A program made the translations under genes and the position numbers. This document shows, in pieces, positions 1 to 64,000 of a stretch of 64,000 bases of DNA. The stretch is from Rhodospirillales bacterium (GTDB lineage Bacteria > Pseudomonadota > Alphaproteobacteria > Rhodospirillales > Magnetovibrionaceae). The stretch is from contig JANLGW010000074.1 in assembly GCA_024653965.1 (NCBI GenBank), positions 1 through 64,000 of the forward strand, in the 5' to 3' direction. Under the pieces are notes generated by a model, which was not told the DNA's origin, ran no database searches, and saw only the letters and a program-made list of their open reading frames with translations. Each line of letters opens with the position of its first letter. Positions within the stretch are counted from its first letter, which is position 1.

Positions 1-177
1 AACATGTCGGAACGCGCGGCGAAGATCATGCGCGAAGACATGGACGCCATGGGCGCGGTGCGTCTGAAGGACGTGGACGAAGCGCAGGCCGGTATCGTCC
101 CCATCGCCAAACCATTGGCGGACTCGGGCGAAATCGTCATCGCCGGCCAAGGCGAAGAAGAGCAGTTGGTATACTGA
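1..177 (+). CDS. fliG: Flagellar motor switch protein FliG, C-terminal end (partial)
   Basis: The first 58 codons are open from base 1 and end at TGA 175-177. They begin [14 protein letters not shown] and continue [12 protein letters not shown], which is the conserved C-terminal helix region of FliG, the rotor protein that binds stator MotA and sets rotation direction. The start lies outside the window. The last residues are acidic (GEEEQLVY), as in other alphaproteobacterial FliG proteins. Only 3 bases separate its stop from the stop of the convergent c-di-GMP protein. The call rests on motif recognition of a short piece. Confidence 0.85.
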
Positions 178-180
178 CTT

Positions 181-3141
181 TTATCCGTTGGCTTCCTGAT
201 TGCGGATGAAGGCGACAAAATCATCCGCCTCCAGGGGCTTGGAAAAATAATAGCCCTGGATTTCATCGCAATTGTACTGCTTGAGAATATTAAGCTGCTC
301 CAGAGTTTCCACGCCTTCGGCAATAACTTTGCGATTGAGCGTTTGGCCCATATTGATGATGGTGTGAATGATTTCCGCATCGTCCGGGCTGGTGTCGATA
401 TCGGATACGAACGAACGGTCGATCTTGATGGTGTCGATGGGGAAACGCTTCAAATAACTCAGCGACGAATAGCCGGTGCCGAAGTCATCCATGGAAATGT
501 GTACGCCAAAATCATGCAGTTGCTTGAGCGCTGCCACGATGTTGGGCGCATCGCTCATCAACATGCTTTCGGTGATTTCAATTTCCAACGCGCTGGGCGG
601 CAGATCGGTTTTAATGAGCGCACTTTTGACGATGTTGACGAAGGTTGGTTCGCGCAATTGACGCGCCGACAGGTTCACCGCGATCTTAATCGGCGGCAAA
701 CCCAGTTTGACCCATTCAAGATGCTGACGACACGCCGTGTGGATCGCCCACTCGCCAACCTCGACCACCATGCCGGTTTCTTCCAAAACGGGGATAAATT
801 TAACCGGGCTGACCAGGCCTAATTCGGGGCTCTGCCACCGCATCAATGCTTCCGCCCCGGTCACGCGGGACGTATGCAGATCCAGCTTGGGCTGATAGAG
901 CAATTTGAACTCTTTGTTTTCCAGCGCCCGAGAAAGACCGTTTTTCATCACCAAACGTTCTTTCACTTCTTCGTTCATATCGGCGGTAAAGAACTGGTAG
1001 TTGGCTTTGCCGTTTTCTTTGGCGCGATACATGGCGGCATCGGCGTTTTTCAACAATTCCTGCGCATCGCGGGCATCGTCAGGGAAAATGGTGATGCCAA
1101 TGCTGGCCGAAACGAAGGTCTCGTGTCCGCCCAAAAGAAATACGGCATGCATGGCATCCAACACACGTTGCGCCACCAGCGGCGCATTTCGCGGATCATC
1201 CAGGTTCGGCATGATGATGGTAAATTCATCGCCGCCCAACCGCGCCACCGTGTCGCCGGTGCGCACACAGGTGCCAAGACGCCGGGCAGCTTCCTTGAGC
1301 AACATATCGCCCACATTATGTCCCAAGGTATCGTTCACCAACTTAAAGCCATCCAAGTCGATGAAGAGCAGGCCTAAATTCTTGTTCGCACGGTGCATGT
1401 TGGCGAGAGCTTGGTTAAGGCGATCCAAGAACAGCGAACGATTGGGCAGGCCTGTAAGGTTATCGTAATTGGCCTGATAGAGAATGCGCTCCTCGTCTTG
1501 TTTGCGCTTGGTGATGTCGGACATGATGGCCGCAAACTGCTGCACTTCGCCGGATACGTTGGTGATCGCGGTAACCGATAGGCGTTCGGCGTACTCATCG
1601 CCGTTTTTGCGCAGATTCCAAAACTCCCCATCCCAACTGCCCCGCGCTTCCAGACCGCGCCACATGTCTTCAAACATGGCACCGCCACGGGTAAGCGCCG
1701 TGTGGTTGATGGGGTAATTGCCGATCACTTCGTCCAGGTTATACCCAGAAATGATCGTAAACGCCGGATTTACGGAACTGATGCGGAAATCGGGATTGAT
1801 GATGGCGACGCCCTCGTTCAGGCTTTCAATAACTTCGCCCGCGAGCAGCAATTTATCTTCGGCGCGTTGACGTTCGACGATTTCTTGCGTCAATTCGCGG
1901 GTACGCTCTTCCACGCGCATTTCCAATTCGTCATTGGCGCGTTTGATTTCCGCTTCCCAACGCTTGCGTTCGGTGATGTCGCGCACGATGCCGGTAAAAA
2001 AGCGTTTGGAACCGTGACGCAATTCCGTCACCCCCAACTCCAAGGGGAACTTAACGCCATCCTTGCGCACCCCCCATTCTTCCCGGTTGGTCTTGCCGAT
2101 GATTTTCTTTTTTCCGGTACGGATATAATTGGCCAGATATTCGTCATGTGCTGCGGCATGAGGCTCAGCAATCAACATCGAAACGTTGCGGCCAATCACT
2201 TCACGCGCCAAATATCCAAAGGTGTTTTCCGCCGCCTTGTTGAACGACAACACTTCGCCGCGTTCGTTGATGGTGATGATCGCGTCGGCCACCGTTTCAA
2301 GCACACCGCGCAAGCGCTGTTCGCGGTCTTTCAGAGTTTCGGCGGCGCGAGTGCGTTCGGTAATGTCCAGCGCCTCAAGCATGAAGCGCCCTTCGCCCAA
2401 GGACGAAAACTTGGCTTCCACGTCAATGAACTCACCATCGGCGCACATGAACTTCAACGGCAAGGGTGAAGTTTCGGCGGCAAAAATATCCAGCCCCGCT
2501 TCCATCACGCCCTGATAATCGGGGTGGACGAGATTCAAAAACGGGCGCCCCACCATGGATGCGGCGCCATCGTGTTTCAGCGTACGCCAAGCCGATTCAT
2601 TCACCAGCAGCATAAAACCTTCGCTATCCAACACGCTAATCATCGCTTGCGATGTTTCAAACAGATAACGGTATAGATCATCCGTAATCAGGGCATCGGC
2701 CTGCTTTTGCGCATCGGTGCGCACGGTGCGCGCGCGGATCGCAATGTGTTCCCCCTCGCCCTGAGCCAGCGGCTTCGAGGTAATGCCGGCCAGAAACGGT
2801 TGCCCCACTTCGGGCAGGATGCGCACCCGCAGCTCTTCGCCCGGCGCGGCTTTTCCCGCCAGGATCGGCAACACGGCGATCAGCTGATCGCGATCGATAA
2901 AATCGGCAAAATAACGGCCCAGCAATGGCTCAACATCGTCGAAGCCCAACAACTTGGCCCCCGCAAGACTGATGTCGCGGATGCGCCCGTCCACCATATA
3001 CAGCGCCAAATCACGCTGTAGGTCGTCGAACAATTCGCGTGCCCAGATGCAAGCAGGCTCACCCCCAGGCGTCGATGCGACCCGAGACTTAGGCGTGGCG
3101 CTTTTCACACGACTGCAGGATTTGTCCGACTTCCCAGACAT
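181..3141 (-). CDS. Multi-PAS diguanylate cyclase/phosphodiesterase (GGDEF-EAL)
   Basis: A 986-residue c-di-GMP turnover protein. Four PAS-type segments can be seen at about 40-140, 155-265, 275-395 and 430-555, with a coiled-coil stretch near 395-430. A GGDEF domain follows (about 560-725) with intact GGDEF in ARLGGDEF and NYDNLTGLPNR before it. The EAL domain (about 735-985) keeps EAL in TGAEALMRW, DDFGTGYSS and EGVE. Both catalytic motifs are intact, so either activity is possible. No transmembrane segment is evident, so it is probably cytosolic. ATG at 3141 has AAGG upstream. It converges on fliG, so a role in motility or attachment is an inference from position. Confidence 0.93.
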   Translation of the reverse strand: MSGKSDKSCSRVKSATPKSRVASTPGGEPACIWARELFDDLQRDLALYMVDGRIRDISLAGAKLLGFDDVEPLLGRYFADFIDRDQLIAVLPILAGKAAPGEELRVRILPEVGQPFLAGITSKPLAQGEGEHIAIRARTVRTDAQKQADALITDDLYRYLFETSQAMISVLDSEGFMLLVNESAWRTLKHDGAASMVGRPFLNLVHPDYQGVMEAGLDIFAAETSPLPLKFMCADGEFIDVEAKFSSLGEGRFMLEALDITERTRAAETLKDREQRLRGVLETVADAIITINERGEVLSFNKAAENTFGYLAREVIGRNVSMLIAEPHAAAHDEYLANYIRTGKKKIIGKTNREEWGVRKDGVKFPLELGVTELRHGSKRFFTGIVRDITERKRWEAEIKRANDELEMRVEERTRELTQEIVERQRAEDKLLLAGEVIESLNEGVAIINPDFRISSVNPAFTIISGYNLDEVIGNYPINHTALTRGGAMFEDMWRGLEARGSWDGEFWNLRKNGDEYAERLSVTAITNVSGEVQQFAAIMSDITKRKQDEERILYQANYDNLTGLPNRSLFLDRLNQALANMHRANKNLGLLFIDLDGFKLVNDTLGHNVGDMLLKEAARRLGTCVRTGDTVARLGGDEFTIIMPNLDDPRNAPLVAQRVLDAMHAVFLLGGHETFVSASIGITIFPDDARDAQELLKNADAAMYRAKENGKANYQFFTADMNEEVKERLVMKNGLSRALENKEFKLLYQPKLDLHTSRVTGAEALMRWQSPELGLVSPVKFIPVLEETGMVVEVGEWAIHTACRQHLEWVKLGLPPIKIAVNLSARQLREPTFVNIVKSALIKTDLPPSALEIEITESMLMSDAPNIVAALKQLHDFGVHISMDDFGTGYSSLSYLKRFPIDTIKIDRSFVSDIDTSPDDAEIIHTIINMGQTLNRKVIAEGVETLEQLNILKQYNCDEIQGYYFSKPLEADDFVAFIRNQEANG

Positions 3142-3249
3142 TGAACTACCTTAAACTCCCACCACCCGAGAGGTATTTATTTGAAACTTAAGGCATATTG
3201 TCAACGGGGCAAGCGGGAAATGCAAGGAAAGAAGGTGCCGTAGCACCCG

Positions 3250-3666
3250 TCAGCACAAGGAAGCCCGTGCGGACGAAATGGGCTCAGAGCACGCCGTAAC
3301 GTTTGAATTTTTCAAAGCGTCCGCCTTTTTGATCAGGCCGGCCACCTGTTCCCAGAAAAAATAATCGTTAATATAACCCACGATGCGGCCAACTTCCCGC
3401 CCCTCGTCGACCATCACAAAGGTCGGCGTGAACGTCACCCCCCTGACGTGAACCAAATCGGTCGGCTTTTGGTCATGAATGCTAAGGGAACGCAGGGGCA
3501 AACGGCGGGATTCGTCGGTTTTATCGTAAATGACGCCGACTTCTTGATCCCAGCGCTCGCACACGGCGCATGCCGGAGAATTGAAATAAACCAGCTCCGC
3601 CGCGCGCGCCGACGAGGCGGCGACGATGGCGCAAACTGTCAAAATCAGAAACGCAAAACGCCTCAT
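3250..3666 (-). CDS. soxS: Periplasmic thioredoxin-fold protein, SoxS-like
   Basis: A 138-residue protein with a Sec signal peptide (about residues 1-23, ending ARA) and a thioredoxin-like fold with CAVC at residues 33-36, followed by FTPTFVMVDEG, the usual cis-proline region. SoxS proteins keep the SoxYZ carrier reduced and active in the periplasm. An upstream in-frame start would add 29 residues, but the ATG at 3666 has AGGGG ahead of it and places the signal peptide correctly. It lies 93 bases downstream of tusA in the leftward arm of the sox island. A general periplasmic thioredoxin is the alternative; the name rests on context. Confidence 0.72.
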   Translation of the reverse strand: MRRFAFLILTVCAIVAASSARAAELVYFNSPACAVCERWDQEVGVIYDKTDESRRLPLRSLSIHDQKPTDLVHVRGVTFTPTFVMVDEGREVGRIVGYINDYFFWEQVAGLIKKADALKNSNVTACSEPISSARASLC

Positions 3667-3759
3667 ATGCGTCCGGCCCCTATGATGATCATCGTTATCG
3701 TCAATCCCGGAACGCCCCCCCGAAAAGACCGAGGGCATTCCGGGATCGATCAAAAGCCC

Positions 3760-3984
3760 TTAAGACTTTTCGATGATATAGGTGTAGACGCCGCCGTTGT
3801 CCTTGCTGTCCAGCAGCTTATTGCCGGTGGACTTGCAGAACGCTTCCATGTCCTTCACGGAACCCGGATCGGTGGACAAGACTTCCAAGGTTTCTCCCGC
3901 GTTCAGGCCCTTAATAGCCTTTTTCGTTTTGAGAATCGGCAAAGGGCAATTCATACCTTTGGTGTCGAGTGTCTGTGTCGCCAT
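3760..3984 (-). CDS. tusA: TusA-family sulfur carrier protein
   Basis: A 74-residue protein of the normal length for TusA/SirA proteins. The active-site motif CPLP is at residues 13-16 after MATQTLDTKGMN. The single catalytic cysteine carries persulfide sulfur between sulfurtransferases in the cytoplasm. In sulfur oxidisers tusA travels with dsrE-type genes and passes sulfane sulfur toward cytoplasmic oxidation. Here it sits with a DsrE-like gene, a haem protein and soxS, which supports that role rather than tRNA thiolation. Confidence 0.88.
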   Translation of the reverse strand: MATQTLDTKGMNCPLPILKTKKAIKGLNAGETLEVLSTDPGSVKDMEAFCKSTGNKLLDSKDNGGVYTYIIEKS

Positions 3985-4061
3985 AGTCTTTATCTCTCTT
4001 GTGTTTTAAACGGTTGTCAGAACAAAAACCCTTTAGGGAACGAATTTGCGGCGCCTCTAAT

Positions 4062-4373
4062 CTACAAGCCAATATTGATAAACTTGAGACAGACGACCCG
4101 CAAGCAAGAAGCCAAGTTTTTTTGATTTGCAAACTGGCAGTGATCGTAAATTTTAGTCACCACGCCCGCGACGGTCAGATCTTCCTGGGAAGCCAAATCT
4201 TCTAAAACATTCCAGAAAGCCCGCTCCAAGCGAATGGTGGTGGAATGACCGTGAATGCGCAGCGAACGACGCTCCGGCAAAAACTCGGTCTCCTGGTTGC
4301 CCGCCGAACACAGCCCAAAAAGCTGGTTCAATGGGGTACCTTCGTCCGGAACTTTGATATATCCGCTTACCAC
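4062..4373 (-). CDS. Ribbon-helix-helix domain protein (RHH_4 type)
   Basis: A 103-residue protein. Residues about 37-70 (RRSLRIHGHSTTIRLERAFWNVLEDLA) match the RHH_4 family, small alphaproteobacterial proteins with a ribbon-helix-helix fold thought to bind DNA. The start is GTG at 4373, with AGGAGC about 11 bases upstream. The last 25 residues carry two cysteines. It sits in the leftward sulfur operon between tusA and the haem protein, so it could be a local regulator, but no target site was identified. Confidence 0.75.
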   Translation of the reverse strand: MVSGYIKVPDEGTPLNQLFGLCSAGNQETEFLPERRSLRIHGHSTTIRLERAFWNVLEDLASQEDLTVAGVVTKIYDHCQFANQKNLASCLRVVCLKFINIGL

Positions 4374-4404
4374 GCCTAAGGGCTCCTAAATCCCGAATCG
4401 CGCC

Positions 4405-4989
4405 TTACAAAGCCTTCTTCAGGGTAAATGCACCACGAATGTCACCCGTGGAAAAGCCGCGCGCCTGATCGTTCGGATACAGGCCGTCCAGCTTCGCCGC
4501 AACTTCCGGCTTCAAATTAGCGCCATGGCAATTCAGGCACACGTCGGCGGTCCCTATCGCCTTCATGAAACGAAACGTTTTTTGTCCATTCTCTTCGACG
4601 ATTTCTGCCTTGGCAATGGTATCGGGGCTTTCGCCGCCAGCTTTGCGCGCTTCAAATTCGTTGAGCGTCGCCAGCTCCCAGGCATCCGGGGCGTTGTTCG
4701 TATTGCGCACCTTCAAGCTGGTGCGAGCGACGCTCCAACCAGTGTCGGCCGCAGCCTGTTGGGCGATGCCCGGGGCCTTTTCGTTGCACACCCCAATAGC
4801 ATTGAGCGGGCCACCTTGCTGCATGCCATCTTCCAAGGCCTTTTTCAACGGGCCGCCAAACGCCATAACGGCTTTCGCCGCTTCGGCTTTAAGCGCCTCG
4901 GCATCGGACGCCTGAGCACCGGACACCTGAACGACGCCGACGGAAATCATGGTTGCTGCAACAACTGCAGCAGTCAAAATGCGATTCAT
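4405..4989 (-). CDS. Periplasmic monohaem protein, DUF3365/Tll0287-like
   Basis: A 194-residue exported protein with a signal peptide (about 1-28, ending AQA). The body matches the DUF3365 (Tll0287-like) haem-binding sensor fold: an N-terminal helix bundle, then a loop ending in CLNCHG near residue 150, a c-type haem site. Such proteins are either redox carriers or sensors. The ATG at 4989 is preferred over GTG at 4995 because GGGGGA lies 8 bases ahead of it. It lies in the leftward sulfur operon, so contact with sulfur-derived electrons is plausible but inferred. Confidence 0.82.
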   Translation of the reverse strand: MNRILTAAVVAATMISVGVVQVSGAQASDAEALKAEAAKAVMAFGGPLKKALEDGMQQGGPLNAIGVCNEKAPGIAQQAAADTGWSVARTSLKVRNTNNAPDAWELATLNEFEARKAGGESPDTIAKAEIVEENGQKTFRFMKAIGTADVCLNCHGANLKPEVAAKLDGLYPNDQARGFSTGDIRGAFTLKKAL

Positions 4990-5073
4990 GGGCACGTCCC
5001 CCTTAAAATCTCAATTCTACTTGAGCGGACGACGCCCGGCTGAACCGGACGTCGTCCCGCGTCAATTTACCAA

Positions 5074-5571
5074 TCAGATGAACAGGTTGATGTCAGATTC
5101 TAAAGCTTTGCCCATATACGTCGCGGCGCCGCCGAGCTGCATTTCCGGGATCATGATGTCCGGGGTCCACTCGAACAGGTCCAGGGTCATCTGGCAGCCA
5201 ATGATTTTGACGTCACTTTCGACGCAGATATCGCGCAATTCCTCGATCGACGCGACGCCCTTTTTCTTGATCAGGTTTTTCATCATCGAAGATGCCATGG
5301 CGTCGACGCCCGGAATCATGGACACGATGTTCGGCATGGTCATATGCATGCCCATCATCGGCATTTCCATACCCGGATTGCCCAGCGTGGAAATCTGCAG
5401 GTGGCTGACGTCTTTCTTCAAAAGCTGCAGGCCGTAAAACGTAAAGAACATGGTCACGTCGACATCCAGGCTCGCCGCAGTGGAAGCCAAAATAAACGGA
5501 GGGTAAGCCCAATCGAGGGTCCCCTTCGTGACGATGATCGACATTTTCTTGTTGTTGCTGCCGTCACTCAT
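5074..5571 (-). CDS. DsrE/DsrF-like sulfurtransferase-type protein
   Basis: A 165-residue cytoplasmic protein of the DsrE/DsrF/DrsH-like superfamily. It starts MSIIVTKGTLDWAYPPF, the usual first strand and loop, and has cysteines at 116 (DICVESD) and 126 (IIGCQM), the second in the place of the sulfur-carrying cysteine of this family. The middle (residues 65-100) is unusually rich in methionine, with repeated MPMMGMHM-like runs; many DsrE2-type proteins share this. With TusA it would form a sulfane sulfur relay. First gene of the leftward operon; divergent from the YeeE transporter across a 382-base control region. Confidence 0.85.
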   Translation of the reverse strand: MSDGSNNKKMSIIVTKGTLDWAYPPFILASTAASLDVDVTMFFTFYGLQLLKKDVSHLQISTLGNPGMEMPMMGMHMTMPNIVSMIPGVDAMASSMMKNLIKKKGVASIEELRDICVESDVKIIGCQMTLDLFEWTPDIMIPEMQLGGAATYMGKALESDINLFI

Positions 5572-5669
5572 AGTGTTTTAGTCTCCCAATGATCCGCCGT
5601 CTCAACCCTTGCCGCTTGTAGCTTTTGCCTTCGTTTGCGGTCGTTTTTCGGGTTTCAAAGAGTGCGCGA

Positions 5670-5685
5670 GTTAGCTTTAGATAAT
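5670..5685. promoter_or_regulatory. Degenerate ATTAG-N6-CTAAT operator candidate
   Basis: GTTAG-N6-ATAAT, matching 8 of 10 positions of the motif seen exactly at 5816-5831 and 16473-16488. It lies 99 bases upstream of the leftward DsrE-like gene. Weaker than the two exact copies. Confidence 0.35.
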
Positions 5686-5815
5686 GCTTATATACGCGCA
5701 ATCTATACCTGTTGTTCTAGGGGCATGGTAGTACCCGCTGCCCACGCGCATCTTTTCAAGCCGGATACCCGACCCCGTGCGCATTTTTGCGACGCCAATA
5801 TACAGCTTTTACGCA

Positions 5816-5831
5816 ATTAGACAAACCTAAT
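5816..5831. promoter_or_regulatory. ATTAG-N6-CTAAT operator upstream of yeeE
   Basis: ATTAGACAAACCTAAT, an inverted repeat with the same half sites and the same six-base spacer as the palindrome in front of the ArsR gene. It overlaps a TAATAT -10-like hexamer, a position where a repressor would block RNA polymerase. Binding by the ArsR protein is inferred. Confidence 0.6.
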
Positions 5832-5953
5832 ATACAAGGGCTCTAAAATACATTATAGCAGACGATGAACAATTTGGCTTGGGGCCTTGGGGCATCGGCC
5901 GTTTGCGGTTCAGCCGCATCCTAATAATAACCATACAAACGGGAGAAACACTG

Positions 5954-7072
5954 ATGGAAGACATGTCTGTAACCACCTTGGTTGCGACCGCGGCATTTAT
6001 CGCCGGATTGGTCTTCGGCGCCGTGGCCAACAAAACCAACTTTTGCACCATGGGCGCCGTGTCCGATATGGTTTTGATGGGCGAAAGCAGCCGTTTTCGG
6101 GCGTGGATGCTGGCAGTCGCGGTTGCGATTCTCGGCACCCAAGGCTTGCACATGATGGGCCTGATTGACCTCACCCTGCCCGCCTCGGAAGGCGGCGCGA
6201 TCTACCTCACGCCCAATTTGGGCTGGCCGGGTGCCATCATCGGCGGACTGATGTTCGGCTATGGCATGACCATGGCAGGCGGTTGCGGCAACAAAACGCT
6301 GGTGCGCATCGGCGGCGGCAACCTCAAATCCATCGTCGTGTTCTTGATCATGGGGGTCAGTGCCTACATGACGCTACGCGGCCTGTTTGGTCTGGCGCGC
6401 CTGGAGCTTGAAGCGTTCAACAGCGATCTGACGGCCTTGGGCCTGCAAAGTCAGTCGATGGTGGAAATGCTCGGCGCCATGATCGGCATGGAAGCGGAGA
6501 GCCTGCGCTTGGCCTTCACGTTGATCTTCGCCGGCGCGATCATCGCCTATTGTTTCAAGGGCGAAGAATTCCGCGCTACCCCCCGCGACATCATCGGGGG
6601 GCTGTTGATCGGCTTGATGATCCCTACAGGTTGGTACATTACCGGGGTCATCGGGGCCGACGAATTCTCCCCCACTCCGTTGTTTTCGTTCACCTTTGTA
6701 GCTCCTTCCGGCGACAGCATTCAGTATTTGATGAGCTTCACCGGGTCCACCATCAACTTCGGCATCGCCACCATCGGCGGTGTCATCGTTGGTTCGTTCC
6801 TCGCCGCAATCGGCAGCAAATCGTTCCACATAGAAGCGTTTGCCGACTCCACCGACATGAAACGCCATATGTTTGGCGCGGTGATCATGGGAATTGGCGG
6901 CGTTTTGGCGCTAGGTTGCACCATTGGCCAGGGATTAACGGGCATGTCTACGCTATCGTTAGGCTCTCTGATCGCACTCGCCAGCATCATTTTAGGCGCC
7001 GTATGGGGCCTAAAATCCTTGGAAGAAGATTCTGTAATGGGCGGCCTTAAGGCGATGTTCGCCCGAAATTAA
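5954..7072 (+). CDS. YeeE/YedE-family sulfur-compound transporter
   Basis: A 372-residue inner-membrane protein with about nine to ten hydrophobic segments. It carries the family's repeated cysteine motifs: NKTNFCTMGAVSD near residue 30, GGCGNKTLVR near 113 and GCTIGQGLTG near 330. YeeE (TsuA) moves thiosulfate inward along a chain of cysteines; related proteins carry other sulfur species. The ATG at 5954 has GGGAG upstream; the open frame extends 25 codons further but without ribosome site. Its placement between dsrE/tusA and soxXYZAB suggests transport of thiosulfate or sulfane sulfur between periplasm and cytoplasm. Confidence 0.9.
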   Translation: MEDMSVTTLVATAAFIAGLVFGAVANKTNFCTMGAVSDMVLMGESSRFRAWMLAVAVAILGTQGLHMMGLIDLTLPASEGGAIYLTPNLGWPGAIIGGLMFGYGMTMAGGCGNKTLVRIGGGNLKSIVVFLIMGVSAYMTLRGLFGLARLELEAFNSDLTALGLQSQSMVEMLGAMIGMEAESLRLAFTLIFAGAIIAYCFKGEEFRATPRDIIGGLLIGLMIPTGWYITGVIGADEFSPTPLFSFTFVAPSGDSIQYLMSFTGSTINFGIATIGGVIVGSFLAAIGSKSFHIEAFADSTDMKRHMFGAVIMGIGGVLALGCTIGQGLTGMSTLSLGSLIALASIILGAVWGLKSLEEDSVMGGLKAMFARN

Positions 7073-7106
7073 CAACACACTTTCAAACTGTTATTCAAAA
7101 ACTTAA

Positions 7107-7142
7107 GGGCAAAGGGAGCGTAATTTCTCCTTTTGCCCTTTC
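7107..7142 (+). terminator. Hairpin after yeeE
   Basis: GGGCAAAGGGAG (7107-7118) pairs with CTCCTTTTGCCC (7127-7138) with one G-T pair and an 8-base loop, followed by TTT. Only 35 bases after the yeeE stop. The T tract is short, so termination may be partial. Confidence 0.6.
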
Positions 7143-7480
7143 CACATTGTGGTAATTTTTTTTAGTTGTGCTTGACCTCCTTCATGAAATGTCTCTAATG
7201 TAACGCACTGCTAATACAACAGGAGCACGTGGGTATCTGCGTTACGCCCACACAGACAATCAGTTTTTCATGCGGATTAACACCATTCGGTGTGTATAAA
7301 AATAATAATTTCCTAGTGCAAATCTGAATAACGCAACTAACGACAGGTCCATTTCATCGTGAACTGGATTGGGTCTATCCATAGCTTGGCCGTCTGGCCG
7401 ACTTCTTCCCCTCGCCGCGCTTTGAGGGACGGATGAGGGAAGCTAAGTCGCCATTTTGGGCATAGTTTTAGGGAGGGAAA
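7143..7480 (+). promoter_or_regulatory. soxX leader and promoter region
   Basis: No gene was found here. A TTGACC near 7172 may be a -35 box. GTAACGCA (7200-7207) and TGCGTTAC (7238-7245) form an exact 8-base inverted repeat with a 30-base centre. A small hairpin ACACC-ATTC-GGTGT lies at 7280-7293. No exact copy of the ATTAG-N6-CTAAT motif is present. GGGAGG lies just ahead of the soxX ATG. Confidence 0.45.
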
Positions 7481-7933
7481 ATGAAACATTCTAAATTTCT
7501 GGCTGCAGCCATGGGCTTTGCAATTGCCGGCACGCTTGCCGTCAGCGCACAATCTGCGGACATGGCCAACGTCACCATCGTAAACGGCACCATTCCAAAA
7601 TCGCTTACGGGCAAGGCGGGCGATCCTGCGGCGGGCAAAAAAGCCGCCATCAATCAGAAAAAAGGCAACTGTTTAGCCTGTCACGTCATGCCGATTCCGG
7701 AAGAACAGTTCCACGGCAAGACGGGGCCGGACCTGCATGGCATCGGTTCCCGTCAAACCGAAGCCGAACTGCGCATGCGCCTAGTTGATCCCAAGGTCAT
7801 CAGTGCCGACACCATGATGCCCAGCTTCTTCAAAACCGGTCAGCACCGCGTCCTGAAAGACTTTGAAGGCAAAACCATTTTGGAAGCCCAGGAAGTCGAA
7901 AACATCGTCGCCTACTTGCTAACGCTGAAGTGA
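7481..7933 (+). CDS. soxX: SoxX, monohaem cytochrome subunit of SoxAX
   Basis: A 150-residue periplasmic c-type cytochrome with a signal peptide (about 1-26). The haem site CLACH is at residues 64-68 and a likely axial methionine is at 112/113 (TMMPSFF). SoxAX joins thiosulfate to the SoxY cysteine. The residues QFHGKTGPDLHGIGSR are typical of SoxX. First gene of soxXYZAB, with 45 bases to soxY. Confidence 0.95.
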   Translation: MKHSKFLAAAMGFAIAGTLAVSAQSADMANVTIVNGTIPKSLTGKAGDPAAGKKAAINQKKGNCLACHVMPIPEEQFHGKTGPDLHGIGSRQTEAELRMRLVDPKVISADTMMPSFFKTGQHRVLKDFEGKTILEAQEVENIVAYLLTLK

Positions 7934-7978
7934 TTCACCCGGTGAACCTGAAGCACAAAACCGAATAAAGGATACAAC

Positions 7979-8449
7979 ATGAGCAAATCAACGCATCAGA
8001 TGGTCCAGATGGACCGCCGCCAGGCCCTTAAAGTTGCTGGCGCTGGCGTTTTGGCCATGGGTTTTGCTACTGCCGCCCATGCCACGCCGGAAGACGCCGC
8101 CATGGCGATTTCCAAATTGGGAGGATCGGCCAAGGCGGATTCTGCCAAAATCACCATCGATCTACCGGAAATCGCGGAAAATGGCGCCACCGTGCCTGTC
8201 AACGTCACCGTCGACAGCCCGATGACCGCCGCCGACCACGTCAAGCACATCCACGTGTTTGCCGAGGGCAATCCAAGCCCAGAGGTCATTTCCTTCAACC
8301 TGACACCTTCCACCGGCAAAGCCGATGTAGGCACCCGCATGCGCCTGGGCAAAACCCAGAACGTCGTGGTTGCCGCCGTCATGAGCGACGGCTCGGTACA
8401 TGTGAACAAGAAGGAAGTGAAAGTCACCATCGGCGGCTGCGGCGGCTAA
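7979..8449 (+). CDS. soxY: SoxY, sulfur-carrying subunit of SoxYZ
   Basis: A 156-residue protein with a twin-arginine signal (DRRQALKVAGAGVLAMGF) and the diagnostic C-terminal GGCGG, whose cysteine (residue 154) holds the sulfur intermediates. It folds with SoxZ before export, which explains the Tat signal on SoxY only. The AAAGGA ribosome site precedes the ATG. Confidence 0.97.
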   Translation: MSKSTHQMVQMDRRQALKVAGAGVLAMGFATAAHATPEDAAMAISKLGGSAKADSAKITIDLPEIAENGATVPVNVTVDSPMTAADHVKHIHVFAEGNPSPEVISFNLTPSTGKADVGTRMRLGKTQNVVVAAVMSDGSVHVNKKEVKVTIGGCGG

Positions 8450-8477
8450 TACCTGCTCTGCCACCCGTGACTCAGAC

Positions 8478-8502
8478 AAGGAGTGCTATGAAAAATGGCT
8501 AA
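8478..8502 (+). other. Four-codon mini-ORF overlapping the soxZ start
   Basis: The strong ribosome site AAGGAG (8478-8483) is 4 bases from ATG 8488, which opens Met-Lys-Asn-Gly-stop (8488-8502). The soxZ ATG at 8495 lies inside this mini-ORF in another frame, 11 bases from the same ribosome site. It may tune SoxZ translation or may be chance. Confidence 0.35.
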
Positions 8503-8818
8503 CCAGCCTCGTGTAAAACTGCCGAAGACGGCAAAATCCGGTGAATTGGTTCAAGTGAAGACGCTTGCGTCTCACGACATGGAAACCGGCAATCGTAAGG
8601 ATAAGGAAGGAAAGGCCATTCCCCGGCTGATCCTCAAGAAGTTTAGCTGCACGTTGGGCGGTGCTGAAATTTTCGGCGCCGATATGCACCCGGCAGTTTC
8701 CGCGAACCCGTACATTACGTTTTATATCAAAGCCGAAAAAAGCGGCTCGTACGTGTTCACTTGGACCGATGATAATGGCGAAGTCACAACCGTGTCGCAA
8801 GACATGGCCGTGTCCTAA
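8495..8818 (+). CDS. soxZ: SoxZ, partner subunit of SoxYZ
   Basis: A 107-residue protein of normal SoxZ length with an immunoglobulin-like fold. RVKLPKTAKSGELVQVKTLASHDMETG and the C-terminal GSYVFTWTDDNGEVTT are hallmark stretches. It has no signal peptide and is exported bound to SoxY. It stands between soxY and soxA, with 26 bases to soxA. Confidence 0.96.
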   Translation: MANQPRVKLPKTAKSGELVQVKTLASHDMETGNRKDKEGKAIPRLILKKFSCTLGGAEIFGADMHPAVSANPYITFYIKAEKSGSYVFTWTDDNGEVTTVSQDMAVS

Positions 8819-8844
8819 GTCATGACGAAGGGAGGGCTACCGTC

Positions 8845-9684
8845 ATGAAGATAAAGACTGTCACAACAATCGCCGTAATTTTGGGCGCAAGCTTCACGCT
8901 TGCCGCCTGTAACATGAAATCCACCAGCGAAGCGCCAAATCCTTATGGCAAAGAGGTTCGGTCCGGCTATTCCTATGCCACGCCGGAAACCCAAGCCATG
9001 CAGGATGACGACTTTTCTAACCCCGGCATGCCGCTTGTCGACACTGCTGCGGGGATGTGGAACAAACCTGCAGGGGAAGCTAAAAAATCCTGTGCGGATT
9101 GCCACGGCGCCGTGGACGACGCCAAGGGCGGCCCGGTGGGCATCCCGATGAAGGGTGTCAGCGCCAAGTACCCAGCGTACGACGAAGCGACCCAAAAGCC
9201 GATGAACTTGGAACTGCGCATCATGAAATGCCAGACCGAGAACCAAAAGGCCGAAGCGTTTAAATACGATTCGAAACCGCTGGTGGGTATGACTGGGCTG
9301 GTCGCCATGCAATCTCGCGGCATGCCGCGCGTGAGCACGGCCGACGACCCCAACGACAAGCTGCATGCGGCGTGGAAAGCTGGCGAAGAATTTTATTACC
9401 AGCGTCGTGGCCAGCTCGATTTGGCCTGTAAGCACTGCCATGAAGACAACGCTGGCAACATCATCCGTGCCGAACTGCTCTCTCAGGGCCAGAGCAACGG
9501 CTTCCCGACCTACCGCTTGAAGTGGCAGGGCATGGGGTCGCTGCACAAGCGCCTTGGCGGTTGTAACAAGGAAATCCGCGCCGAACCTTACAAGTCCGGT
9601 TCCGACGAATATGTGAACCTGGAAACGTACTTAGCCTGGCGTGGCCGCGGCCTAGTCATGGAAGGTCCGTCCGTGCGTAAATAA
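8845..9684 (+). CDS. soxA: SoxA, dihaem cytochrome subunit of SoxAX, with a lipoprotein-type signal
   Basis: A 279-residue cytochrome with two haem sites, CADCH at 83-87 and CKHCH at 195-199, and cysteine 240 (GGCNKEIR), the place of the persulfide-type haem ligand at the active site. SoxA is usually released to the periplasm. Here the signal peptide ends LAAC with cysteine 22, a lipobox, so membrane anchoring of the SoxAX complex is likely. Ribosome site GGGAGG lies 10 bases upstream. Confidence 0.95.
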   Translation: MKIKTVTTIAVILGASFTLAACNMKSTSEAPNPYGKEVRSGYSYATPETQAMQDDDFSNPGMPLVDTAAGMWNKPAGEAKKSCADCHGAVDDAKGGPVGIPMKGVSAKYPAYDEATQKPMNLELRIMKCQTENQKAEAFKYDSKPLVGMTGLVAMQSRGMPRVSTADDPNDKLHAAWKAGEEFYYQRRGQLDLACKHCHEDNAGNIIRAELLSQGQSNGFPTYRLKWQGMGSLHKRLGGCNKEIRAEPYKSGSDEYVNLETYLAWRGRGLVMEGPSVRK

Positions 9685-9801
9685 AGTCTAACGGTAAAGG
9701 GCGGTTTCCACGCTGGAGGCCGCCCTTTTTCCGTCCATATTTATCAATATTTGTTTTTCCCATTTGATTTTACAGATCCCCAAACCGGAGAGACCTAACT
9801 C

Positions 9802-11487
9802 ATGCTTACCCGTCGTGACTTCCTTCAGGTGACCGCTGCAACCGCCGCATTGATGGGCCCGGGCGCGAACATCGCGCGCGCCGCCTCCGCACAGGCCATC
9901 ACCCAGGATGAACTCTTGAAGTTTGAAACCAAAGGTCAAGTGACGCTGCTCAACTTCACCGACATTCACGCTCAACTGATGCCGCTCTATTTCCGTGAGC
10001 CGTCGGTCAACATCGGCGTCGGTGGGGTCAACGGCCTGCCACCGCACCTGACGGGTATGGATTTTCTCAAAAACTTCGGCCTCAAGGCCGGAACGCGCGA
10101 AGCCTATGCCTTCACCAGCCAAGACTTCGGCCAACTGGCGGCGCAATACGGACGCATCGGCGGCCTGGCGCACATGGCGACGTTGATCAAAGCGATTCGC
10201 GCCGAACGCCCCACCAATACACTGTTGGTCGATTGCGGCGATACCTGGCAAGGTTCTTATACCTCGCTCATGGAAAAGGGCGCGGATATGGTCAAGGCCA
10301 TGAACGCACTGGGCGTCGACGTTATGGTGCCGCACTTTGAGTTCACCTATGGCGCAGAGCGCGTCAAGGAACTGATCAGCCAGTTGAACTTCCCATTCCT
10401 GGCGGGCAACGTCACCGACAACGAGTGGCAGGAAAAGGTCTTCGATTCCATCGCCTACTTTGAACGCGGTGGCGTAAAGATCGCCATCGTCGGCCAAGCC
10501 TTCCCCTATACCCCCGTCGCCCATCCGCGCCACATGATCCCCGATTGGTCGTTCGGCATCCGCGAAGATATGGTGCAAGAAAGCGTTGACCAAGCGCGCG
10601 CCGGAGGCGCCGAGATTGTGGTGCTGGCCTCACACAACGGTTTCGACGTGGACCGCAAGCTGGCATCGCTCGTCACCGGCATCGACGTGATCTTAACCGG
10701 CCACACTCACGACGCCATTCCGGGCGTGATCAAAGTCAACGACACGCTGTTGATCGCCACCGGATCGCACGGCAAATTCTTGGGCCGTCTGGACTTGGAT
10801 GTGCAAAACGGCAAGATCAAAGACTACAGCTACAAGCTGATGCCGATATTCAGCGACGTCATCACGCCGGACCCGGAAATTCAAGCCGTCGTCGACGCTA
10901 TCCGCGCGCCTCATCAGTCCGCGATTTCTACCGTGCTCGGCAAGTCTGAAAGCTTGCTGTATCGTCGCGGCAACTTCAACGGCACCTTCGACGACCTGAT
11001 CTGTCAGGCCATCATCGAAGAACGCGACACGCAGATCGCGCTGTCGCCGGGATTCCGCTGGGGCGCATCCATTCTGCCCGGCCAGGACATCACCGTGGAC
11101 GACTTGTACACCCAAACCTCCATTACCTACCCCAATGTCTACCGCAACGAAATGACCGGCGAGATGTTGAAGCTGATCTTGGAAGACGTGGCGGACAATC
11201 TGTTCAACGTCGACCCTTTCTATCAGCAGGGCGGCGACATGGTGCGTGTCGGCGGCATGGGATATCGCATCGACATCCACAACAAGATAGGCTCGCGCAT
11301 TTCCGACATGACGCTGCTGTCCAGCGGCGAGGCCATCGACAAGGCCAAAACCTACGTGGTCGGCGGCTGGGCTTCGGTCAACGAAGGCACCCAGGGTCCG
11401 GCGATCTATGATCTGGTCTCCGATTACATCCGCAAAAAGAAAACCGTCAACATTCAACCCAACCAGCATATCAAGGTTGTGGGTTAA
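9802..11487 (+). CDS. soxB: SoxB, thiosulfohydrolase
   Basis: A 561-residue periplasmic dimanganese hydrolase that releases sulfate from SoxY-bound thiosulfate. A twin-arginine signal (TRRDFLQVTAATAALMGP) precedes the metallophosphatase domain with DIHAQ, DCGDTWQGS and GHTHDA metal-binding motifs, and then the 5'-nucleotidase-type C-terminal domain from about residue 370. Length is typical. A 117-base gap separates it from soxA; GGAGAG precedes the ATG. Confidence 0.97.
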   Translation: MLTRRDFLQVTAATAALMGPGANIARAASAQAITQDELLKFETKGQVTLLNFTDIHAQLMPLYFREPSVNIGVGGVNGLPPHLTGMDFLKNFGLKAGTREAYAFTSQDFGQLAAQYGRIGGLAHMATLIKAIRAERPTNTLLVDCGDTWQGSYTSLMEKGADMVKAMNALGVDVMVPHFEFTYGAERVKELISQLNFPFLAGNVTDNEWQEKVFDSIAYFERGGVKIAIVGQAFPYTPVAHPRHMIPDWSFGIREDMVQESVDQARAGGAEIVVLASHNGFDVDRKLASLVTGIDVILTGHTHDAIPGVIKVNDTLLIATGSHGKFLGRLDLDVQNGKIKDYSYKLMPIFSDVITPDPEIQAVVDAIRAPHQSAISTVLGKSESLLYRRGNFNGTFDDLICQAIIEERDTQIALSPGFRWGASILPGQDITVDDLYTQTSITYPNVYRNEMTGEMLKLILEDVADNLFNVDPFYQQGGDMVRVGGMGYRIDIHNKIGSRISDMTLLSSGEAIDKAKTYVVGGWASVNEGTQGPAIYDLVSDYIRKKKTVNIQPNQHIKVVG

Positions 11488-11502
11488 GGGAGTTTTGGAT
11501 CC

Positions 11503-12246
11503 ATGGATCCTTTCAACATCACATACCTAGGCGCGTTCGGCGCAGGCGTCTTGAGTTTCGCCTCGCCCTGCGTGCTGCCCTTGATCCCCGCCTATTTGTG
11601 TTTCCTGGGCGGCGCGTCCTTGGATGAACTGACCGCCGAGGGCGGCGTGGACAAACAAGTGCAACGCCGGGTGTTCATTTCGGCGATCGCATTCGTGCTA
11701 GGCTTTGCCACCGTGTTCATCATGCTGGGCGCGACCGCCACGGCAGTAAGCAACCTAGTTGCGGAAAACATCAATATCCTGTCCAAGATTGCCGGTGTGG
11801 TCATCGTCATCTTTGGGCTGCATTACATGGGCCTGTTCAAAATCGGCTTTTTGAATTTTGAAAAGCGCGTGCATGTCGAAAGCAGGCCCACCAGCCTGCT
11901 CGGTGCCTACGTGATCGGATTAGCGTTCGCGTTCGGGTGGACGCCGTGTGTCGGCCCGATCCTCGCCACTATCTTGATGGTCGCGGCATCGGGCGATGAG
12001 GTCATGTACGGCGTGTCGTTGCTGACGGTTTATGCGGCAGGCATCGGTCTGCCGTTCTTGCTGGCGGCGTTTGCGGTAAAACCGTTCATGGGTTTTCTCG
12101 GCCGCTTTCGCAAACACATGCGCACGGTGGAATTGTCCATCGGCGCGTTGTTGGTGGTCACCGGCATCGCCATCTTCACCGGTTCATTGTCGGAAGTTTC
12201 GAATTGGATTTTGGAAACCTTCCCGTCCATCGCCGAGGTCGGTTAA
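11503..12246 (+). CDS. soxV: CcdA/DsbD-type thiol electron transporter (SoxV-like)
   Basis: A 247-residue membrane protein with six predicted helices. It has SFASPCVLPLIPAYL near residue 20 and AFGWTPCVGPILAT near 145, the two conserved cysteine-proline motifs of CcdA. SoxV passes electrons from cytoplasmic thioredoxin to SoxW in the periplasm. It follows soxB by only 15 bases, and SoxW is encoded nearby, so a Sox role is likely; cytochrome c maturation is the alternative. Confidence 0.85.
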   Translation: MDPFNITYLGAFGAGVLSFASPCVLPLIPAYLCFLGGASLDELTAEGGVDKQVQRRVFISAIAFVLGFATVFIMLGATATAVSNLVAENINILSKIAGVVIVIFGLHYMGLFKIGFLNFEKRVHVESRPTSLLGAYVIGLAFAFGWTPCVGPILATILMVAASGDEVMYGVSLLTVYAAGIGLPFLLAAFAVKPFMGFLGRFRKHMRTVELSIGALLVVTGIAIFTGSLSEVSNWILETFPSIAEVG

Positions 12247-12280
12247 TCCCCTCCCCGCATTTGCGCGATGCAAAAAAATA

Positions 12281-12316
12281 ACGGCGCTTCCACAAAGAAG
12301 CGCCGTCGTTTTTTTT
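12281..12316. terminator. Terminator of the sox operon
   Basis: ACGGCGCTT (12281-12289) pairs with AAGCGCCGT (12298-12306), followed by CGTTTTTTTT. A strong Rho-independent terminator for the rightward transcript. The A-rich stretch before the stem (caaaaaaata) means it may also serve the convergent hydrolase gene. Confidence 0.85.
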
Positions 12317-12330
12317 AAAGCCGATGCGCG

Positions 12331-13158
12331 TCACATCAGATGTTTGCTGAAAAACGCCGTGGTGCGTTCCCAGGCCAGCGCGGCGTCGGCTTCGTCATAA
12401 CGCGACCCGGTGGGATTGGCGAAAGCATGATTGGCTTCGTACCAATGGATGGTGAGGTTTGCCGCCTTGCCCGCCTCTTTCATCGCCGCTTCAAATCCGC
12501 CGACCATTTGTGCATTTATGGATTGATCTTCGGTTCCGAAATGCCCCAGCACCGGGCTGTTCAAGGTCGCCAGTTCGGCAGCCGTTTTAACGCAGCGGCC
12601 ATAATAAATGATGGTGGCGTCAACGGGCGTGGCAATGGACGCATTAAGCGACCAACCGCCGCCGAAACACCAACCGATGGTGCCGACTTTGCCGGTCGAA
12701 CTTTTGTGATTTTTAAGATAATCGATCAGCGCGACCAACTGCTCGGTGCCGGAAACAGGATCAATGGCGCTCATCAAGGCCTTGGCTTCCTCCGCCGAAC
12801 CGGCAACCTTGCCGCCGTACATATCGACCGCCAAAGCGATGTATCCCAGCTTGGCGAATTCCACCGCGACCGATTTAATCTGATCGTTCAGACCCCACCA
12901 TTCATGGATCAACAACACCGTCGGCGCGGGCAGCTTCGCAGGCATCGCCAGCACGCCCATCGCGGTGCCGCCGGATGCGGTCGGCACGCTGACGCTGCTC
13001 ACCGCGCCAGCCTGGGCGCGAGCCAATTCCGGATACGCCAGAACGGTGGCCAACGGCAATACCGCAGCACCCTTCAGAAAGTTGCGGCGCAGGACATCGC
13101 TCACCATCGGCAAGGGTTTGTTGGACGGCTTGTCGCCACAGCCATACAGATCACACAT
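12331..13158 (-). CDS. Exported dienelactone hydrolase family protein
   Basis: A 275-residue alpha/beta hydrolase with a twin-arginine signal (RRNFLKGAAVLPLA) after a long n-region. The DLH signature is clear: HEWWGLND, nucleophile cysteine in GWCFGGGWS, aspartate in GHFGTEDQSI and histidine in EANHAF. The physiological substrate is not known; related exported DLH proteins occur in many sox regions. GGAGGAG precedes the ATG; a second ATG at 13107 would also leave the Tat motif intact. It lies 27 bases after soxW. Confidence 0.88.
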   Translation of the reverse strand: MCDLYGCGDKPSNKPLPMVSDVLRRNFLKGAAVLPLATVLAYPELARAQAGAVSSVSVPTASGGTAMGVLAMPAKLPAPTVLLIHEWWGLNDQIKSVAVEFAKLGYIALAVDMYGGKVAGSAEEAKALMSAIDPVSGTEQLVALIDYLKNHKSSTGKVGTIGWCFGGGWSLNASIATPVDATIIYYGRCVKTAAELATLNSPVLGHFGTEDQSINAQMVGGFEAAMKEAGKAANLTIHWYEANHAFANPTGSRYDEADAALAWERTTAFFSKHLM

Positions 13159-13185
13159 GCTTAATCACTCCTCCAACCATAAAAC

Positions 13186-13866
13186 TTACAGACCGTCGGG
13201 TAAATTGGCGGGCAGTTCGTCGGCGTAAAGGTCGTACTTCACACCTGCCGCGTCCAGCTTCTCGCCCATACCACCCAGCCAGCGCTGGAAATTCGGTTCA
13301 TCTTTATAACCGTTGGTTTTGGCGTAGCGTAACAGAAAATAAAAATGGAACGGTTTGAAGTATCCGGGAATACGCACCACCTCGGCGTCTTTCCCAGACT
13401 TACCCGCGATCTCCTCCACGGTTTCAGGGAAAAATTGCAGCGTCGGTGTAAACATCACTGCCCATTTTTCCGCCAATTTTTTTTCCTGTAACACCTGACC
13501 ATCGAAGTCAGTAACTTCGCGGTCGCCCCACAAATTCATCTGAATGACCATGAAATCGCGCTGCATGGTTTCATTGATGCGCGGGATGCGCAGGTTGACT
13601 TCGTGCATGCGCTTGCAATACGGGCAGCCGCGCTGTTCCCACACAATCACCAAGCGCTTGCCCGCCGCCTGAGCGTCTTTTAAATCTTCGCGCAAATCCA
13701 AGAAACTTTGGTGAAACCACGGCTCCAAGTGCATGCCGTCTTCACCCAGTTGGGCGGGCGGCAGCGTTGGGCCTTCACCGGCGGCAAAAACGGGGCGCGC
13801 CAGCATCATGGCCAGCCCCACAACAAGCGCCGCACCGATCGCAGCCCATAAGCGTTTCACATTCAT
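13186..13866 (-). CDS. soxW: SoxW-like periplasmic thioredoxin
   Basis: A 226-residue protein with a signal peptide (about 1-28) and a thioredoxin fold with CPYC at residues 81-84 (WEQRGCPYCKRMHEV) and a later FTPTLQFFPE cis-proline loop. SoxW receives electrons from SoxV and reduces SoxYZ or its adducts. The start at 13866 has AGGGGA; an upstream in-frame start would overlap the preceding gene by 83 bases and break the signal peptide. Confidence 0.85.
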   Translation of the reverse strand: MNVKRLWAAIGAALVVGLAMMLARPVFAAGEGPTLPPAQLGEDGMHLEPWFHQSFLDLREDLKDAQAAGKRLVIVWEQRGCPYCKRMHEVNLRIPRINETMQRDFMVIQMNLWGDREVTDFDGQVLQEKKLAEKWAVMFTPTLQFFPETVEEIAGKSGKDAEVVRIPGYFKPFHFYFLLRYAKTNGYKDEPNFQRWLGGMGEKLDAAGVKYDLYADELPANLPDGL

Positions 13867-13927
13867 ATCGTTTCCCCTATTTTTTCCCCGGTGATTTTTA
13901 GCTATCTTGTGTCGGCGGACGGCAAAA

Positions 13928-14374
13928 TCAAGGTTTGATGTCCACCCAACCTGATAGGCGACGCTCGACGATTTCCACCAACCCCGTCTGAACCTTGGTC
14001 GTGCCATCAATCAAATCGGCGTCCGTCTTGTGAATGCTATCGAGCGTATTGCCGCAGGCGACAAATTCCACGTCGTATTTCATCAGGCTTTCGATGCGCG
14101 CACGAACCGGACTGTCTTGCAGCAAGGACCAAATGCCCGGCCCATAGGCCACCACCGCCAATTTCACATGGTCAACGCCATAGGCCTTTTGCACGTTGGC
14201 GACATTGTTCAACACCGCATTCACGCGGGTTTCGTCCTTTTCGCTGAGCGACATCACGATCTGGCGCGGATGGTCGAAACTGGGCTGAGGCTCGGCCATC
14301 GTCGCCCACGCGGGAGAAGGCGCGTCTAGCGCGGTTAGCACGACCAAAAACAGCACAACAATGGCATTTTTCAT
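13928..14374 (-). CDS. Periplasmic DsrE-family protein
   Basis: A 148-residue protein of the DsrE superfamily with a signal peptide (about 1-24, ending AWA). Typical motifs are QIVMSLSEKDETRVNAVLNNVAN and the single cysteine in EFVACGNTLDS. It probably binds sulfane sulfur in the periplasm, unlike the cytoplasmic DsrE-like protein at 5.1 kb. The ATG at 14374 follows AGGAT and gives a proper signal peptide. Co-directional with soxW, 61 bases upstream of it. Confidence 0.85.
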   Translation of the reverse strand: MKNAIVVLFLVVLTALDAPSPAWATMAEPQPSFDHPRQIVMSLSEKDETRVNAVLNNVANVQKAYGVDHVKLAVVAYGPGIWSLLQDSPVRARIESLMKYDVEFVACGNTLDSIHKTDADLIDGTTKVQTGLVEIVERRLSGWVDIKP

Positions 14375-14484
14375 CGGGAATCCTACCCTTAAATTCGTTC
14401 GTGTCATTTTACGCCACAACGCGCAAAACCACACCGAATTCATCCATGAGAATTAAGGAACAATGGGGTTATTTTGGGGCAACC

Positions 14485-16299
14485 TCAAGCATCGACTAGG
14501 CCCTTTGCGCCGTCAAATATAACCCTTTCCGCCGGAAAACGAACGGTGACTTGAGTGCCAACGCCCTTTTGACTGGTCAGGCTCAAGGCTCCACCATGCA
14601 GCTCGACTAAGCCTTGGGTCAACGGCAGCCCCAATCCGGTGCCTTCGTGTTTACGGGCCAAGGAACTGTCGACTTGGCCAAATTGCGTCATCGCCTTAAC
14701 GATTTCGGCTTCGTCCATGCCGACGCCCGTATCCGTGACGGTCAACAGCATCGCGCCATTGCCATCGATCCCCACATCGCAGGTAACGACGCCGTCCTTT
14801 GGCGTAAATTTCACCGCATTGCTGAGGATGTTCAGCGCAATTTGCTTTAAACGGCGCGGGTCGGCAAGCAAGGGCGGCAACGCGCTAACCGATGGGCCTT
14901 TTAGGTGCACGCCCCCTTCTTTGGCCTTCGGTGAAATCATGCGTAGCGCAACCTCAATGACCTCCTGCACGTTCACCCTTTCCTCATTCAATTTGAGCTT
15001 GCCTGCCTCGACTGCGGCGACATCCAAAATATCATTGATGATTTCCAGCAGATGAGCGCCGGACGAATGGATATGTTGCGCATATTCTTTGTATTTATCG
15101 TGACCCAAGGGACCAAAGATCGCCTCGTCCATGCTGGAAGAAAAACCGATGATCGCGTTGAGCGGCGTGCGCAATTCGTGGCTCATGTTTGCCATGATTT
15201 CTGACTTGGCGCGATTGGTGATATCCGATTGCTCGCGGGCCTTTTGCATGGCCTCTTGAGCTTGTTTCTGTTCGGTGATGTCTTCGTGAATGGCGACAAA
15301 GTGGGTTGCTTTTCCATCCTCCCCTTTTACTGGAGCCAGCACCATAGATGCCCAAAACGTGCTGCCATCTTTACGCCGATCCTTGACCTCGCCCCGCCAT
15401 TCTTGGCCAGCCATCAAATTAGCCCACATTTGTTCATAAAATTCAGGCGACGTTTCCCCGGATTTTAAAATACGGGGATTCTGGCCGATGGCTTCTTGCT
15501 GCGCATAACCCGTCATCGCCGTGAAACTCGGATTGACGTACTCGATGACGCCTTGAGTGTTGGTGATGAACATCATGATGGGGCTTTGGTTGATCGCCTG
15601 TGAAAGCAGCCGCAAATCATTCAATGCCTGTTCCCGTTCGAGCAACGGAATGCTGATGCGGCGGAAAACCATCGCGCCGATCACAACCATCAACAGCACC
15701 CCTGACAGACCGATCAGCGCTGCCTGAACAAACGGTTGGCGAATTTCATCAAGATCGATTTTAGCGACAATGCCCGCATTCAGGTCCGGCAAAGGCTCAT
15801 AAGCGGCAAGGACCGTCGCTCCGCGATAGTCTAAGGCTACACCAACGCCGTTTTCGCCCCGCAAAGCACGGCGCATGGGTTCACCTAATTCAGAATCCCA
15901 CGCGATGGGCAGTGGCTCCAAAAAGTCGAAATGACGGTGACTGAGTAAAAAAATGATATTTCCGTCTTTGCGCGTCCCCAACGTAAACTCGCCCGTTCCC
16001 CCAAATCCAGGATATTGCCGATGCGCAGTCTCCAGTTGGGAAAAGGTCGCTCCGATGGCACCTTGAGGGTGATCCCTTTGGCTGTGCTCGGCGTCGAATT
16101 TGGCGATGGCATTGATTAAAATCGCTTGGCTTTTGACCAGTTCAACCAAACGCTGGGATTCTTGCTTGTACGCGGCGTCATAAAGCAGCCCATTGGAAAA
16201 CAACGTCACCGCCAAGGCGACACTCGCCAGAATGGTAACCGCTTTGGCCAGCCATTTTTGATAGTCCGTTTTTTCGCTCTGCTTAAGGCGCACGCCCAT
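14485..16299 (-). CDS. Membrane PAS histidine kinase beside the sox genes
   Basis: A 604-residue kinase: membrane helix about 17-40, periplasmic sensor to about 190, second helix about 193-213, PAS domain about 230-350, HisKA with MSHELRTPLNAIIGFS about 375-440, and HATPase_c with N, G1 and G2 boxes to the end. No response regulator gene is adjacent. The gene lies upstream of the periplasmic dsrE gene and divergent from the ArsR gene, so sensing of a sulfur compound is a reasonable guess only. Its catalytic half is very like that of the kinase at 20.3 kb. Confidence 0.92.
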   Translation of the reverse strand: MGVRLKQSEKTDYQKWLAKAVTILASVALAVTLFSNGLLYDAAYKQESQRLVELVKSQAILINAIAKFDAEHSQRDHPQGAIGATFSQLETAHRQYPGFGGTGEFTLGTRKDGNIIFLLSHRHFDFLEPLPIAWDSELGEPMRRALRGENGVGVALDYRGATVLAAYEPLPDLNAGIVAKIDLDEIRQPFVQAALIGLSGVLLMVVIGAMVFRRISIPLLEREQALNDLRLLSQAINQSPIMMFITNTQGVIEYVNPSFTAMTGYAQQEAIGQNPRILKSGETSPEFYEQMWANLMAGQEWRGEVKDRRKDGSTFWASMVLAPVKGEDGKATHFVAIHEDITEQKQAQEAMQKAREQSDITNRAKSEIMANMSHELRTPLNAIIGFSSSMDEAIFGPLGHDKYKEYAQHIHSSGAHLLEIINDILDVAAVEAGKLKLNEERVNVQEVIEVALRMISPKAKEGGVHLKGPSVSALPPLLADPRRLKQIALNILSNAVKFTPKDGVVTCDVGIDGNGAMLLTVTDTGVGMDEAEIVKAMTQFGQVDSSLARKHEGTGLGLPLTQGLVELHGGALSLTSQKGVGTQVTVRFPAERVIFDGAKGLVDA

Positions 16300-16456
16300 C
16301 CGCCCCTTAAATAATAACCAATGGAGAGGGTTTTTTTATTATTGAATCATATTACCTATTACGTGGGGCGAGCAAAGATTCAATTCAATCAACTTTTCAT
16401 CACCCTCGATGGACCTGAAAAAATCATTCCAAAAAACGGTTAGCACGACGACATTC

Positions 16457-16488
16457 TTGACAACCCCGCAATATTAGATGTATCTAAT
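16457..16488 (+). promoter_or_regulatory. Promoter and palindromic operator of the ArsR gene
   Basis: TTGACA (16457-16462) is a consensus -35 box. Downstream, ATTAGATGTATCTAAT (16473-16488) is a perfect 16-base palindrome covering the expected -10 region. A repressor bound here would block its own promoter. The same half sites and spacer recur at 5816-5831 in front of yeeE. Confidence 0.7.
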
Positions 16489-16529
16489 TAACGACAAAGA
16501 AAAACCCGAAAATGATAGGAACCAACTGC

Positions 16530-16880
16530 ATGGACAGGGCGGACTTGGACATAAGTCTCGAACAGATGCAGGACAATGCCCTGGCCGCGAGCGAACTGCT
16601 CAAGGCCATGAGCAATCAAACTCGCCTGATGATCCTGTGCCAATTGCTGCACGGCGAACGCACCGCAGGCGACTTGGATTCCCTCACCAGCTTAAGTCAG
16701 TCGGCCCTTTCCCAACACTTGGCCGTATTGCGCGAACATGGCTTGGTGCAAACCCGCCGTGAATCGCAAAACATTTATTATTCCATCGAAGACGATAAAC
16801 CCCGCGCCATCATCGAAGTGCTCTATCGCCTCTTCAACTGCGAAAAGAATGATGCGGATGGCACTATCAACTGCGCCTAA
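16530..16880 (+). CDS. ArsR-family repressor with sulfane-sulfur sensor cysteines (SqrR/BigR-like)
   Basis: A 116-residue winged-helix repressor. The helix-turn-helix is TSLSQSALSQHLAVLREHGLV. Only two cysteines lie in the core, C37 (RLMILCQLL) and C104 (LFNCEKN), 67 residues apart. BigR and SqrR have cysteines in the same places that form a tetrasulfide or disulfide link with sulfane sulfur and release DNA. Metal-sensing ArsR motifs (CVC) are absent. The ATG at 16530 has AGGAA 8 bases upstream; the earlier ATG at 16512 lacks one. Likely controls the TauE operon downstream and yeeE. Confidence 0.88.
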   Translation: MDRADLDISLEQMQDNALAASELLKAMSNQTRLMILCQLLHGERTAGDLDSLTSLSQSALSQHLAVLREHGLVQTRRESQNIYYSIEDDKPRAIIEVLYRLFNCEKNDADGTINCA

Positions 16881-17015
16881 GTTTGCGCCCACCCCGGTTT
16901 CGGGGCATATTTCTTGACAATCAATGGCTTAATGCCAAGATTCATCAACAAGACCTCTCTGTAACACCCCACCGAAAACTCCCCCTTCAACTCCAAGGGC
17001 ATCGGAGGCGCTGAG

Positions 17016-17933
17016 ATGCAAATCTACCTGCCGATCGCCGAGGTTTCGGTCAATATTTTTTTGATCCTCGGCATGGGGGGCGGCATCGGGTTTCTATCGG
17101 GGTTATTCGGTGTCGGCGGCGGTTTTTTAATGACGCCGCTATTGATTTTTATTGGCATTCCGCCCGCCGTCGCGGTCGGCACCGAAGCCAACCAAATTGT
17201 AGCGTCTTCCATTTCCGGCGTGCTGGCACATTGGAAGCGCGGCAATGTCGACGTCAAAATGGGCGTGATGCTGCTGATTGGCGGCGTAATCGGCTCCTCC
17301 CTCGGGGTATGGCTATTTACCTTTCTAAAAACACTGGGGCAGATCGATCTGGTGATCAAGCTGTCGTATGTGGCCTTTTTGGGCATCATCGGTACGTTGA
17401 TGCTGATCGAAAGCCTCAACGCCATGCGCCGCGCTAAGAAGGCGGCCCCATCCAAACTGCATCACCACATTTTCCTTCATGCGCTGCCGTTCAAGATGCG
17501 CTTTCGCCGCTCCAAGCTGTACGTTTCCGCCCTGCTGCCCATCGGCGTGGGCGCGGTCGTCGGCATTTTAGCGGCGATCATGGGCGTTGGCGGCGGCTTC
17601 GTCATGATCCCGGCGATGATCTATTTGCTGGGCATGCCTACCGCCGTCGTGGTCGGCACCTCGCTGTTTCAGATCATCTTCGTCACCGCCAACGTCACCG
17701 TACTGCAAGCGGTCAATAACTTTTCCGTCGACGTAATGCTGGCGGTGTTGCTGTTGATCGGCGCCGTAATCGGCGCGCAATTCGGCGCCAAAGCCGGTGC
17801 GAAGCTCAAAGGTGAGCAGTTGCGCATTCTGTTGGCGCTGATGGTCATCGGCGTGTGCATCAAGATCGGCCTGGACCTGACGTTAACGCCCGACGACCTC
17901 TATGTCCTGGACACAGCGACGGGGGGGCATTGA
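17016..17933 (+). CDS. TauE/SafE-family anion exporter
   Basis: A 305-residue membrane protein with eight or nine helices and the two family repeats SGLFGVGGGFLMTPLL (near 30) and AAIMGVGGGFVMIPAM (near 190). Family members export sulfite, sulfoacetate or related anions. GGAGG precedes the ATG. Downstream of the ArsR gene and overlapped closely by the TIGR02186 gene, so export of sulfite made by sulfur oxidation is likely. Confidence 0.92.
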   Translation: MQIYLPIAEVSVNIFLILGMGGGIGFLSGLFGVGGGFLMTPLLIFIGIPPAVAVGTEANQIVASSISGVLAHWKRGNVDVKMGVMLLIGGVIGSSLGVWLFTFLKTLGQIDLVIKLSYVAFLGIIGTLMLIESLNAMRRAKKAAPSKLHHHIFLHALPFKMRFRRSKLYVSALLPIGVGAVVGILAAIMGVGGGFVMIPAMIYLLGMPTAVVVGTSLFQIIFVTANVTVLQAVNNFSVDVMLAVLLLIGAVIGAQFGAKAGAKLKGEQLRILLALMVIGVCIKIGLDLTLTPDDLYVLDTATGGH

Positions 17934-17934
17934 G

Positions 17935-18711
17935 ATGCGCGCCTATTTCGCCCTTCCCTCCTTGCTCCAGGCCTCGTTGCTCCTGGTCTTACTCGCCGCC
18001 CCGGCGCTGAACTCGGCACGTGCCAATAGCCTCGAAGTCGACTTGGCCAAGCCCGACGTGCGCCTGGACGTCTCGTTCAAAGGATCGGAGTTGTTGCTGT
18101 TCGGTGCCAAAGATTTGGCGGGCGATATCATTGTCGTGGTGCGCGGCCCCCGCAAAGACACTTCGGTCCGCTTCAAAGAACGCATCATGGGGGTATGGGT
18201 GGCGACCGATGAAGTGATCTTCGCCCAAACGCCCGCCTTCTACGCCCTGGCATCCAGCCGCCCAATCGCAGACCTTCTGCCGTTAAGCGTTTTGAAAAAG
18301 GAAAAAATCGGCACGGAGCATTTGAATTTGGACGTTGCGGACAAACCCGATGGCATCAACGCCGCGCGGGTGAAAGAATTTTTTGCCGGCCTGCTGCGCA
18401 ATATGGCGCGCAAGAACCTTTATACCCTTGAACCCGGCCAGATCAACTTGGTCGGCAATCAACTGTTTCGCACCGATCTGTGGTTTCCCGCCAACGTCGT
18501 GGTGGGGGATTACGCCATCGACACCTACATGATCGCCAACGGGCGCATCAAAAGCAAAAGAACCACGCAATTGCGCGTCCACAAGGTTGGCCTGGAAGCC
18601 CAGGTCTATGACTTTGCGCATGAACAGGCGCTGCTTTACGGCCTGCTTGCCATTATCATCGCGGTAATGTCAGGATGGACCGCCAACCTAGTCTTCAAAA
18701 AGAGGGGCTAA
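17935..18711 (+). CDS. TIGR02186 family membrane-anchored periplasmic protein
   Basis: A 258-residue protein of the alphaproteobacterial family TIGR02186 (Alph_Pro_TM): signal peptide (about 1-24), a periplasmic domain with GAKDLAGDIIVVVRGP, and a C-terminal helix (ALLYGLLAIIIAVMSGWTANLVF). The family is regularly found next to TauE-type exporters and may be an accessory subunit; its biochemical role is unknown. The start follows the tauE stop by one base. Confidence 0.88.
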   Translation: MRAYFALPSLLQASLLLVLLAAPALNSARANSLEVDLAKPDVRLDVSFKGSELLLFGAKDLAGDIIVVVRGPRKDTSVRFKERIMGVWVATDEVIFAQTPAFYALASSRPIADLLPLSVLKKEKIGTEHLNLDVADKPDGINAARVKEFFAGLLRNMARKNLYTLEPGQINLVGNQLFRTDLWFPANVVVGDYAIDTYMIANGRIKSKRTTQLRVHKVGLEAQVYDFAHEQALLYGLLAIIIAVMSGWTANLVFKKRG

Positions 18712-18717
18712 TCAAGC

Positions 18718-19215
18718 ATGGCGGATACAGATACGGCAAGCACACCCCCTAATCAATTACGCACCTTCCTGTGCGTGATCGATGAAAGCCCGGAACTGAG
18801 CCGAGCGTTGCGTTATGCGTGCAAGCGCGCCAAACACGTGAACGGCCGAGTGGCGTTGGTCTATGTCATTCAGCCCATCGAGTACCAACACTGGATCGGC
18901 GTCGGCGACCTGATGCAAGAAGAAGCGCGCGAACATGCCGAAGTCTTGCTCTCCGACGCCGCCGACAAGGTCCAATTGTGTACCGGCACAATGCCGATCG
19001 TTTTCATTCGCGAAGGCAACACCACCGACGAACTGATAAAACTGGTGACCACCGAAAAAGACATCTCTTTGCTGGTGCTGGGGGCGGCGACCGGCAAGGA
19101 AGGCCCCGGACCGCTGGTGAGTTACTTCATCGAAAAAGCCGCAGGCAAGATGCGTGTGCCCATTACCGTCGTGCCGGGCAACCTCAGCGACGAAGACATC
19201 GACGCCATCACCTAA
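18718..19215 (+). CDS. Universal stress protein family
   Basis: A 165-residue UspA-fold protein. The N-terminal FLCVIDESPELSRALRYAC and the end VSYFIEKAAGKMRVPITVVPGNL match the family. The ATP-binding glycine motif (GxxGxxGPG-like) is partly changed: GAATGKEGPGPLVSYF. It ends the ArsR-TauE operon, 6 bases after the preceding stop. A regulatory role in that operon is possible; no partner is known. Confidence 0.88.
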   Translation: MADTDTASTPPNQLRTFLCVIDESPELSRALRYACKRAKHVNGRVALVYVIQPIEYQHWIGVGDLMQEEAREHAEVLLSDAADKVQLCTGTMPIVFIREGNTTDELIKLVTTEKDISLLVLGAATGKEGPGPLVSYFIEKAAGKMRVPITVVPGNLSDEDIDAIT

Positions 19216-19232
19216 ATGCTGTTCAAAAAAAA

Positions 19233-19260
19233 CGACCGGTAATCATACCGGCCGTTTTTC
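19233..19260 (+). terminator. Terminator after the universal stress gene
   Basis: CGACCGGT (19233-19240) and ACCGGCCG (19247-19254) form a stem with a six-base loop, followed by TTTTT. It ends the ArsR-TauE-Usp transcript. Confidence 0.75.
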
Positions 19261-19278
19261 ATTGCGCGGACCCGCTGC

Positions 19279-19944
19279 TCAGTCCGTGGTGAGTTGATCA
19301 ACCACAAACAGATTTTGCACCAGACGCGTGTCTTGAACTTTTTTCAGACCGCCAACAACGGCGTAGGTAAGCAGCGGTTCCGCAGCCACCACCACCAGAT
19401 AGGACGCGGCAAACGTCAACCATGCCGAAAGCGTGGTTTCAACACCGCCGACCCACAGCCAAAACCCGACCATGGTGGTGACGCCGGTGTAATACGCGGC
19501 ATCGAGCTTCACCATCGTGGCGAAGTTCAAGCGACGCTTTAGCGCCCCGTCGAAAAGCGCCTTACCCATGGTGAAATGCACCACCAGCAGCGGCACCATC
19601 AACGACAGCGAATTGACGCCAAGATGCACCAGATCCCACGGCGAAAACAGCAAGCCTTGCAGACCCAAACCGATGGCGAAGCCCATCAAAGTGGGCCAGA
19701 AGCCGAGCGTCAGATACATCGCCATTGCGCCCACGAAGTGCAATTCCGACGGCCCGACGGGAGCGGAAAAACTTTGCATGAACACCGTAAACGCCAAAGC
19801 GGCGATACCGGTCTTCACGAAGGTCAAGGGCGCTTGAGCCCAATTTTTGATTTGTTCTTTCACCGCCCAGGCGAGAACGCTTAACGCGCCCGCATTGGCC
19901 ATGGCGACTTTAACAGGCTGAACGTAGCCAGGTTCGATATGCAT
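19279..19944 (-). CDS. cbiM: CbiM-type cobalt ECF transporter membrane protein
   Basis: A 221-residue membrane protein starting MHIEPGYV; CbiM proteins start MHI with the histidine near the N-terminus serving as metal ligand. Five to six helices follow, including PSELHFVGAMAMYLTLGFWPTLMGF. CbiM is the substrate-specific part of cobalt uptake systems. No CbiN, CbiQ or CbiO gene is adjacent. A cobalamin riboswitch directly upstream supports the assignment. The start at 19944 was taken because the longer open frame runs back into the riboswitch. Confidence 0.85.
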   Translation of the reverse strand: MHIEPGYVQPVKVAMANAGALSVLAWAVKEQIKNWAQAPLTFVKTGIAALAFTVFMQSFSAPVGPSELHFVGAMAMYLTLGFWPTLMGFAIGLGLQGLLFSPWDLVHLGVNSLSLMVPLLVVHFTMGKALFDGALKRRLNFATMVKLDAAYYTGVTTMVGFWLWVGGVETTLSAWLTFAASYLVVVAAEPLLTYAVVGGLKKVQDTRLVQNLFVVDQLTTD

Positions 19945-20002
19945 GAGGTTTTCCTTTCGTACCCTCCGTACAGACGCGTCGCTTCCACGCGAAGCGTCCA
20001 CA

Positions 20003-20195
20003 AACACGGGCAGGTCTCCTGGCTCACGGATCGCTGTTTCCTTCCGCCTTCCCAAGATACAAGACCTCAGTGGCTCAATGGAAGAAAACTACCGTTCACA
20101 GTTGCGGGGGCAGCCACAGATCGGGACCCGTCGAGGTCGTCCCTACCGTGTTCCCTTTTCATCCAGCAGGCTTAAGCCTGCTAGGAACCCGTGCT
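20003..20195 (-). ncRNA. Cobalamin riboswitch upstream of cbiM
   Basis: Read on the minus strand, it shows the conserved cobalamin aptamer: GGTTCC near the 5' end, GGGAACACGGT, GCTGCCCCCGCAACTGT, the B12 box GCCACTG, GGGAAGGC and the closing GAGCCAGGAGACCTGCC. It lies 59 bases upstream of the cbiM start. When B12 is plentiful it should lower expression of the transporter. Confidence 0.95.
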
Positions 20196-20253
20196 TTTTG
20201 TTTATGCCAGAGTCGGGGCGATTAGGCAAGGCCCGCAAAGGAAACCGGGCGGC

Positions 20254-21720
20254 TCAATTGGCGTTGCGCGCTACGCGTTCTTTAGGAAAAACCATCGTAA
20301 TGCGAGTGCCCCGGCCCTTTGCACTGTTAACCTCAAGCGTACCGCCGTGCAGTTCCATCAGGCCCCTGGTCAAAGGCAGGCCTAAGCCGGTGCCTTCATG
20401 TTTACGGTCAAGGCCGCTATCCACTTGGCCAAATTTGCTTAACGCCACCATGATCTCATCTTCATCCATGCCGACACCGGTATCGCTAACCGTAAGGGCC
20501 AGCGAACCGTCATCATTCATCATCGAGGTAACGGCGACCTCGCCGCCCTCGGGGGTAAATTTAACGGCGTTACTGAGCAAGTTTAGGATGACCTGCCTCA
20601 CCCGCCGCTGGTCCACATAGATTTGCGGAACGTCGGGATCGAGCGCAGACGTTACCTTCACTTCGCCGCTATTCGCGCGCGGCATAATGATGCGAACGGA
20701 CTCTTCGACAATGTCACTCGGGCGGACGTTTTCTTCATGCAACTCCAAAGCCCCCGCCTCAATGGCGGAAACATCTAAAATGTCATTGATCAACCCCAAT
20801 AGGTGCTGACCGGAACTGTAGATATCGCCCAAGTATTCTTTGTACTTATCATTGCAGATGGGGCCGAAGACTTCTTCTTTGATCGTCGAAGAAAAACCGA
20901 TGATGGCATTGAGCGGGGTGCGCAATTCATGGCTCATGTTGGCCATAAGTTCGGATTTGGCGCGGCTCGCCTCTTGCGCCATTTCGCGCAACTGCTCCAG
21001 TTCATTGTTTTTTTCGCGGATGGAATCCGAGTTATCCTTGAGGGTCTGGTATTGCTGTTTGAGAATTCGGTCCGCGCGTTTAACGATCATGAATAACGCG
21101 CCGTACAAAAGGCCAAATGCAATCACCAGCCCCAGCACCACCCGTTGCACCGCGCTTTCGATCAGCAAAAGCTGTTCGGTCACATCGGTATAAAGTTCAA
21201 ACACCGCTTCCGCTTTGCCGTTTGGGCCGACAAGAACGACATAACTTTCAACCAGATCGCGCGCGAGCAATTCACCGGAAAAAGCGCTGACGCTGTCTCG
21301 ATGGACCAGCGTGCTGGCCGGAGTGCCTCTAAGCGCTTGTTGAAATCCTAAATTGCCGCTGCTGCTTTCGCCGATTTGCGACGCCTGCGATGAAAAAATC
21401 GTAATACCGTCAAGATTGAAAACTTTGATCTTTAAAATCGGCAGCCCCCTCGACCAAGTCTCCAAACTTTGGTGGATTTCCTGCGTCTCGGCACGCGCGC
21501 GCAAGCGATCGCCATCCACATCACGAATGGAGGTCACGTAAGCGGAAAACTGCGACCAAAAGGAATTGGAAAGCGCCTGCGTCAAAACCACATTTTGGTT
21601 TTCGGTCAGCTTAATGAGTTGATCGACCTCCGACTGCCGATAGACGCTGACCAATACGAAAATCACTGCCGCAACAGCAATAAAGCTGGTAATGGAAAAA
21701 TATCTCAGCAGTTTGAACAT
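20254..21720 (-). CDS. Membrane sensor histidine kinase
   Basis: A 488-residue kinase: helix about 8-28, extracytoplasmic sensor to about 190 (FWSQFSAYVTSIRD), second helix about 200-220, coiled coil about 225-260, HisKA with MSHELRTPLNAIIGFS near 270 and HATPase_c to the end with NAVKFTPEGG and GTGLGLPLTRGLMELHGG. No PAS domain between the second helix and HisKA. No response regulator gene is adjacent. ATG 21720 is preferred over an in-frame TTG at 21756. Confidence 0.9.
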   Translation of the reverse strand: MFKLLRYFSITSFIAVAAVIFVLVSVYRQSEVDQLIKLTENQNVVLTQALSNSFWSQFSAYVTSIRDVDGDRLRARAETQEIHQSLETWSRGLPILKIKVFNLDGITIFSSQASQIGESSSGNLGFQQALRGTPASTLVHRDSVSAFSGELLARDLVESYVVLVGPNGKAEAVFELYTDVTEQLLLIESAVQRVVLGLVIAFGLLYGALFMIVKRADRILKQQYQTLKDNSDSIREKNNELEQLREMAQEASRAKSELMANMSHELRTPLNAIIGFSSTIKEEVFGPICNDKYKEYLGDIYSSGQHLLGLINDILDVSAIEAGALELHEENVRPSDIVEESVRIIMPRANSGEVKVTSALDPDVPQIYVDQRRVRQVILNLLSNAVKFTPEGGEVAVTSMMNDDGSLALTVSDTGVGMDEDEIMVALSKFGQVDSGLDRKHEGTGLGLPLTRGLMELHGGTLEVNSAKGRGTRITMVFPKERVARNAN

Positions 21721-21940
21721 CGTTGTCAGCCGCCATTTCTTGGTAATTTGACGCAACCGACTTCAATGTAATCACTTATTCGCGATTTTCCACAAAGATT
21801 GTATGATTTTTCAATTCCGCGACCCTGCACGATGATCCGTATGTTAGGCACGAGCTTATAATGCTAAGATAACTGCTGACGCTGATGTTTATGTCGCAGC
21901 CTCACAACACTTCACGAAAACCCATTTAGGCGAGATTGTC

Positions 21941-22147
21941 ATGACCAAAGCTAGAGCCAAAGAACGCGCCAAATCCAATGCGGAAAAGAAAGCAAAAAAA
22001 CGCGCCGCCAACGCCGAACATCCCGACGCCAACACCGCTCAACCGGGGCGCTTCGACCCCAACACCCTGTCGATCAAAAGCCCGCAATCCAAAAAGAATG
22101 CCAACAATTTTTCCGGCATTAGGCGGGGCGCGGCGCGTTCCGGCTAA
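21941..22147 (+). CDS. Small basic conserved-type hypothetical protein
   Basis: A 68-residue protein rich in Lys, Arg, Ala and Asn, beginning MTKARAKERAKSNAEKKAKK and ending in a patch of basic and serine residues. AGGCGAG lies before the ATG. Small proteins of this composition recur in alphaproteobacteria, and the codon use looks like a real gene. No enzymatic motif is visible; nucleic acid binding is only suggested by charge. It stands alone between a divergent kinase and a convergent CZB gene. Confidence 0.65.
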   Translation: MTKARAKERAKSNAEKKAKKRAANAEHPDANTAQPGRFDPNTLSIKSPQSKKNANNFSGIRRGAARSG

Positions 22148-22174
22148 GCCGCGCAAGCGAGCCAGCGAGAAATC

Positions 22175-22705
22175 TCATTTTTCCTGACTCTTTTGAATGC
22201 TGCTCAGAATGGCTGAAATCTCCTCGCATTCCCCACCCAGTTCGCAGCTTTCGCAGGGAAGCCTCTTTAATACCGTTTGGGCCAATTCGTAGGACTGATT
22301 GCTCGCGTGGGCCTTCGCCAAAACAAACGCCTTCACGCACGCGTCAAGTTTAACGAAGGGTTTTTTAACGACTGCATTCTCATATCCGTCTTGGCAATGG
22401 ATCGCCTCCGATAATTTTTTCAATGCCTTAACAAGAATTTCAAATTCCGCATCCCCGCCCGAGTGTCCTGTCTTTTCAATCGAACACGCGACCGAACCGT
22501 GAAAGGTGGCGTGGGCGCTTTTGGCTTCGATGAATTCGGGAAGCGTCCCATATTGCTGCCCCCCAGGACCATGAAACCATTTGCCGATAGCGCATAAATC
22601 ATCGCGGCGAACATTCTCGAGATCAAAATCGGCCCGATTTTTGGTGAGCGCCAAATTCTCCCGCCATTGCAAATGCGCATTAACAAAGTCCTGGAAATTC
22701 ATCAT
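22175..22705 (-). CDS. Free-standing CZB (zinc-binding) domain protein
   Basis: A 176-residue protein. Residues about 1-90 match the chemoreceptor zinc-binding (CZB) fold: HLQWRENL, DLCAIGKWFHGPGG with the Cys/His ligands and AHATFHGSV. CZB domains usually sit at the end of chemoreceptors or diguanylate cyclases and report zinc or oxidants through the cysteine. Here there is no receptor. The C-terminal part (about 105-176) is helical, with a CESCELGGEC cluster near 150-160 that could bind a second metal. Confidence 0.8.
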   Translation of the reverse strand: MMNFQDFVNAHLQWRENLALTKNRADFDLENVRRDDLCAIGKWFHGPGGQQYGTLPEFIEAKSAHATFHGSVACSIEKTGHSGGDAEFEILVKALKKLSEAIHCQDGYENAVVKKPFVKLDACVKAFVLAKAHASNQSYELAQTVLKRLPCESCELGGECEEISAILSSIQKSQEK

Positions 22706-22848
22706 TTAAATCACCAATATAGATTCCGTCTTTCGCCCCCATCCAAGCTAATAGTTAACTATCGATTTGAAAACAATTTTCAAAATCGCCCTTAACATTA
22801 GTAATTACTGTTATTATCTATTTGGCGTTACTGAATAAAAAAAACGCA

Positions 22849-23643
22849 TCAGCTCAACAGCAACGCATCGTCATCGAGTTCGCTGCCGCGCACCTTTTCA
22901 AACATGTGCAACAGGTCTTCGACTTTAAGCCCATCGCGGTCATGGTCTCGCACATCGAGCACCACCCGGCCTTCGTGCAGCATCACCGTGCGGTTACCGA
23001 TATCCAGCGCCTGACGCATGGAATGCGTAACCATCAAGGTAGTCAGGTTACGCTCGGCGACGATTTCGCGGGTCAGTTCCAACACGAACGCCGCCGTTTT
23101 GGGGTCGAGCGCCGCTGTGTGTTCATCAAGCAGCAAAATTTTCATCGGTTGCAATGCCGCCATCAACAAACTGACCGCTTGACGCTGCCCGCCCGACAAC
23201 AGTTCCATGCTGTCGCCCAAGCGATTTTCCAGACCTAAGTTCAGACGCGCGATATGGGCGCGGAATTCTTCGCGCATGGCCGAACTGACCGACGCGCCAA
23301 AGCCCCGGCGTTTACCGCGCGCGTAAGCCAGTGCTAAGTTTTCTTCAATGGTCAAGTTGGCGCAGCTGCCGCCTAAGGGATCTTGAAACACCCTGGCTAC
23401 CAGCCCGGCGCGTTTGGCGGTGGGCCACGCGGTAACGTCTTGATTATCGATCAGGATGGAGCCGCTATCAGGGCGCAATTCCCCCGCCAAGGCATTTAAG
23501 AATGTGCTTTTTCCCGCCCCGTTGGAGCCGATCACGGTCACAAAATCGCCCTCGGGAATGACCAGATCGATGCCCCGCATGGCCGGAGTCTGCATGGGCG
23601 TACCGGGGTTGAAGGTAACGGCGAGTTGACGCGCTTCGATCAT
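22849..23643 (-). CDS. ABC transporter ATP-binding protein
   Basis: A 264-residue ATPase with Walker A GSNGAGKST, signature LSGGQRQAVSLLMA, Walker B ILLLDEH and the H-loop MVTHSM. The ATG at 23643 overlaps the permease stop (ATGA). The genes for the permease and the solute-binding protein lie directly upstream, forming a complete uptake system of the PF04392 type. The ATPase gene ends the operon. Confidence 0.93.
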   Translation of the reverse strand: MIEARQLAVTFNPGTPMQTPAMRGIDLVIPEGDFVTVIGSNGAGKSTFLNALAGELRPDSGSILIDNQDVTAWPTAKRAGLVARVFQDPLGGSCANLTIEENLALAYARGKRRGFGASVSSAMREEFRAHIARLNLGLENRLGDSMELLSGGQRQAVSLLMAALQPMKILLLDEHTAALDPKTAAFVLELTREIVAERNLTTLMVTHSMRQALDIGNRTVMLHEGRVVLDVRDHDRDGLKVEDLLHMFEKVRGSELDDDALLLS

Positions 23644-24533
23644 GGCGTGCTGCCCTTTTTGCGAAATGGCATACGCACGCCGGGCAATACCATGGCCAGC
23701 GTCACCAACACCGCCGTGATCAGGTTCAAATCCTGCGCCTGCAGTCCGAGCAGATCGGCGTTGAGCGCCCCCGCCACGGCCAAACGGTAAACGATGGAAC
23801 CGATGATGCACGCGAACGTCGCCCGCCATACCGCGCGGGTGTTGATCAGTGCCTCGCCGCCAATTACCGCAGCCAGACCGACGACGATCACGCCGACGCC
23901 CAGCGTCACGTCCGCCGCCCCCTGACTTTGCGCGAAAAAGGCCCCGGCAAGCGCCACCAGCGCGTTGCTCAACGCCATACCGCCCAGAATGTAACGATCG
24001 GTGTGAATGCCTTGCGCGCGCGCCATACGCGGATTGACTCCGGTGGCGCGCATGGCCAGGCCCACTTCGGAATTCAAAAACCAATCCAGCGCCAGCTTTA
24101 CGCCCAACACCAACACCGCCAAGGCGATGGGCAAGACCACATAACTGGGCATGCCCAGCGCCTCAAGCGGCGTGAACACCGTTTTTTCGCCCAGCAGCGC
24201 GACGTTGGGGCGGCCCATGATGCGCAGATTGATCGAATAGAGCGCGATCATGGTCAAGATCGATGCCAGCAAATGAAGAATCTTGAGACGCACGTTGAGC
24301 CACGCCGTCACCATGCCCGCCCCTGCCCCGGCCAGCGCGGCGGCCAGACTGGCAAAGTACGGGTCAACCCCCGTCACGATCAGGCTGGCACACACCGCAG
24401 CGCCCAACGGAAAACTGCCGTCGACGGTCAAATCGGGAAATTGCAGTACCCGAAACGACAGATAAACGCCGAGCGCGACCAAGGCGAACAACAGTCCGAC
24501 CTCGATCGCGCCCAGGAATGCAATTTGGCTCAT
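23640..24533 (-). CDS. ABC transporter permease
   Basis: A 297-residue inner-membrane protein with about eight helices, of the branched-chain-type permease superfamily that pairs with PF04392 binding proteins. FRVLQFPDLTVDGSFPLGAAV near the start is the family's conserved segment. Some such systems import tryptophan or other aromatic compounds; the substrate here cannot be read from sequence. Its stop overlaps the ATPase start. Confidence 0.9.
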   Translation of the reverse strand: MSQIAFLGAIEVGLLFALVALGVYLSFRVLQFPDLTVDGSFPLGAAVCASLIVTGVDPYFASLAAALAGAGAGMVTAWLNVRLKILHLLASILTMIALYSINLRIMGRPNVALLGEKTVFTPLEALGMPSYVVLPIALAVLVLGVKLALDWFLNSEVGLAMRATGVNPRMARAQGIHTDRYILGGMALSNALVALAGAFFAQSQGAADVTLGVGVIVVGLAAVIGGEALINTRAVWRATFACIIGSIVYRLAVAGALNADLLGLQAQDLNLITAVLVTLAMVLPGVRMPFRKKGSTP

Positions 24534-24561
24534 GGTGAAGTTGCCCCGGTGTTATCCAATG

Positions 24562-25530
24562 TTATTGGATGACTTCCTTGGCTTCGGCGATCAAATCAGG
24601 GCTAAGCGTAATACCTTGGGCCTTGGCGGCGCTCAGGTTCACGGACAAATCCGACTTGGCCACGCCTTCGACCGGCATATCGCCGGGCTTCGCACCGCCC
24701 AGAATCTTTACCACCATCTGCCCGGTCTGACGCCCGACATCGTAATAATCGAACCCCGCCGCCGCAACCGCGCCGCGTTTAACGGAATCGGTATCGCCCG
24801 CAAGCACAGGAATGGACGCTTCGTTGCCGACCTTGACCACCGCTTCAAACGCCGACACCACGGTGTTGTCGGTGGGAATGTAAATGGCGTCGACCTTGCC
24901 CACCAAGGAACGCGCCGCAGCCAGTACATCGCCGGACTTCGTCGCGGCGGCGACCGTTACGCTCATGCCCACCTTGGGCGCTTCGATTTCGATCAGGTTG
25001 ACCAAAGAAACCGAGTTGGCTTCGCCGGGATTGGTGATTACGCCCAAACGCGTGGCTGTCGGCACGACACGTTTGACCAGCGCCATGTGCGCGGCAATCG
25101 GCGTCATATCGGTAACGCCGGTGACGTTGGCGCCGGGATGCATGGCGTCAGCCACCAGCTTTGCGCCGACCGGATCGGTGACCGCGCTGAACACCACGGG
25201 AATGGTGCTGGTGGCAGCGACCATCGTCTGCGCCGACGGCGTGGCAATCGCGACGATCACGTCCGGCGCGTCGCCGGAAAATTTCTTGGCGATTTGGGCC
25301 GCCGTAGCGGCATTGCCCTGCGCGCTTTCATAGGACCACTTCAAGCCGTTACCTTCGCTAAGCCCCGCCTCGGCCAGCACATCCTTAACACCTTGGCGCA
25401 CCGCATCGAGCGCCGGATGCTCAACAATTTGCGTCACGGCGACGTGTTTGTCCGCCGCCCAAGCCAACCCCGACACACCCAACGAAACCGCAGCAGCCAG
25501 CGCCGCCGCTCCCAACCGCATCCTCTTCAT
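24562..25530 (-). CDS. ABC transporter substrate-binding protein (PF04392 type)
   Basis: A 322-residue periplasmic protein with a signal peptide (about 1-26, ending AWA). The fold is shown by VAVTQIVEHPALDAVRQGV, VVFSAVTDPVGAKLV and AIYIPTDNTVVSAFEAV, typical of this family. First gene of the three-gene uptake operon, with GAAGGGGAAG before the ATG and 28 bases to the permease gene. A promoter should lie in 25531-25724. Confidence 0.92.
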   Translation of the reverse strand: MKRMRLGAAALAAAVSLGVSGLAWAADKHVAVTQIVEHPALDAVRQGVKDVLAEAGLSEGNGLKWSYESAQGNAATAAQIAKKFSGDAPDVIVAIATPSAQTMVAATSTIPVVFSAVTDPVGAKLVADAMHPGANVTGVTDMTPIAAHMALVKRVVPTATRLGVITNPGEANSVSLVNLIEIEAPKVGMSVTVAAATKSGDVLAAARSLVGKVDAIYIPTDNTVVSAFEAVVKVGNEASIPVLAGDTDSVKRGAVAAAGFDYYDVGRQTGQMVVKILGGAKPGDMPVEGVAKSDLSVNLSAAKAQGITLSPDLIAEAKEVIQ

Positions 25531-25724
25531 CGTGCTTCCCCTTCAAAAAAACGATCCTTAAAGCCTAACCAAAGATCAGCGAATGATCATCCCCAAACTG
25601 TATGCATTTTGCATAATTTTTAAGGCCGCACCCACTGCAAGTGCGATGGGAAACCGGCGCGTATAGGACCGTGCGGATACGCCCTGATGAGTGGGTGTCC
25701 GATGATTGAGAGAATTGCCGACAA

Positions 25725-26117
25725 TCAGTAGCCGCTACGCACCGGACCATCCAACGCGACGCCCTCTTCGAGGAACGACCACAGCAGCCGGGCAAAAACC
25801 TCCGGCACCAGCACGGTATGGAAGTTTTCGAGATCTTGAAGTTTGTCGCGAATGGATTGGCGCACACTGGGCACGCCGGTCAAATCAAATATGATGTCGA
25901 CCGTCTCACCCAATTTTACAATTTCCAAAGCGTCGGTATAAACCGGAACTCCGTCGGCGGCGAACTTCTTGGCCGCTGGAGAATTAGGATCCCGCTCCGC
26001 CACAGCAACAATCTTAATTGGCTTGCCCCCTTCTTTGATGTGCGCCGCCAATGAATTCGTAAATTGTTGACCGATGCGGCCCAGTCCCAACAAAGCAACG
26101 TTGATCGTCCCTGGCAT
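25725..26117 (-). CDS. Short Rossmann-fold NAD(P)-binding protein
   Basis: A 130-residue protein consisting of one Rossmann domain: VALLGLGRIGQQF is the dinucleotide loop, and VAVAERDPNSPAAK and VDIIFDLTGVPSVRQ follow, as in the N-terminal half of Gfo/Idh/MocA or homoserine dehydrogenases. The catalytic half is missing and no continuation was seen in the other frames downstream. GGAGG precedes the ATG at 26117. It could be a stand-alone nucleotide sensor or a remnant. Confidence 0.7.
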   Translation of the reverse strand: MPGTINVALLGLGRIGQQFTNSLAAHIKEGGKPIKIVAVAERDPNSPAAKKFAADGVPVYTDALEIVKLGETVDIIFDLTGVPSVRQSIRDKLQDLENFHTVLVPEVFARLLWSFLEEGVALDGPVRSGY

Positions 26118-26306
26118 ATTATCATCCTCCCTTATCGTTGATGGCATGAGCCTAACCAATTCTCCCCATCTTTGATATAGCGACAAGGAAAATGTCGCAT
26201 TACGCGCATTTTAAATGCTTTGCCGAAACGCAGCCCCCTGCAATACCTTAGGCGAATGTCCTTAGGCAGGCTTGGCGGACCTCTGGTCTTCGGTTATACC
26301 TCGCCC

Positions 26307-27479
26307 ATGCAAGAGCAAGACGTCATTATCATCGGCGCAGGTGCTGCGGGCCTCATGTGCGCTGCACAAGCGCAAAAGCGCGGACGCCGGGTGCTGGTGC
26401 TCGATCATGCGGCCAAGGTCGGCGAGAAAATCCGCATTTCCGGCGGCGGACGCGCCAACTTCACCAACCTTTACGCTTCGCCGTCCGACTATTTGTCGGA
26501 CAATCCGCATTTTTGCGTCTCGGCGCTGAAACGCTTCACCCAGACCGATTTCATCGCCTTGGTGGAAAAACACGCCATCGCCTATCACGAACGCGATCAC
26601 GGCCAGCTCTTTTGCGACGGCTCCGCGCAGCAACTCATCGACATGTTGTTGACCGAGGCCGAGGGCATTACGCTGCAGACCGCGACAACCGTCACGGGCG
26701 TCAGCAGAGACCTACAGGGTTTCCAGGTGCAAACGGATAAAGGCACCTTCAGCGCGCCCGCCCTGGTGATCGCCACCGGTGGGCCATCGATCCCCAAGAT
26801 CGGCGCAAGCGGCTTTGGCTACGCAATAGCCAAACAATTCGACCTCATCGTCATCGAACCCCGGCCAGGGCTGGTGCCCTTGACGTTCGATCCTGAAACC
26901 CTGTTCAAGCTCAACGGGCTGGCGGGCGTATCGCTGGACGCCACGGTATCGCTCGGCAAGGTCCGTTTTACCGAAGCCTTGCTGTTTACCCACCGGGGCC
27001 TTAGCGGGCCAGCAATTTTGCAAATTTCTTCGTATTGGCGGGCTGGCGATACAATCACCATCAACCTGCTGCCCGGCGTCGATACCTATGAGCGTCTGAA
27101 GACCGCCAAGGTCGAAACGCCCAGAAAAGAGGTGCGCACCGCATTGGCCCAATGGCTGCCCAAAAGTCTGGCGCAGAAGCTGGCGGCGTGGGCGGACTGC
27201 GACGGTCGTCTGGCTGAAACACCCGACAAAAGCCTCAGACGCTTAAGCGAACACGTCAACGCCTGGCGCGTGACGCCCAATGGGTCAGAAGGCCTGCGCA
27301 CGGCGGAAGTCATGGTGGGCGGTGTTGATACCCGGGAATTGTCGTCCAAAACCATGGAAGCCCTAAAAGTGCCTGGCCTGTATTTCATCGGCGAAACCGT
27401 CGATGTCACCGGGCACTTGGGCGGCTTCAACTTCCAATGGGCGTGGGCATCGGGCCATGCCTGCGGGCAAGCGGTTTAA
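26307..27479 (+). CDS. BaiN/RdsA-family NAD(P)/FAD-dependent oxidoreductase
   Basis: A 390-residue flavoprotein of the HI0933 family. The FAD-binding loop is VIIIGAGAAGLMCAAQA, followed by KIRISGGGRANFTN, the family signature; the C-terminal ends GETVDVTGHLGGFNFQWAWASG. Some relatives reduce bile-acid-type enones; the substrate here is unknown. The start is uncertain: ATG 26307 gives a compact N-terminus, while ATG 26256 follows a weak AGG. Its last bases overlap the convergent C39 peptidase gene. Confidence 0.88.
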   Translation: MQEQDVIIIGAGAAGLMCAAQAQKRGRRVLVLDHAAKVGEKIRISGGGRANFTNLYASPSDYLSDNPHFCVSALKRFTQTDFIALVEKHAIAYHERDHGQLFCDGSAQQLIDMLLTEAEGITLQTATTVTGVSRDLQGFQVQTDKGTFSAPALVIATGGPSIPKIGASGFGYAIAKQFDLIVIEPRPGLVPLTFDPETLFKLNGLAGVSLDATVSLGKVRFTEALLFTHRGLSGPAILQISSYWRAGDTITINLLPGVDTYERLKTAKVETPRKEVRTALAQWLPKSLAQKLAAWADCDGRLAETPDKSLRRLSEHVNAWRVTPNGSEGLRTAEVMVGGVDTRELSSKTMEALKVPGLYFIGETVDVTGHLGGFNFQWAWASGHACGQAV

Positions 27480-28441
27480 ATGCTTTGATGACACGCTGGC
27501 GCCGCGCGAACCGTCGCAAGCGTATCGTTCGATATGGCGAGAAACGGCCCCCCCGCCGCCACGGCAGCCTCAGCCATTGTTTCGGCTTGCCTGCATTTTT
27601 TGCGTTCCAGTAAAACGTTGGCCAAGTTGTTCAGGATGATGGGATCGTTTTGATCTAGGTTGTATGCGTGGGTCAATACACTTTCGGCATCCGCCCAAAC
27701 GCCCTGGGTGATCAACACATTGGCCGTAGCGATCAGCGGGGCTGTCGCCTCTGGCCATTTAAGAATCGCGGTGCGGTAAGCCATTAAGGCATCATCCAAA
27801 CGACTAACCCGTTCAAGCCCGAGGGCGGCTTCAAGCCACGAAACCATAGAGGCACTCTGCGGCACGGGGCCTTCCGGCTTGGCAACAACGATGCCCCAGA
27901 ACTCGGCGCGCCGCCACGTGTGCTCAAGGGTTTTCATATCGATCATTTCACGCTCGATCTCACCCGAACGCAGCACAACGGTCCGTGCCTTCAAGTCATA
28001 ACCAACCAGCACGGCGTAATGCCATTGCGGCATGAATTCCAATGAAAGATTTTGCAAAACTAATACAGGATTGCCATCAGCGACTTCGCGAATACCATTA
28101 ACCATGCCCGCGACGGGAATGGCCAAACGGCCATGCCGCCGGGTGCCGGTTAAAATTTCCGTTTGTAACGTGCCCTGCCGCCCTGGCGTGTAAATCGCCT
28201 GCGCAAGCCCGTCGGGGGTCGTATCAACCCCGCTATCTTTAAGCGCCGTTGCCAAAGCAGCGGGGCCGCAGAAATATTCAGTTTGCGCAAAGAACGGAAC
28301 GTCGCGAAGTTCCGCCATCACAGGCAAATCGGGCGGTGGGGCCGCCGTTAAGCTCTGCGTGATGGGCGTCGCCGCACACCCCGCCAAAGCCACAGCAACC
28401 CCCACCGCCGCAATTAAGCGAACAGATCGTCTCACCATCAT
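27476..28441 (-). CDS. PA2778-family cysteine peptidase lipoprotein with TPR repeats
   Basis: A 321-residue protein. The signal peptide ends VALAGC, a lipobox. A C39-type papain-like domain follows with YFCGPAALATAL (nucleophile cysteine) near 58 and WHYAVLVGYD (histidine) near 142. The C-terminal third (about 205-310) holds tetratricopeptide repeats. This is the architecture of the PA2778 family, which is found beside PA2779-type genes. The peptidase target is not known. It ends 4 bases inside the convergent flavoprotein gene. Confidence 0.9.
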   Translation of the reverse strand: MMVRRSVRLIAAVGVAVALAGCAATPITQSLTAAPPPDLPVMAELRDVPFFAQTEYFCGPAALATALKDSGVDTTPDGLAQAIYTPGRQGTLQTEILTGTRRHGRLAIPVAGMVNGIREVADGNPVLVLQNLSLEFMPQWHYAVLVGYDLKARTVVLRSGEIEREMIDMKTLEHTWRRAEFWGIVVAKPEGPVPQSASMVSWLEAALGLERVSRLDDALMAYRTAILKWPEATAPLIATANVLITQGVWADAESVLTHAYNLDQNDPIILNNLANVLLERKKCRQAETMAEAAVAAGGPFLAISNDTLATVRAAPACHQSI

Positions 28442-28461
28442 CGCGACCGACCTTAGTTCGA

Positions 28462-28881
28462 TCAGCCGGGGTTCGCCGAACCCTTATTGGTGAAACCGAA
28501 CACATGGGTAAAGCCAAGCAGATCGGTGATCAACAAGACGATAAAGATCAGCACCGCAGCGCCAACGATGGTTCCTAAACCTTGACCTGCGGGCGAACTT
28601 TGAATGCGACCAGCCAAATCTGCAACTTCGGCGTCACTCAGCGCGGCAACACGTTGGGTGGCCTCGTCCGGATTCACGCCTAAGCTTTTGAATTGAGCAC
28701 GAACGTCTTCACGGTTCATGAAAGCTTCCACGGTGGACCGGGAATCAGCCGCCGACTGACGCTCCAACACCTGTTCGTTGCCAATCACGCTTGCCATTGC
28801 AGGCACGATGGGCACAACGGATTGTACAAAGGAAGCGATGACCAGAACTGCAACTGATTTCGATTTTATGTTATTGAACAT
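28462..28881 (-). CDS. PA2779-family small membrane protein
   Basis: A 139-residue protein with an N-terminal hydrophobic segment (about 8-32, with PAMA) and a C-terminal helix (about 105-127, GTIVGAAVLIFIVLLITDLLGF). Between them FMNREDVRAQFKSLGVNPDEATQRVAALSDAEV is the family signature. It always pairs with the PA2778 peptidase and may be its substrate or anchor. ATG 28881 has GGAGGA; 20 bases separate it from the peptidase gene. Confidence 0.88.
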   Translation of the reverse strand: MFNNIKSKSVAVLVIASFVQSVVPIVPAMASVIGNEQVLERQSAADSRSTVEAFMNREDVRAQFKSLGVNPDEATQRVAALSDAEVADLAGRIQSSPAGQGLGTIVGAAVLIFIVLLITDLLGFTHVFGFTNKGSANPG

Positions 28882-29052
28882 AACGGCGTCCTCCAAGTTA
28901 ATGCATAAATAATCATGATACTTTTATTGATTGTTGTATATTGAATTGTTTTATACGTAACTCATTGTTATTTATACATAAAATATACATATAGGTAATA
29001 ACCCTTAGTCGCAATATATGTATTGAAATCCTCTGATGCCTGTATTTACGGC
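28882..29052 (-). promoter_or_regulatory. AT-rich promoter region of the PA2779-PA2778 pair
   Basis: This short gap is far richer in A and T than its surroundings (long TATA and TTATTT runs), which fits a promoter for the leftward pair. No clear operator was found. Confidence 0.4.
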
Positions 29053-29090
29053 CAAAACAAAAACCCCGCCCGGTTGCCCAGGCGGGGTTT
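29053..29090 (-). terminator. Terminator of rpe
   Basis: On the minus strand AAACCCCGCC pairs with GGCGGGGTTT across a short loop and runs into TTTTGTTTT. Located 21 bases after the rpe stop. Confidence 0.88.
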
Positions 29091-29111
29091 AACGCAGCCG
29101 TTTAAGGCTGA

Positions 29112-29771
29112 TTACTTAGAATAGGAGTCGCGGATCGCCTTGATGGTGGCGACGTAATCGTTGCCCTTAAACACCGCCGAACCCGCCACTAGGCAGGTCG
29201 CGCCCGCATCCACCACCGATTTGGCGGTGTCTTTGTTGATGCCGCCGTCGACCTGAATGTCGATCGGGCGACCGTTGATCATTTCCTTAACCGCGCGGAT
29301 CTTGCCCAGCGCCGAAGGAATGAACGACTGCCCACCGAAACCGGGGTTGACGCTCATGATCAGCACCATGTCCAACTGGTCGATGACGTTTTCCAGCACG
29401 TTCACAGGGGTATGCGGGTTCAGCGACACACCGGCCTTTTTACCCAGCCCCTTGATCACCTGAATGGAACGATCCAGGTGTTTGTCCGCTTCGGCATGAA
29501 CCACGATCTGATCCGCGCCCGCCTTGGCATAATCTTCCAGGAACGGCTGCGCCGGATCGATCATCAGGTGCACGTCGAAAAACTTTTTGGTCCACGACCG
29601 GATGCACTTGATCACCGGCGGCCCGAACGTCAAATTCGGCACAAAATGGCCGTCCATCACGTCGATGTGGATCCACTCCGCACCGGCTTCATCAACGGCT
29701 TTGACTTCCTCACCCAAGCGCGCGAAGTCGGCGGACAGGATGGAGGGAGCGATTTTAACGGTATTGGTCAT
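29112..29771 (-). CDS. rpe: Ribulose-phosphate 3-epimerase
   Basis: A 219-residue TIM-barrel enzyme that interconverts ribulose 5-phosphate and xylulose 5-phosphate. Signatures: [49 protein letters not shown] and VDGGI. In this window it serves the regenerative part of the Calvin cycle, next to cbbO. CAGGAGA precedes the ATG at 29771; the longer open frame upstream lacks the family's N-terminus. Confidence 0.96.
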
Positions 29772-30125
29772 TAAATTCTCCTGCTGGAGTGGGGCGTCTT
29801 GCAGCAACGAAACGTGCAAACAACGGGCTCTGTTTGAAGAGAAGGCCCCCGCCAAAGACGGGGGCCTTCCGGGTGGTTTCGGGATAGGTGCGAGCGGACC
29901 TCCCCAGGTTTACTCGTCGCCCAAAACCACCACAATCTGTGATCGCCGCCAATCAGTTACGCATATAAGACCGGAATTTCCCGATCCTCACGCATAGCGG
30001 AACATCTTTGACCTGTTTACGGCGAATTATGGGGTAAGTCAATTGCACTTAGTTCACGCAGGCTGGAAAAATCGCCGTTTCCGAGCCAATTTTTCACCCA
30101 CCCACTACCCTTTTGGGGCGGTAGA
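29772..30125. promoter_or_regulatory. Gap between rpe and cbbO with a strong hairpin
   Basis: No gene was seen in these 354 bases. GAAGGCCCCCG (29841-29851) and CGGGGGCCTTC (29859-29869) form an exact 11-base-pair stem, but no T run follows on either strand. It lies 70 bases upstream of rpe, in its probable leader, or else marks the end of the cbbO transcript. The rest should hold the rpe promoter. Confidence 0.5.
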
Positions 30126-32405
30126 TTATTTCGTCAGCGTCAAAAACAACTGCGGCAGTTTTTCGGGCAGGCGTTCCACATTGTCGATCACGGTGTAACG
30201 TGAGCCGAAAATATCGGACACATACTCATCGGCCTTTGCATCCAAACTAATGCAGTGCGTGTAAATGCCCAGTTGATCCAGTTCCTGCACCGCCTTGTGG
30301 GTGTCGCGGATCAGATGTTGTTGGTCATCCACGTCGATGTCGGAAGGTTCGCCATCGGTCAAGATCAGCAACAGCTTTTTGCCCGCCTTCCGTGCGGCCA
30401 ACGTCAGCGCGGCGTGACGCAACGCAGCCCCCATACGCGTGGAATAACCCGCCTCCATCGCCGCCAGACGGCCCTTGACCGTATCGTTCCAGTCTTCCGA
30501 AAAACCCTTGATGTGCTGATAGCGCACTTCATGGCGGGTATTGGACGAAAAACCCGCCACGGCGAACTCGTCGCCCAAGTGATCGATCGCCCAGCCCAGC
30601 AGCGTTACGGCCTCTTGGGAAAGCTCCAGCACCGTTTGGCTGCTGCCATCGGGCACGTCATTGACCGACTGCGACAAGTCGATCAGCAGCGTCACCGCAA
30701 TGTCGCGCCCATCGGTGCGGTGGCTCATGTTGATGCGCGTATCCGGCGTCGTTCCGGCTTTAAAGTCGATCAGCGAGCGAATGGCGACGTCCAAATCCAG
30801 TTCCGAGCCTTCTTCTTGATAGCGCACCCGCACGTATTGCTGGGGTTTGAGCATATCGAGGATCTGCTTCAAACGCTTGGCCAGCGCCGCATGTTTGGTC
30901 AAAATGGCGTCGATCTTCGCCCCATCGCCTTGCGGGTGCAGGCTTTCATAAAGACTAACCCAGTCCGGGCGATAGGTTTTGCCCAGATAATCCCATTCGG
31001 CATAATGGCGCGGCGGCAGGCCTTTGCTCTTTTCGTCCTGCTCGGCCTTGGATTTGTCCTGCTCGTCGAACATCTCCTCTTCGTCGCCCAACTCATAAAA
31101 CTTCCACATGTGGCGGTTATCGTCGCGGTAATCGACGGTGGTATCGGCAAAATAAACATTGGCCGACTGATCTTCCTGGCGGCGCGTGCGCGCAACGAAC
31201 TGCAAGGCCAGCGCGGCGATCTCCTGGGTGGAACTTTCACCCGCCTCCATGACTTCATTAAAGCGTTTAACAAATTCAATTATGTCTTTGTTTTTATAAG
31301 AATATTCAGAATCCATGATCGCATAAGAAAACATTGCCAAACGATGGCGAACGCATGACTCGACGGTTGGATCGCAACCGTCTTCGATGGGCATGGGATG
31401 CAACGATTGCAAAATATGGCGCAGCCCCGGATAGACGCGCATGGCCAGGGTATCGACCCGGCAATCTTCGAACATTTCCGCCGCAATGCGCTGAAAGGGG
31501 CTGAAGTTGTCGGCGAAAATGGCCTGCGTCCAGCGCCGATGCGCCGCCATATGCGCCAGCACCGCGCGATACCGATCCGTACCCTTGACGCGGATACCGA
31601 TGCCCGGGTCTTCATAATCATCGAACACGTCGGGCACCCGCAAGCCCAACTCGTCGAAATACGGCAAGGGCTTGCGCAATTCGTCGAAGCCTAAGGAGTA
31701 CGGCACGAACTGGGCCGCCTTTTCCTGCCACATGGCACGCATATACAGGCCCATCTTGCGCTCGTTGTCGGCAAACAAGGTGCCGTGGCGTTCGCGCTGC
31801 AAAATCGCCTTGGAATCCGCCGATTGCAGGGTGAAATAGTCGATTTGGCGTTCGGGATGGGTGAGGTAATGCTTGGCGCCGTACTCGATCCAATTGCGCA
31901 AACCTTCGAGCGACAACTGGCTCAACAAAAACGGCATCTGGCCCAGCATTTCCGGCAGGCCGGGGCTGGGAATGGTCTGGTGAAAGCCGTGGGTGGAGCG
32001 CGTGGTGCTTTCCATCATGTCGAACACGATCTTGATGTACTGGCAAAACAGCGTTTCGGAACCCAGCCGCCGCGCGGCCTCGCCCAAGGTCTGCAAAAAC
32101 GGCAAAATGGCCTTGCCGTTGGGGGTGCGCGACATCTTCCACACCGCCTGCGAGACCTTCTCGATCACCGCTTCGCCTAAGCGTTCGGCAATTTCCGGCA
32201 TTTCTTCCAAAAACACATGGACCGGCTCATAACCGCGCCCGATCATGCAGATCAGCGACGCGCCTTCCAACATCGTCTTCACGCCATCCCTGGACAGGCG
32301 CGCCACGGCGTCTTCCATGCAGCCCGCGAACGCGGTGTCCAACTGCTCAAACCCGCACGTGAGCATGGTGCGCAGCTCGTTCAGTTCGTCCTGGCTGAGG
32401 GTCAT
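30126..32405 (-). CDS. cbbO: CbbO, RuBisCO activase adaptor with von Willebrand domain
   Basis: A 759-residue protein. The C-terminal von Willebrand A domain (about 560-750) has the metal-site motif DLSQSVND and a TDGEPSD loop; the N-terminal and middle parts match CbbO/NorD proteins. CbbO binds RuBisCO through its metal site and, with the CbbQ ring, removes sugar phosphate inhibitors. The acidic stretch near 445-480 is poorly conserved. ATG 32405 is preferred over an in-frame TTG six codons upstream. It follows cbbQ by 28 bases. Confidence 0.93.
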   Translation of the reverse strand: MTLSQDELNELRTMLTCGFEQLDTAFAGCMEDAVARLSRDGVKTMLEGASLICMIGRGYEPVHVFLEEMPEIAERLGEAVIEKVSQAVWKMSRTPNGKAILPFLQTLGEAARRLGSETLFCQYIKIVFDMMESTTRSTHGFHQTIPSPGLPEMLGQMPFLLSQLSLEGLRNWIEYGAKHYLTHPERQIDYFTLQSADSKAILQRERHGTLFADNERKMGLYMRAMWQEKAAQFVPYSLGFDELRKPLPYFDELGLRVPDVFDDYEDPGIGIRVKGTDRYRAVLAHMAAHRRWTQAIFADNFSPFQRIAAEMFEDCRVDTLAMRVYPGLRHILQSLHPMPIEDGCDPTVESCVRHRLAMFSYAIMDSEYSYKNKDIIEFVKRFNEVMEAGESSTQEIAALALQFVARTRRQEDQSANVYFADTTVDYRDDNRHMWKFYELGDEEEMFDEQDKSKAEQDEKSKGLPPRHYAEWDYLGKTYRPDWVSLYESLHPQGDGAKIDAILTKHAALAKRLKQILDMLKPQQYVRVRYQEEGSELDLDVAIRSLIDFKAGTTPDTRINMSHRTDGRDIAVTLLIDLSQSVNDVPDGSSQTVLELSQEAVTLLGWAIDHLGDEFAVAGFSSNTRHEVRYQHIKGFSEDWNDTVKGRLAAMEAGYSTRMGAALRHAALTLAARKAGKKLLLILTDGEPSDIDVDDQQHLIRDTHKAVQELDQLGIYTHCISLDAKADEYVSDIFGSRYTVIDNVERLPEKLPQLFLTLTK

Positions 32406-32433
32406 GACGGGGCTCGCTCTCAAAAAGCCTGAA

Positions 32434-33237
32434 TCAGGCGAAAACGGCGTCGATGGAATGCTTCAGCGTGGCCGTAATGTCGGCATCGTCGGTAATCGGC
32501 GCCACCAAGGCCATGCGGCAAGCCTGATTGGGGTTGATGCCCCGCTTGATCAAGCGCGCGGCGTAAACCAAAAGCCGGGTGGAAATGCCTTCGTCCAGGC
32601 CATGCCCCTTTAGGTTACGCGCGGTTTCGCCGACTTTCACCAGCTTGGTCGCTACATCGGCGGCGCAGCCGGTTTCCCGCGCAATAATGCCCGCTTCGAC
32701 CTGACCCGAGGCGTAATCGAAGTTCAGCCCCGAAAAGCGCTGCTTGGTGGACTGCTTTAAGTCCTTCATCAAGCTCTGATAACCGGGGTTGTAGCTGATC
32801 ACCAGTTGGAAATCCTGATGCGCCTTGACCAATTCACCCTTTTTGTCCAAGGGCAACGTGCGGCGGTGGTCGGTCAGCGGGTGAATGACCACGGTGGTGT
32901 CCTGGCGGGCCTCGACCACTTCATCGAGATAACAAATCGCGCCGATGCGCGCGGCGACGGTCAGGGGACCATCCAGCCAGCGCGTGCCGTTGGCATCCAG
33001 CAGATAACGCCCGACTAGGTCAGAGGCCGTCATGTCTTCGTTACAAGCCACCGTAATCAGAGGCTTTTTCAACTTCCACGCCATGTATTCGATGAACCGC
33101 GACTTGCCGCAGCCGGTCGGCCCCTTGACCATCACCGGCAGACGTTCCGAATAGGCGGCCTCGTAAAGCTCCACCTCGTTGCCGACCGCTTGGTAAAACG
33201 GCTCTTCGCTAACCAGATATTGCGAGACATCAGACAT
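32434..33237 (-). CDS. cbbQ: CbbQ, MoxR-type AAA+ ATPase of RuBisCO activase
   Basis: A 267-residue AAA+ ATPase. Walker A is GPTGCGKS near 39-46, Walker B is ICYLDEV near 100, and SYNPGYQS carries sensor 1. CbbQ forms hexamers that, with CbbO, reactivate inhibited RuBisCO. It lies directly downstream of cbbM, separated by a terminator-like hairpin, and upstream of cbbO. Confidence 0.96.
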   Translation of the reverse strand: MSDVSQYLVSEEPFYQAVGNEVELYEAAYSERLPVMVKGPTGCGKSRFIEYMAWKLKKPLITVACNEDMTASDLVGRYLLDANGTRWLDGPLTVAARIGAICYLDEVVEARQDTTVVIHPLTDHRRTLPLDKKGELVKAHQDFQLVISYNPGYQSLMKDLKQSTKQRFSGLNFDYASGQVEAGIIARETGCAADVATKLVKVGETARNLKGHGLDEGISTRLLVYAARLIKRGINPNQACRMALVAPITDDADITATLKHSIDAVFA

Positions 33238-33267
33238 AACTTGGAATCCTTCAAAAAATCAGATTGA

Positions 33268-33307
33268 AGAAAAAACGGCCGGGAGCAGTATATCGCCCCC
33301 GGCCGCC
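33268..33307 (-). terminator. Hairpin between cbbM and cbbQ
   Basis: On the minus strand GGCCGGGGG and CTCCCGGCC form a strong stem followed by GTTTTTTCTTC. It lies 31 bases after cbbM and 30 before cbbQ. It probably ends most transcripts after cbbM and lets a few continue into cbbQO, which would match the far greater need for RuBisCO. Confidence 0.8.
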
Positions 33308-33338
33308 TTTTGTATGCTTAGGCTGAATGCCGGTGTGC

Positions 33339-34727
33339 TTATTTGTGCACGCCCAGCTTTTCGCGCCAGCCCGGGAACAGTTTGTCGGAATCGTGCTCGA
33401 AGCTTTCGAACGCGCGAGCAAACTCTTTGTGTTCCTTAGCCCACTGAATCGGGTCCGCGCCCGCTTTCCAGCATTCGTAAGCCTGACGCAGCGAGATCGC
33501 ACCCGCAGCCGGGCTGTCGATGTGACCATATGCGCCACCGCCAGCGGTGTTGATCACGTTGCCATGGCCCAGATTTTCGAAGAAGCCCGGCAGGCGCAAG
33601 GCGTTCATGCCGCCCGAGACGATCGGGGTGGTCGGCTTCATGCCCAGCCATTCCTGGTGGTAGAACGGACCGGTGCAGCTGTCACGCTCGATCATATAGG
33701 CAATGATCTTGTCGTCGGCGGCGCCTTCCATCTTGCCGTAGCCCATGGTGCCGACATGGATGCCGGAAGCACCCTGCAGACGGCTCATTTTGGCCAGAAC
33801 GAAGGCCGTGTAACCGCGTTTGGCGGACGGCGACGTCACCGCGCCATGACCGGCACGGTGGTAGTGCAGATATTGGTTGGAGAAGTTGCGCCGCGCGGTG
33901 GTGATCATGCCCGGGCCGCCGACGTAACCGTCGACCAAGAATGCCACCTTGTCGGCGTCGGGGCCGAAGGATTCGAGGATAAATTCGCCACGCGCCAGCA
34001 TTTCATAGTGATCGTCGGCGGTGATGTTGGCCGAGAACAGCTTGGCCTCGCCGGTTTCGTCCATGGCGCGCTTCATCGCGTCATAAACGAGCGGAATGGT
34101 TTGACGCATCGGCGAGAACACCTGGTTGCCCTGGGGTTCGTCGTTCTTAATGAAGTCGCCACCCAGCCAGAACTGATAAGCCGCTTCGGCAAAGGGTTTC
34201 GGACGCAGGCCGAGCTTCGGTTTAATGATCGTGCCGGAAATGTAACCGCCATTGACAACCGGGCGGCCCAAGATGCGCCACAAATCGGAAATGTCCTTGG
34301 CCGGACCGTCGAACAGACGCAGGTACTTCGGCGGAACGTAGAAGTCGAGCATCTTGGCGTACGCGATGTCGCCCATGCCCTGGTTGTTGCCGATGGTCAG
34401 GGTCAAGAACGACACCATCATCGCACGACCGTCGATGATGTTGCGGTCGAACAGATCCACCGGATAGGCGATCTTCATCAATTCTTTGGCTTCGTCGATT
34501 TCATAAACGAGCGCGTCAACACCCTTGGTGAATTCGTCGGTGGTGGACACTTCAACGTTGGTGCCGGTAGAGCTTTCCGCCGCAAAGTGCGCCGCCGCTT
34601 CCAAATAACCGTGACCGGTGGCGGGTTTCATCAAGTATGCACACAGCACATGATTGCCGCCGTCGATCAGTTCTTTTTCTTTCAGGCTCAAATCCGAATA
34701 ACGGTTGGTCTGATCTAACAAAGCCAT
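33339..34727 (-). CDS. cbbM: RuBisCO form II large subunit CbbM
   Basis: A 462-residue enzyme that carboxylates ribulose 1,5-bisphosphate. Form II hallmarks: the start [17 protein letters not shown], the active-site [14 protein letters not shown] with the carbamylated lysine, and no small-subunit gene nearby. Form II enzymes have poor CO2/O2 selectivity and suit low oxygen. ATG 34727 has GGGAG 10 bases upstream; the longer open frame reaches into the cbbR intergenic region without family similarity. cbbR is divergent. Confidence 0.98.
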
Positions 34728-34918
34728 TCCTAAAAACTCCCTAAAAGGTGCCGCTTGCAACTCTATTGCTCGCGGTATTGACAAATTTCGGACCTCACGC
34801 CGGGTCCAAAACCATCCCCGGTTAACCATTTTTGGCCGCGTCTTTTTCAGGTCCGCGATCCAGGTGCCGGCACTGTATGGAAAATCGACGCATAAAAAAA
34901 TTCATTTATTTTGATGAT

Positions 34919-34957
34919 TAGTATAAGATTTTCTTATACTATAACAAATCCGTTATA
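34919..34957. promoter_or_regulatory. CbbR operator candidate
   Basis: In the 282-base gap between cbbM and cbbR, TAGTATAAG (34919-34927) and CTTATACTA (34933-34941) form a perfect 9-base inverted repeat with a 5-base centre. A second repeat, TATAAC (34940-34945) with GTTATA (34952-34957), adjoins it. LysR proteins bind such T-N11-A sites in pairs between the regulator and its target. Confidence 0.75.
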
Positions 34958-35009
34958 ATCGTTTGATTGTAAATGGTTAACAAAGCTATTTCGTCTTTAA
35001 GAGGACTTC

Positions 35010-36053
35010 ATGCACGTCACCCTGAGGCAATTGGAAGCTTTTATCGCCGTAGCGCGGCACCTGAGCTTCACCCGCGCGGCGGAAGAGTTGAACCTTTCTC
35101 AGCCTGCGGTATCCATGCAAATCAAACAATTGGAAACGCAACTCGAACAGCCCTTGCTTGAACACATGGGCAAAAAACTATTTCTCACCGAAGCGGGACG
35201 CGAAGTACGCCAATACGCCCGCCAGGTGTTGCAGCAGATCGATAACATGGAAGCCGGGCTGGCGTCGTTAAAGGGGCTGGAACGCGGCACCCTAAGCCTG
35301 TCGGTCGCCACCACCGCGCACTACTTCGCCCCCAAACTGCTATCGATTTTTTATGAACGTTATCCCGGCGTGAACGTCAAATTGGACGTCACCAACCGCG
35401 AAACCCTGGTCAGCCAGTTGGAAAACAACACGGTAGACATGGTGATCATGGGCCGCCCGCCCGAAGAGGTCGATGTCGAGGCGGGCACGTTCATGGAAAA
35501 CCCCTTGGTGCTGATCGCGCCCGCCGACCATCCGTTCGGGCGTGAACGTTCGATCCAGCTAAAACGCCTGGAAAACGAGGTGTTTTTAGTCCGCGAGAAC
35601 GGCTCCGGCACGCGCAAGGCGATGGAAAAGTTCTTTGCCCAGCACGGCATCCACATGACCACGGGCATGGAAGTCAGCTCGGACGAAGCCATCAAACAAA
35701 GCGTTCAGGCGGGCTTGGGCTTAGGCATCATGAGCCGCGACGCCATCCAAAACGAAATCAGCCTCGGCCATTTAATTATGCCCGACGTACTGCACTTTCC
35801 CATCATGCGCCAATGGTACGTGATGCACCGCAAAGGCAAACGGCTGTCGCCCATCGCCCAGGCGTTCAAGACGTTCTTGCTGGAAGAAGCGGCGCAAATC
35901 TTGAAAAAAGAGCCTGCAATGACTTTCAAACCCGCGTCGCCGACGCCTCCCCTTGCCCAACAGCCACAGCACCGTTACGAACCGGCAAAAAGCAAAATCA
36001 TCCTCACCGGGGCGGACGGCAAGCCGATCCCTCCCGCCCGGTCAAAAATCTGA
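35010..36053 (+). CDS. cbbR: CbbR, LysR-type regulator of the cbb genes
   Basis: A 347-residue LysR protein. The helix-turn-helix is FTRAAEELNLSQPAVSMQIKQLE; the effector domain follows from about residue 90. The position divergent from cbbM and the match to other CbbR proteins (TLRQLEAFIAVARHLSFTRAAEEL) make the name secure. CbbR activates cbb operons in response to metabolites such as RuBP. The last 45 residues are proline- and lysine-rich and longer than usual. Confidence 0.95.
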   Translation: MHVTLRQLEAFIAVARHLSFTRAAEELNLSQPAVSMQIKQLETQLEQPLLEHMGKKLFLTEAGREVRQYARQVLQQIDNMEAGLASLKGLERGTLSLSVATTAHYFAPKLLSIFYERYPGVNVKLDVTNRETLVSQLENNTVDMVIMGRPPEEVDVEAGTFMENPLVLIAPADHPFGRERSIQLKRLENEVFLVRENGSGTRKAMEKFFAQHGIHMTTGMEVSSDEAIKQSVQAGLGLGIMSRDAIQNEISLGHLIMPDVLHFPIMRQWYVMHRKGKRLSPIAQAFKTFLLEEAAQILKKEPAMTFKPASPTPPLAQQPQHRYEPAKSKIILTGADGKPIPPARSKI

Positions 36054-36199
36054 CCCGCACTTAAAGGTGGCTTTTTACTATTAAGAGCAACTTATTGTTC
36101 TTGTCCGTGCGGAATGTTCAAAGCCCCATTGCCGGGAGGGAAATAATCTACGATACTTTCTGCCTACACGAACATCTTGAATGAAAAGATTCGCACCCG

Positions 36200-36766
36200 A
36201 TGGCCATCGTGCTCAACATTCCAGGACTAGGGGGCTCCGGCCCCACCCACTGGCAAAGCCGATGGGAAATGCTTTATCCCGAATGCCGGCATGTCGAGCA
36301 GTGCAATTGGAACATCCCAGATAAAGCCGAATGGCTGGATGCGTTGGATGCCGCCATTCGTGCCTGTGACGAGCCGCCGATCCTTGTCGCGCACAGCCTA
36401 GGCTGCGCGTTGGTGGCGCACTGGGCCTCGCAGCACAAATTTATCCCCATCAGGGCGGCCATAATGGTCGCGCCCGCCGATGTTGACGACCGCGACACGC
36501 TTCCCGCCGAACTTTTTTCTTTTGGCCCCATGCCGTTGGGCGTGCTGCCGTTCCCCACAACCGTCATCGCCAGCACCAACGATCATTACGTGCAATTGAA
36601 CCGCGCCAAGCTGTTTGCCACGGCGTGGGGTTCGGATTTTGTCAACATCGGCGCCGCTGGCCACGTCAACGCCGATTCCCATCTCGATGCCTGGGATTTC
36701 GGCTGGAATCTGGTGCAAGAGTTGCTGGACGCCGTCGAAGACGAACAAACCGCCCTACAAGCCTGA
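36200..36766 (+). CDS. RBBP9/YdeN-family serine hydrolase
   Basis: A 188-residue alpha/beta hydrolase. The N-terminal LNIPGLGGSGPTHWQSRWE is the family signature; the nucleophile serine is in VAHSLGCAL, and the C-terminal GAAGHVNADS carries the histidine. Natural substrates of this family are largely unknown. No clear ribosome site precedes the ATG. It stands alone between cbbR and a convergent transporter gene. Confidence 0.9.
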   Translation: MAIVLNIPGLGGSGPTHWQSRWEMLYPECRHVEQCNWNIPDKAEWLDALDAAIRACDEPPILVAHSLGCALVAHWASQHKFIPIRAAIMVAPADVDDRDTLPAELFSFGPMPLGVLPFPTTVIASTNDHYVQLNRAKLFATAWGSDFVNIGAAGHVNADSHLDAWDFGWNLVQELLDAVEDEQTALQA

Positions 36767-36776
36767 CCTTCCAATC

Positions 36777-37745
36777 TTAATTTTTTTCGACCGCGCTGGG
36801 AGACACCAGCGCCAATGGGGCCGCCTCCACCCCCGCCAGCGCCGCTTCGGCGCGAATTTCGGACCTGTCGCGCCGAGCTGCACGCATTTCGCGGTACATC
36901 AGGTATAACCCCGAAGCGACAATCACGCCTGCGCCGAAGACCACCTGCAGCCCCGGCACGTCGCCCCACACGAGATAGCCCAGCAGCGCCGCCCACACCA
37001 AGGCCGAATACTCAAACGGGGCCACCAATCCCACAGACGCAATCGAAAACGCCCGCGTCAGGCACAAATGTCCAACCACCACCAAGGCTCCCGCCATGGC
37101 GACGAACGCCACTTCCTCTGCGCTAAAGGGGCGATACTCAAAAAACAGGGAAACCGCGCCCAGCGCCCCGATCCACACATGGAAGTATAAAACCTGCTTC
37201 AGCGCGCCTTCGCTGGAACCCAACTTGCGCGTCGCCAAAATAAACAGTGCATACGAGACGCTGGAACCCAACGCATAAAGCGAGCCTATATCTAACGCTT
37301 CGCCGCTCGGACGCATGGCGACGACCACGCCGACAAACCCTAAAACCACGGCAGCCCAACGATGCGGGCCGACCTTTTCTTTCAACACCACCACCGACAA
37401 CGCGGTCATGATGAACGTCGCCCCGAAAAAGATCGTGGTGGCATCTGCAAGCGGTAGCGTTTTCAACGAATTAAAGAAAAACAGCGGCGCGCCCGTGCCC
37501 AGCACCACGCGCAGCAGGTGCAGCTTGACGCGGTCGGTCTTAAAGCTCGTCAGGCCGCCTTGTTTCAACGCCCAGACGGCCATCAGGGGCACCACCAAGG
37601 CGCTGCGCAACGCCAAGATCTGCAAGACCGCAAGGCCGCCGTCGATCAACAGCTTCATGACGGCATCCATCATCGCCAGCAGGGCCACCGCGATCAATAC
37701 CAGCACCACGCCTGCAAGCGGCGCGTTTCGCAGCTTGTCGGTCAT
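36777..37745 (-). CDS. EamA/DMT-family transporter
   Basis: A 322-residue inner-membrane protein with ten helices in two EamA repeats. LRSALVVPLMAVWAL and SLKTLPLADATTIFFGATFIMTALSVVVL are typical. Members export metabolites or amino acids; the substrate cannot be told. The C-terminal tail (about 285-322) is cytoplasmic and charged. Confidence 0.9.
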   Translation of the reverse strand: MTDKLRNAPLAGVVLVLIAVALLAMMDAVMKLLIDGGLAVLQILALRSALVVPLMAVWALKQGGLTSFKTDRVKLHLLRVVLGTGAPLFFFNSLKTLPLADATTIFFGATFIMTALSVVVLKEKVGPHRWAAVVLGFVGVVVAMRPSGEALDIGSLYALGSSVSYALFILATRKLGSSEGALKQVLYFHVWIGALGAVSLFFEYRPFSAEEVAFVAMAGALVVVGHLCLTRAFSIASVGLVAPFEYSALVWAALLGYLVWGDVPGLQVVFGAGVIVASGLYLMYREMRAARRDRSEIRAEAALAGVEAAPLALVSPSAVEKN

Positions 37746-37772
37746 TGCAAACTCCGATCACAAACCGTTCGT

Positions 37773-38231
37773 TTAAGAGCTTGCCTCAAGATGGCCGGAT
37801 TCAGGGAGTGCCGCAATATCCATAGCGAGGTGGACCTTATTAGGCGCCGTGGGGATGCCCGCCAAAGCAACCAAGAATGCGATGTTCACCACCGGCACCC
37901 AGATCAGCAGCGCCAAAATGGACTTTTTCCCAGCATTGCGCAATCGGCGCGCCGTGACGTTGCCCAAATACAGCCCCGCCACGCACGCCATGCTGGCATT
38001 GGCGATCCACAGATTTTCAGGCGCGATGACGCGAATAATTTCAGCATGCAAATAAACAATCAGCGCAGCGCCGCCAAAAAAGAACAGCAGGAAATGAAAG
38101 CGTTCCAACGTAGCGCAGGACTTTTTTTCGACCAGCGCACCGGGCACCGTGGCCACCAGCGCGGCTAAGACGTGCCCGCCCAGATAAAAAGCCAGAACAC
38201 CCTGCCATAGACCGTCGAAATCCACACTCAT
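37773..38231 (-). CDS. Four-helix membrane protein of unknown function
   Basis: A 152-residue protein with four hydrophobic segments (about 10-30, 46-66, 80-100 and 108-130). No family was recognised. GGGAG precedes the ATG. It lies 27 bases upstream of the EamA transporter gene in the same direction, so the two are probably co-transcribed. Confidence 0.75.
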   Translation of the reverse strand: MSVDFDGLWQGVLAFYLGGHVLAALVATVPGALVEKKSCATLERFHFLLFFFGGAALIVYLHAEIIRVIAPENLWIANASMACVAGLYLGNVTARRLRNAGKKSILALLIWVPVVNIAFLVALAGIPTAPNKVHLAMDIAALPESGHLEASS

Positions 38232-38295
38232 CGACTTAAACTCCCGCTGATCCGCGTCCGAACATTAGCACTTTATCATATTAAGTGAAAGATTT

Positions 38296-38393
38296 CTTCG
38301 ACCAGAAACTTGCGCGGATCGAAGTTCGACGGGTTTTCTTTCAGATGCTTGCGCACCGACCCCGTGGACGCCATACGCAGGTCGGTGTCGATG
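38296..38393 (-). pseudogene. Fragment of a second fructose-bisphosphate aldolase gene
   Basis: These 98 bases match the fba gene at 40528-40625 at 92 positions without gaps, on the same strand. In the fba frame they encode [18 protein letters not shown] and the following [11 protein letters not shown] unchanged. Of the six differences five are silent and one changes Ala to Val. The similarity stops abruptly on both sides. It is therefore a relic of a diverged paralogue rather than a fresh copy. Confidence 0.85.
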
Positions 38394-38509
38394 AATAACA
38401 ACAATGTTGTAACGACGGAGCGCTTTTTGAAAACGACGCCTGATTTTCGACGGACAACCGTGCATCCCCGGATTAGCGTTTTCCCAGGATCCATAAGGAG
38501 CAAACAGCC

Positions 38510-39238
38510 ATGAACTTCAAACACAAAACCGTCTTCGTCTCGGGCGCCAATAGAGGCATCGGCAAAGCCTTGGTTGCGGCGCTGTTGCAGCGCGACGTGG
38601 CGAAGGTCTATGCCGCAGCCCGCAACCTCGCCACCATAGCCAGCTATGATGATGCGCGTGTCGTCCCCGTCGCGCTGGACATCACGTACCCCGATCAGGT
38701 CCGCGCCGCCGCCGTGACGGCCTCAGATACCGACATCTTAATCAACAACGCCGGCATCGCCACCTATGCCAGCGCTATTGGGGGAACATTGGACGAAGCC
38801 AAGCGGGATATGAACACCAACTGTTTTGGCACGCTCGACATGATACGCACGTTCATACCCATTCTCGAAACCAAGGACGCGCCAGCCATCGTCAACATCG
38901 TGTCCATCGCGGCGTTTGTGAACTTCCCGTTCCTGGGCGGCTATTCGGCATCAAAGGCGGCGCTGTTTTCCCTCACCCAAGGGGCGCGTCTAGAACTCGC
39001 GGCCAAGGGCATCGCCGTGCACAGCGTCAACCCCGGCCCCATCGACACCGACATGACCAAGGACGTGGCGATGGACAAGACCAGCCCCGACGCGGCCGCG
39101 AACGCGATCCTCGACGGACTGCAGGCCGGGCAGTTGGACTTTTCCCCCGACCCCATCGGTGCGGCGATGTTCGAGACCTGGCGCGAAGATTATCGCGCCC
39201 TGGAAAGCATGATTGCGAATATGATGGCTGGATCATGA
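38510..39238 (+). CDS. Short-chain dehydrogenase/reductase
   Basis: A 242-residue SDR enzyme. The cofactor loop is GANRGIG, followed by NNAGIA and the catalytic YSASK with the preceding serine in VNIVSIAAF. Cofactor choice and substrate are not evident. GGAG precedes the ATG. Its stop overlaps the start of ada (ATGA), so the two are translated together. Confidence 0.92.
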   Translation: MNFKHKTVFVSGANRGIGKALVAALLQRDVAKVYAAARNLATIASYDDARVVPVALDITYPDQVRAAAVTASDTDILINNAGIATYASAIGGTLDEAKRDMNTNCFGTLDMIRTFIPILETKDAPAIVNIVSIAAFVNFPFLGGYSASKAALFSLTQGARLELAAKGIAVHSVNPGPIDTDMTKDVAMDKTSPDAAANAILDGLQAGQLDFSPDPIGAAMFETWREDYRALESMIANMMAGS

Positions 39239-40314
39239 ACGCGCTCACACAGAACAAACGGGACACTCAGATGATTTCGGATCGAGAACGGCAGGAGTTT
39301 TATCGTGCCTTCGCTCACAAGAATTCCACCTATGAAGGGGTGTTTTACGCCGCCATCAAAACCACCGGCATCTTCTGTCGCCCAACCTGCCCGGCGCGCA
39401 AGGCCAAGTTGGACAATTGCGAGTTCTTCAAATCCGCCCAAGACGCGCTGCTGGCCGGATACCGCCAATGCAAACGGTGCCAACCGCTGTCGCACCCGGG
39501 CAAAGCCTCGGCGCTCATCAAACGGCTCGTCGACGCGGTCGAAGCCGAGCCCGACAAGCGCTGGAAAGACGCCGATTTTCGCGCCCTGTCGGTCGATGCC
39601 TCAACCGTGCGTCGGCAATTCAAAAAGCGCTTCGGCATGACCTTCGTCGCCTACGCCCGCGCTCGGCGCATGGGGTTGGCGTTGCAAAACATTCGAAACG
39701 GCAGTTCCGTGATCGAAGCACAGCTGGACGTCGGCTACGAATCCGATAGCGGCTTTCGCGACGCATTTTCGCGCATCATGGGCGCGGTGCCCAGCGCCCA
39801 GACGCATCGCGTATTGAAGGCCGAATGGCTCGACACCCCGCTCGGCCCAATGATCGCCATCGCCGACGACGCGGCGCTTTATCTTTTGGAATTCGTCGAC
39901 CGCCGAGGCCTGGAGCGCGAGGTCGAACGTCTGCGCAAATGCCAATCCGCCGCCATCGTGCCAGGACGCACCGCCATCACCGACACCCTCGAAGCCGAAC
40001 TGGCGCAATACTATAGCGGCGGCTTGCGCGCCTTCACCATCCCGCTGGCCGACATCGGCAGCGCATTTCAGAAATCCGTTTGGACTGAACTTGGGCGCAT
40101 CCCCTATGGCTCGACGTGTTCCTATACGGATTTGGCGCACTTTCTGGGCCGCCCGTCTGCGGCCCGCGCGGTGGCGACCGCCAACGGCAGCAACCAAATC
40201 GCCATCGTCATCCCCTGCCACCGGGTGGTGAACATGGATGGGCGCTTAGGCGGTTACAGCGGCGGTCTTGCACGCAAAAAATGGCTGATCGACCACGAGG
40301 CCCGGCATTCGTGA
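39235..40314 (+). CDS. ada: Bifunctional Ada: alkylated-DNA repair and transcription regulator
   Basis: A 359-residue protein with an N-terminal zinc domain (FCRPTCPAR and CKRC, the methyl-phosphotriester acceptor), an AraC-type helix-turn-helix (about 110-185) and a C-terminal methyltransferase domain with PCHRV (about 325-329). It repairs O6-methylguanine and methyl phosphotriesters and, once methylated, activates repair genes. The start overlaps the SDR stop; a second ATG at 39271 is possible. Confidence 0.93.
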   Translation: MNALTQNKRDTQMISDRERQEFYRAFAHKNSTYEGVFYAAIKTTGIFCRPTCPARKAKLDNCEFFKSAQDALLAGYRQCKRCQPLSHPGKASALIKRLVDAVEAEPDKRWKDADFRALSVDASTVRRQFKKRFGMTFVAYARARRMGLALQNIRNGSSVIEAQLDVGYESDSGFRDAFSRIMGAVPSAQTHRVLKAEWLDTPLGPMIAIADDAALYLLEFVDRRGLEREVERLRKCQSAAIVPGRTAITDTLEAELAQYYSGGLRAFTIPLADIGSAFQKSVWTELGRIPYGSTCSYTDLAHFLGRPSAARAVATANGSNQIAIVIPCHRVVNMDGRLGGYSGGLARKKWLIDHEARHS

Positions 40315-40318
40315 CGGT

Positions 40319-40358
40319 GCAAAAAAGGCGGCCCTCCCTGACATGAGGGGCCGCCCTT
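40319..40358. terminator. Shared terminator of ada and fba
   Basis: GGCGGCCC (40327-40334) and GGGCCGCC (40348-40355) form a strong stem. On the minus strand it is followed by TTTTTT, ending fba; on the plus strand CTTTC follows, a weaker end for ada. Confidence 0.8.
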
Positions 40359-40384
40359 TCTGTTTTGTTCGCAAAAGCGCCAGA

Positions 40385-41449
40385 TCAGTTGACCTTGGCG
40401 TCCAGCTTACCTTTTTCATACTGCTCAAACATCACTTCGAGATTGAGCGGTTTGATCTTCGAGGCTTGACCCGCAGCACCGAACGCTTCGTAGCGGTTCT
40501 TGCAAATGCCGACCATGCCCTTGGTCGCTTCGGCCAGGAACTTGCGCGGATCAAAGTTCGACGGATTTTCTTTCAGATGCTTGCGCACCGAACCCGTGGA
40601 CGCCATACGCAGATCGGTGTCGATGTTGACCTTGCGCACGCCGGACTTGATGCCTTCGACGATTTCTTCCACCGGAACGCCATAGGTCTGGCCCATGTCC
40701 CCGCCGTAATCGTTGATGATCTTCAGCCAGTCCTGCGGTACCGAGCTGGAACCGTGCATGACCAGATGCACCGACGGAATGCGGGCGTGGATTTCCTTGA
40801 CGCGGTCGATGCGCAAGATAGCCCCGGTCGGCTTTTTGGTGAACTTGTAAGCGCCGTGGCTGGTGCCGATGGCGATGGCCAGGGCGTCAACGTTGGTCTT
40901 TTTCACAAAGTCCGCCGCTTCGTTCGGGTCGGTCAGCATCTGGGCATGATCGAGCGTACCTTCCGCGCCGATGCCGTCTTCTTCACCCGCCTGACCGGTT
41001 TCCAGGGAGCCTAAGCAACCCAGTTCACCTTCGACTGATACGCCGCACGCATGCGCCATATCGACCACGCGGCGCGTGGTGTCGACGTTGTATTCGTAAG
41101 ACGACGGGGTCTTGCCGTCGGTCATCAACGAACCGTCCATCATCACGGATGAAAAGCCGGACTGGATGGAGCGCTGACACACCGCCGGGGACGTGCCGTG
41201 GTCTTGATGCATACACACCGGAATGTGCGGATAGGCTTCAATCGCCGCCAAGATCAAGTGGCGCAGGAAAGCTTCACCGGCGTACTTGCGCGCACCGGCG
41301 GAACCTTGAAGGATCACCGGGGAATCCACCGCATTGGCGGCTTCCATGATGGCTTTCACCTGTTCCATGTTGTTGACGTTAAAGGCAGGCAGGCCGTAGC
41401 CATTTTCTGCCGCGTGATCGAGAAGCTGGCGCATAGATACGAGGGCCAT
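40385..41449 (-). CDS. fba: Class II fructose-bisphosphate aldolase
   Basis: A 354-residue zinc aldolase of the Calvin-cycle subtype (CbbA). Motifs are [12 protein letters not shown], the zinc ligands in [10 protein letters not shown] and VEGELG, and HGSSSVP. It makes fructose bisphosphate and sedoheptulose bisphosphate in the regenerative phase. It follows transketolase by 57 bases and ends the prk-tkt-fba operon. A fragment of a related gene lies at 38.3 kb. Confidence 0.96.
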
Positions 41450-41506
41450 AATTCTCTACTCCCTATTTTAAAGTTTCGTTGTTAACCCGATTACATATAC
41501 CTACGG

Positions 41507-43483
41507 TTATAGGCGCGCTTTCGCTTGTGCAACCACGTTCTCGGCGGTAATGCCGAAATGCTTGTAAAGTTCCGGCGCCGGAGCCGACGCGCCGAAGCCC
41601 GTCATGCCGACAAAACCACCTTCCGATCCGATGTACTTATCCCAGCCGAAGCGCATCGCGGCTTCGACACCGACCTTAACGGTGCCTTCGCCGAGTACGC
41701 TGGCGCGATAAGCTGCGCCTTGAGCGTCGAACAGTTCCCAACACGGCATGGACACGACCGCCGTCGGAATACCGTCAGCCTGCAACAGATCGCGGGCCTT
41801 CATGGCGATTTCGACTTCGGAACCGGTTGCCATCAGCGTAACCTTACGTTTGCCGTCGGCATCCGCCAGCACATACGCACCCTTCGCCGACAGGTTTTCG
41901 TCCGTGTGCGTGGTGCGCAGCGGGGTCAACGCCTGACGGGTCAAGATCATGCCGGTCGGCGTCGTTTCAGACTTCAACGCAACCGCCCAACATTCCGCCG
42001 TTTCCACCATGTCACATGGGCGCATGGTGTTGAAGTTCGGCATGGAACGCAGCATGGCCAAGGTTTCGACCGGCTGGTGGGTCGGGCCGTCTTCGCCCAA
42101 GCCGATGGAATCGTGAGTCAACACATAAACCACGCGTTTGCCCATCAACGCCGACAGACGAATGCCGCCCATCATATAGTTGGCAAACACCGCAAACGTG
42201 CCGGAGTACGGAATGAATCCGCCGTGCAGGCTCAGCCCGTTCATCACCGCGCTCATGGCGTGCTCACGCACACCGTAGTGGATATAACGCCCGGTGAAGT
42301 CGGTGTTGAGCACCGACTTAGTGGACGGGGTCTTGGTGTTGACCGAACCGGTCAAGTCCGCCGAGCCGCCGACCATTTCCGGAATGGCGGCGGTCAAGAC
42401 TTCCAGAACCTTGCCCGAAGCCTGACGGGTGGCCAGTTTCGGTTTTTCTTCGGCAGTCTTTTTCTTAAACGCGTTGAGCGCGTCTTCCCAGCCGGCGGGC
42501 AACTTGCCTGCGGCGGTACGCACGAATTCCGCCTTGGAAGCGGCATCGAGCTTGTCCAAACGGCTTTCCCACGCTTCGCGGTCGGCGGAGTTCTTGGCCA
42601 TAGCGGAGCGCCAGGCTTCCAAAATGTTTTGCGGAATCTCGAACGCGGGCGAATGCCAGCCCAAACCTTCGCGCATGCCTTTGATTTCGTCCGCGCCCAA
42701 TGCTGCGCCATGAACATCATGGCTGCCGGCCTTGGTCGGCGCGCCGTAACCGATGGTGGTCTTGCACGCGATCAGGGTCGGCTTGTCGGAAGCACGGGCT
42801 TTGACGAGGGCGGCTTCGATGGCGACCGGATCATGACCGTCGACTTTGATGGTGTTCCACTGGCTGGCCGCAAAGCGCGCACACTGGTCATCGGACAAGG
42901 TCAGGTTGGTATTGCCGTCGATACAGATTTCGTTGTCGTCCCACATCACGATCAGTTTGCTCAGCTTCATATGACCGGCCATGGAAATAGCTTCTTGGGA
43001 GATGCCTTCCATCAAGCAGCCGTCACCGGCGATGGTGTAGGTGTAGTGGTTGACGATGTCATTGCCGTAACGGGCGTTGAGCATCTTTTCCGCCAATGCC
43101 ATGCCGACGGCGGTGGTGATGCCCTGCCCCAGCGGGCCGGTGGTGGTTTCGACGCCGTCTACATGGCCGTATTCCGGATGGCCGGCAGTTTTGGAACCCA
43201 TCTGGCGGAAGTTCTTCAGATCGCTCATGGACACATCATCCACGCCCGAAAGATACAGCAGCGCATACATCAGCATCGAGCCGTGGCCCGCCGACAGCAC
43301 GAAGCGGTCGCGATCGGCCCATTTGGTAGCCTTCGGATCGAACTTCATGAATTTGGTGTAGAGCACGGTGGCGACATCGGCCATGCCCATGGGCATGCCG
43401 GGGTGGCCTGAATTGGCCGCCTGCACCGCGTCCACGGCAAGGAAGCGGATGGCGTTGGCCATTTCGTGATGGGTTGCGGTCAT
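41507..43483 (-). CDS. tkt: Transketolase
   Basis: A 658-residue thiamine diphosphate enzyme. The ThDP motif starts [13 protein letters not shown] and ends N near 187; the pyrimidine domain has [21 protein letters not shown]. It exchanges two-carbon units in the Calvin and pentose phosphate cycles. GGGAGGAG precedes the ATG. The position between phosphoribulokinase and fba marks it as CbbT. Confidence 0.97.
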
Positions 43484-43513
43484 AGGTAGAGCTCCTCCCG
43501 GTTTTATCCGTTT

Positions 43514-44449
43514 TTAAACTGCATGATGGCCAAGGGCAGCCTTGACCATGTGATACGTAATTAACAACTCCGACAGCGCCAAGGGATGGCTCAGCGCCGT
43601 ATTATTCTTAGAATCCCGAAACTGCCCTACATTTCCCCGCAGGTGCTGGGCTTCGGGGATGAGGTTCCACAGCAGGTCTTCGACCGCCTTGGCCCGATCA
43701 TCCGAAATATCGCCGTGGATATCCAACACGTCCACGGGTTTGCCGTCAATATCGCGTGCAAGTTCCAAGCGAATTCCCTTCTTCGCCACGTCCAGCACCG
43801 GAGTCAAATCCGGGTGGGGCAACGTTGGACGCAACGTATGACGCACGTTTAAATGTGCACCGGTTTCCGCATTATTACCACCGGGCGGGTAGAACGACAC
43901 TACCATATCAGCCAGGGTACGCTGAGGTTGGATAAATTTTTCCAAATCATTGCGGCGGCGGCGCACGATTTCCAGCACGCGCTCCTTGGAATATCCACGT
44001 TCTTGAGTGTCGCGGCGCAGCTTCCATTTGATGCGCAGGTCTTCATCGGGTTCGAGATAGACCTTCACATCGTAACAGTCGCGCATTTTTCGGGTGCCAT
44101 ACCCCAACAGGCCTTCGACGATAACGTATTCACGAGGCTCAACATATTCGCATTTACCCTGTTCCCCCTTCACATGGTCGTAAACGGGTTTGAGGATGGG
44201 CTGTCCCCGACGCAGCAACTGAATGTGCTGCTCGGCGATATCGAGGTAATTGGCTGCAGGATCAAGCGCCGTGATGGTCGATTGAGCGCGCTGTTGACGA
44301 TTGAGTTTGTGATAATCGTCGGTGCAGATGCTGACCACTTTTTCGGGGCCAAGAATTTTTGTGATGCCTTCAGCGATGGTGCTTTTGCCCGACGCGCTAT
44401 CGCCGACGATGCCGAGAAGGACCGGACGGGTGATGCGTTTGAACGACAT
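43514..44449 (-). CDS. prk: Phosphoribulokinase, plant/cyanobacterial-like class
   Basis: A 311-residue kinase. Walker A is GIVGDSASGKST near 14-25, followed by ICTDDYHKLNRQQR and VIVEGLLGYGTRKMRDCYDVKVYLEP. It resembles the phosphoribulokinases of plants and cyanobacteria rather than the short octameric kinase of purple bacteria. It makes ribulose bisphosphate for CbbM. First gene of prk-tkt-fba, 30 bases from tkt. A second kinase of the other class is at 52 kb. Confidence 0.9.
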   Translation of the reverse strand: MSFKRITRPVLLGIVGDSASGKSTIAEGITKILGPEKVVSICTDDYHKLNRQQRAQSTITALDPAANYLDIAEQHIQLLRRGQPILKPVYDHVKGEQGKCEYVEPREYVIVEGLLGYGTRKMRDCYDVKVYLEPDEDLRIKWKLRRDTQERGYSKERVLEIVRRRRNDLEKFIQPQRTLADMVVSFYPPGGNNAETGAHLNVRHTLRPTLPHPDLTPVLDVAKKGIRLELARDIDGKPVDVLDIHGDISDDRAKAVEDLLWNLIPEAQHLRGNVGQFRDSKNNTALSHPLALSELLITYHMVKAALGHHAV

Positions 44450-44782
44450 GAAGCTCAGGTCTCCCCACGCAAATGTGCGAAAGAACCGGACTCTTCAACG
44501 GCACAGCCATAAACGGCTAACGTCATCGCAATTCCTGAAATTGGTTTCCCGCGCACAAACCGAAGCCTGTTTCCTTGTATTTGGGCTCCCTGTATTTGAT
44601 ATTCCTGATCTTGAGCCGACTAAGGCATTCGCACCTCCCCGTACAAACGCCATGATCGGCAGGACTCAATACAGTTTCCAAGCCGAAGCCATCAAACCCT
44701 TTGGGCGTGGCGAATCCAACACCCGGGCGGGGGGCCGCGCCATTTCTTTCGGGTGGCCATTCACCTACCCTAAAGAATAGTT
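44450..44782. promoter_or_regulatory. Gap upstream of prk
   Basis: A 333-base stretch between the response regulator stop and the prk start. Two open frames cross it (44322-44780 plus, 44523-45236 minus) but neither has recognisable protein similarity, and both run into real genes. It should hold the promoter of prk-tkt-fba. No clear LysR inverted repeat like that at 34.9 kb was found by eye. Confidence 0.4.
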
Positions 44783-45445
44783 TCAAACATTGCCGCTGGC
44801 GTTCAAGTAACACGCCACGGCCTGGGCGCGATTTTTGACGTCCAGCTTGCCATAAAGGTTCTTCAGGTGAAATTTGACGGTATTGAGCGAAATACTCAGA
44901 TCGCCCGCGATCTGTTGATTGGTACGCCCGCGCGACAAAGAGGCCAACAATTCCTGCTCGCGCGCGGTGAGCCCGGAAAATGGATCCGATCCCGAGCGCG
45001 TCAAATCCATGAACGGAAAGACCATACGCCCCTCGGCCACCGCCAGCACCGTTTCCAACACCTGGGTAGGCTGATCCGTTTTGGAACAAAAACCAGCGCC
45101 GCCAAACCGCATGACTTGGCGAGGAATATCCGGCGCACCGTTTCCCGTAAAAACGATGACGCGCGGTAAATTCGCATCTTCGCGCTTTTGCAACGATTGC
45201 AACACGCCCTGCCCACTCAGATAGGGCATATTCCAACCGATGATGCCGACATCGAATTTAAGGCGATCCACCGCTTCCATAAAACGCTCGCCGTCGGCTG
45301 CCGTCGCCACCAGATTGAAGCGTTCGTCTTGATCGAGCAAATGGACCATACCCGCCAAAATCAGCGGAGATTTATCCGCCACCACAACGTCAACGGGGCC
45401 TTTGGCGCTGCTCGCTGCAGCGTGATGGGAGGATTTGGCGATCAC
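44783..45445 (-). CDS. LuxR-type response regulator lacking the phospho-acceptor aspartate
   Basis: A 220-residue protein with a receiver domain (about 18-135) and a LuxR helix-turn-helix (about 150-215, LTAREQELLASLSRGRTNQQIAGDLSISLNTVKFHLKNLYGKL). In the receiver the usual phospho-acceptor position reads IIGWNMP: glycine 70 replaces aspartate. The second acidic residue is lysine (ADKSP). So it cannot be phosphorylated in the normal way. Start codon GTG. It lies between the prk operon and fccAB, with no kinase gene adjacent. Confidence 0.9.
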   Translation of the reverse strand: MIAKSSHHAAASSAKGPVDVVVADKSPLILAGMVHLLDQDERFNLVATAADGERFMEAVDRLKFDVGIIGWNMPYLSGQGVLQSLQKREDANLPRVIVFTGNGAPDIPRQVMRFGGAGFCSKTDQPTQVLETVLAVAEGRMVFPFMDLTRSGSDPFSGLTAREQELLASLSRGRTNQQIAGDLSISLNTVKFHLKNLYGKLDVKNRAQAVACYLNASGNV

Positions 45446-45853
45446 GTGTTAAGAGTCCCTATTAAATTCATACTCATCAGCACCCCTAATGGGTAGGTTT
45501 GGTGCATGCATATCAGGTCTAAGTCTCTTTTGTAAAGGCATCCCTACCCGTTGCGCTTCGATGAGCATCTAAGTTCTTAAAGAAGCTTGATTTAATTTTC
45601 CCGCAACGGTGCCGGCGGCCCCTCTTCGCCAGTCTACCGTCACGACAGGCCCTCAATTGTACAGTTATAAGAGATAAAACTAATATTGTATTGACGGTAC
45701 GATTATGGATAAGCCCTTAAAAATCCATAAAAAGTTTATATTTTTACAGTCTTTTGAGTGTGATATTTTCAGGTGAATCGATGAAGTTGGGGGAAGCCAA
45801 TTTGTCGGTAATGCGTTTTAAAACGCTAAGGACAATCCATGGGAGGATAACAC
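45446..45853. promoter_or_regulatory. Divergent region between the response regulator and fccAB
   Basis: A 408-base gap with no gene. TTGACG near 45695 may be a -35 box for fccAB. The part from 45660 to 45770 is AT-rich. GGGAGG lies before the fccA ATG. The divergent arrangement makes fccAB a natural target of the regulator. Confidence 0.45.
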
Positions 45854-46162
45854 ATGAACATTAAGACAAGTCTCGCGCTCGGCCTGTTCGCCGTCGCGGC
45901 CCTGCCGTTTGCGCCGACAAGCGCTTCGGCCCAAAACATGAACCCGGAACTGCTCGCCAGCAATTGCGTCGTATGCCACGGCCCGAACGGCGAAAGCGTC
46001 GGTCACATCCCCGCCATCAATGCGTTAAGCGCCAAAGAGATCAGCGCTCGCATACGCGAATTTCGCGATGGCAAACGCGCTGCCACCATCATGGACAAGA
46101 TCGCCAAGGGCTATAACGACGCCCAGATCGATCTCATCGCCGAACATTTCGGCGCGAAGTAA
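45854..46162 (+). CDS. fccA: Small monohaem cytochrome c, FccA-like
   Basis: A 102-residue periplasmic cytochrome with a signal peptide (about 1-26, ending ASA) and one haem site CVVCH at residues 38-42. It is the electron-accepting subunit of flavocytochrome c sulfide dehydrogenase. Many FccA proteins carry two haems; the one-haem, about 8-kDa form fits the small SoxE/FccA type. fccB starts 18 bases after its stop. Confidence 0.88.
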   Translation: MNIKTSLALGLFAVAALPFAPTSASAQNMNPELLASNCVVCHGPNGESVGHIPAINALSAKEISARIREFRDGKRAATIMDKIAKGYNDAQIDLIAEHFGAK

Positions 46163-46180
46163 GTGGGGAGAACAATCATC

Positions 46181-47452
46181 ATGACCATTAAAAGTACGCG
46201 CCGTCAGTTTTTAAAAGCGACCGCAGCAACCGGCGCCGCCATTAGCGCATTTTCCATCGTCGGCTGCGCCACCGGCCCCAACGTCGTCGTCATCGGCGGC
46301 GGTTTCGGCGGCTCCACCGCGGCCCGCTATGTCAAAAAATTCGGTCCCAACATGAACGTCACGTTGATCGAACCGAAAACGTCATACACCACCTGCCCGT
46401 TTTCCAACGCCTACCTGGGTGGACTAGTAGATTTCAAATACATCACACACACCTATGACGGCCTTGTCGCCGATGGCATCAACGTGGTGCACGACACGGT
46501 TAGCGGCGTCGACGCCAATACCAAGTCGGTGACGCTGGCGGGCGGTCAAGTGCTCAACTATGACCGTCTAATCGTATCGCCGGGCATCGATTTCAAGTGG
46601 GACGTTCCCGGTTATACCGAAGAAACCAGCGCCAAAATTCCGCACGCGTGGAAAGCCGGCGACCAAACCAAGCTGCTGAAGTCTCAGTTGGAAGCCATGA
46701 AAGATGGCGGCGTGGTTATCATTTGCCCACCGAAGGACCCGTTCCGTTGTCCTCCTGGACCGTACGAACGCGCCTCCATGATCGCGCACTACCTGAAAAC
46801 CAACAAACCCAAATCCAAGGTTTTGATCTTGGACCGCAAGGACAAGTTCTCCAAGCAGGGCTTGTTCGTGGAAGGTTGGGGCAAAGTCTACGGCAAGATG
46901 GTCGAATGGGTATCGTCCGCACAAGGCGGTACGGTCGAAAGCATCGACGCCGCCAACATGACCGTGAAGGCGGAATTCGACGCCCACAAGGGCGCCGTCA
47001 TCAACTTCATCCCCAACCAAGTCGCAGGAGCGCTGGCGCATTCGGCTGGCTTAACCAACGACAAGGGCTGGTGCCCGGTCAACCTGAGCACGTTTGAATC
47101 GACGATCATTGCCGGTGTGCACGTGATCGGCGACGCCTCAATCGCGCCCGGTATGCCCAAGTCGGGCAATGCCGCCAACTCCCAGGCCAAAGCCTGCGCC
47201 TGGGCGGTGGTGCAGATGTTAAACGGCGCCACTACGGTTGACGCCCCGATGACATCCAACACCTGTTGGTCGCTGATCAGCCCCGATTACGGCATCCACG
47301 TATCGGCGGTCTGGCAAGGCAACGACAAGGAGTTCGTCTCGATCTCTGGCGGCGTTTCCGGCTCCAACCTGCCCGACGCCACCCGCAAAATGGAAGCGGA
47401 GTTCGCGCCGGGGTGGTACAAAAACATCGTCAAGGACACCTGGAACGTATAA
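46181..47452 (+). CDS. fccB: Flavocytochrome c sulfide dehydrogenase flavoprotein FccB
   Basis: A 423-residue flavoprotein with a twin-arginine signal (TRRQFLKATAATGAA). FAD binding: VVVIGGGFGGSTAARYVKKFG. Redox cysteines are in YTTCPFSNAYLGG and near GNAANSQAKACAW; the C-terminal domain is the FCSD type. It oxidises sulfide to sulfur or polysulfide in the periplasm and passes electrons to FccA. The ATG at 46181 has GGGGAGA; a GTG six codons earlier is unlikely. Confidence 0.94.
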   Translation: MTIKSTRRQFLKATAATGAAISAFSIVGCATGPNVVVIGGGFGGSTAARYVKKFGPNMNVTLIEPKTSYTTCPFSNAYLGGLVDFKYITHTYDGLVADGINVVHDTVSGVDANTKSVTLAGGQVLNYDRLIVSPGIDFKWDVPGYTEETSAKIPHAWKAGDQTKLLKSQLEAMKDGGVVIICPPKDPFRCPPGPYERASMIAHYLKTNKPKSKVLILDRKDKFSKQGLFVEGWGKVYGKMVEWVSSAQGGTVESIDAANMTVKAEFDAHKGAVINFIPNQVAGALAHSAGLTNDKGWCPVNLSTFESTIIAGVHVIGDASIAPGMPKSGNAANSQAKACAWAVVQMLNGATTVDAPMTSNTCWSLISPDYGIHVSAVWQGNDKEFVSISGGVSGSNLPDATRKMEAEFAPGWYKNIVKDTWNV

Positions 47453-47482
47453 TTTTACGTCAGGAATAATCTAATACGATCT

Positions 47483-47524
47483 GGGCGGAATGGAGCTTTC
47501 AAACTCCGTTCCGCCCAATTCTTT
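47483..47524 (+). terminator. Terminator of fccAB
   Basis: GGGCGGAATGGAG (47483-47495) pairs with CTCCGTTCCGCCC (47504-47516) with one G-T pair, followed by AATTCTTTT. Confidence 0.8.
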
Positions 47525-47633
47525 TGTCGCTTAACCCTGCCCTTGATTTCCCGGCTTGAATGGCCGAAATTCAACGTGGGCTCTGTGGAGCCTTTTGCCC
47601 CGATAACAAACCCATCCAAGGCATCCCCCTAGC

Positions 47634-47882
47634 ATGGCCACTCCCCCGCGCATTCCCGTCGTTAAACTGGTGATCTGGTGTTTGGTCATCGGGTTGGTAT
47701 TGGCCATGTTCAACGCCTCGCCCGAAGACGTGTACGCCTGGGCAGGCGAAACTGGCCGCGCCATCATCGATTGGTTATGGGCCTTCGGTCAGAAAATCGG
47801 CCCCTACATGCTCATGGGCGCGATGCTTGTGCTGCCCATCTGGGGCATCTCATACCTGTGGCGATTGCTCAAAAGCCGCTAG
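47634..47882 (+). CDS. DUF6460 family small membrane protein
   Basis: An 82-residue protein with two helices. The end PYMLMGAMLVLPIWGISYLWRLLK matches the DUF6460 family of alphaproteobacteria, whose function is not known. No ribosome site is obvious. It stands alone and converges on the hybrid kinase gene, whose stop lies 4 bases away. Confidence 0.75.
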   Translation: MATPPRIPVVKLVIWCLVIGLVLAMFNASPEDVYAWAGETGRAIIDWLWAFGQKIGPYMLMGAMLVLPIWGISYLWRLLKSR

Positions 47883-47886
47883 TTAC

Positions 47887-50523
47887 TCACTCAGACTCGT
47901 CGCCAAGCGCGTCTTCAATCGCCCCAAGGGTGGTGGGAATATCGAGCGGCTTCGTCAAATAGCCATCGAAGCCCATATCACGCGCATATTGAATATCCTT
48001 TGTCATCGCATTGGCGCTGATGGCGATTACCGGAATGGCCGCCGTTTTGGGGTTGAGGCGCAGGGCCCGCATGGCATCTATGCCGTTCATACCGGGCAAT
48101 TGGATATCCATCAAAATAAGCGCCGGAAGCTCGGCCTTCGCCATGGCAATGCCCAGTTCTGCATTTTGCGCGGTCAGAAGCGTTAGGTGTGCGTGGTGTT
48201 CCAAAATCATTTCCATCAACTGCAAGTTCGATGGGTTGTCTTCGATGTACAGCACCTTGCGATCAGCCATGAGCGCCGGATCGTGGGCCATCGTTTTGAT
48301 GCTTTCGATCGTGAGTTTCACGGATTGCCTCATTTGTTTTTCCGATGCCAACGGCAACTCGAACCAAAACATTGCGCCGTCGCCCTGTTCGGATACAAAA
48401 CCGATTTCGCCGTGCATCAACAGCACCAGCTCCTTGGTGATGGTCAGGCCGATACCTGTACCCTCGACCGTGCTGCCTTCCGCACCAAGCCGATTGAAAG
48501 GGGCAAAAACTTTGTCATGCATATGGGCGGGAATGCCGGGGCCGTTATCCTTAACTTCAAAACGACAGACATCCCCTTTCACCTTGCACTTAAGCGAAAT
48601 CGCGCCGCCTTCATAATTGTACTTGGTGGCGTTGGACAGCAGGTTCAACAAGACCTGATGAAGCCGGGTAACGTCGGCACGCACGAACGTCGTCCCTTCT
48701 TCTGGAATATCGTACTCGATGTGGATGTTGCGTTTATCGGCCATGGTCCGGGCCATCGCCACCGCATCCATAAGCTGGGTCGTAACATCGACGGTTTCCA
48801 TCGAAAGCGTCATTTTACCACTTTCGATTTTTGCCAGATTCAAAACCTGATCGATCAATTCCAGCAAATGTTTTCCCCCTTTGAGAATTTGACTGACGGA
48901 TTTCTTCTGTGCTTCAGTCAAGGGGTGGTCGTGATCCAATTCCAGAAGTTGCCCAAAGCCCATAACGGCATTGAGCGGGGTGCGCAACTCGTGACTCATG
49001 GAAGATAGAAATTGAGATTTGGCGAGATTCGCCTGCTCCGCCTCGACCCTTGCCGCATTGATGCGATTTTCAAATTCCTTGCGTTCGGAAATATCGCGCA
49101 TAATGCCGATGAATTTTTGTTCCCCATTCAATTCCATCGGAGACACATTGAGTTCCAACGGAAACCTCGCGCCATTTTTACGCAATCCAAACAGATCGCG
49201 GGCGCGATTGATGATCCGTGGGGCGTGCAGTTTGGAGTGGTGAAGGTATTCATCATGCGCCGCCCGCTCTTCCTGAGGCATCAGCATGGAAATATTTTTT
49301 CCCACGACCTCGGTTTCGGCGTAACCGAAGATCGCTTCGGCAGATGGGTTAAAGGTTTCGATAAGACCTTCGCGCGACAACGTGATGATGCCTTCGGCGC
49401 TATTGTTGATGATGCTCTGAAAGCGCAATTCGCGCTGTTGAATTTCACGCTGCGATTCATCTTCGAGTTGACGATAGGCCTGCTGAAGCTCTTCAACAAG
49501 AATACTGAAGGCAACCGCCAAATCATCAACTTCGTCGCGATTGTCAGAGGTAAAAGAAATTTTCTGAACTTTGGCCTTGGAAAGCTCACCGGCTTCCTGC
49601 CTCAATCGCGTCAACTTGCGCGTCTGCGTTTTCGACAACCAAAAACTGCCCAGCAACGCGATAATAAATATTGCGCCACTCATGGCGGCAACATTGCCCA
49701 GCAGCTCATCCAAAGGGTCTTGTATGAAGGATTCTTGTGCGGCCAGATGAACGACCAGAGGCTCGCCAACAATGCTGGGGGGGAATGACAGGGCAGCATG
49801 GGTTATCGGGATGTCTTTTCTATGCGCATTGAGAGTGACAAAACTCGCAATCTCGCTTACCGTTTCAAGGTTCAAAGAAGAAAGCCACGGCTCGATGGAA
49901 AAGATGCTCTTAATCCTTTCAAACTCCAGCCATTCCCTCAAGTTCACCTGAAAGATCAACGCCCCCTCGGCGGTTTCGGTATTGCGAAAAATAACGGGCT
50001 CGGCGATCACCAGATAAGGAGCGCCATTGGATAAAATAATGCGGCCGTCTCCCTTGGCGCGCTCCACAATCCCCGCCGCCCAGGACATGGGCAGCATGAG
50101 ATTTTCGCCCGGACGATTGGTTGCAATGACCTTGCCCTGAAAGTTGGTCATCGCCACGGTAATCGCGAAACCTTCCGATGCGGAAAGCCCCGCGACAAAA
50201 TCACGCAAATAAACATCCCGGCCCAAATCATCGGTAAGCGCATTGGCAATGATGGCGTTCGACGACAGCTCCTTCAAATTTTCAACCAAGGCGTAAACGC
50301 GCGTTTCCAAATCGTGGCGAAACGTCTGGGCGTGCCCTTCCAGCGCCTGATTGGTCACCTTCAAGGACATATCGCGAAGCGCATTGTAGGAAAATGCCGA
50401 AGTGATGAAGATGATGACAAGCAATAGCGCAGAGGTAGACAGCATCATCTTGGCGGAAAAACTTTGCCACCATGCTCGACCCTGCCTGTTGGCCGTAACC
50501 GATTGTCTGGGTTGTGTCGTCAT
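47887..50523 (-). CDS. Hybrid sensor histidine kinase with receiver
   Basis: An 878-residue protein: helix about 24-46, periplasmic double-Cache-like sensor to about 270, helix about 277-297, HAMP-type linker, PAS about 365-480, HisKA with MSHELRTPLNAVMGFG near 510, HATPase_c to about 735 and a C-terminal receiver about 755-870 with phospho-acceptor in ALILMDIQLPGMNG. It follows the lone solute-binding protein gene by 12 bases, so the two form one unit in which the binding protein could report to the kinase. Confidence 0.92.
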   Translation of the reverse strand: MTTQPRQSVTANRQGRAWWQSFSAKMMLSTSALLLVIIFITSAFSYNALRDMSLKVTNQALEGHAQTFRHDLETRVYALVENLKELSSNAIIANALTDDLGRDVYLRDFVAGLSASEGFAITVAMTNFQGKVIATNRPGENLMLPMSWAAGIVERAKGDGRIILSNGAPYLVIAEPVIFRNTETAEGALIFQVNLREWLEFERIKSIFSIEPWLSSLNLETVSEIASFVTLNAHRKDIPITHAALSFPPSIVGEPLVVHLAAQESFIQDPLDELLGNVAAMSGAIFIIALLGSFWLSKTQTRKLTRLRQEAGELSKAKVQKISFTSDNRDEVDDLAVAFSILVEELQQAYRQLEDESQREIQQRELRFQSIINNSAEGIITLSREGLIETFNPSAEAIFGYAETEVVGKNISMLMPQEERAAHDEYLHHSKLHAPRIINRARDLFGLRKNGARFPLELNVSPMELNGEQKFIGIMRDISERKEFENRINAARVEAEQANLAKSQFLSSMSHELRTPLNAVMGFGQLLELDHDHPLTEAQKKSVSQILKGGKHLLELIDQVLNLAKIESGKMTLSMETVDVTTQLMDAVAMARTMADKRNIHIEYDIPEEGTTFVRADVTRLHQVLLNLLSNATKYNYEGGAISLKCKVKGDVCRFEVKDNGPGIPAHMHDKVFAPFNRLGAEGSTVEGTGIGLTITKELVLLMHGEIGFVSEQGDGAMFWFELPLASEKQMRQSVKLTIESIKTMAHDPALMADRKVLYIEDNPSNLQLMEMILEHHAHLTLLTAQNAELGIAMAKAELPALILMDIQLPGMNGIDAMRALRLNPKTAAIPVIAISANAMTKDIQYARDMGFDGYLTKPLDIPTTLGAIEDALGDESE

Positions 50524-50535
50524 TGAAAGTGCCGT

Positions 50536-51750
50536 TTACGGTTCGACCGGCACGATCATGCCGTCGGCGCCGTACTTCGCGAAGAAAACCAATTCCGGCC
50601 CCAAGGCTTCATGATTGTTGGCGCTAAAGGGCGGATTGTAATCCCTTACCAACCCATTGTGCGGACCAAGATTTTCCAACGCATCGCGAATGGTTGCCCG
50701 GTTCGTGGACCCGGCGGTATCGATCGCTTTGGCCAAGATGTGCATCATGTCATAGCCGTGCCCCACTCCGACGGGAGAAGCCAGTTTTTCCAAGTCATCA
50801 ATGCCCGCCATTTCCTTGACGGTTTTTTTGAACGCCGCAAGCGCCTGAGGACGCGCTCTCGCAAAACTAAAAGTCTGCACAAACGAAAAATCAAGCCCCG
50901 CCAACGCCGGACCGCTGGCCTCGACCATGTCGCCGCCGGTCACGCCCCAATGCGAAATGATCGGCACACGCAATACATCGGGACGCTCACCCAACTGGCG
51001 AACGAGAAGCGAGCCTTCAAGATCATTGGTCACAAACAAAACGGATTGAGCGCCGGAGCTGAGTAAGGATCGATAATGCTGGAGCATGTCCTGTTCACCC
51101 CAGTTGTACCAAATCGATCCCACCAGTTGAGCCTGGGGTGAATGCGCCAGAGCCGCTTCCAATGCTTTTTGGTTGCTGCGCCCCCAGCCAGTGTTGGGCA
51201 GCAACACGCCAATTTTATTACCGCCCTTTGCCAATGCCTGCTTCAACATAGCGGGCATGGCCCAAGAATCTTTCAACGACAGGCGGAAGGTATAACTGGG
51301 CGTAAAAGCATGCTCGGTAATATCGTCGGCAGCAGCCCAGACGTCGAGCAACGGCATCTGCTTCGCGTGCGCCGGTTCGATTTGCTGCAAGAGCACGGGG
51401 CTGAAGCGATCTCCAATGACGGCGACCAAATCTTCAATCGCCGCAAACTCTTCGAGATTGACAAGGCCGCGCGCAGCCACCGAGCGATTGTCTTTGGTGA
51501 TCAATTCAAGCGGACGACCACCCAACACACCGCCCGCCGCGTTGATTTCATGCATCGCCGCCCGCAGCCCCAATTCGATCGCCTTAGATGAGGTGGAGTT
51601 TTTCACACCATAAGAGCCGTCGAACCCGACATAGACCGGATTGACTGGACCACCTTCGGCATGAAGCGCCGAGCTGGAAAACAATATGGAACTCAGCGCC
51701 GCAAAGATTACAAACGTTACGTTTTTCAGGATGTGTTTCACGGGGAGCAT
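50536..51750 (-). CDS. Lone periplasmic binding protein, branched-chain amino-acid type
   Basis: A 404-residue Peripla_BP_6-type protein with a signal peptide (about 1-31). NPVYVGFDGSYGVKNSTSSKAIELGLRAAMHEINAAGGVLGGRPLEL marks the fold. No permease or ATPase gene is near; the downstream partner is a kinase 12 bases away. That order points to ligand sensing rather than transport, as with other binding protein and kinase pairs. Confidence 0.88.
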   Translation of the reverse strand: MLPVKHILKNVTFVIFAALSSILFSSSALHAEGGPVNPVYVGFDGSYGVKNSTSSKAIELGLRAAMHEINAAGGVLGGRPLELITKDNRSVAARGLVNLEEFAAIEDLVAVIGDRFSPVLLQQIEPAHAKQMPLLDVWAAADDITEHAFTPSYTFRLSLKDSWAMPAMLKQALAKGGNKIGVLLPNTGWGRSNQKALEAALAHSPQAQLVGSIWYNWGEQDMLQHYRSLLSSGAQSVLFVTNDLEGSLLVRQLGERPDVLRVPIISHWGVTGGDMVEASGPALAGLDFSFVQTFSFARARPQALAAFKKTVKEMAGIDDLEKLASPVGVGHGYDMMHILAKAIDTAGSTNRATIRDALENLGPHNGLVRDYNPPFSANNHEALGPELVFFAKYGADGMIVPVEP

Positions 51751-51907
51751 CCTCTCAATCGCCGATATTTTTTTGACTTAAGGGTAAAAAAACGGTCCGC
51801 ATCCCCTTAATTTTAAGACCCTTATTGTATTATGGCTTGAAGGCTTGAACCATCAATTTATTCAACAATCGTCAGTTGCCTGCACGGAAAGCACCTCTGC
51901 TGGCGCA

Positions 51908-51944
51908 CAAAAAAGCCGCCGGAGTTTACCCCGACGGCTTTTTT
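51908..51944. terminator. Terminator downstream of the second phosphoribulokinase
   Basis: AAAAAAGCCG (51908-51917) and CGGCTTTTTT (51935-51944) flank a GC-rich core (51913-51940 as hairpin). The symmetrical A and T runs let it work for the minus-strand kinase gene, 31 bases away. Confidence 0.8.
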
Positions 51945-51974
51945 CTAAGATGGCGTTGAGCCAGCTTGAAAGGC

Positions 51975-52940
51975 TTACTTGCCCGCTTTTTTGGCGGGGG
52001 CCTTCTTAGCCGGGGCTTTTTTCGCCGGGGCTTTTTTGACTGCCGCGCGCTTGGCGACCGGACCACGATTGATGAGCATCTGACGCAAGATCGGGGTCAA
52101 AATCAGCTCCATGGCGAAGCCCATCTTGCCGCCGGGCACCACGATGGTGTTCCGCCGCGACATGAATGAGTGCGGGATCATCTGCAGGAGATTCGAGAAA
52201 TCCACTCCGCCGGCGATGTTTTCCGGCTTGCGGAAACGAATCACCACCACGCTTTCGTCTGGGGTCGGAATATCGCGGGCAATAATCGGATCAGACGTAT
52301 CAACCACCGGCACACGCTGGAAGTTGATGTCGGTGTGCATGAACTGCGGCACGATGTAACGCACATAGTCGTTCATCCGGCGCAAGATGGTGTCCATCAC
52401 CGCTTCCGACGAATAACCGCGCTGGCTGGTGTCGCGGTGAATCTTCTGGATCCATTCCAGATTGATCACCGGCACCACGCCGATTTTCAAATCGATAAAG
52501 CTGGGCATATCGATGCCGTCGGTTTTCACGCAACCGTGCAGACCTTCATAGAACATCAAATCGGTGCCGGCCGGAATATTCGCCCAAGGGGTAAATTCAC
52601 CCGGCTTCAGCCCCGGATAAGCCTTGGCCTCTTCATCGGAGTGCAGATACAAACGGCGTTTGCCGGTGCCGGTCTGGCCGTAGGATTTGAACAAATCGGC
52701 CAAGCGCTTGAATTCGTTAGCGTTTGCGCCAAAATGGCTGAAATTCATATTGCCCTTGGCTTCCGCCTCGGCAACTTTGGCTTTCATTTCAACGCGGTTA
52801 TAGCGGTGAAAGCTGTCCCCCTCGATCACCGCGGGGGTGATGCCCTCACGGCGGAACATGTGCTCGAAGGAGTCCTTGACCGTGCTGGTGCCAGCGCCGG
52901 AGGAGCCGGTCACGGCGATGATCGGATATTTCTTCGACAC
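51975..52940 (-). CDS. prkB: Phosphoribulokinase, proteobacterial class, with a lysine-alanine-proline tail
   Basis: A 321-residue kinase. Residues 1-290 are the octameric class I type: IAVTGSSGAGTSTV, EGDSFHRY, FSHFGANANEF and FYEGLHG. The C-terminal 25 or so residues are an extension in which KKAPA occurs three times in tandem, like histone H1 tails. Start is GTG at 52940 with GGAAGGAAA ahead. It is far from cbbM and lies alone next to tRNA-His. Symbol given only to separate it from the kinase at 43.5 kb. Confidence 0.92.
   Translation of the reverse strand: MSKKYPIIAVTGSSGAGTSTVKDSFEHMFRREGITPAVIEGDSFHRYNRVEMKAKVAEAEAKGNMNFSHFGANANEFKRLADLFKSYGQTGTGKRRLYLHSDEEAKAYPGLKPGEFTPWANIPAGTDLMFYEGLHGCVKTDGIDMPSFIDLKIGVVPVINLEWIQKIHRDTSQRGYSSEAVMDTILRRMNDYVRYIVPQFMHTDINFQRVPVVDTSDPIIARDIPTPDESVVVIRFRKPENIAGGVDFSNLLQMIPHSFMSRRNTIVVPGGKMGFAMELILTPILRQMLINRGPVAKRAAVKKAPAKKAPAKKAPAKKAGK
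51978..52053 (-). repeat. In-frame tandem repeat encoding the lysine tail
   Basis: The 3' end of the kinase gene carries three 15-base units (each encoding Lys-Lys-Ala-Pro-Ala) that differ at silent positions. Silent changes among the units show the repeat is kept for its protein sequence, not a recent slippage. Confidence 0.7.
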
Positions 52941-53046
52941 GATATTTCCTTCCCTGTCAGAATAAGAAGTCGTTATCCATATGGCCCATGGGAGGTCACT
53001 TGGGCTCCGGGCAGGCGGCCTGAATGCACTGCCCAAAGTCATTTAA

Positions 53047-53124
53047 TGGGGTGGCTGATGGGATTTGAACCCACGGCCTCTTGGATCACAACCAAGCGCT
53101 CTAACCAACTGAGCTACAGCCACC
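53047..53124 (-). tRNA. tRNA-His (GTG anticodon)
   Basis: Minus strand: GGTGGCTGTAGCTCAG opens the acceptor and D arms, TTGGTTGTGATCCAAG is the anticodon arm with GTG, GTGGGTTCAAATCCCAT is the T arm and AGCCACC closes the acceptor, followed by an encoded CCA. The extra 5' G pairs as in all tRNA-His genes. The T of the loop and all stems match. Confidence 0.98.
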
Positions 53125-53442
53125 ACAATCTAAAACGCACAATCGGGGCGAGGCCCCGAAAGCCGACATTTACTAGACGCATCCCCCGGCCCCGTCAAGC
53201 ACGTGTATGGGTCCATTGTTGTCTTTCTTTTCCGGCCCAACACCCCGCTTTCTCCAGCCGTTATTTCCCGCCCCCGTTCCCGCTTCTATGCCCCCTGCCC
53301 CCGGCGCTAACCAACAACGCTGCTCGTAAAATCAGCATATGCTTAAAAAATGTGCAGTTATCGATTTTTTTCTACCGAAAAGCGTTTGCAAACCGCCATA
53401 AATCATGAGGATTTCCGCGCCCAAGTTATCCACAGCGCAACT
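53125..53442. promoter_or_regulatory. Gap between tRNA-His and glnB
   Basis: A stretch without a gene. CGGGGC-GAG-GCCCCG (53144-53158) is a perfect six-base-pair hairpin 20 bases 5' of tRNA-His. A pyrimidine-rich part (53215-53300) follows. The tRNA promoter and NtrC sites for glnB may lie here; none was identified with confidence. Confidence 0.35.
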
Positions 53443-53458
53443 TGGCACGCACTGTGCT
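53443..53458 (+). promoter_or_regulatory. Sigma-54 promoter of glnB-glnA
   Basis: TGGCACG-N4-GTGCT, with GG and GC separated by 10 bases, matches the sigma-54 consensus TGGCACG-N4-TTGCT at all but one base. It lies 122 bases before the glnB start. Nitrogen control through NtrC is expected. Confidence 0.75.
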
Positions 53459-53576
53459 AAATAATTCTGAGAAATCGGGGGTGAAAAAACCCGGAAATGC
53501 AGGAGACAGCTAAGGCCCGAGTATGTGATATTTCCTTTCGTGAAATTCCCTCCCCGGCCAAGCGGAGACCGTTTAA

Positions 53577-53918
<342 letters not shown>

Positions 53919-54008
53919 GACTTGACCAATTCGGTTGCCGGGCTGAAAAGTCTGGGCCGTATGAATATGTACCGCATTGAAAACCCCATCCGTTGAGGAA
54001 CTGATACC

Positions 54009-55430
54009 ATGTCTTTGGATTGCAAAACCGCAAGTGATGTCCTGAAATACATTAAGGACGAAAAAATTGATTGGGTGGACCTGCGTTTCACCGACCCGAA
54101 GGGCAAGTGGCAGCACTTGACCATGTGCTCTGATTTCGTGGGCGCCACCGAATTCGAAGAAGGCATCATGTTCGATGGCTCGTCGATCGCCGGTTGGAAA
54201 GCCATCAACGAATCCGACATGAGCCTGATCCCCGATCCGACCACCGCCGTGATGGACCCGTTCGCTGCGCAGCCGATGCTGATCTTGTTCTGCGACGTCC
54301 GCGAACCGAGCACCGGCCAGGGCTACAACCGCGACCCGCGTTCCGTTGCCAAGCGCGCCGAAGCCTACCTCAAAACCACCGGCATCGGCGACACCGCGTA
54401 CTTCGGTCCCGAATTGGAATTCTTCGTGTTTGACGACGTACGTTTCGACGTGTCGATGAACCGCTGCTTCTATGAATTCGATTCCGACGAAGGCCCCTAT
54501 GTCACGGGCAAGATCTTGCCGGAAAGCAATATGGGTCACCGTCCGCCGGTTAAGGGCGGTTACTTCCCCGTTCCTCCCGTTGACTCCGCGCACGATCTGC
54601 GCGCCGAAATGGTCACCGTGATGAAGGAAATGGGCTTGACCATGGACAAGCACCACCACGAAGTGGCACCCAGCCAGCACGAACTCGGCATGACCTTCTC
54701 CACCTTGGTGAAATCGGCCGACAACATCCAGATCAACAAGTACTGCACCCACATGACCGCGCACACCTACGGCAAGACGGCGACCTTCATGCCCAAGCCC
54801 GTAATCGGCGACAACGGTTCGGGCATGCACACCCACCAGTCCATCTGGAAGGACGGCAAGCCGCTGTTCGCGGGTAACGGTTATGCCGACCTGTCGGATA
54901 TGGCGCTGTACTACATCGGCGGCATCATCCACCATGCCAAGTCGCTGAACGCCTTCACCAACCCGTCGACCAACTCCTACAAGCGTCTGATCCCGGGTTT
55001 TGAAGCTCCGGTGCTGCTCGCCTACTCCGCGCGCAACCGTTCCGCTTCGTGCCGTATTCCGTACACGACTTCGCCCAAGGGCAAGCGCGTCGAAATCCGC
55101 TTCCCGGACCCGGCTTCCAACCCGTACTTGGCGTTCACCGCCATGATGATGGCGGGCCTGGACGGTATCCAGAACAAGATCCACCCCGGCGATGCCATGG
55201 ACAAGAACCTCTACGACCTGCCGCCTGCAGAGTTGGCCGAAGTTCCGACCGTGTGCGGCAGCCTGCGCCAAGCGCTGGAAGCTCTAGAAGCCGACCGCGC
55301 CTATCTCACCAAAGGCAACGTGATGGACGACGACATGATCGACGCCTACATCGCGCTCAAGTGGGAAGAAGTGTACAACTTCGAACACACCCCGCACCCG
55401 GTCGAATGGCAGATGTACTACAGCTGCTAA
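54009..55430 (+). CDS. glnA: Glutamine synthetase type I
   Basis: A 473-residue enzyme that makes glutamine from glutamate and ammonia. Family motifs: [10 protein letters not shown], the PEx-type [16 protein letters not shown] and the adenylylation tyrosine near 402 (NLYDLPPAE). The length matches type I-beta enzymes. Translation follows GAGGAAC upstream of ATG. Confidence 0.98.
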
Positions 55431-55459
55431 TCCACCGCGTAACGTGCATACACAACCGA

Positions 55460-55490
55460 AAGCCCCCGCAGCAAACTGCGGGGGCTTTTT
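55460..55490 (+). terminator. Terminator of glnA
   Basis: AAGCCCCCGCAG (55460-55471) pairs exactly with CTGCGGGGGCTT (55476-55487) around a CAAA loop, followed by TTT. A strong Rho-independent terminator. Confidence 0.9.
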
Positions 55491-55495
55491 GTTGC

Positions 55496-55708
55496 TTATG
55501 AATCGACCATTCCCCACGCAATACGGCTCCAGGCCCGTTCGTGAAAATAATAAATCGCCATCTTGGTGACCACCTCGAAACTCGCGATAGACCCCGCCAG
55601 CACTAAACTGCCCGTCACGAAATAGCTGATCAACAGCGTATCAATGGTGGCTGTAAGCCGCCACGACACGGTCTTTGCAAGAGATCGCCTGCGTGAATAA
55701 GTCGCCAT
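55496..55708 (-). CDS. DUF2061 family membrane protein
   Basis: A 70-residue protein with two helices. SLAKTVSWRLTATIDTLLISYFVTG and FHERAWSRIAWG are the DUF2061 signatures. The family is often encoded near sulfate assimilation genes, as here, just downstream of cysC. Its function is not established. Confidence 0.9.
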   Translation of the reverse strand: MATYSRRRSLAKTVSWRLTATIDTLLISYFVTGSLVLAGSIASFEVVTKMAIYYFHERAWSRIAWGMVDS

Positions 55709-55732
55709 GATCCCGTCACTTTCATTACTGCG

Positions 55733-56398
55733 TTAAGCCACCCGCACCAACGACTGGTTCAAAGTGAAGTGGGTTTCGATGTGATCGATGGTGGCGTGGA
55801 TGCTTTCGCCGATATCGTACTTGGACGTATCGATGATCAAATCCGGATTGGCCGGCGCCTCAAAAGGAGCGCTGATGCCGGTGAAGTTGGGGATCAAGCC
55901 CGCGCGCGCGCGTTTGTAAAGCCCCTTGGGGTCGCGCGCCTCGCACACGTCCAGCCCAGCATGGACATGGACTTCATGAAAGCCCTCGCCGATGATGGCG
56001 CGAGCCTGATCGCGGTCGGCCTGATAAGGCGAGATAAACGCCGTCACCACCAGCGAACCCGATTGCGCAAAAAGCGCCGCGACCTCGGCGATGCGGCGCA
56101 AGTTCTCGTGACGATCTTCGGGGCTGAAGCCTAAGTCGGAATTCAGGCCCGCGCGCACGTTGTCGCCATCCAACACAAACGCCTGATAACCCAAACGATG
56201 CAAGGTGTGTTCGACGCCCAACGCCACGGTGCTTTTGCCCGCGCCCGACAAGCCTGTCAGCCACAACACGCCGCCACGATGGCCGGTGCGTTGCCAATGG
56301 TCTTCTGGACGTACCGGATGTTCGACGGTGTAGATATTGCGCGCTTCGGCTTCGGCCTTCGCGGCAGCTTCGCGATTAACTTGATTGATGTTGCTCAT
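55733..56398 (-). CDS. cysC: Adenylylsulfate kinase CysC
   Basis: A 221-residue kinase with Walker A GLSGAGKST near 49, DGDNVRAGLNSDLGFS and FISPYQADRDQAR. It phosphorylates APS to PAPS. The N-terminal 30 residues are a variable extension. GGAGG precedes the ATG. It follows cysH by 30 bases. No ATP sulfurylase gene lies in the window, so its substrate comes from genes elsewhere. Confidence 0.95.
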   Translation of the reverse strand: MSNINQVNREAAAKAEAEARNIYTVEHPVRPEDHWQRTGHRGGVLWLTGLSGAGKSTVALGVEHTLHRLGYQAFVLDGDNVRAGLNSDLGFSPEDRHENLRRIAEVAALFAQSGSLVVTAFISPYQADRDQARAIIGEGFHEVHVHAGLDVCEARDPKGLYKRARAGLIPNFTGISAPFEAPANPDLIIDTSKYDIGESIHATIDHIETHFTLNQSLVRVA

Positions 56399-56428
56399 GG
56401 TTAGCCTCCAAGGCTCTGAAGTTAAAAA

Positions 56429-57133
56429 TCATAAAAAGGTGTGAATGCCGCATTCGGTTTTTTCATGGCCAGCCCAACGGCCCGAACGCACGCCCTTGCT
56501 GGGGCAAGCCTTATGCGTGCACGGCTGGCAACCGATGGACGGATAGCCTGCCTCGGCCAGGGGGTGACGCGGCAAGTTGCGCGAGCGAAGTGCGACTTCA
56601 ATATCGTCGGCGCTGAAATGCGCCAACGGATTCACCTTCACATGCGCCCCCGTAACTTCGACGACATCCAAATGCTGACGCCCATCACCGTGATGACGTT
56701 TACGCCCGGTGATCAGGATGTCGAACCCCGCCACCGTCATGGCATACGGCATGACCTTGCGGCCCTGGCAGCATGCATCGGGATTGCTTTGATAGAGCAG
56801 GCCGTCCGGGTCCATATTGGCCACCAGACTTTCCGCCGGCCTGATCACACGCACGTCCAACAGATCCAAGTGCTTCGTCAACGCTTCACGATACGCGATG
56901 CTTTCAGCAAACAGACGCCCGGTATCGACGGTGATGATCGGGATGGCCGGATTGATTCTCGCCACCATATCCAACAACACGGCGCTTTCCGTGCCGAATG
57001 ACGACGACACCGCAACTTTGAGCGAGCGCTCCTTCAACACCGCTTTCAGCAACGCCTCCCCGCTCAGCGCTTTCCAAGCGCTCAGCAGTTCGCGCCCTTT
57101 AGGGTGCTTGAGAATGGTAGAATTGTCGCTCAT
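56429..57133 (-). CDS. cysH: APS/PAPS reductase CysH, iron-sulfur type
   Basis: A 234-residue reductase. A cysteine pair CC (DACCQGRKVMP) and CxxC (GCQPCTH) mark the [4Fe-4S] cluster of APS-type reductases, and ECGIH at the C-terminus holds the catalytic cysteine. Such enzymes use APS and often also PAPS. The ATG at 57133 overlaps the stop of the sulfite reductase gene (ATGA), so translation is coupled. Confidence 0.93.
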   Translation of the reverse strand: MSDNSTILKHPKGRELLSAWKALSGEALLKAVLKERSLKVAVSSSFGTESAVLLDMVARINPAIPIITVDTGRLFAESIAYREALTKHLDLLDVRVIRPAESLVANMDPDGLLYQSNPDACCQGRKVMPYAMTVAGFDILITGRKRHHGDGRQHLDVVEVTGAHVKVNPLAHFSADDIEVALRSRNLPRHPLAEAGYPSIGCQPCTHKACPSKGVRSGRWAGHEKTECGIHTFL

Positions 57134-59145
57134 TGCGCCGCTCCCGCAAACGTTTCGTTGTTCAACTTCTGGCTCAAATAACCCGGCACGGAAGTCAGGA
57201 TGCGTTCTACTTCCTGGTCTGCCGCCACCTGCCAAGCCGCCAATGCGGGCAAAGCCAACTCGACTTGATCCGTTTTCGCCGCCCGCACCGCGTCATCCAA
57301 TACTGCCAACAGGCTGGCATCGTGAGACCACTGCGCGCGCACCGTGAGTTCGCGCTCACCCACACTATCGGCGCTATTCACGCCACCAATCGCCAACAGA
57401 CGTTGCAGCGGAGCATCCAGCGCTTGTTCCAAATGCACCGCCACTTCGGCCTGACGGTTCGCCCGTGCAGCCCGCGCCGCATCCAAACGCGCAACACGCG
57501 CCAGATCGGCCAAGTGCTCGGCCACCACCGCCGCCGCCGCGCATTCGCCGGTAGAGGTTGCGGGCGGAACGAACGCCACATCGGAACCGACGTCGAAGAT
57601 CAACTCGCCTGAGTCTTGGTCCAATCCTTCCAAGCTCGGCTGAACAATCTTGGCAATCGCCTCGTCGCCTAAACGCTCGGCCCAGGTCCGCACGCTTTCA
57701 CCTTTAAGGCGCTCTTCCTTCAACGCTTTGAGCAACAGACGCAGCGCGTCCTTCACCCGGTGCGCCGGAATAACGGGGCCTAAAATGCCGTGCGCATCGG
57801 GGCTGCCGCCCAGGTGCAATTGATAATGCGGCACCGGATTGCCATCGATTTTCTTGGCCAAGCCATGAAACCCGATATCGGCAATGTGGTGATGGCCGCA
57901 CGAATTGTGGCAACCGGAAACACGCAGCGTGACCTCTGGCAAACCCGCGAACTCACCACTCGCCGCCAGCAGACTTCCCGCCAGCGCATGACTGTCGGTA
58001 ATGCCGATCGAGCACGTCGAAGACCCAGGGCATGACACCAGCTTGGCCAGCGCATGTACCCGCCCGCTGGCGTCTAACCCTAATTCACGCACGCCGTTCA
58101 CAAAATCCTCGACCGCCCGTTCGGGAAGGTTCTGCGCGATGATGTTTTGCGTGCGCGTCAGGCGAATCTCGCTGGCCCCGGCCTGCTCGGCCAAGTTCGC
58201 CAAACCTTCAAACTGCGCCGAAGAAAGCCAGCCCAACGGAATCTCGATCTCGATGGACTTGCGTCCTTCTGCTTTATAAGCGGACCAATCCAATGCCTTC
58301 CATGCGGGACCATCCAATCCTTCCAGGGCGTTGAATGCTTCATGCACGCGGGCGACAAAATTGGCGGCGCCCAAGCGTTTGATTAAAAACTTAATGCGCG
58401 CACGGTTTTTGTTGGTGCGGCTTGATTGCTCTTGATGCAGGCGCGCAATCGCCTCCTGTACACGAGGTAAGTCGTGCCCAGCCACAAAATCAAACACCTC
58501 GATGGCATGCGCGGGCGCAATGCCCAAGCCCCCACCGGCCAGCACGCGAAAGCCTTTTTCGCCATTTTTCTCGACCGCGATGAACGCCAAATCATCGATC
58601 CCGCCCAGGCCGCAATCCTTGGCGCAACCCGAAACCGACGTTTTAAACTTGCGCGGCATGTGTTGGGTCAGCGGATGGCGCAGCCATGCTTCAGTCAACT
58701 GCCCGGCGACGGTGGCCGCATCGGTCAACTGCTCGCCGCACACGCCCGCATGGGGGCACGCGACGATGGCGCGGAACGTGGCTCCCGATGCTTCGCGCGT
58801 CGTCACGCCACCCTCGTGCAAATCGGACAACAAACCAACTAGGTTCGTTTGGGGCACAAAATAAAACTGCACGCCCTGGCGCGTGGTGACATGAATATCG
58901 CCGCCCGCATTGTTGGCATTGGCCGTGGCGATGGCGCGGGCCTGATCGAACGTCAGCCGTCCGCCGGGCACCTTGGCGCGGATCATGTGCTGACCCGGTT
59001 GACGCTGTTCGTAAATGCCAAAGCGCAGACGGAAAGTTTTCCACCGATCCGCAAACCAACGCCCGCTGACATAATCGTCCAATCCGGCGCTAAACTCACG
59101 CAGATCGCCGTCGGTGCTAAAAACAGTGTTGATCGAATTCGTCAT
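57130..59145 (-). CDS. cysI: Sulfite reductase haemoprotein with a C-terminal extension
   Basis: A 671-residue sirohaem reductase. The body shows both ferredoxin-like repeats and the cluster-sirohaem cysteines CPGSSTC and SGCHNSCGHHH in the second half; a second cysteine pattern SGCAKDCG near 172 belongs to the duplicated first half. From about residue 545 an extension of about 125 residues follows (rich in Ala, Leu, Arg; helical), not part of the standard fold. It reduces sulfite to sulfide. AAGGAA precedes the ATG. First gene of the operon. Confidence 0.9.
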   Translation of the reverse strand: MTNSINTVFSTDGDLREFSAGLDDYVSGRWFADRWKTFRLRFGIYEQRQPGQHMIRAKVPGGRLTFDQARAIATANANNAGGDIHVTTRQGVQFYFVPQTNLVGLLSDLHEGGVTTREASGATFRAIVACPHAGVCGEQLTDAATVAGQLTEAWLRHPLTQHMPRKFKTSVSGCAKDCGLGGIDDLAFIAVEKNGEKGFRVLAGGGLGIAPAHAIEVFDFVAGHDLPRVQEAIARLHQEQSSRTNKNRARIKFLIKRLGAANFVARVHEAFNALEGLDGPAWKALDWSAYKAEGRKSIEIEIPLGWLSSAQFEGLANLAEQAGASEIRLTRTQNIIAQNLPERAVEDFVNGVRELGLDASGRVHALAKLVSCPGSSTCSIGITDSHALAGSLLAASGEFAGLPEVTLRVSGCHNSCGHHHIADIGFHGLAKKIDGNPVPHYQLHLGGSPDAHGILGPVIPAHRVKDALRLLLKALKEERLKGESVRTWAERLGDEAIAKIVQPSLEGLDQDSGELIFDVGSDVAFVPPATSTGECAAAAVVAEHLADLARVARLDAARAARANRQAEVAVHLEQALDAPLQRLLAIGGVNSADSVGERELTVRAQWSHDASLLAVLDDAVRAAKTDQVELALPALAAWQVAADQEVERILTSVPGYLSQKLNNETFAGAAQ

Positions 59146-59164
59146 CTTGCGTTCCTTAGCTCAT

Positions 59165-59201
59165 GGCGCATGTGCGCCTTGCATGGGCTGCTTTTGCAGC
59201 C
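59165..59201 (-). other. Two hairpins between the leader ORF and cysI
   Basis: GGCTGC-TTTT-GCAGCC (59186-59201) and GGCGCA-TG-TGCGCC (59165-59178) lie between the stop of the tri-cysteine ORF and the cysI ribosome site. Neither has a T run. They could act in translation coupling or attenuation, or shape the ribosome site. Confidence 0.55.
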
Positions 59202-59242
59202 GGATCGATTGGATAAAAATGGGGAAACTTAGGGAGTAGCGC

Positions 59243-59314
59243 CTAACGGCAACAACACATCCGGACAGATAAAAAACGGCGCATTCGCGATTTTAAAGTG
59301 TGTTCGGTACGCAT
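59243..59314 (-). CDS. Leader peptide ending Met-Cys-Cys-Cys-Arg
   Basis: A 23-codon ORF with GGAGG (59324-59328) nine bases before ATG. It ends VRMCCCR-stop with three consecutive cysteine codons (TGT TGT TGC). It lies between the SAM-II riboswitch and cysI. Short cysteine-tract leader ORFs before sulfur assimilation operons are known from other bacteria and stall or pause ribosomes when Cys-tRNA is scarce; that role is inferred here. The peptide itself is too short to have a recognisable fold. Confidence 0.72.
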   Translation of the reverse strand: MRTEHTLKSRMRRFLSVRMCCCR

Positions 59315-59343
59315 GGTCTCCGCCTCCGGTCTCAATACTGGAC

Positions 59344-59361
59344 CCGCGGAACGCTCCGCGG
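59344..59361 (-). other. Hairpin 3' of the SAM-II aptamer
   Basis: CCGCGGA-GCGT-TCCGCGG, a perfect 7-base-pair stem just after the aptamer. The right arm with its neighbours (59341-59349) is also exactly complementary to the 5' end of the aptamer (59412-59420, nine bases), so the two pairings exclude each other: the layout of a switch. Confidence 0.7.
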
Positions 59362-59420
59362 CGCTTTAGCCTCGATTTGTTAACGCGGTCGCAAGCTGCC
59401 CCCTCAAATCACCGCGGGTC
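59362..59420 (-). ncRNA. SAM-II riboswitch upstream of the sulfate assimilation operon
   Basis: Read on the minus strand, CGCGGTGATTTGA opens the aptamer, GGGGGCAGCTTGC follows, ACCGCG closes P1, and GTTAACAAATCGAGGCTAAAG completes it. GATTTG pairs with CAAATC, and the conserved GCTAAAG end is present. All hallmarks of the SAM-II class are met. When SAM is plentiful it should lower expression of the operon. Confidence 0.9.
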
Positions 59421-59461
59421 TTTCATGCCAACAGACATGACCGAACCATTCCTTGACGCCA

Positions 59462-59490
59462 ATAAAACACAAATTATGTGTTGGTGTCAA
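59462..59490 (-). promoter_or_regulatory. Promoter with a palindrome in its spacer
   Basis: Minus strand: TTGACA (59490-59485), a 17-base spacer and TTTTAT (59467-59462). Between them AACACA-N5-TGTGTT (59466-59482) is a perfect six-base inverted repeat. The start should fall near 59455, ahead of the riboswitch. Operator for an unidentified regulator. Confidence 0.65.
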
Positions 59491-59554
59491 ATCTAATTTC
59501 ATATTTTTTTGTATAATTATTTTAATATACACTAATATTGATGTATATAAGGCA

Positions 59555-59872
59555 TCAATCCAAGCCGTGAACCTTTAATTTATCGACAATAGGCCCCATG
59601 GCGCGAAATCGCAGATACGCGCCGCAAATAATCATCATGACCCCCACCGATAACCAAAACATCGGGGGGACGGCCATTTCGATGGCGCTGATGAAATACC
59701 CTTTGGGTGGGCTGAGGATATAAAAAAACAACACGTAAGCAGAAGAAAACAGCACCACCGTCATGCCCAGACGCAGCAACAACAGCGTCAACTGCCACGT
59801 TCCGGGCTGGCTAAACTTCAATTCGCGTTCAACGCGATTCCAAAATTCACGATCATCGGATGGAATAGGCAT
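59555..59872 (-). CDS. Small membrane protein of unknown function
   Basis: A 105-residue protein with two hydrophobic segments (about 31-54 and 66-88) and polar ends. No family recognised. AGGGG precedes the ATG. It lies between mobB and the sulfate assimilation promoter, same strand. Confidence 0.7.
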   Translation of the reverse strand: MPIPSDDREFWNRVERELKFSQPGTWQLTLLLLRLGMTVVLFSSAYVLFFYILSPPKGYFISAIEMAVPPMFWLSVGVMMIICGAYLRFRAMGPIVDKLKVHGLD

Positions 59873-59941
59873 AACAAAACCCCTTCCCTATTGCCGCCCC
59901 TCGGCAAATCATGATCGGGGAAATCTATATATTTTGCAAAT

Positions 59942-60466
59942 CTAACGATTCAAATGACCGACAATAAAGTCAGCGATGCCTTGGGCGCGGGGTAAATCCA
60001 ACACCTCAACGTGCAGTCCGTCCAAGCCCTCTATGGCTGATGCATCATCCGTCGCAACCGCCAAAACGCTGTCGTCGTGCCGCGCCATCAACGGATGGCC
60101 CAGCGACGGGCGGTGCACCTCAATCTTAGGATATGGATGCGCTTTAAATCCTTCGACCAAAATAACATCCACCGGCCCCATTCGGTTCAGCAATTCTTCC
60201 AAGTCGGGTTCCGGCGCGCCGTTCAGCTCGTGCAGCAGCGCCCAGCGCCGGTTTGACGCCAGCAGCACCTCGCAAGCACCCGCTTCGCGGTGGCGATAGC
60301 TGTCTTTTCCCGGATGATCCATATCAAAATCGTGATGGGTGTGCTTGACGGTGGAAACTGACAGCCCGCGCGCCCTAAGCTCGGGAATCAATTTGATCAG
60401 CAATGTCGTTTTGCCGCTGCCGCTGCGCCCGACGATGCCCATCACATGTGTCCGATCAATCGCCAT
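59942..60466 (-). CDS. mobB: Molybdopterin-guanine dinucleotide biosynthesis adaptor MobB
   Basis: A 174-residue P-loop protein with GIVGRSGSGKTTLL near 10-22 and VDVILVEGFKAHPYPKIEVHR. It binds GTP and helps MobA make the bis-MGD cofactor. It overlaps the end of mobA by 11 bases. The start at 60466 matches the family N-terminus; the longer open frame lies inside mobA. Confidence 0.94.
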   Translation of the reverse strand: MAIDRTHVMGIVGRSGSGKTTLLIKLIPELRARGLSVSTVKHTHHDFDMDHPGKDSYRHREAGACEVLLASNRRWALLHELNGAPEPDLEELLNRMGPVDVILVEGFKAHPYPKIEVHRPSLGHPLMARHDDSVLAVATDDASAIEGLDGLHVEVLDLPRAQGIADFIVGHLNR

Positions 60467-61103
60467 GAAATCCCTCGATAAACTGCTCCGCCCGAGCCAA
60501 ATCTTCAGGCGTATTGATGTTGAAAAACGGATCAACGGGTGCGGCAGTAAAATCCACTTCGGCGAGCGGATAACGTTCGACCCAAGTCATAACTTTACGC
60601 AAGCCTTCTTCGGCTACAGCGACCCGCAGATCGTCCATCAGATCCATCGACCACAAGGCAAATACCGGATGCGCCCGGCCACTGCTGCTGGCGATGGCGA
60701 TGGATGCTCCCTGTTGGTGAGCCGCCGCCGAAAGTCGATCCACCAGATCGCCCGGCAAAAAGGGCGCGTCGGTAGCGAAGGTGGCGACCCAGCATGCGCC
60801 GCGCATATGGCTGCGCGCCCACGCCATGCCCGTCAAAACCCCGGCCAACGGCCCCAACGCGCCGGGTGCGATATCGGCAACAATCTCAGGCATTGGCTCA
60901 AGTCTTACGTCGGCAAACCGCGATCCGTCGCCACTGGCGTTCAAGATCAAGGCGCCCACTTGGGGCCGGACGCGCTCAACCACGCGCTCCAACAAGGTGC
61001 GCCCCGCCAGCACGTTCAGGCATTTATCGCCGCCGCCGAAGCGCCGCGAAAGCCCGCCCGCCAGCAACACACCGATAATATCGCTATGGTTCAATTTATT
61101 CAT
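60456..61103 (-). CDS. mobA: Molybdenum cofactor guanylyltransferase MobA
   Basis: A 215-residue nucleotidyltransferase with GVLLAGGLSRRFGGGDKCL, the GTP-binding loop, and DAPFLPGDLVDRL. It transfers GMP to molybdopterin. The gene pair supplies cofactor for molybdoenzymes; none is encoded in the window. ATG 61103 gives the family N-terminus. Confidence 0.94.
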   Translation of the reverse strand: MNKLNHSDIIGVLLAGGLSRRFGGGDKCLNVLAGRTLLERVVERVRPQVGALILNASGDGSRFADVRLEPMPEIVADIAPGALGPLAGVLTGMAWARSHMRGACWVATFATDAPFLPGDLVDRLSAAAHQQGASIAIASSSGRAHPVFALWSMDLMDDLRVAVAEEGLRKVMTWVERYPLAEVDFTAAPVDPFFNINTPEDLARAEQFIEGFHGD

Positions 61104-61219
61104 GGGCAGACTATGACTTCCCCTTCCCCGGCAAACAAGGGGGATCGATCGCAATGCATTGAACGCAATTTGAATTCAGACCATAATCATTCCAAACAAC
61201 AATGACGGGAGAAACGCAA

Positions 61220-62056
61220 ATGATGAAGAAACTTGCTATCGGTCTTGGCCTGATCGTCGTGGTGCTCGCCATCGGCATCTATTACCTGGCGCAAAACGCC
61301 GGTAGATTTGTCGAAGCCGTGATCGAAGAGCAAGGCTCGCGTGTCACCCAAGTGAATGTTGCGCTGGACGGCGTAGACATCAGCCTTGCGGATCTAAAAG
61401 CAGGCCTGCGCGGGCTCACCATCGCCAACCCTTCAGGCTTCAAGACACCACGCGCGGTAAACTTGGGCGAAATCAGCGTAAAGCTGGGCGAAGACTGGAG
61501 CCCCAGCCTCATCGTCGTCGATGAAGTCATGGTGCGCAATCCGGAAGTCACCTATGAAATCGGCGCGGACGGCTCCAACATTGCCGCCATCCAGAAAAAT
61601 GTCGAAGACTTTATGCGTGTCGTGAGTGGCGGTAAATCAAGCGAGCCTGCCCCTGCAGACGACGGCTCTGCCCCGAAAATCGTGATCAACGATCTTTACA
61701 TCAAAGGCGGCAAGGTCAACGTATCGTCGACCCTGTTGCAGGGCAAAGTCCTGCCTACGCCGCTACCGGAAATTCACTTATCCGACATCGGCAAAAAATC
61801 GGGGGGCGCGAGCCCTGCTGAAGTTGTCGATCAAGTGATCAGCGCAATCACCAAATCAGCAGGCAGCGCAGCCGGTTCGCTGGATCTATCGCAACTGGGC
61901 CTAGCCGATATTTCCGGCACCGCCGCCGAAATGGGCAAAGCGGCCAAGGATGCCGCCGAAAAAGCCGCCCAAGACGCTCTGCAGGGTGTTGGCGGCGCTA
62001 CCGGTGGCGCGGTCGAAGGTGCTGCCGGAGCGGTCAAAGGCCTGTTTGGCAAATAA
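61220..62056 (+). CDS. AsmA-like membrane-anchored protein of unknown function
   Basis: A 278-residue protein with one N-terminal helix (about 5-25) and a long periplasmic part. VALDGVDISLADLKAGLRGLTIANPSGF resembles repeats in AsmA-type proteins. The last 80 residues are rich in alanine and glycine and low in complexity. ATG 61220 has CGGGAG ahead; an ATG six codons earlier lacks a ribosome site. Confidence 0.8.
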   Translation: MMKKLAIGLGLIVVVLAIGIYYLAQNAGRFVEAVIEEQGSRVTQVNVALDGVDISLADLKAGLRGLTIANPSGFKTPRAVNLGEISVKLGEDWSPSLIVVDEVMVRNPEVTYEIGADGSNIAAIQKNVEDFMRVVSGGKSSEPAPADDGSAPKIVINDLYIKGGKVNVSSTLLQGKVLPTPLPEIHLSDIGKKSGGASPAEVVDQVISAITKSAGSAAGSLDLSQLGLADISGTAAEMGKAAKDAAEKAAQDALQGVGGATGGAVEGAAGAVKGLFGK

Positions 62057-62080
62057 CGTCTTCTACTCATCATGGAAAAA

Positions 62081-62112
62081 GCCCGGTGTATTTTTATAAC
62101 CGGGCCTTTTTT
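62081..62112 (+). terminator. Terminator after the AsmA-like gene
   Basis: GCCCGGT (62081-62087) pairs with ACCGGGC (62099-62105), followed by CTTTTTT. Confidence 0.88.
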
Positions 62113-62213
62113 GTTTCGCCCTAGGACTGTAAGATGGGGCCTGTAAGATAATGCAAATACAATATGCTGAGCCGTTCAAACTTGACGATGTAATCAGCAC
62201 CTGAAAGGCCACC

Positions 62214-63323
62214 ATGATCCGGGATGCGGTCCTTGACGACGTACCCGCTTTAGTCGAACTTGAAACCCGTTGTTTCGAGACCGACCGCTTGTCCGCCCGC
62301 AGCTTTCGCCGCTTTCTCAGCAAAGGCAAAGCGATGCTGCTTACCGACGAAGACGAAAACGGTCGCCTCACCGGCTACACTTTGGTGCTGTTCCACCCCA
62401 ACACATCGCTGGCGCGGCTTTATTCGTTGGCGGTCGAACCCGACCTGCGCGGACGCGGCATCGCGCGCAACCTGATGATGCAATGCGAGCTGCGCGCCGT
62501 GGAACATGGCGCCACGCGCATGCGCCTGGAAGTTCACCAAAATAACGTCGCCGCCCAAACCCTGTATCAGCAATTGGGATACCGGGCCTTCGCCGTGCAC
62601 CCCGATTATTACGAAGATCACGCCAGCGCGGTGCGCATGGAAAAACACATGGCCCCGCATCTGGCGAACAACTTGAACCGGGTGTCGTATTATGCGCAAA
62701 CGCTGAACTTCACCTGCGGCCCGGCATGCCTGATCATGGCGATGCGCACCCAAGCGCCGAACTTCCCCGTCAATCGCCAGTTGGAACTGCAGATGTGGCG
62801 CGAAGCCACCACCATCTTCATGACCGCCGGACACGGCGGCTGCGGCGCGATGGGCTTGGCGCTGGCGGCATGGCGACGCGGCTTCGGCGTCGACGTGGCG
62901 CTCAGCGATGAAACCGAAATGTTCGTTTCTTCCGTGCGCAGCGAGGACAAAAAAGATGTGATCCGCATGGTCGAGGAAGGGTTCCTCAATGAAGCCGCCA
63001 AGACCGCCATCCCGATGCGCAACACCCCGCTCAGCACCGATGAACTGTGCGGGCACTTGGATCGCGGCAACATCCCCATCGTTTTGATCAGCGCCTGGCG
63101 GCTGTCGGGGGACAAAGAACCGCACTGGGTGGTGCTCACGGCGCACGATGACCATTTTATCTATATCAACGACCCCTTCCCCGAACCCGAAAAAAACCGT
63201 TTCGATACGGACTGCATCGGCATTCCCATCACACCGGAAGAATTGACCCGCATGATGCGCTTTGGCAGCCGCAAACATTTTGCCTCGGTTGTCATTCATC
63301 CTTTGCGAGAGGGTGCCCCTTAA
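62214..63323 (+). CDS. GNAT acetyltransferase fused to a C39-type peptidase
   Basis: A 369-residue two-domain protein. Residues 1-145 are a GNAT acetyltransferase with LYSLAVEPDLRGRGIARNLM (acetyl-CoA loop) and the closing VHQNNVAAQTLYQQLGY. From about 160 comes a papain-like C39 domain with NFTCGPACLIMAM (nucleophile cysteine) and HWVVLTAHDDHFIYINDP (His, Asp). The downstream gene encodes a RimK-type ligase starting directly at its stop. Predicted peptide modification systems have this pairing. Confidence 0.9.
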   Translation: MIRDAVLDDVPALVELETRCFETDRLSARSFRRFLSKGKAMLLTDEDENGRLTGYTLVLFHPNTSLARLYSLAVEPDLRGRGIARNLMMQCELRAVEHGATRMRLEVHQNNVAAQTLYQQLGYRAFAVHPDYYEDHASAVRMEKHMAPHLANNLNRVSYYAQTLNFTCGPACLIMAMRTQAPNFPVNRQLELQMWREATTIFMTAGHGGCGAMGLALAAWRRGFGVDVALSDETEMFVSSVRSEDKKDVIRMVEEGFLNEAAKTAIPMRNTPLSTDELCGHLDRGNIPIVLISAWRLSGDKEPHWVVLTAHDDHFIYINDPFPEPEKNRFDTDCIGIPITPEELTRMMRFGSRKHFASVVIHPLREGAP

Positions 63324-64000
63324 ATGCCCCGTTACGCCATCATCGTTGACCGCTTGAGCGATTGGAAAGGCCCGACCGAGGGCCTCAATCTGATCGGCGC
63401 CAATGCCTTTTTGACCAACAATACGAAGGATAAACACCGCCCTGCCCGCGTCATCAATTTGTGTCGGCGCTACGAGTATCTGAGCGCCGGTTATTACTGC
63501 TCGTTGCTGGCCGAAGCCCGGGGCCAGACGCCCATGCCCACGGTGGCCGACGTGCTGAGCCTACAGCGCAAGAACCTCTATGACTTCGCCGTGCCGGAAT
63601 TGAACGCCATCTTGAATCGCACCATCAAGCGCATAGTGGCCGAAGCGCCGACGGAAGCATTCTCACTGACGGTGTTTTTCGGCAAACCCGACAACGAGCA
63701 TTTCAAGCGCTTGGCCGCAGAATGCTTCGACACCTTCCGCTACCCGATTTTGCAGCTCGATATAGAGCCCGACGACAAACGATGGAAAATCATCGCCATT
63801 CGACCGCTGGGACTGCACCATGTCCCCGACGATCTTACATCCATGTTTTACGACGCCTTGCAGGCCTATACCCGCACGCGCAAGGAACTCAGCGGCGGTC
63901 GCCCGCCCGCATTCTACAATTTAGCCATTTTAATGGACCCGGAAGAAGCCCTGCCGCCTTCCTACATGCCGACGTTCAATAAATTCAAACGCATCGGTCA
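63324..64000 (+). CDS. RimK-like ATP-grasp ligase, N-terminal RLAN domain (partial)
   Basis: The open frame starts at the stop of the preceding gene (TAAATG) and runs to the window end, 225 codons. It begins MPRYAIIVDRLSDWKGPTEG and continues INLCRRYEYLSAGYYCSLLAEARGQ, the RLAN N-terminal domain of a RimK family. The ATP-grasp domain lies beyond the window. These ligases join amino acids to peptides or proteins. Confidence 0.85.
   Translation, partial: MPRYAIIVDRLSDWKGPTEGLNLIGANAFLTNNTKDKHRPARVINLCRRYEYLSAGYYCSLLAEARGQTPMPTVADVLSLQRKNLYDFAVPELNAILNRTIKRIVAEAPTEAFSLTVFFGKPDNEHFKRLAAECFDTFRYPILQLDIEPDDKRWKIIAIRPLGLHHVPDDLTSMFYDALQAYTRTRKELSGGRPPAFYNLAILMDPEEALPPSYMPTFNKFKRIG

Follow-up and report, generated by a model that had tools for sequence, protein, structure and literature searches.

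The 5' leader of the cysI-cysH-cysC operon of a Rhodospirillales bacterium (contig JANLGW010000074.1; the 64,000 nucleotides analyzed are here called the window) is probably a two-input sulfur switch that reads both SAM and cysteine. Most likely, a ribosome admitted at a SAM-II-gated site reads the cysteine supply during translation of a leader peptide. The composite leader is real and recurrent, and we infer its function from sequence comparison. The original prediction, that the operon reads SAM by an aptamer and cysteine by a ribosome, appears to be correct for the most part and to apply more widely than proposed; it has strong comparative support beyond the window, although the arrangement is variable and not fixed at cysI itself. 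We also lean, with chances put somewhat above even, toward a broader reading in which the regulated ORF is itself the sensor: a previously undescribed SAM-II subclass, with an extra hairpin (P3), would gate a leader that reads cysteine, and perhaps methionine, as a single-RNA logic gate across the Alphaproteobacteria.

The operon and all of its leader elements are on the minus strand, and the leader contains, in order, a promoter-like sequence, the SAM-II aptamer, a short ORF, two hairpins, and cysI. The probable promoter, TTGACA-17-TTTTAT (59462 to 59490), was read by eye and received no score in a promoter consensus scan; a similar GTGTTTTAT is found at the matching place upstream of the Magnetovibrio orthologues. 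The predicted aptamer was recovered as a SAM_alpha (RF00521) match at 59425 to 59346, with 45 bits against a gathering threshold of 36. Its predicted limits (59362 to 59420) hold for the core but not for the 3' end, as the element runs on to 59337 because the additional hairpin P3 (59361 to 59344) follows the core. The variant aptamer including P3 (59337 to 59420) is supported by the RF00521 score, by a score of 92 bits with our model R2, and by covariation in P1 and P3. The P1 stem, CGCGGU/ACCGCG, with the loop that provides a pseudoknot strand, occupies 59384 to 59416 (59416 to 59411 paired with 59389 to 59384), and P3, CCGCGGA-GCGT-TCCGCGG (59344 to 59361), lies within the 3' strand of P2 and shows covariation. 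The post-P3 strand GUCC (59340 to 59343) is predicted to extend P2 by pairing with the loop Gs at 59402 to 59400, on the basis of a permutation test on 73 distinct sites; in the window copy this extension is weakly formed.

The remaining leader elements could all be read in the sequence as originally described. The Shine-Dalgarno sequence GGAGG (59323 to 59327) is separated by 8 nt from the ATG of the leader ORF MRTEHTLKSRMRRFLSVRMCCCR (59243 to 59314), which has 23 codons plus a stop, reads ATG CGT ACC ... ATG TGT TGT TGC CGT TAG, and has counterparts at homologous positions elsewhere. Its three Cys codons, TGT TGT TGC, are at 59249 to 59257, and such a C-terminal Cys cluster recurs at other sites; the peptide itself has no Pfam or NCBIfam match. 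Two hairpins are predicted between the leader ORF and cysI, namely, GGCTGC-AAAA-GCAGCC (59186 to 59201) in the spacer and GGCGC-ACAT-GCGCC (59165 to 59178) adjoining the cysI ribosome site, whose Shine-Dalgarno sequence is AAGGAA (59152 to 59157). Counterparts of both stable hairpins (59165 to 59201) are predicted in the Magnetovibrio orthologues. The operon genes encode a cysI-like sulfite reductase hemoprotein of 671 amino acids (57130 to 59145, ATG at 59145; Pfam NIR_SIR and NIR_SIR_ferr), a CysH-type PAPS/APS reductase (56429 to 57136; PRK02090 above the cut-off and PF01507), and the APS kinase CysC (55733 to 56398; apsK TIGR00455 above the cut-off).

The aptamer represents a divergent form of SAM-II, often under the Rfam threshold, in which the covarying hairpin P3 is nested in the P2 pseudoknot strand. 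In the copies of the window's family and in many others (models R1 and R2), P3 begins directly after GCUAAAGCG. Across 96 distinct sequences, 98.1% of the P1 and P3 cells are paired, and there are 117 double-sided changes versus 25.5 ± 6.3 in shuffled data; the alignment was fitted to that structure, which favors it, and slid controls drop to 35 to 45%. As for membership in the SAM-II family (RF00521), the P1 stem and the AUUUG, GCUUGC, and GCUAAA core are present, and the P2 pseudoknot is found in a modified form with GC:GC pairs in all 13 aligned sequences. The complementarity of the P1 loop and the post-P3 strand at the 73 distinct sites is 10.95 versus 9.60 ± 0.22 (reached in 0 of 2,000 permutations, with kinship ignored). 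When the dominant GGGC/GCCC class is left out, it is 9.70 versus 8.46 ± 0.28 (again 0 of 2,000), and neighboring windows are flat. Since this complementarity exceeds that of permuted pairings, P3 is most simply seen as nested in the P2 3' strand. Locus L171, with 21.3 bits for RF00521, and several other relatives fall under the threshold, whereas L155, which bears a Cys leader, passes it with 36.8 bits. SAM-V or another Rfam family as the identity of the element was rejected for want of a match: no SAM-V match was obtained at E values up to 10 in L171 (1400 to 1680) or up to 0.1 in the window aptamer copy.

Other riboswitch elements were also encountered. A cobalamin riboswitch (114 bits) is located on the minus strand of the window at 19992 to 20207. 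Another contig of the source genome carries a second, canonical SAM-II (74.5 bits) upstream of an ORF starting with MTNTYDDKAKSWKPATKLVRGGL, which resembles the metZ-type proteins found after canonical SAM-II elsewhere. At 12 loci (L154, L164, L166, L175, L210, L213, L214, L217, L227, L243, L244, and L247), a second, weaker SAM-II is found ~120 to 150 nt upstream of the P3-type aptamer. The tandem aptamer and the Cys leader look like alternative additions, because nearly all of the tandem loci have a gene without a Cys leader. A further SAM-II form, GCGCCGATTTGA...AAATGCAGCTAAAGCG followed by the terminator-like stretch GCGGCGGTTTTTT, precedes metN-like genes (L115, L116, L125, L131, L132, L134, L135, L138, L141, and L142; the L134 gene is sulfite reductase-like).

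A short first ORF with a Shine-Dalgarno sequence is present at 47 of the 85 parsed P3-type sites, and it typically starts 21 to 36 nt past P3. That the first ribosome site belongs to the leader ORF, as proposed for the window, thus has strong comparative support well beyond it. The near-constant position of the first start codon means that the aptamer would act on whichever ORF stands there. Cys is encoded by 35 of 44 nonredundant short ORFs; 27 of the 44 have two or more Cys codons, 15 a CC, and 7 a CCC, with examples including MTFTSRRFSPALIGAMRTCCCRT (L171), MTPMRKSILCCCR (L246), MPVTKTTAAPERSWRDMACNAACCCRR (L236), MTCCCP (L222), and MFFTSPVLLVEPPLSAGLSSLVMRCMCRCGLCCRA (L139). Compared with dinucleotide shuffles of these ORFs, Cys is enriched (93 in total versus 50.8 ± 5.9; z = 7.1), and so is internal Met (44 versus 16.2 ± 3.7; z = 7.5). 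The Met codons, as enriched as those for Cys, often directly precede the Cys cluster, and the Met supply might also be read. The last eight residues hold 72 Cys among 328 positions (22%), compared with 17 among 697 (2.4%) elsewhere, and TGT is used over TGC by 61 to 32. In aligned clusters, Cys columns changed in 2 of 21 cases, versus 63 of 156 for other columns (Fisher P = 0.007). As the Cys columns show no synonymous changes, constraint at the base level could contribute to their conservation.

Leaders with at least two Cys residues occur in 15 families of Alphaproteobacteria, as counted from family labels. Two extra family samples, a few sites of which repeat the first set, gave Cys in 46 of 46 short leaders and at least two Cys in 43. 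Canonical SAM-II controls treated by a like procedure had a Cys-bearing short ORF at 0 of 43 sites.

The genes that follow P3-type sites, named outside the window by eye from sequence resemblance, are mostly sulfur genes. Those placed directly after the aptamer are cysG, cysI, cysH, metX-like, metY/metZ-like, and sulfate-binding protein genes, whereas sites with a Cys leader precede cysI (in the window's family), metN, or a gene for an unnamed protein of 64 to 77 amino acids. The original view that SAM-II would be unusual before genes other than the metA type did not survive for the P3 variant, in which cysG, cysI, cysH, metN, and sulfate/sulfonate transport genes are not rare. The unnamed protein follows the leader at ~20 loci (including L130, L171, L172, L218, L226, L233, L236, L246, and L150), carries a motif like AFVIEVxGxxAGxxVxxxxGxRFFASD, and matches no Pfam or NCBIfam family above the cut-off.

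The close relatives of the window copy are from Magnetovibrio and other Rhodospirillales metagenome-assembled genomes (MAGs). In five Magnetovibrio genomes (genus g4), cysI is likewise preceded by this aptamer form and by an ORF at the corresponding position (MTNLNTLFHAPMGRLTTSSQMHMCTMCICAAA, MMNMIQYSSFRMPVTGSNNALCCRLHCCM, MLNTRTPFQMPQGDIKEHPMNFLSSSLPSMCSAA, MTKILHTPHRQRPFRMPSSILDRCPQPSM, and MHTINPRSHFRMSISPEFALCK), with Cys near the C terminus in all. Three of the five (G011, G013, and G015) have a single Cys, G009 having three and G017 four. Conservation of the Cys codons holds class-wide and is weaker in this family (one to four Cys). Retention of the aptamer without the ORF, which the original prediction had named as evidence against itself, was seen in part of the set: G014 and G016, from another genus of the family, keep the aptamer and lack the leader ORF, their cysI start being 27 to 34 nt past P3, the usual position of a leader start. 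G001 to G003, of the same genus as the window, have neither aptamer nor ORF.

The proposed mechanism draws on the leader anatomy, covariation, near-constant spacing, the excess of Cys and Met codons, and the conservation of the Cys codons; SAM binding, translation, stalling, and coupling are its presumed steps. The P3-variant SAM-II, which lies ~30 nt upstream of the first start codon, would set ribosome loading there, and bound SAM would presumably reduce this loading. The first start codon would open the 23-codon leader peptide rather than cysI, and the loaded ribosomes would traverse the C-terminal Cys codon cluster and the Met before it. With scarce Cys-tRNA, they would slow or stall at the Cys codons, and stalling may then refold the ~95-nt spacer or alter its accessibility to Rho such that cysI is expressed.

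Several candidate forms of this last coupling received little or no support. Attenuation by an intrinsic terminator has a candidate in only 1 of 35 leaders and none in the window. The predicted hairpins at 59201 to 59165 leave the cysI Shine-Dalgarno sequence uncovered, and in the predicted folds none was seen to gate the cysI ribosome binding site. Modelled stalling of a ribosome at the Cys codons did not unmask that site in the window (0.36 versus 0.36); over the leaders, the mean opening is only slightly higher, 0.41 versus 0.385 for random blocks. A stop-straddling hairpin as a universal element was discarded: it occurs in a subset only and is absent from the window, and 79 of 2,000 permutations reach the observed mean. 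There is a C-rich, G-poor stretch 20 to 30 nt past the leader stop, which would fit Rho.

The leader ORF might instead serve translational coupling or standby, with ribosomes loading at the SAM-II site and reinitiating at cysI and the Cys codons being incidental. We consider this unlikely in view of the Cys and Met enrichment, the Cys conservation, and the ~95-nt gaps from stop to start, a distance that counts as long for reinitiation. Loci L159, L162, and L237 do have short ORFs without Cys at the leader position, as coupling would allow. There are also precedents: riboswitch-controlled reinitiation after a uORF is known for Mycobacterium tuberculosis ppe2 (PMC11260477), and in Sinorhizobium meliloti metA a Shine-Dalgarno sequence inside the riboswitch serves a start 74 nt away (PMC9373788). 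A simpler account makes SAM-II the sole regulator, with a leader ORF that is untranslated or has no role. It accords with G014 and G016, where the aptamer stands directly before cysI, but the near-constant position of the Shine-Dalgarno sequence and start, the Cys bias, and the absence of such ORFs at 43 canonical SAM-II sites make it the least credible reading, and a very improbable one.

The aptamer could also act with the opposite sign, as an ON switch for the leader. Ligand binding would then capture the post-P3 strand in P2 and free the Shine-Dalgarno sequence of the first ORF; SAM would license leader translation, and the operon would be shut only with SAM and Cys both plentiful. At several sites (L222, L171, and L236, read by eye), two partners are open to the post-P3 strand, namely, the P1 loop and the Shine-Dalgarno region. 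A role as an anti-Shine-Dalgarno strand was nevertheless rejected, as the pairing is not above permutation (275 of 2,000 and 1,656 of 2,000 permuted partners reach it), and an ON switch would be odd where cysG, cysI, or metY follows directly. We regard this sign as improbable and provisionally keep the expected one, in which bound SAM would lower ribosome loading.

Parts of the arrangement resemble known systems. The SAM-II riboswitch RF00521 was described by Corbino et al. in 2005 (PMC1273637) and studied at metA/metZ of S. meliloti, where it controls translation at a distance (PMC9373788). The element described here shares with it P1, the P2 pseudoknot, the AUUUG/GCUUGC/GCUAAA core, occurrence in Alphaproteobacteria, and association with sulfur genes, but it differs in having P3 in the P2 3' strand, in that many copies are under the gathering threshold, and in that the first ribosome site is often that of a Cys-rich leader ORF. 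SAM-V also has a SAM-II-like core and occurs together with SAM-II (PMC2704228), but no SAM-V match was found here in the searches given above. In the actinobacterial cys leaders (PMC1262725; Canestrari et al. 2020, cited in PMC9094748), a short ORF likewise carries consecutive Cys codons close to its stop and precedes sulfur assimilation genes, with no terminator found, but no riboswitch was reported there. The mycobacterial ORFs of Canestrari et al. are leaderless according to the title. In Rhodobacterales, uORFC-8-2 before cysS (PMC8632094) is also an alphaproteobacterial uORF with tandem Cys codons, but it has an intrinsic terminator, no SAM-II aptamer, and another downstream gene. The B12 riboswitch and uORF of M. 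tuberculosis (PMC11260477) likewise join a riboswitch to a translated uORF; the ligand is different, and the abstract of that report does not present the uORF as an amino-acid-sensing leader. No published composite of SAM-II and a Cys leader was found in the literature searched, most subscription literature being outside its scope.

The pairing of aptamer and leader in ~15 alphaproteobacterial families suggests a widespread two-input switch for SAM and cysteine. If this is true, a metabolite-binding riboswitch and a ribosome-stalling leader peptide would be joined in one conserved leader, integrating the end product (SAM) with the precursor amino acid (Cys), and the logic of such a riboswitch-plus-leader gate would become directly testable. 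The finding also points to a SAM-II subclass that is partly missed by Rfam and is linked to the unnamed protein of 64 to 77 amino acids encoded after many of the leaders.
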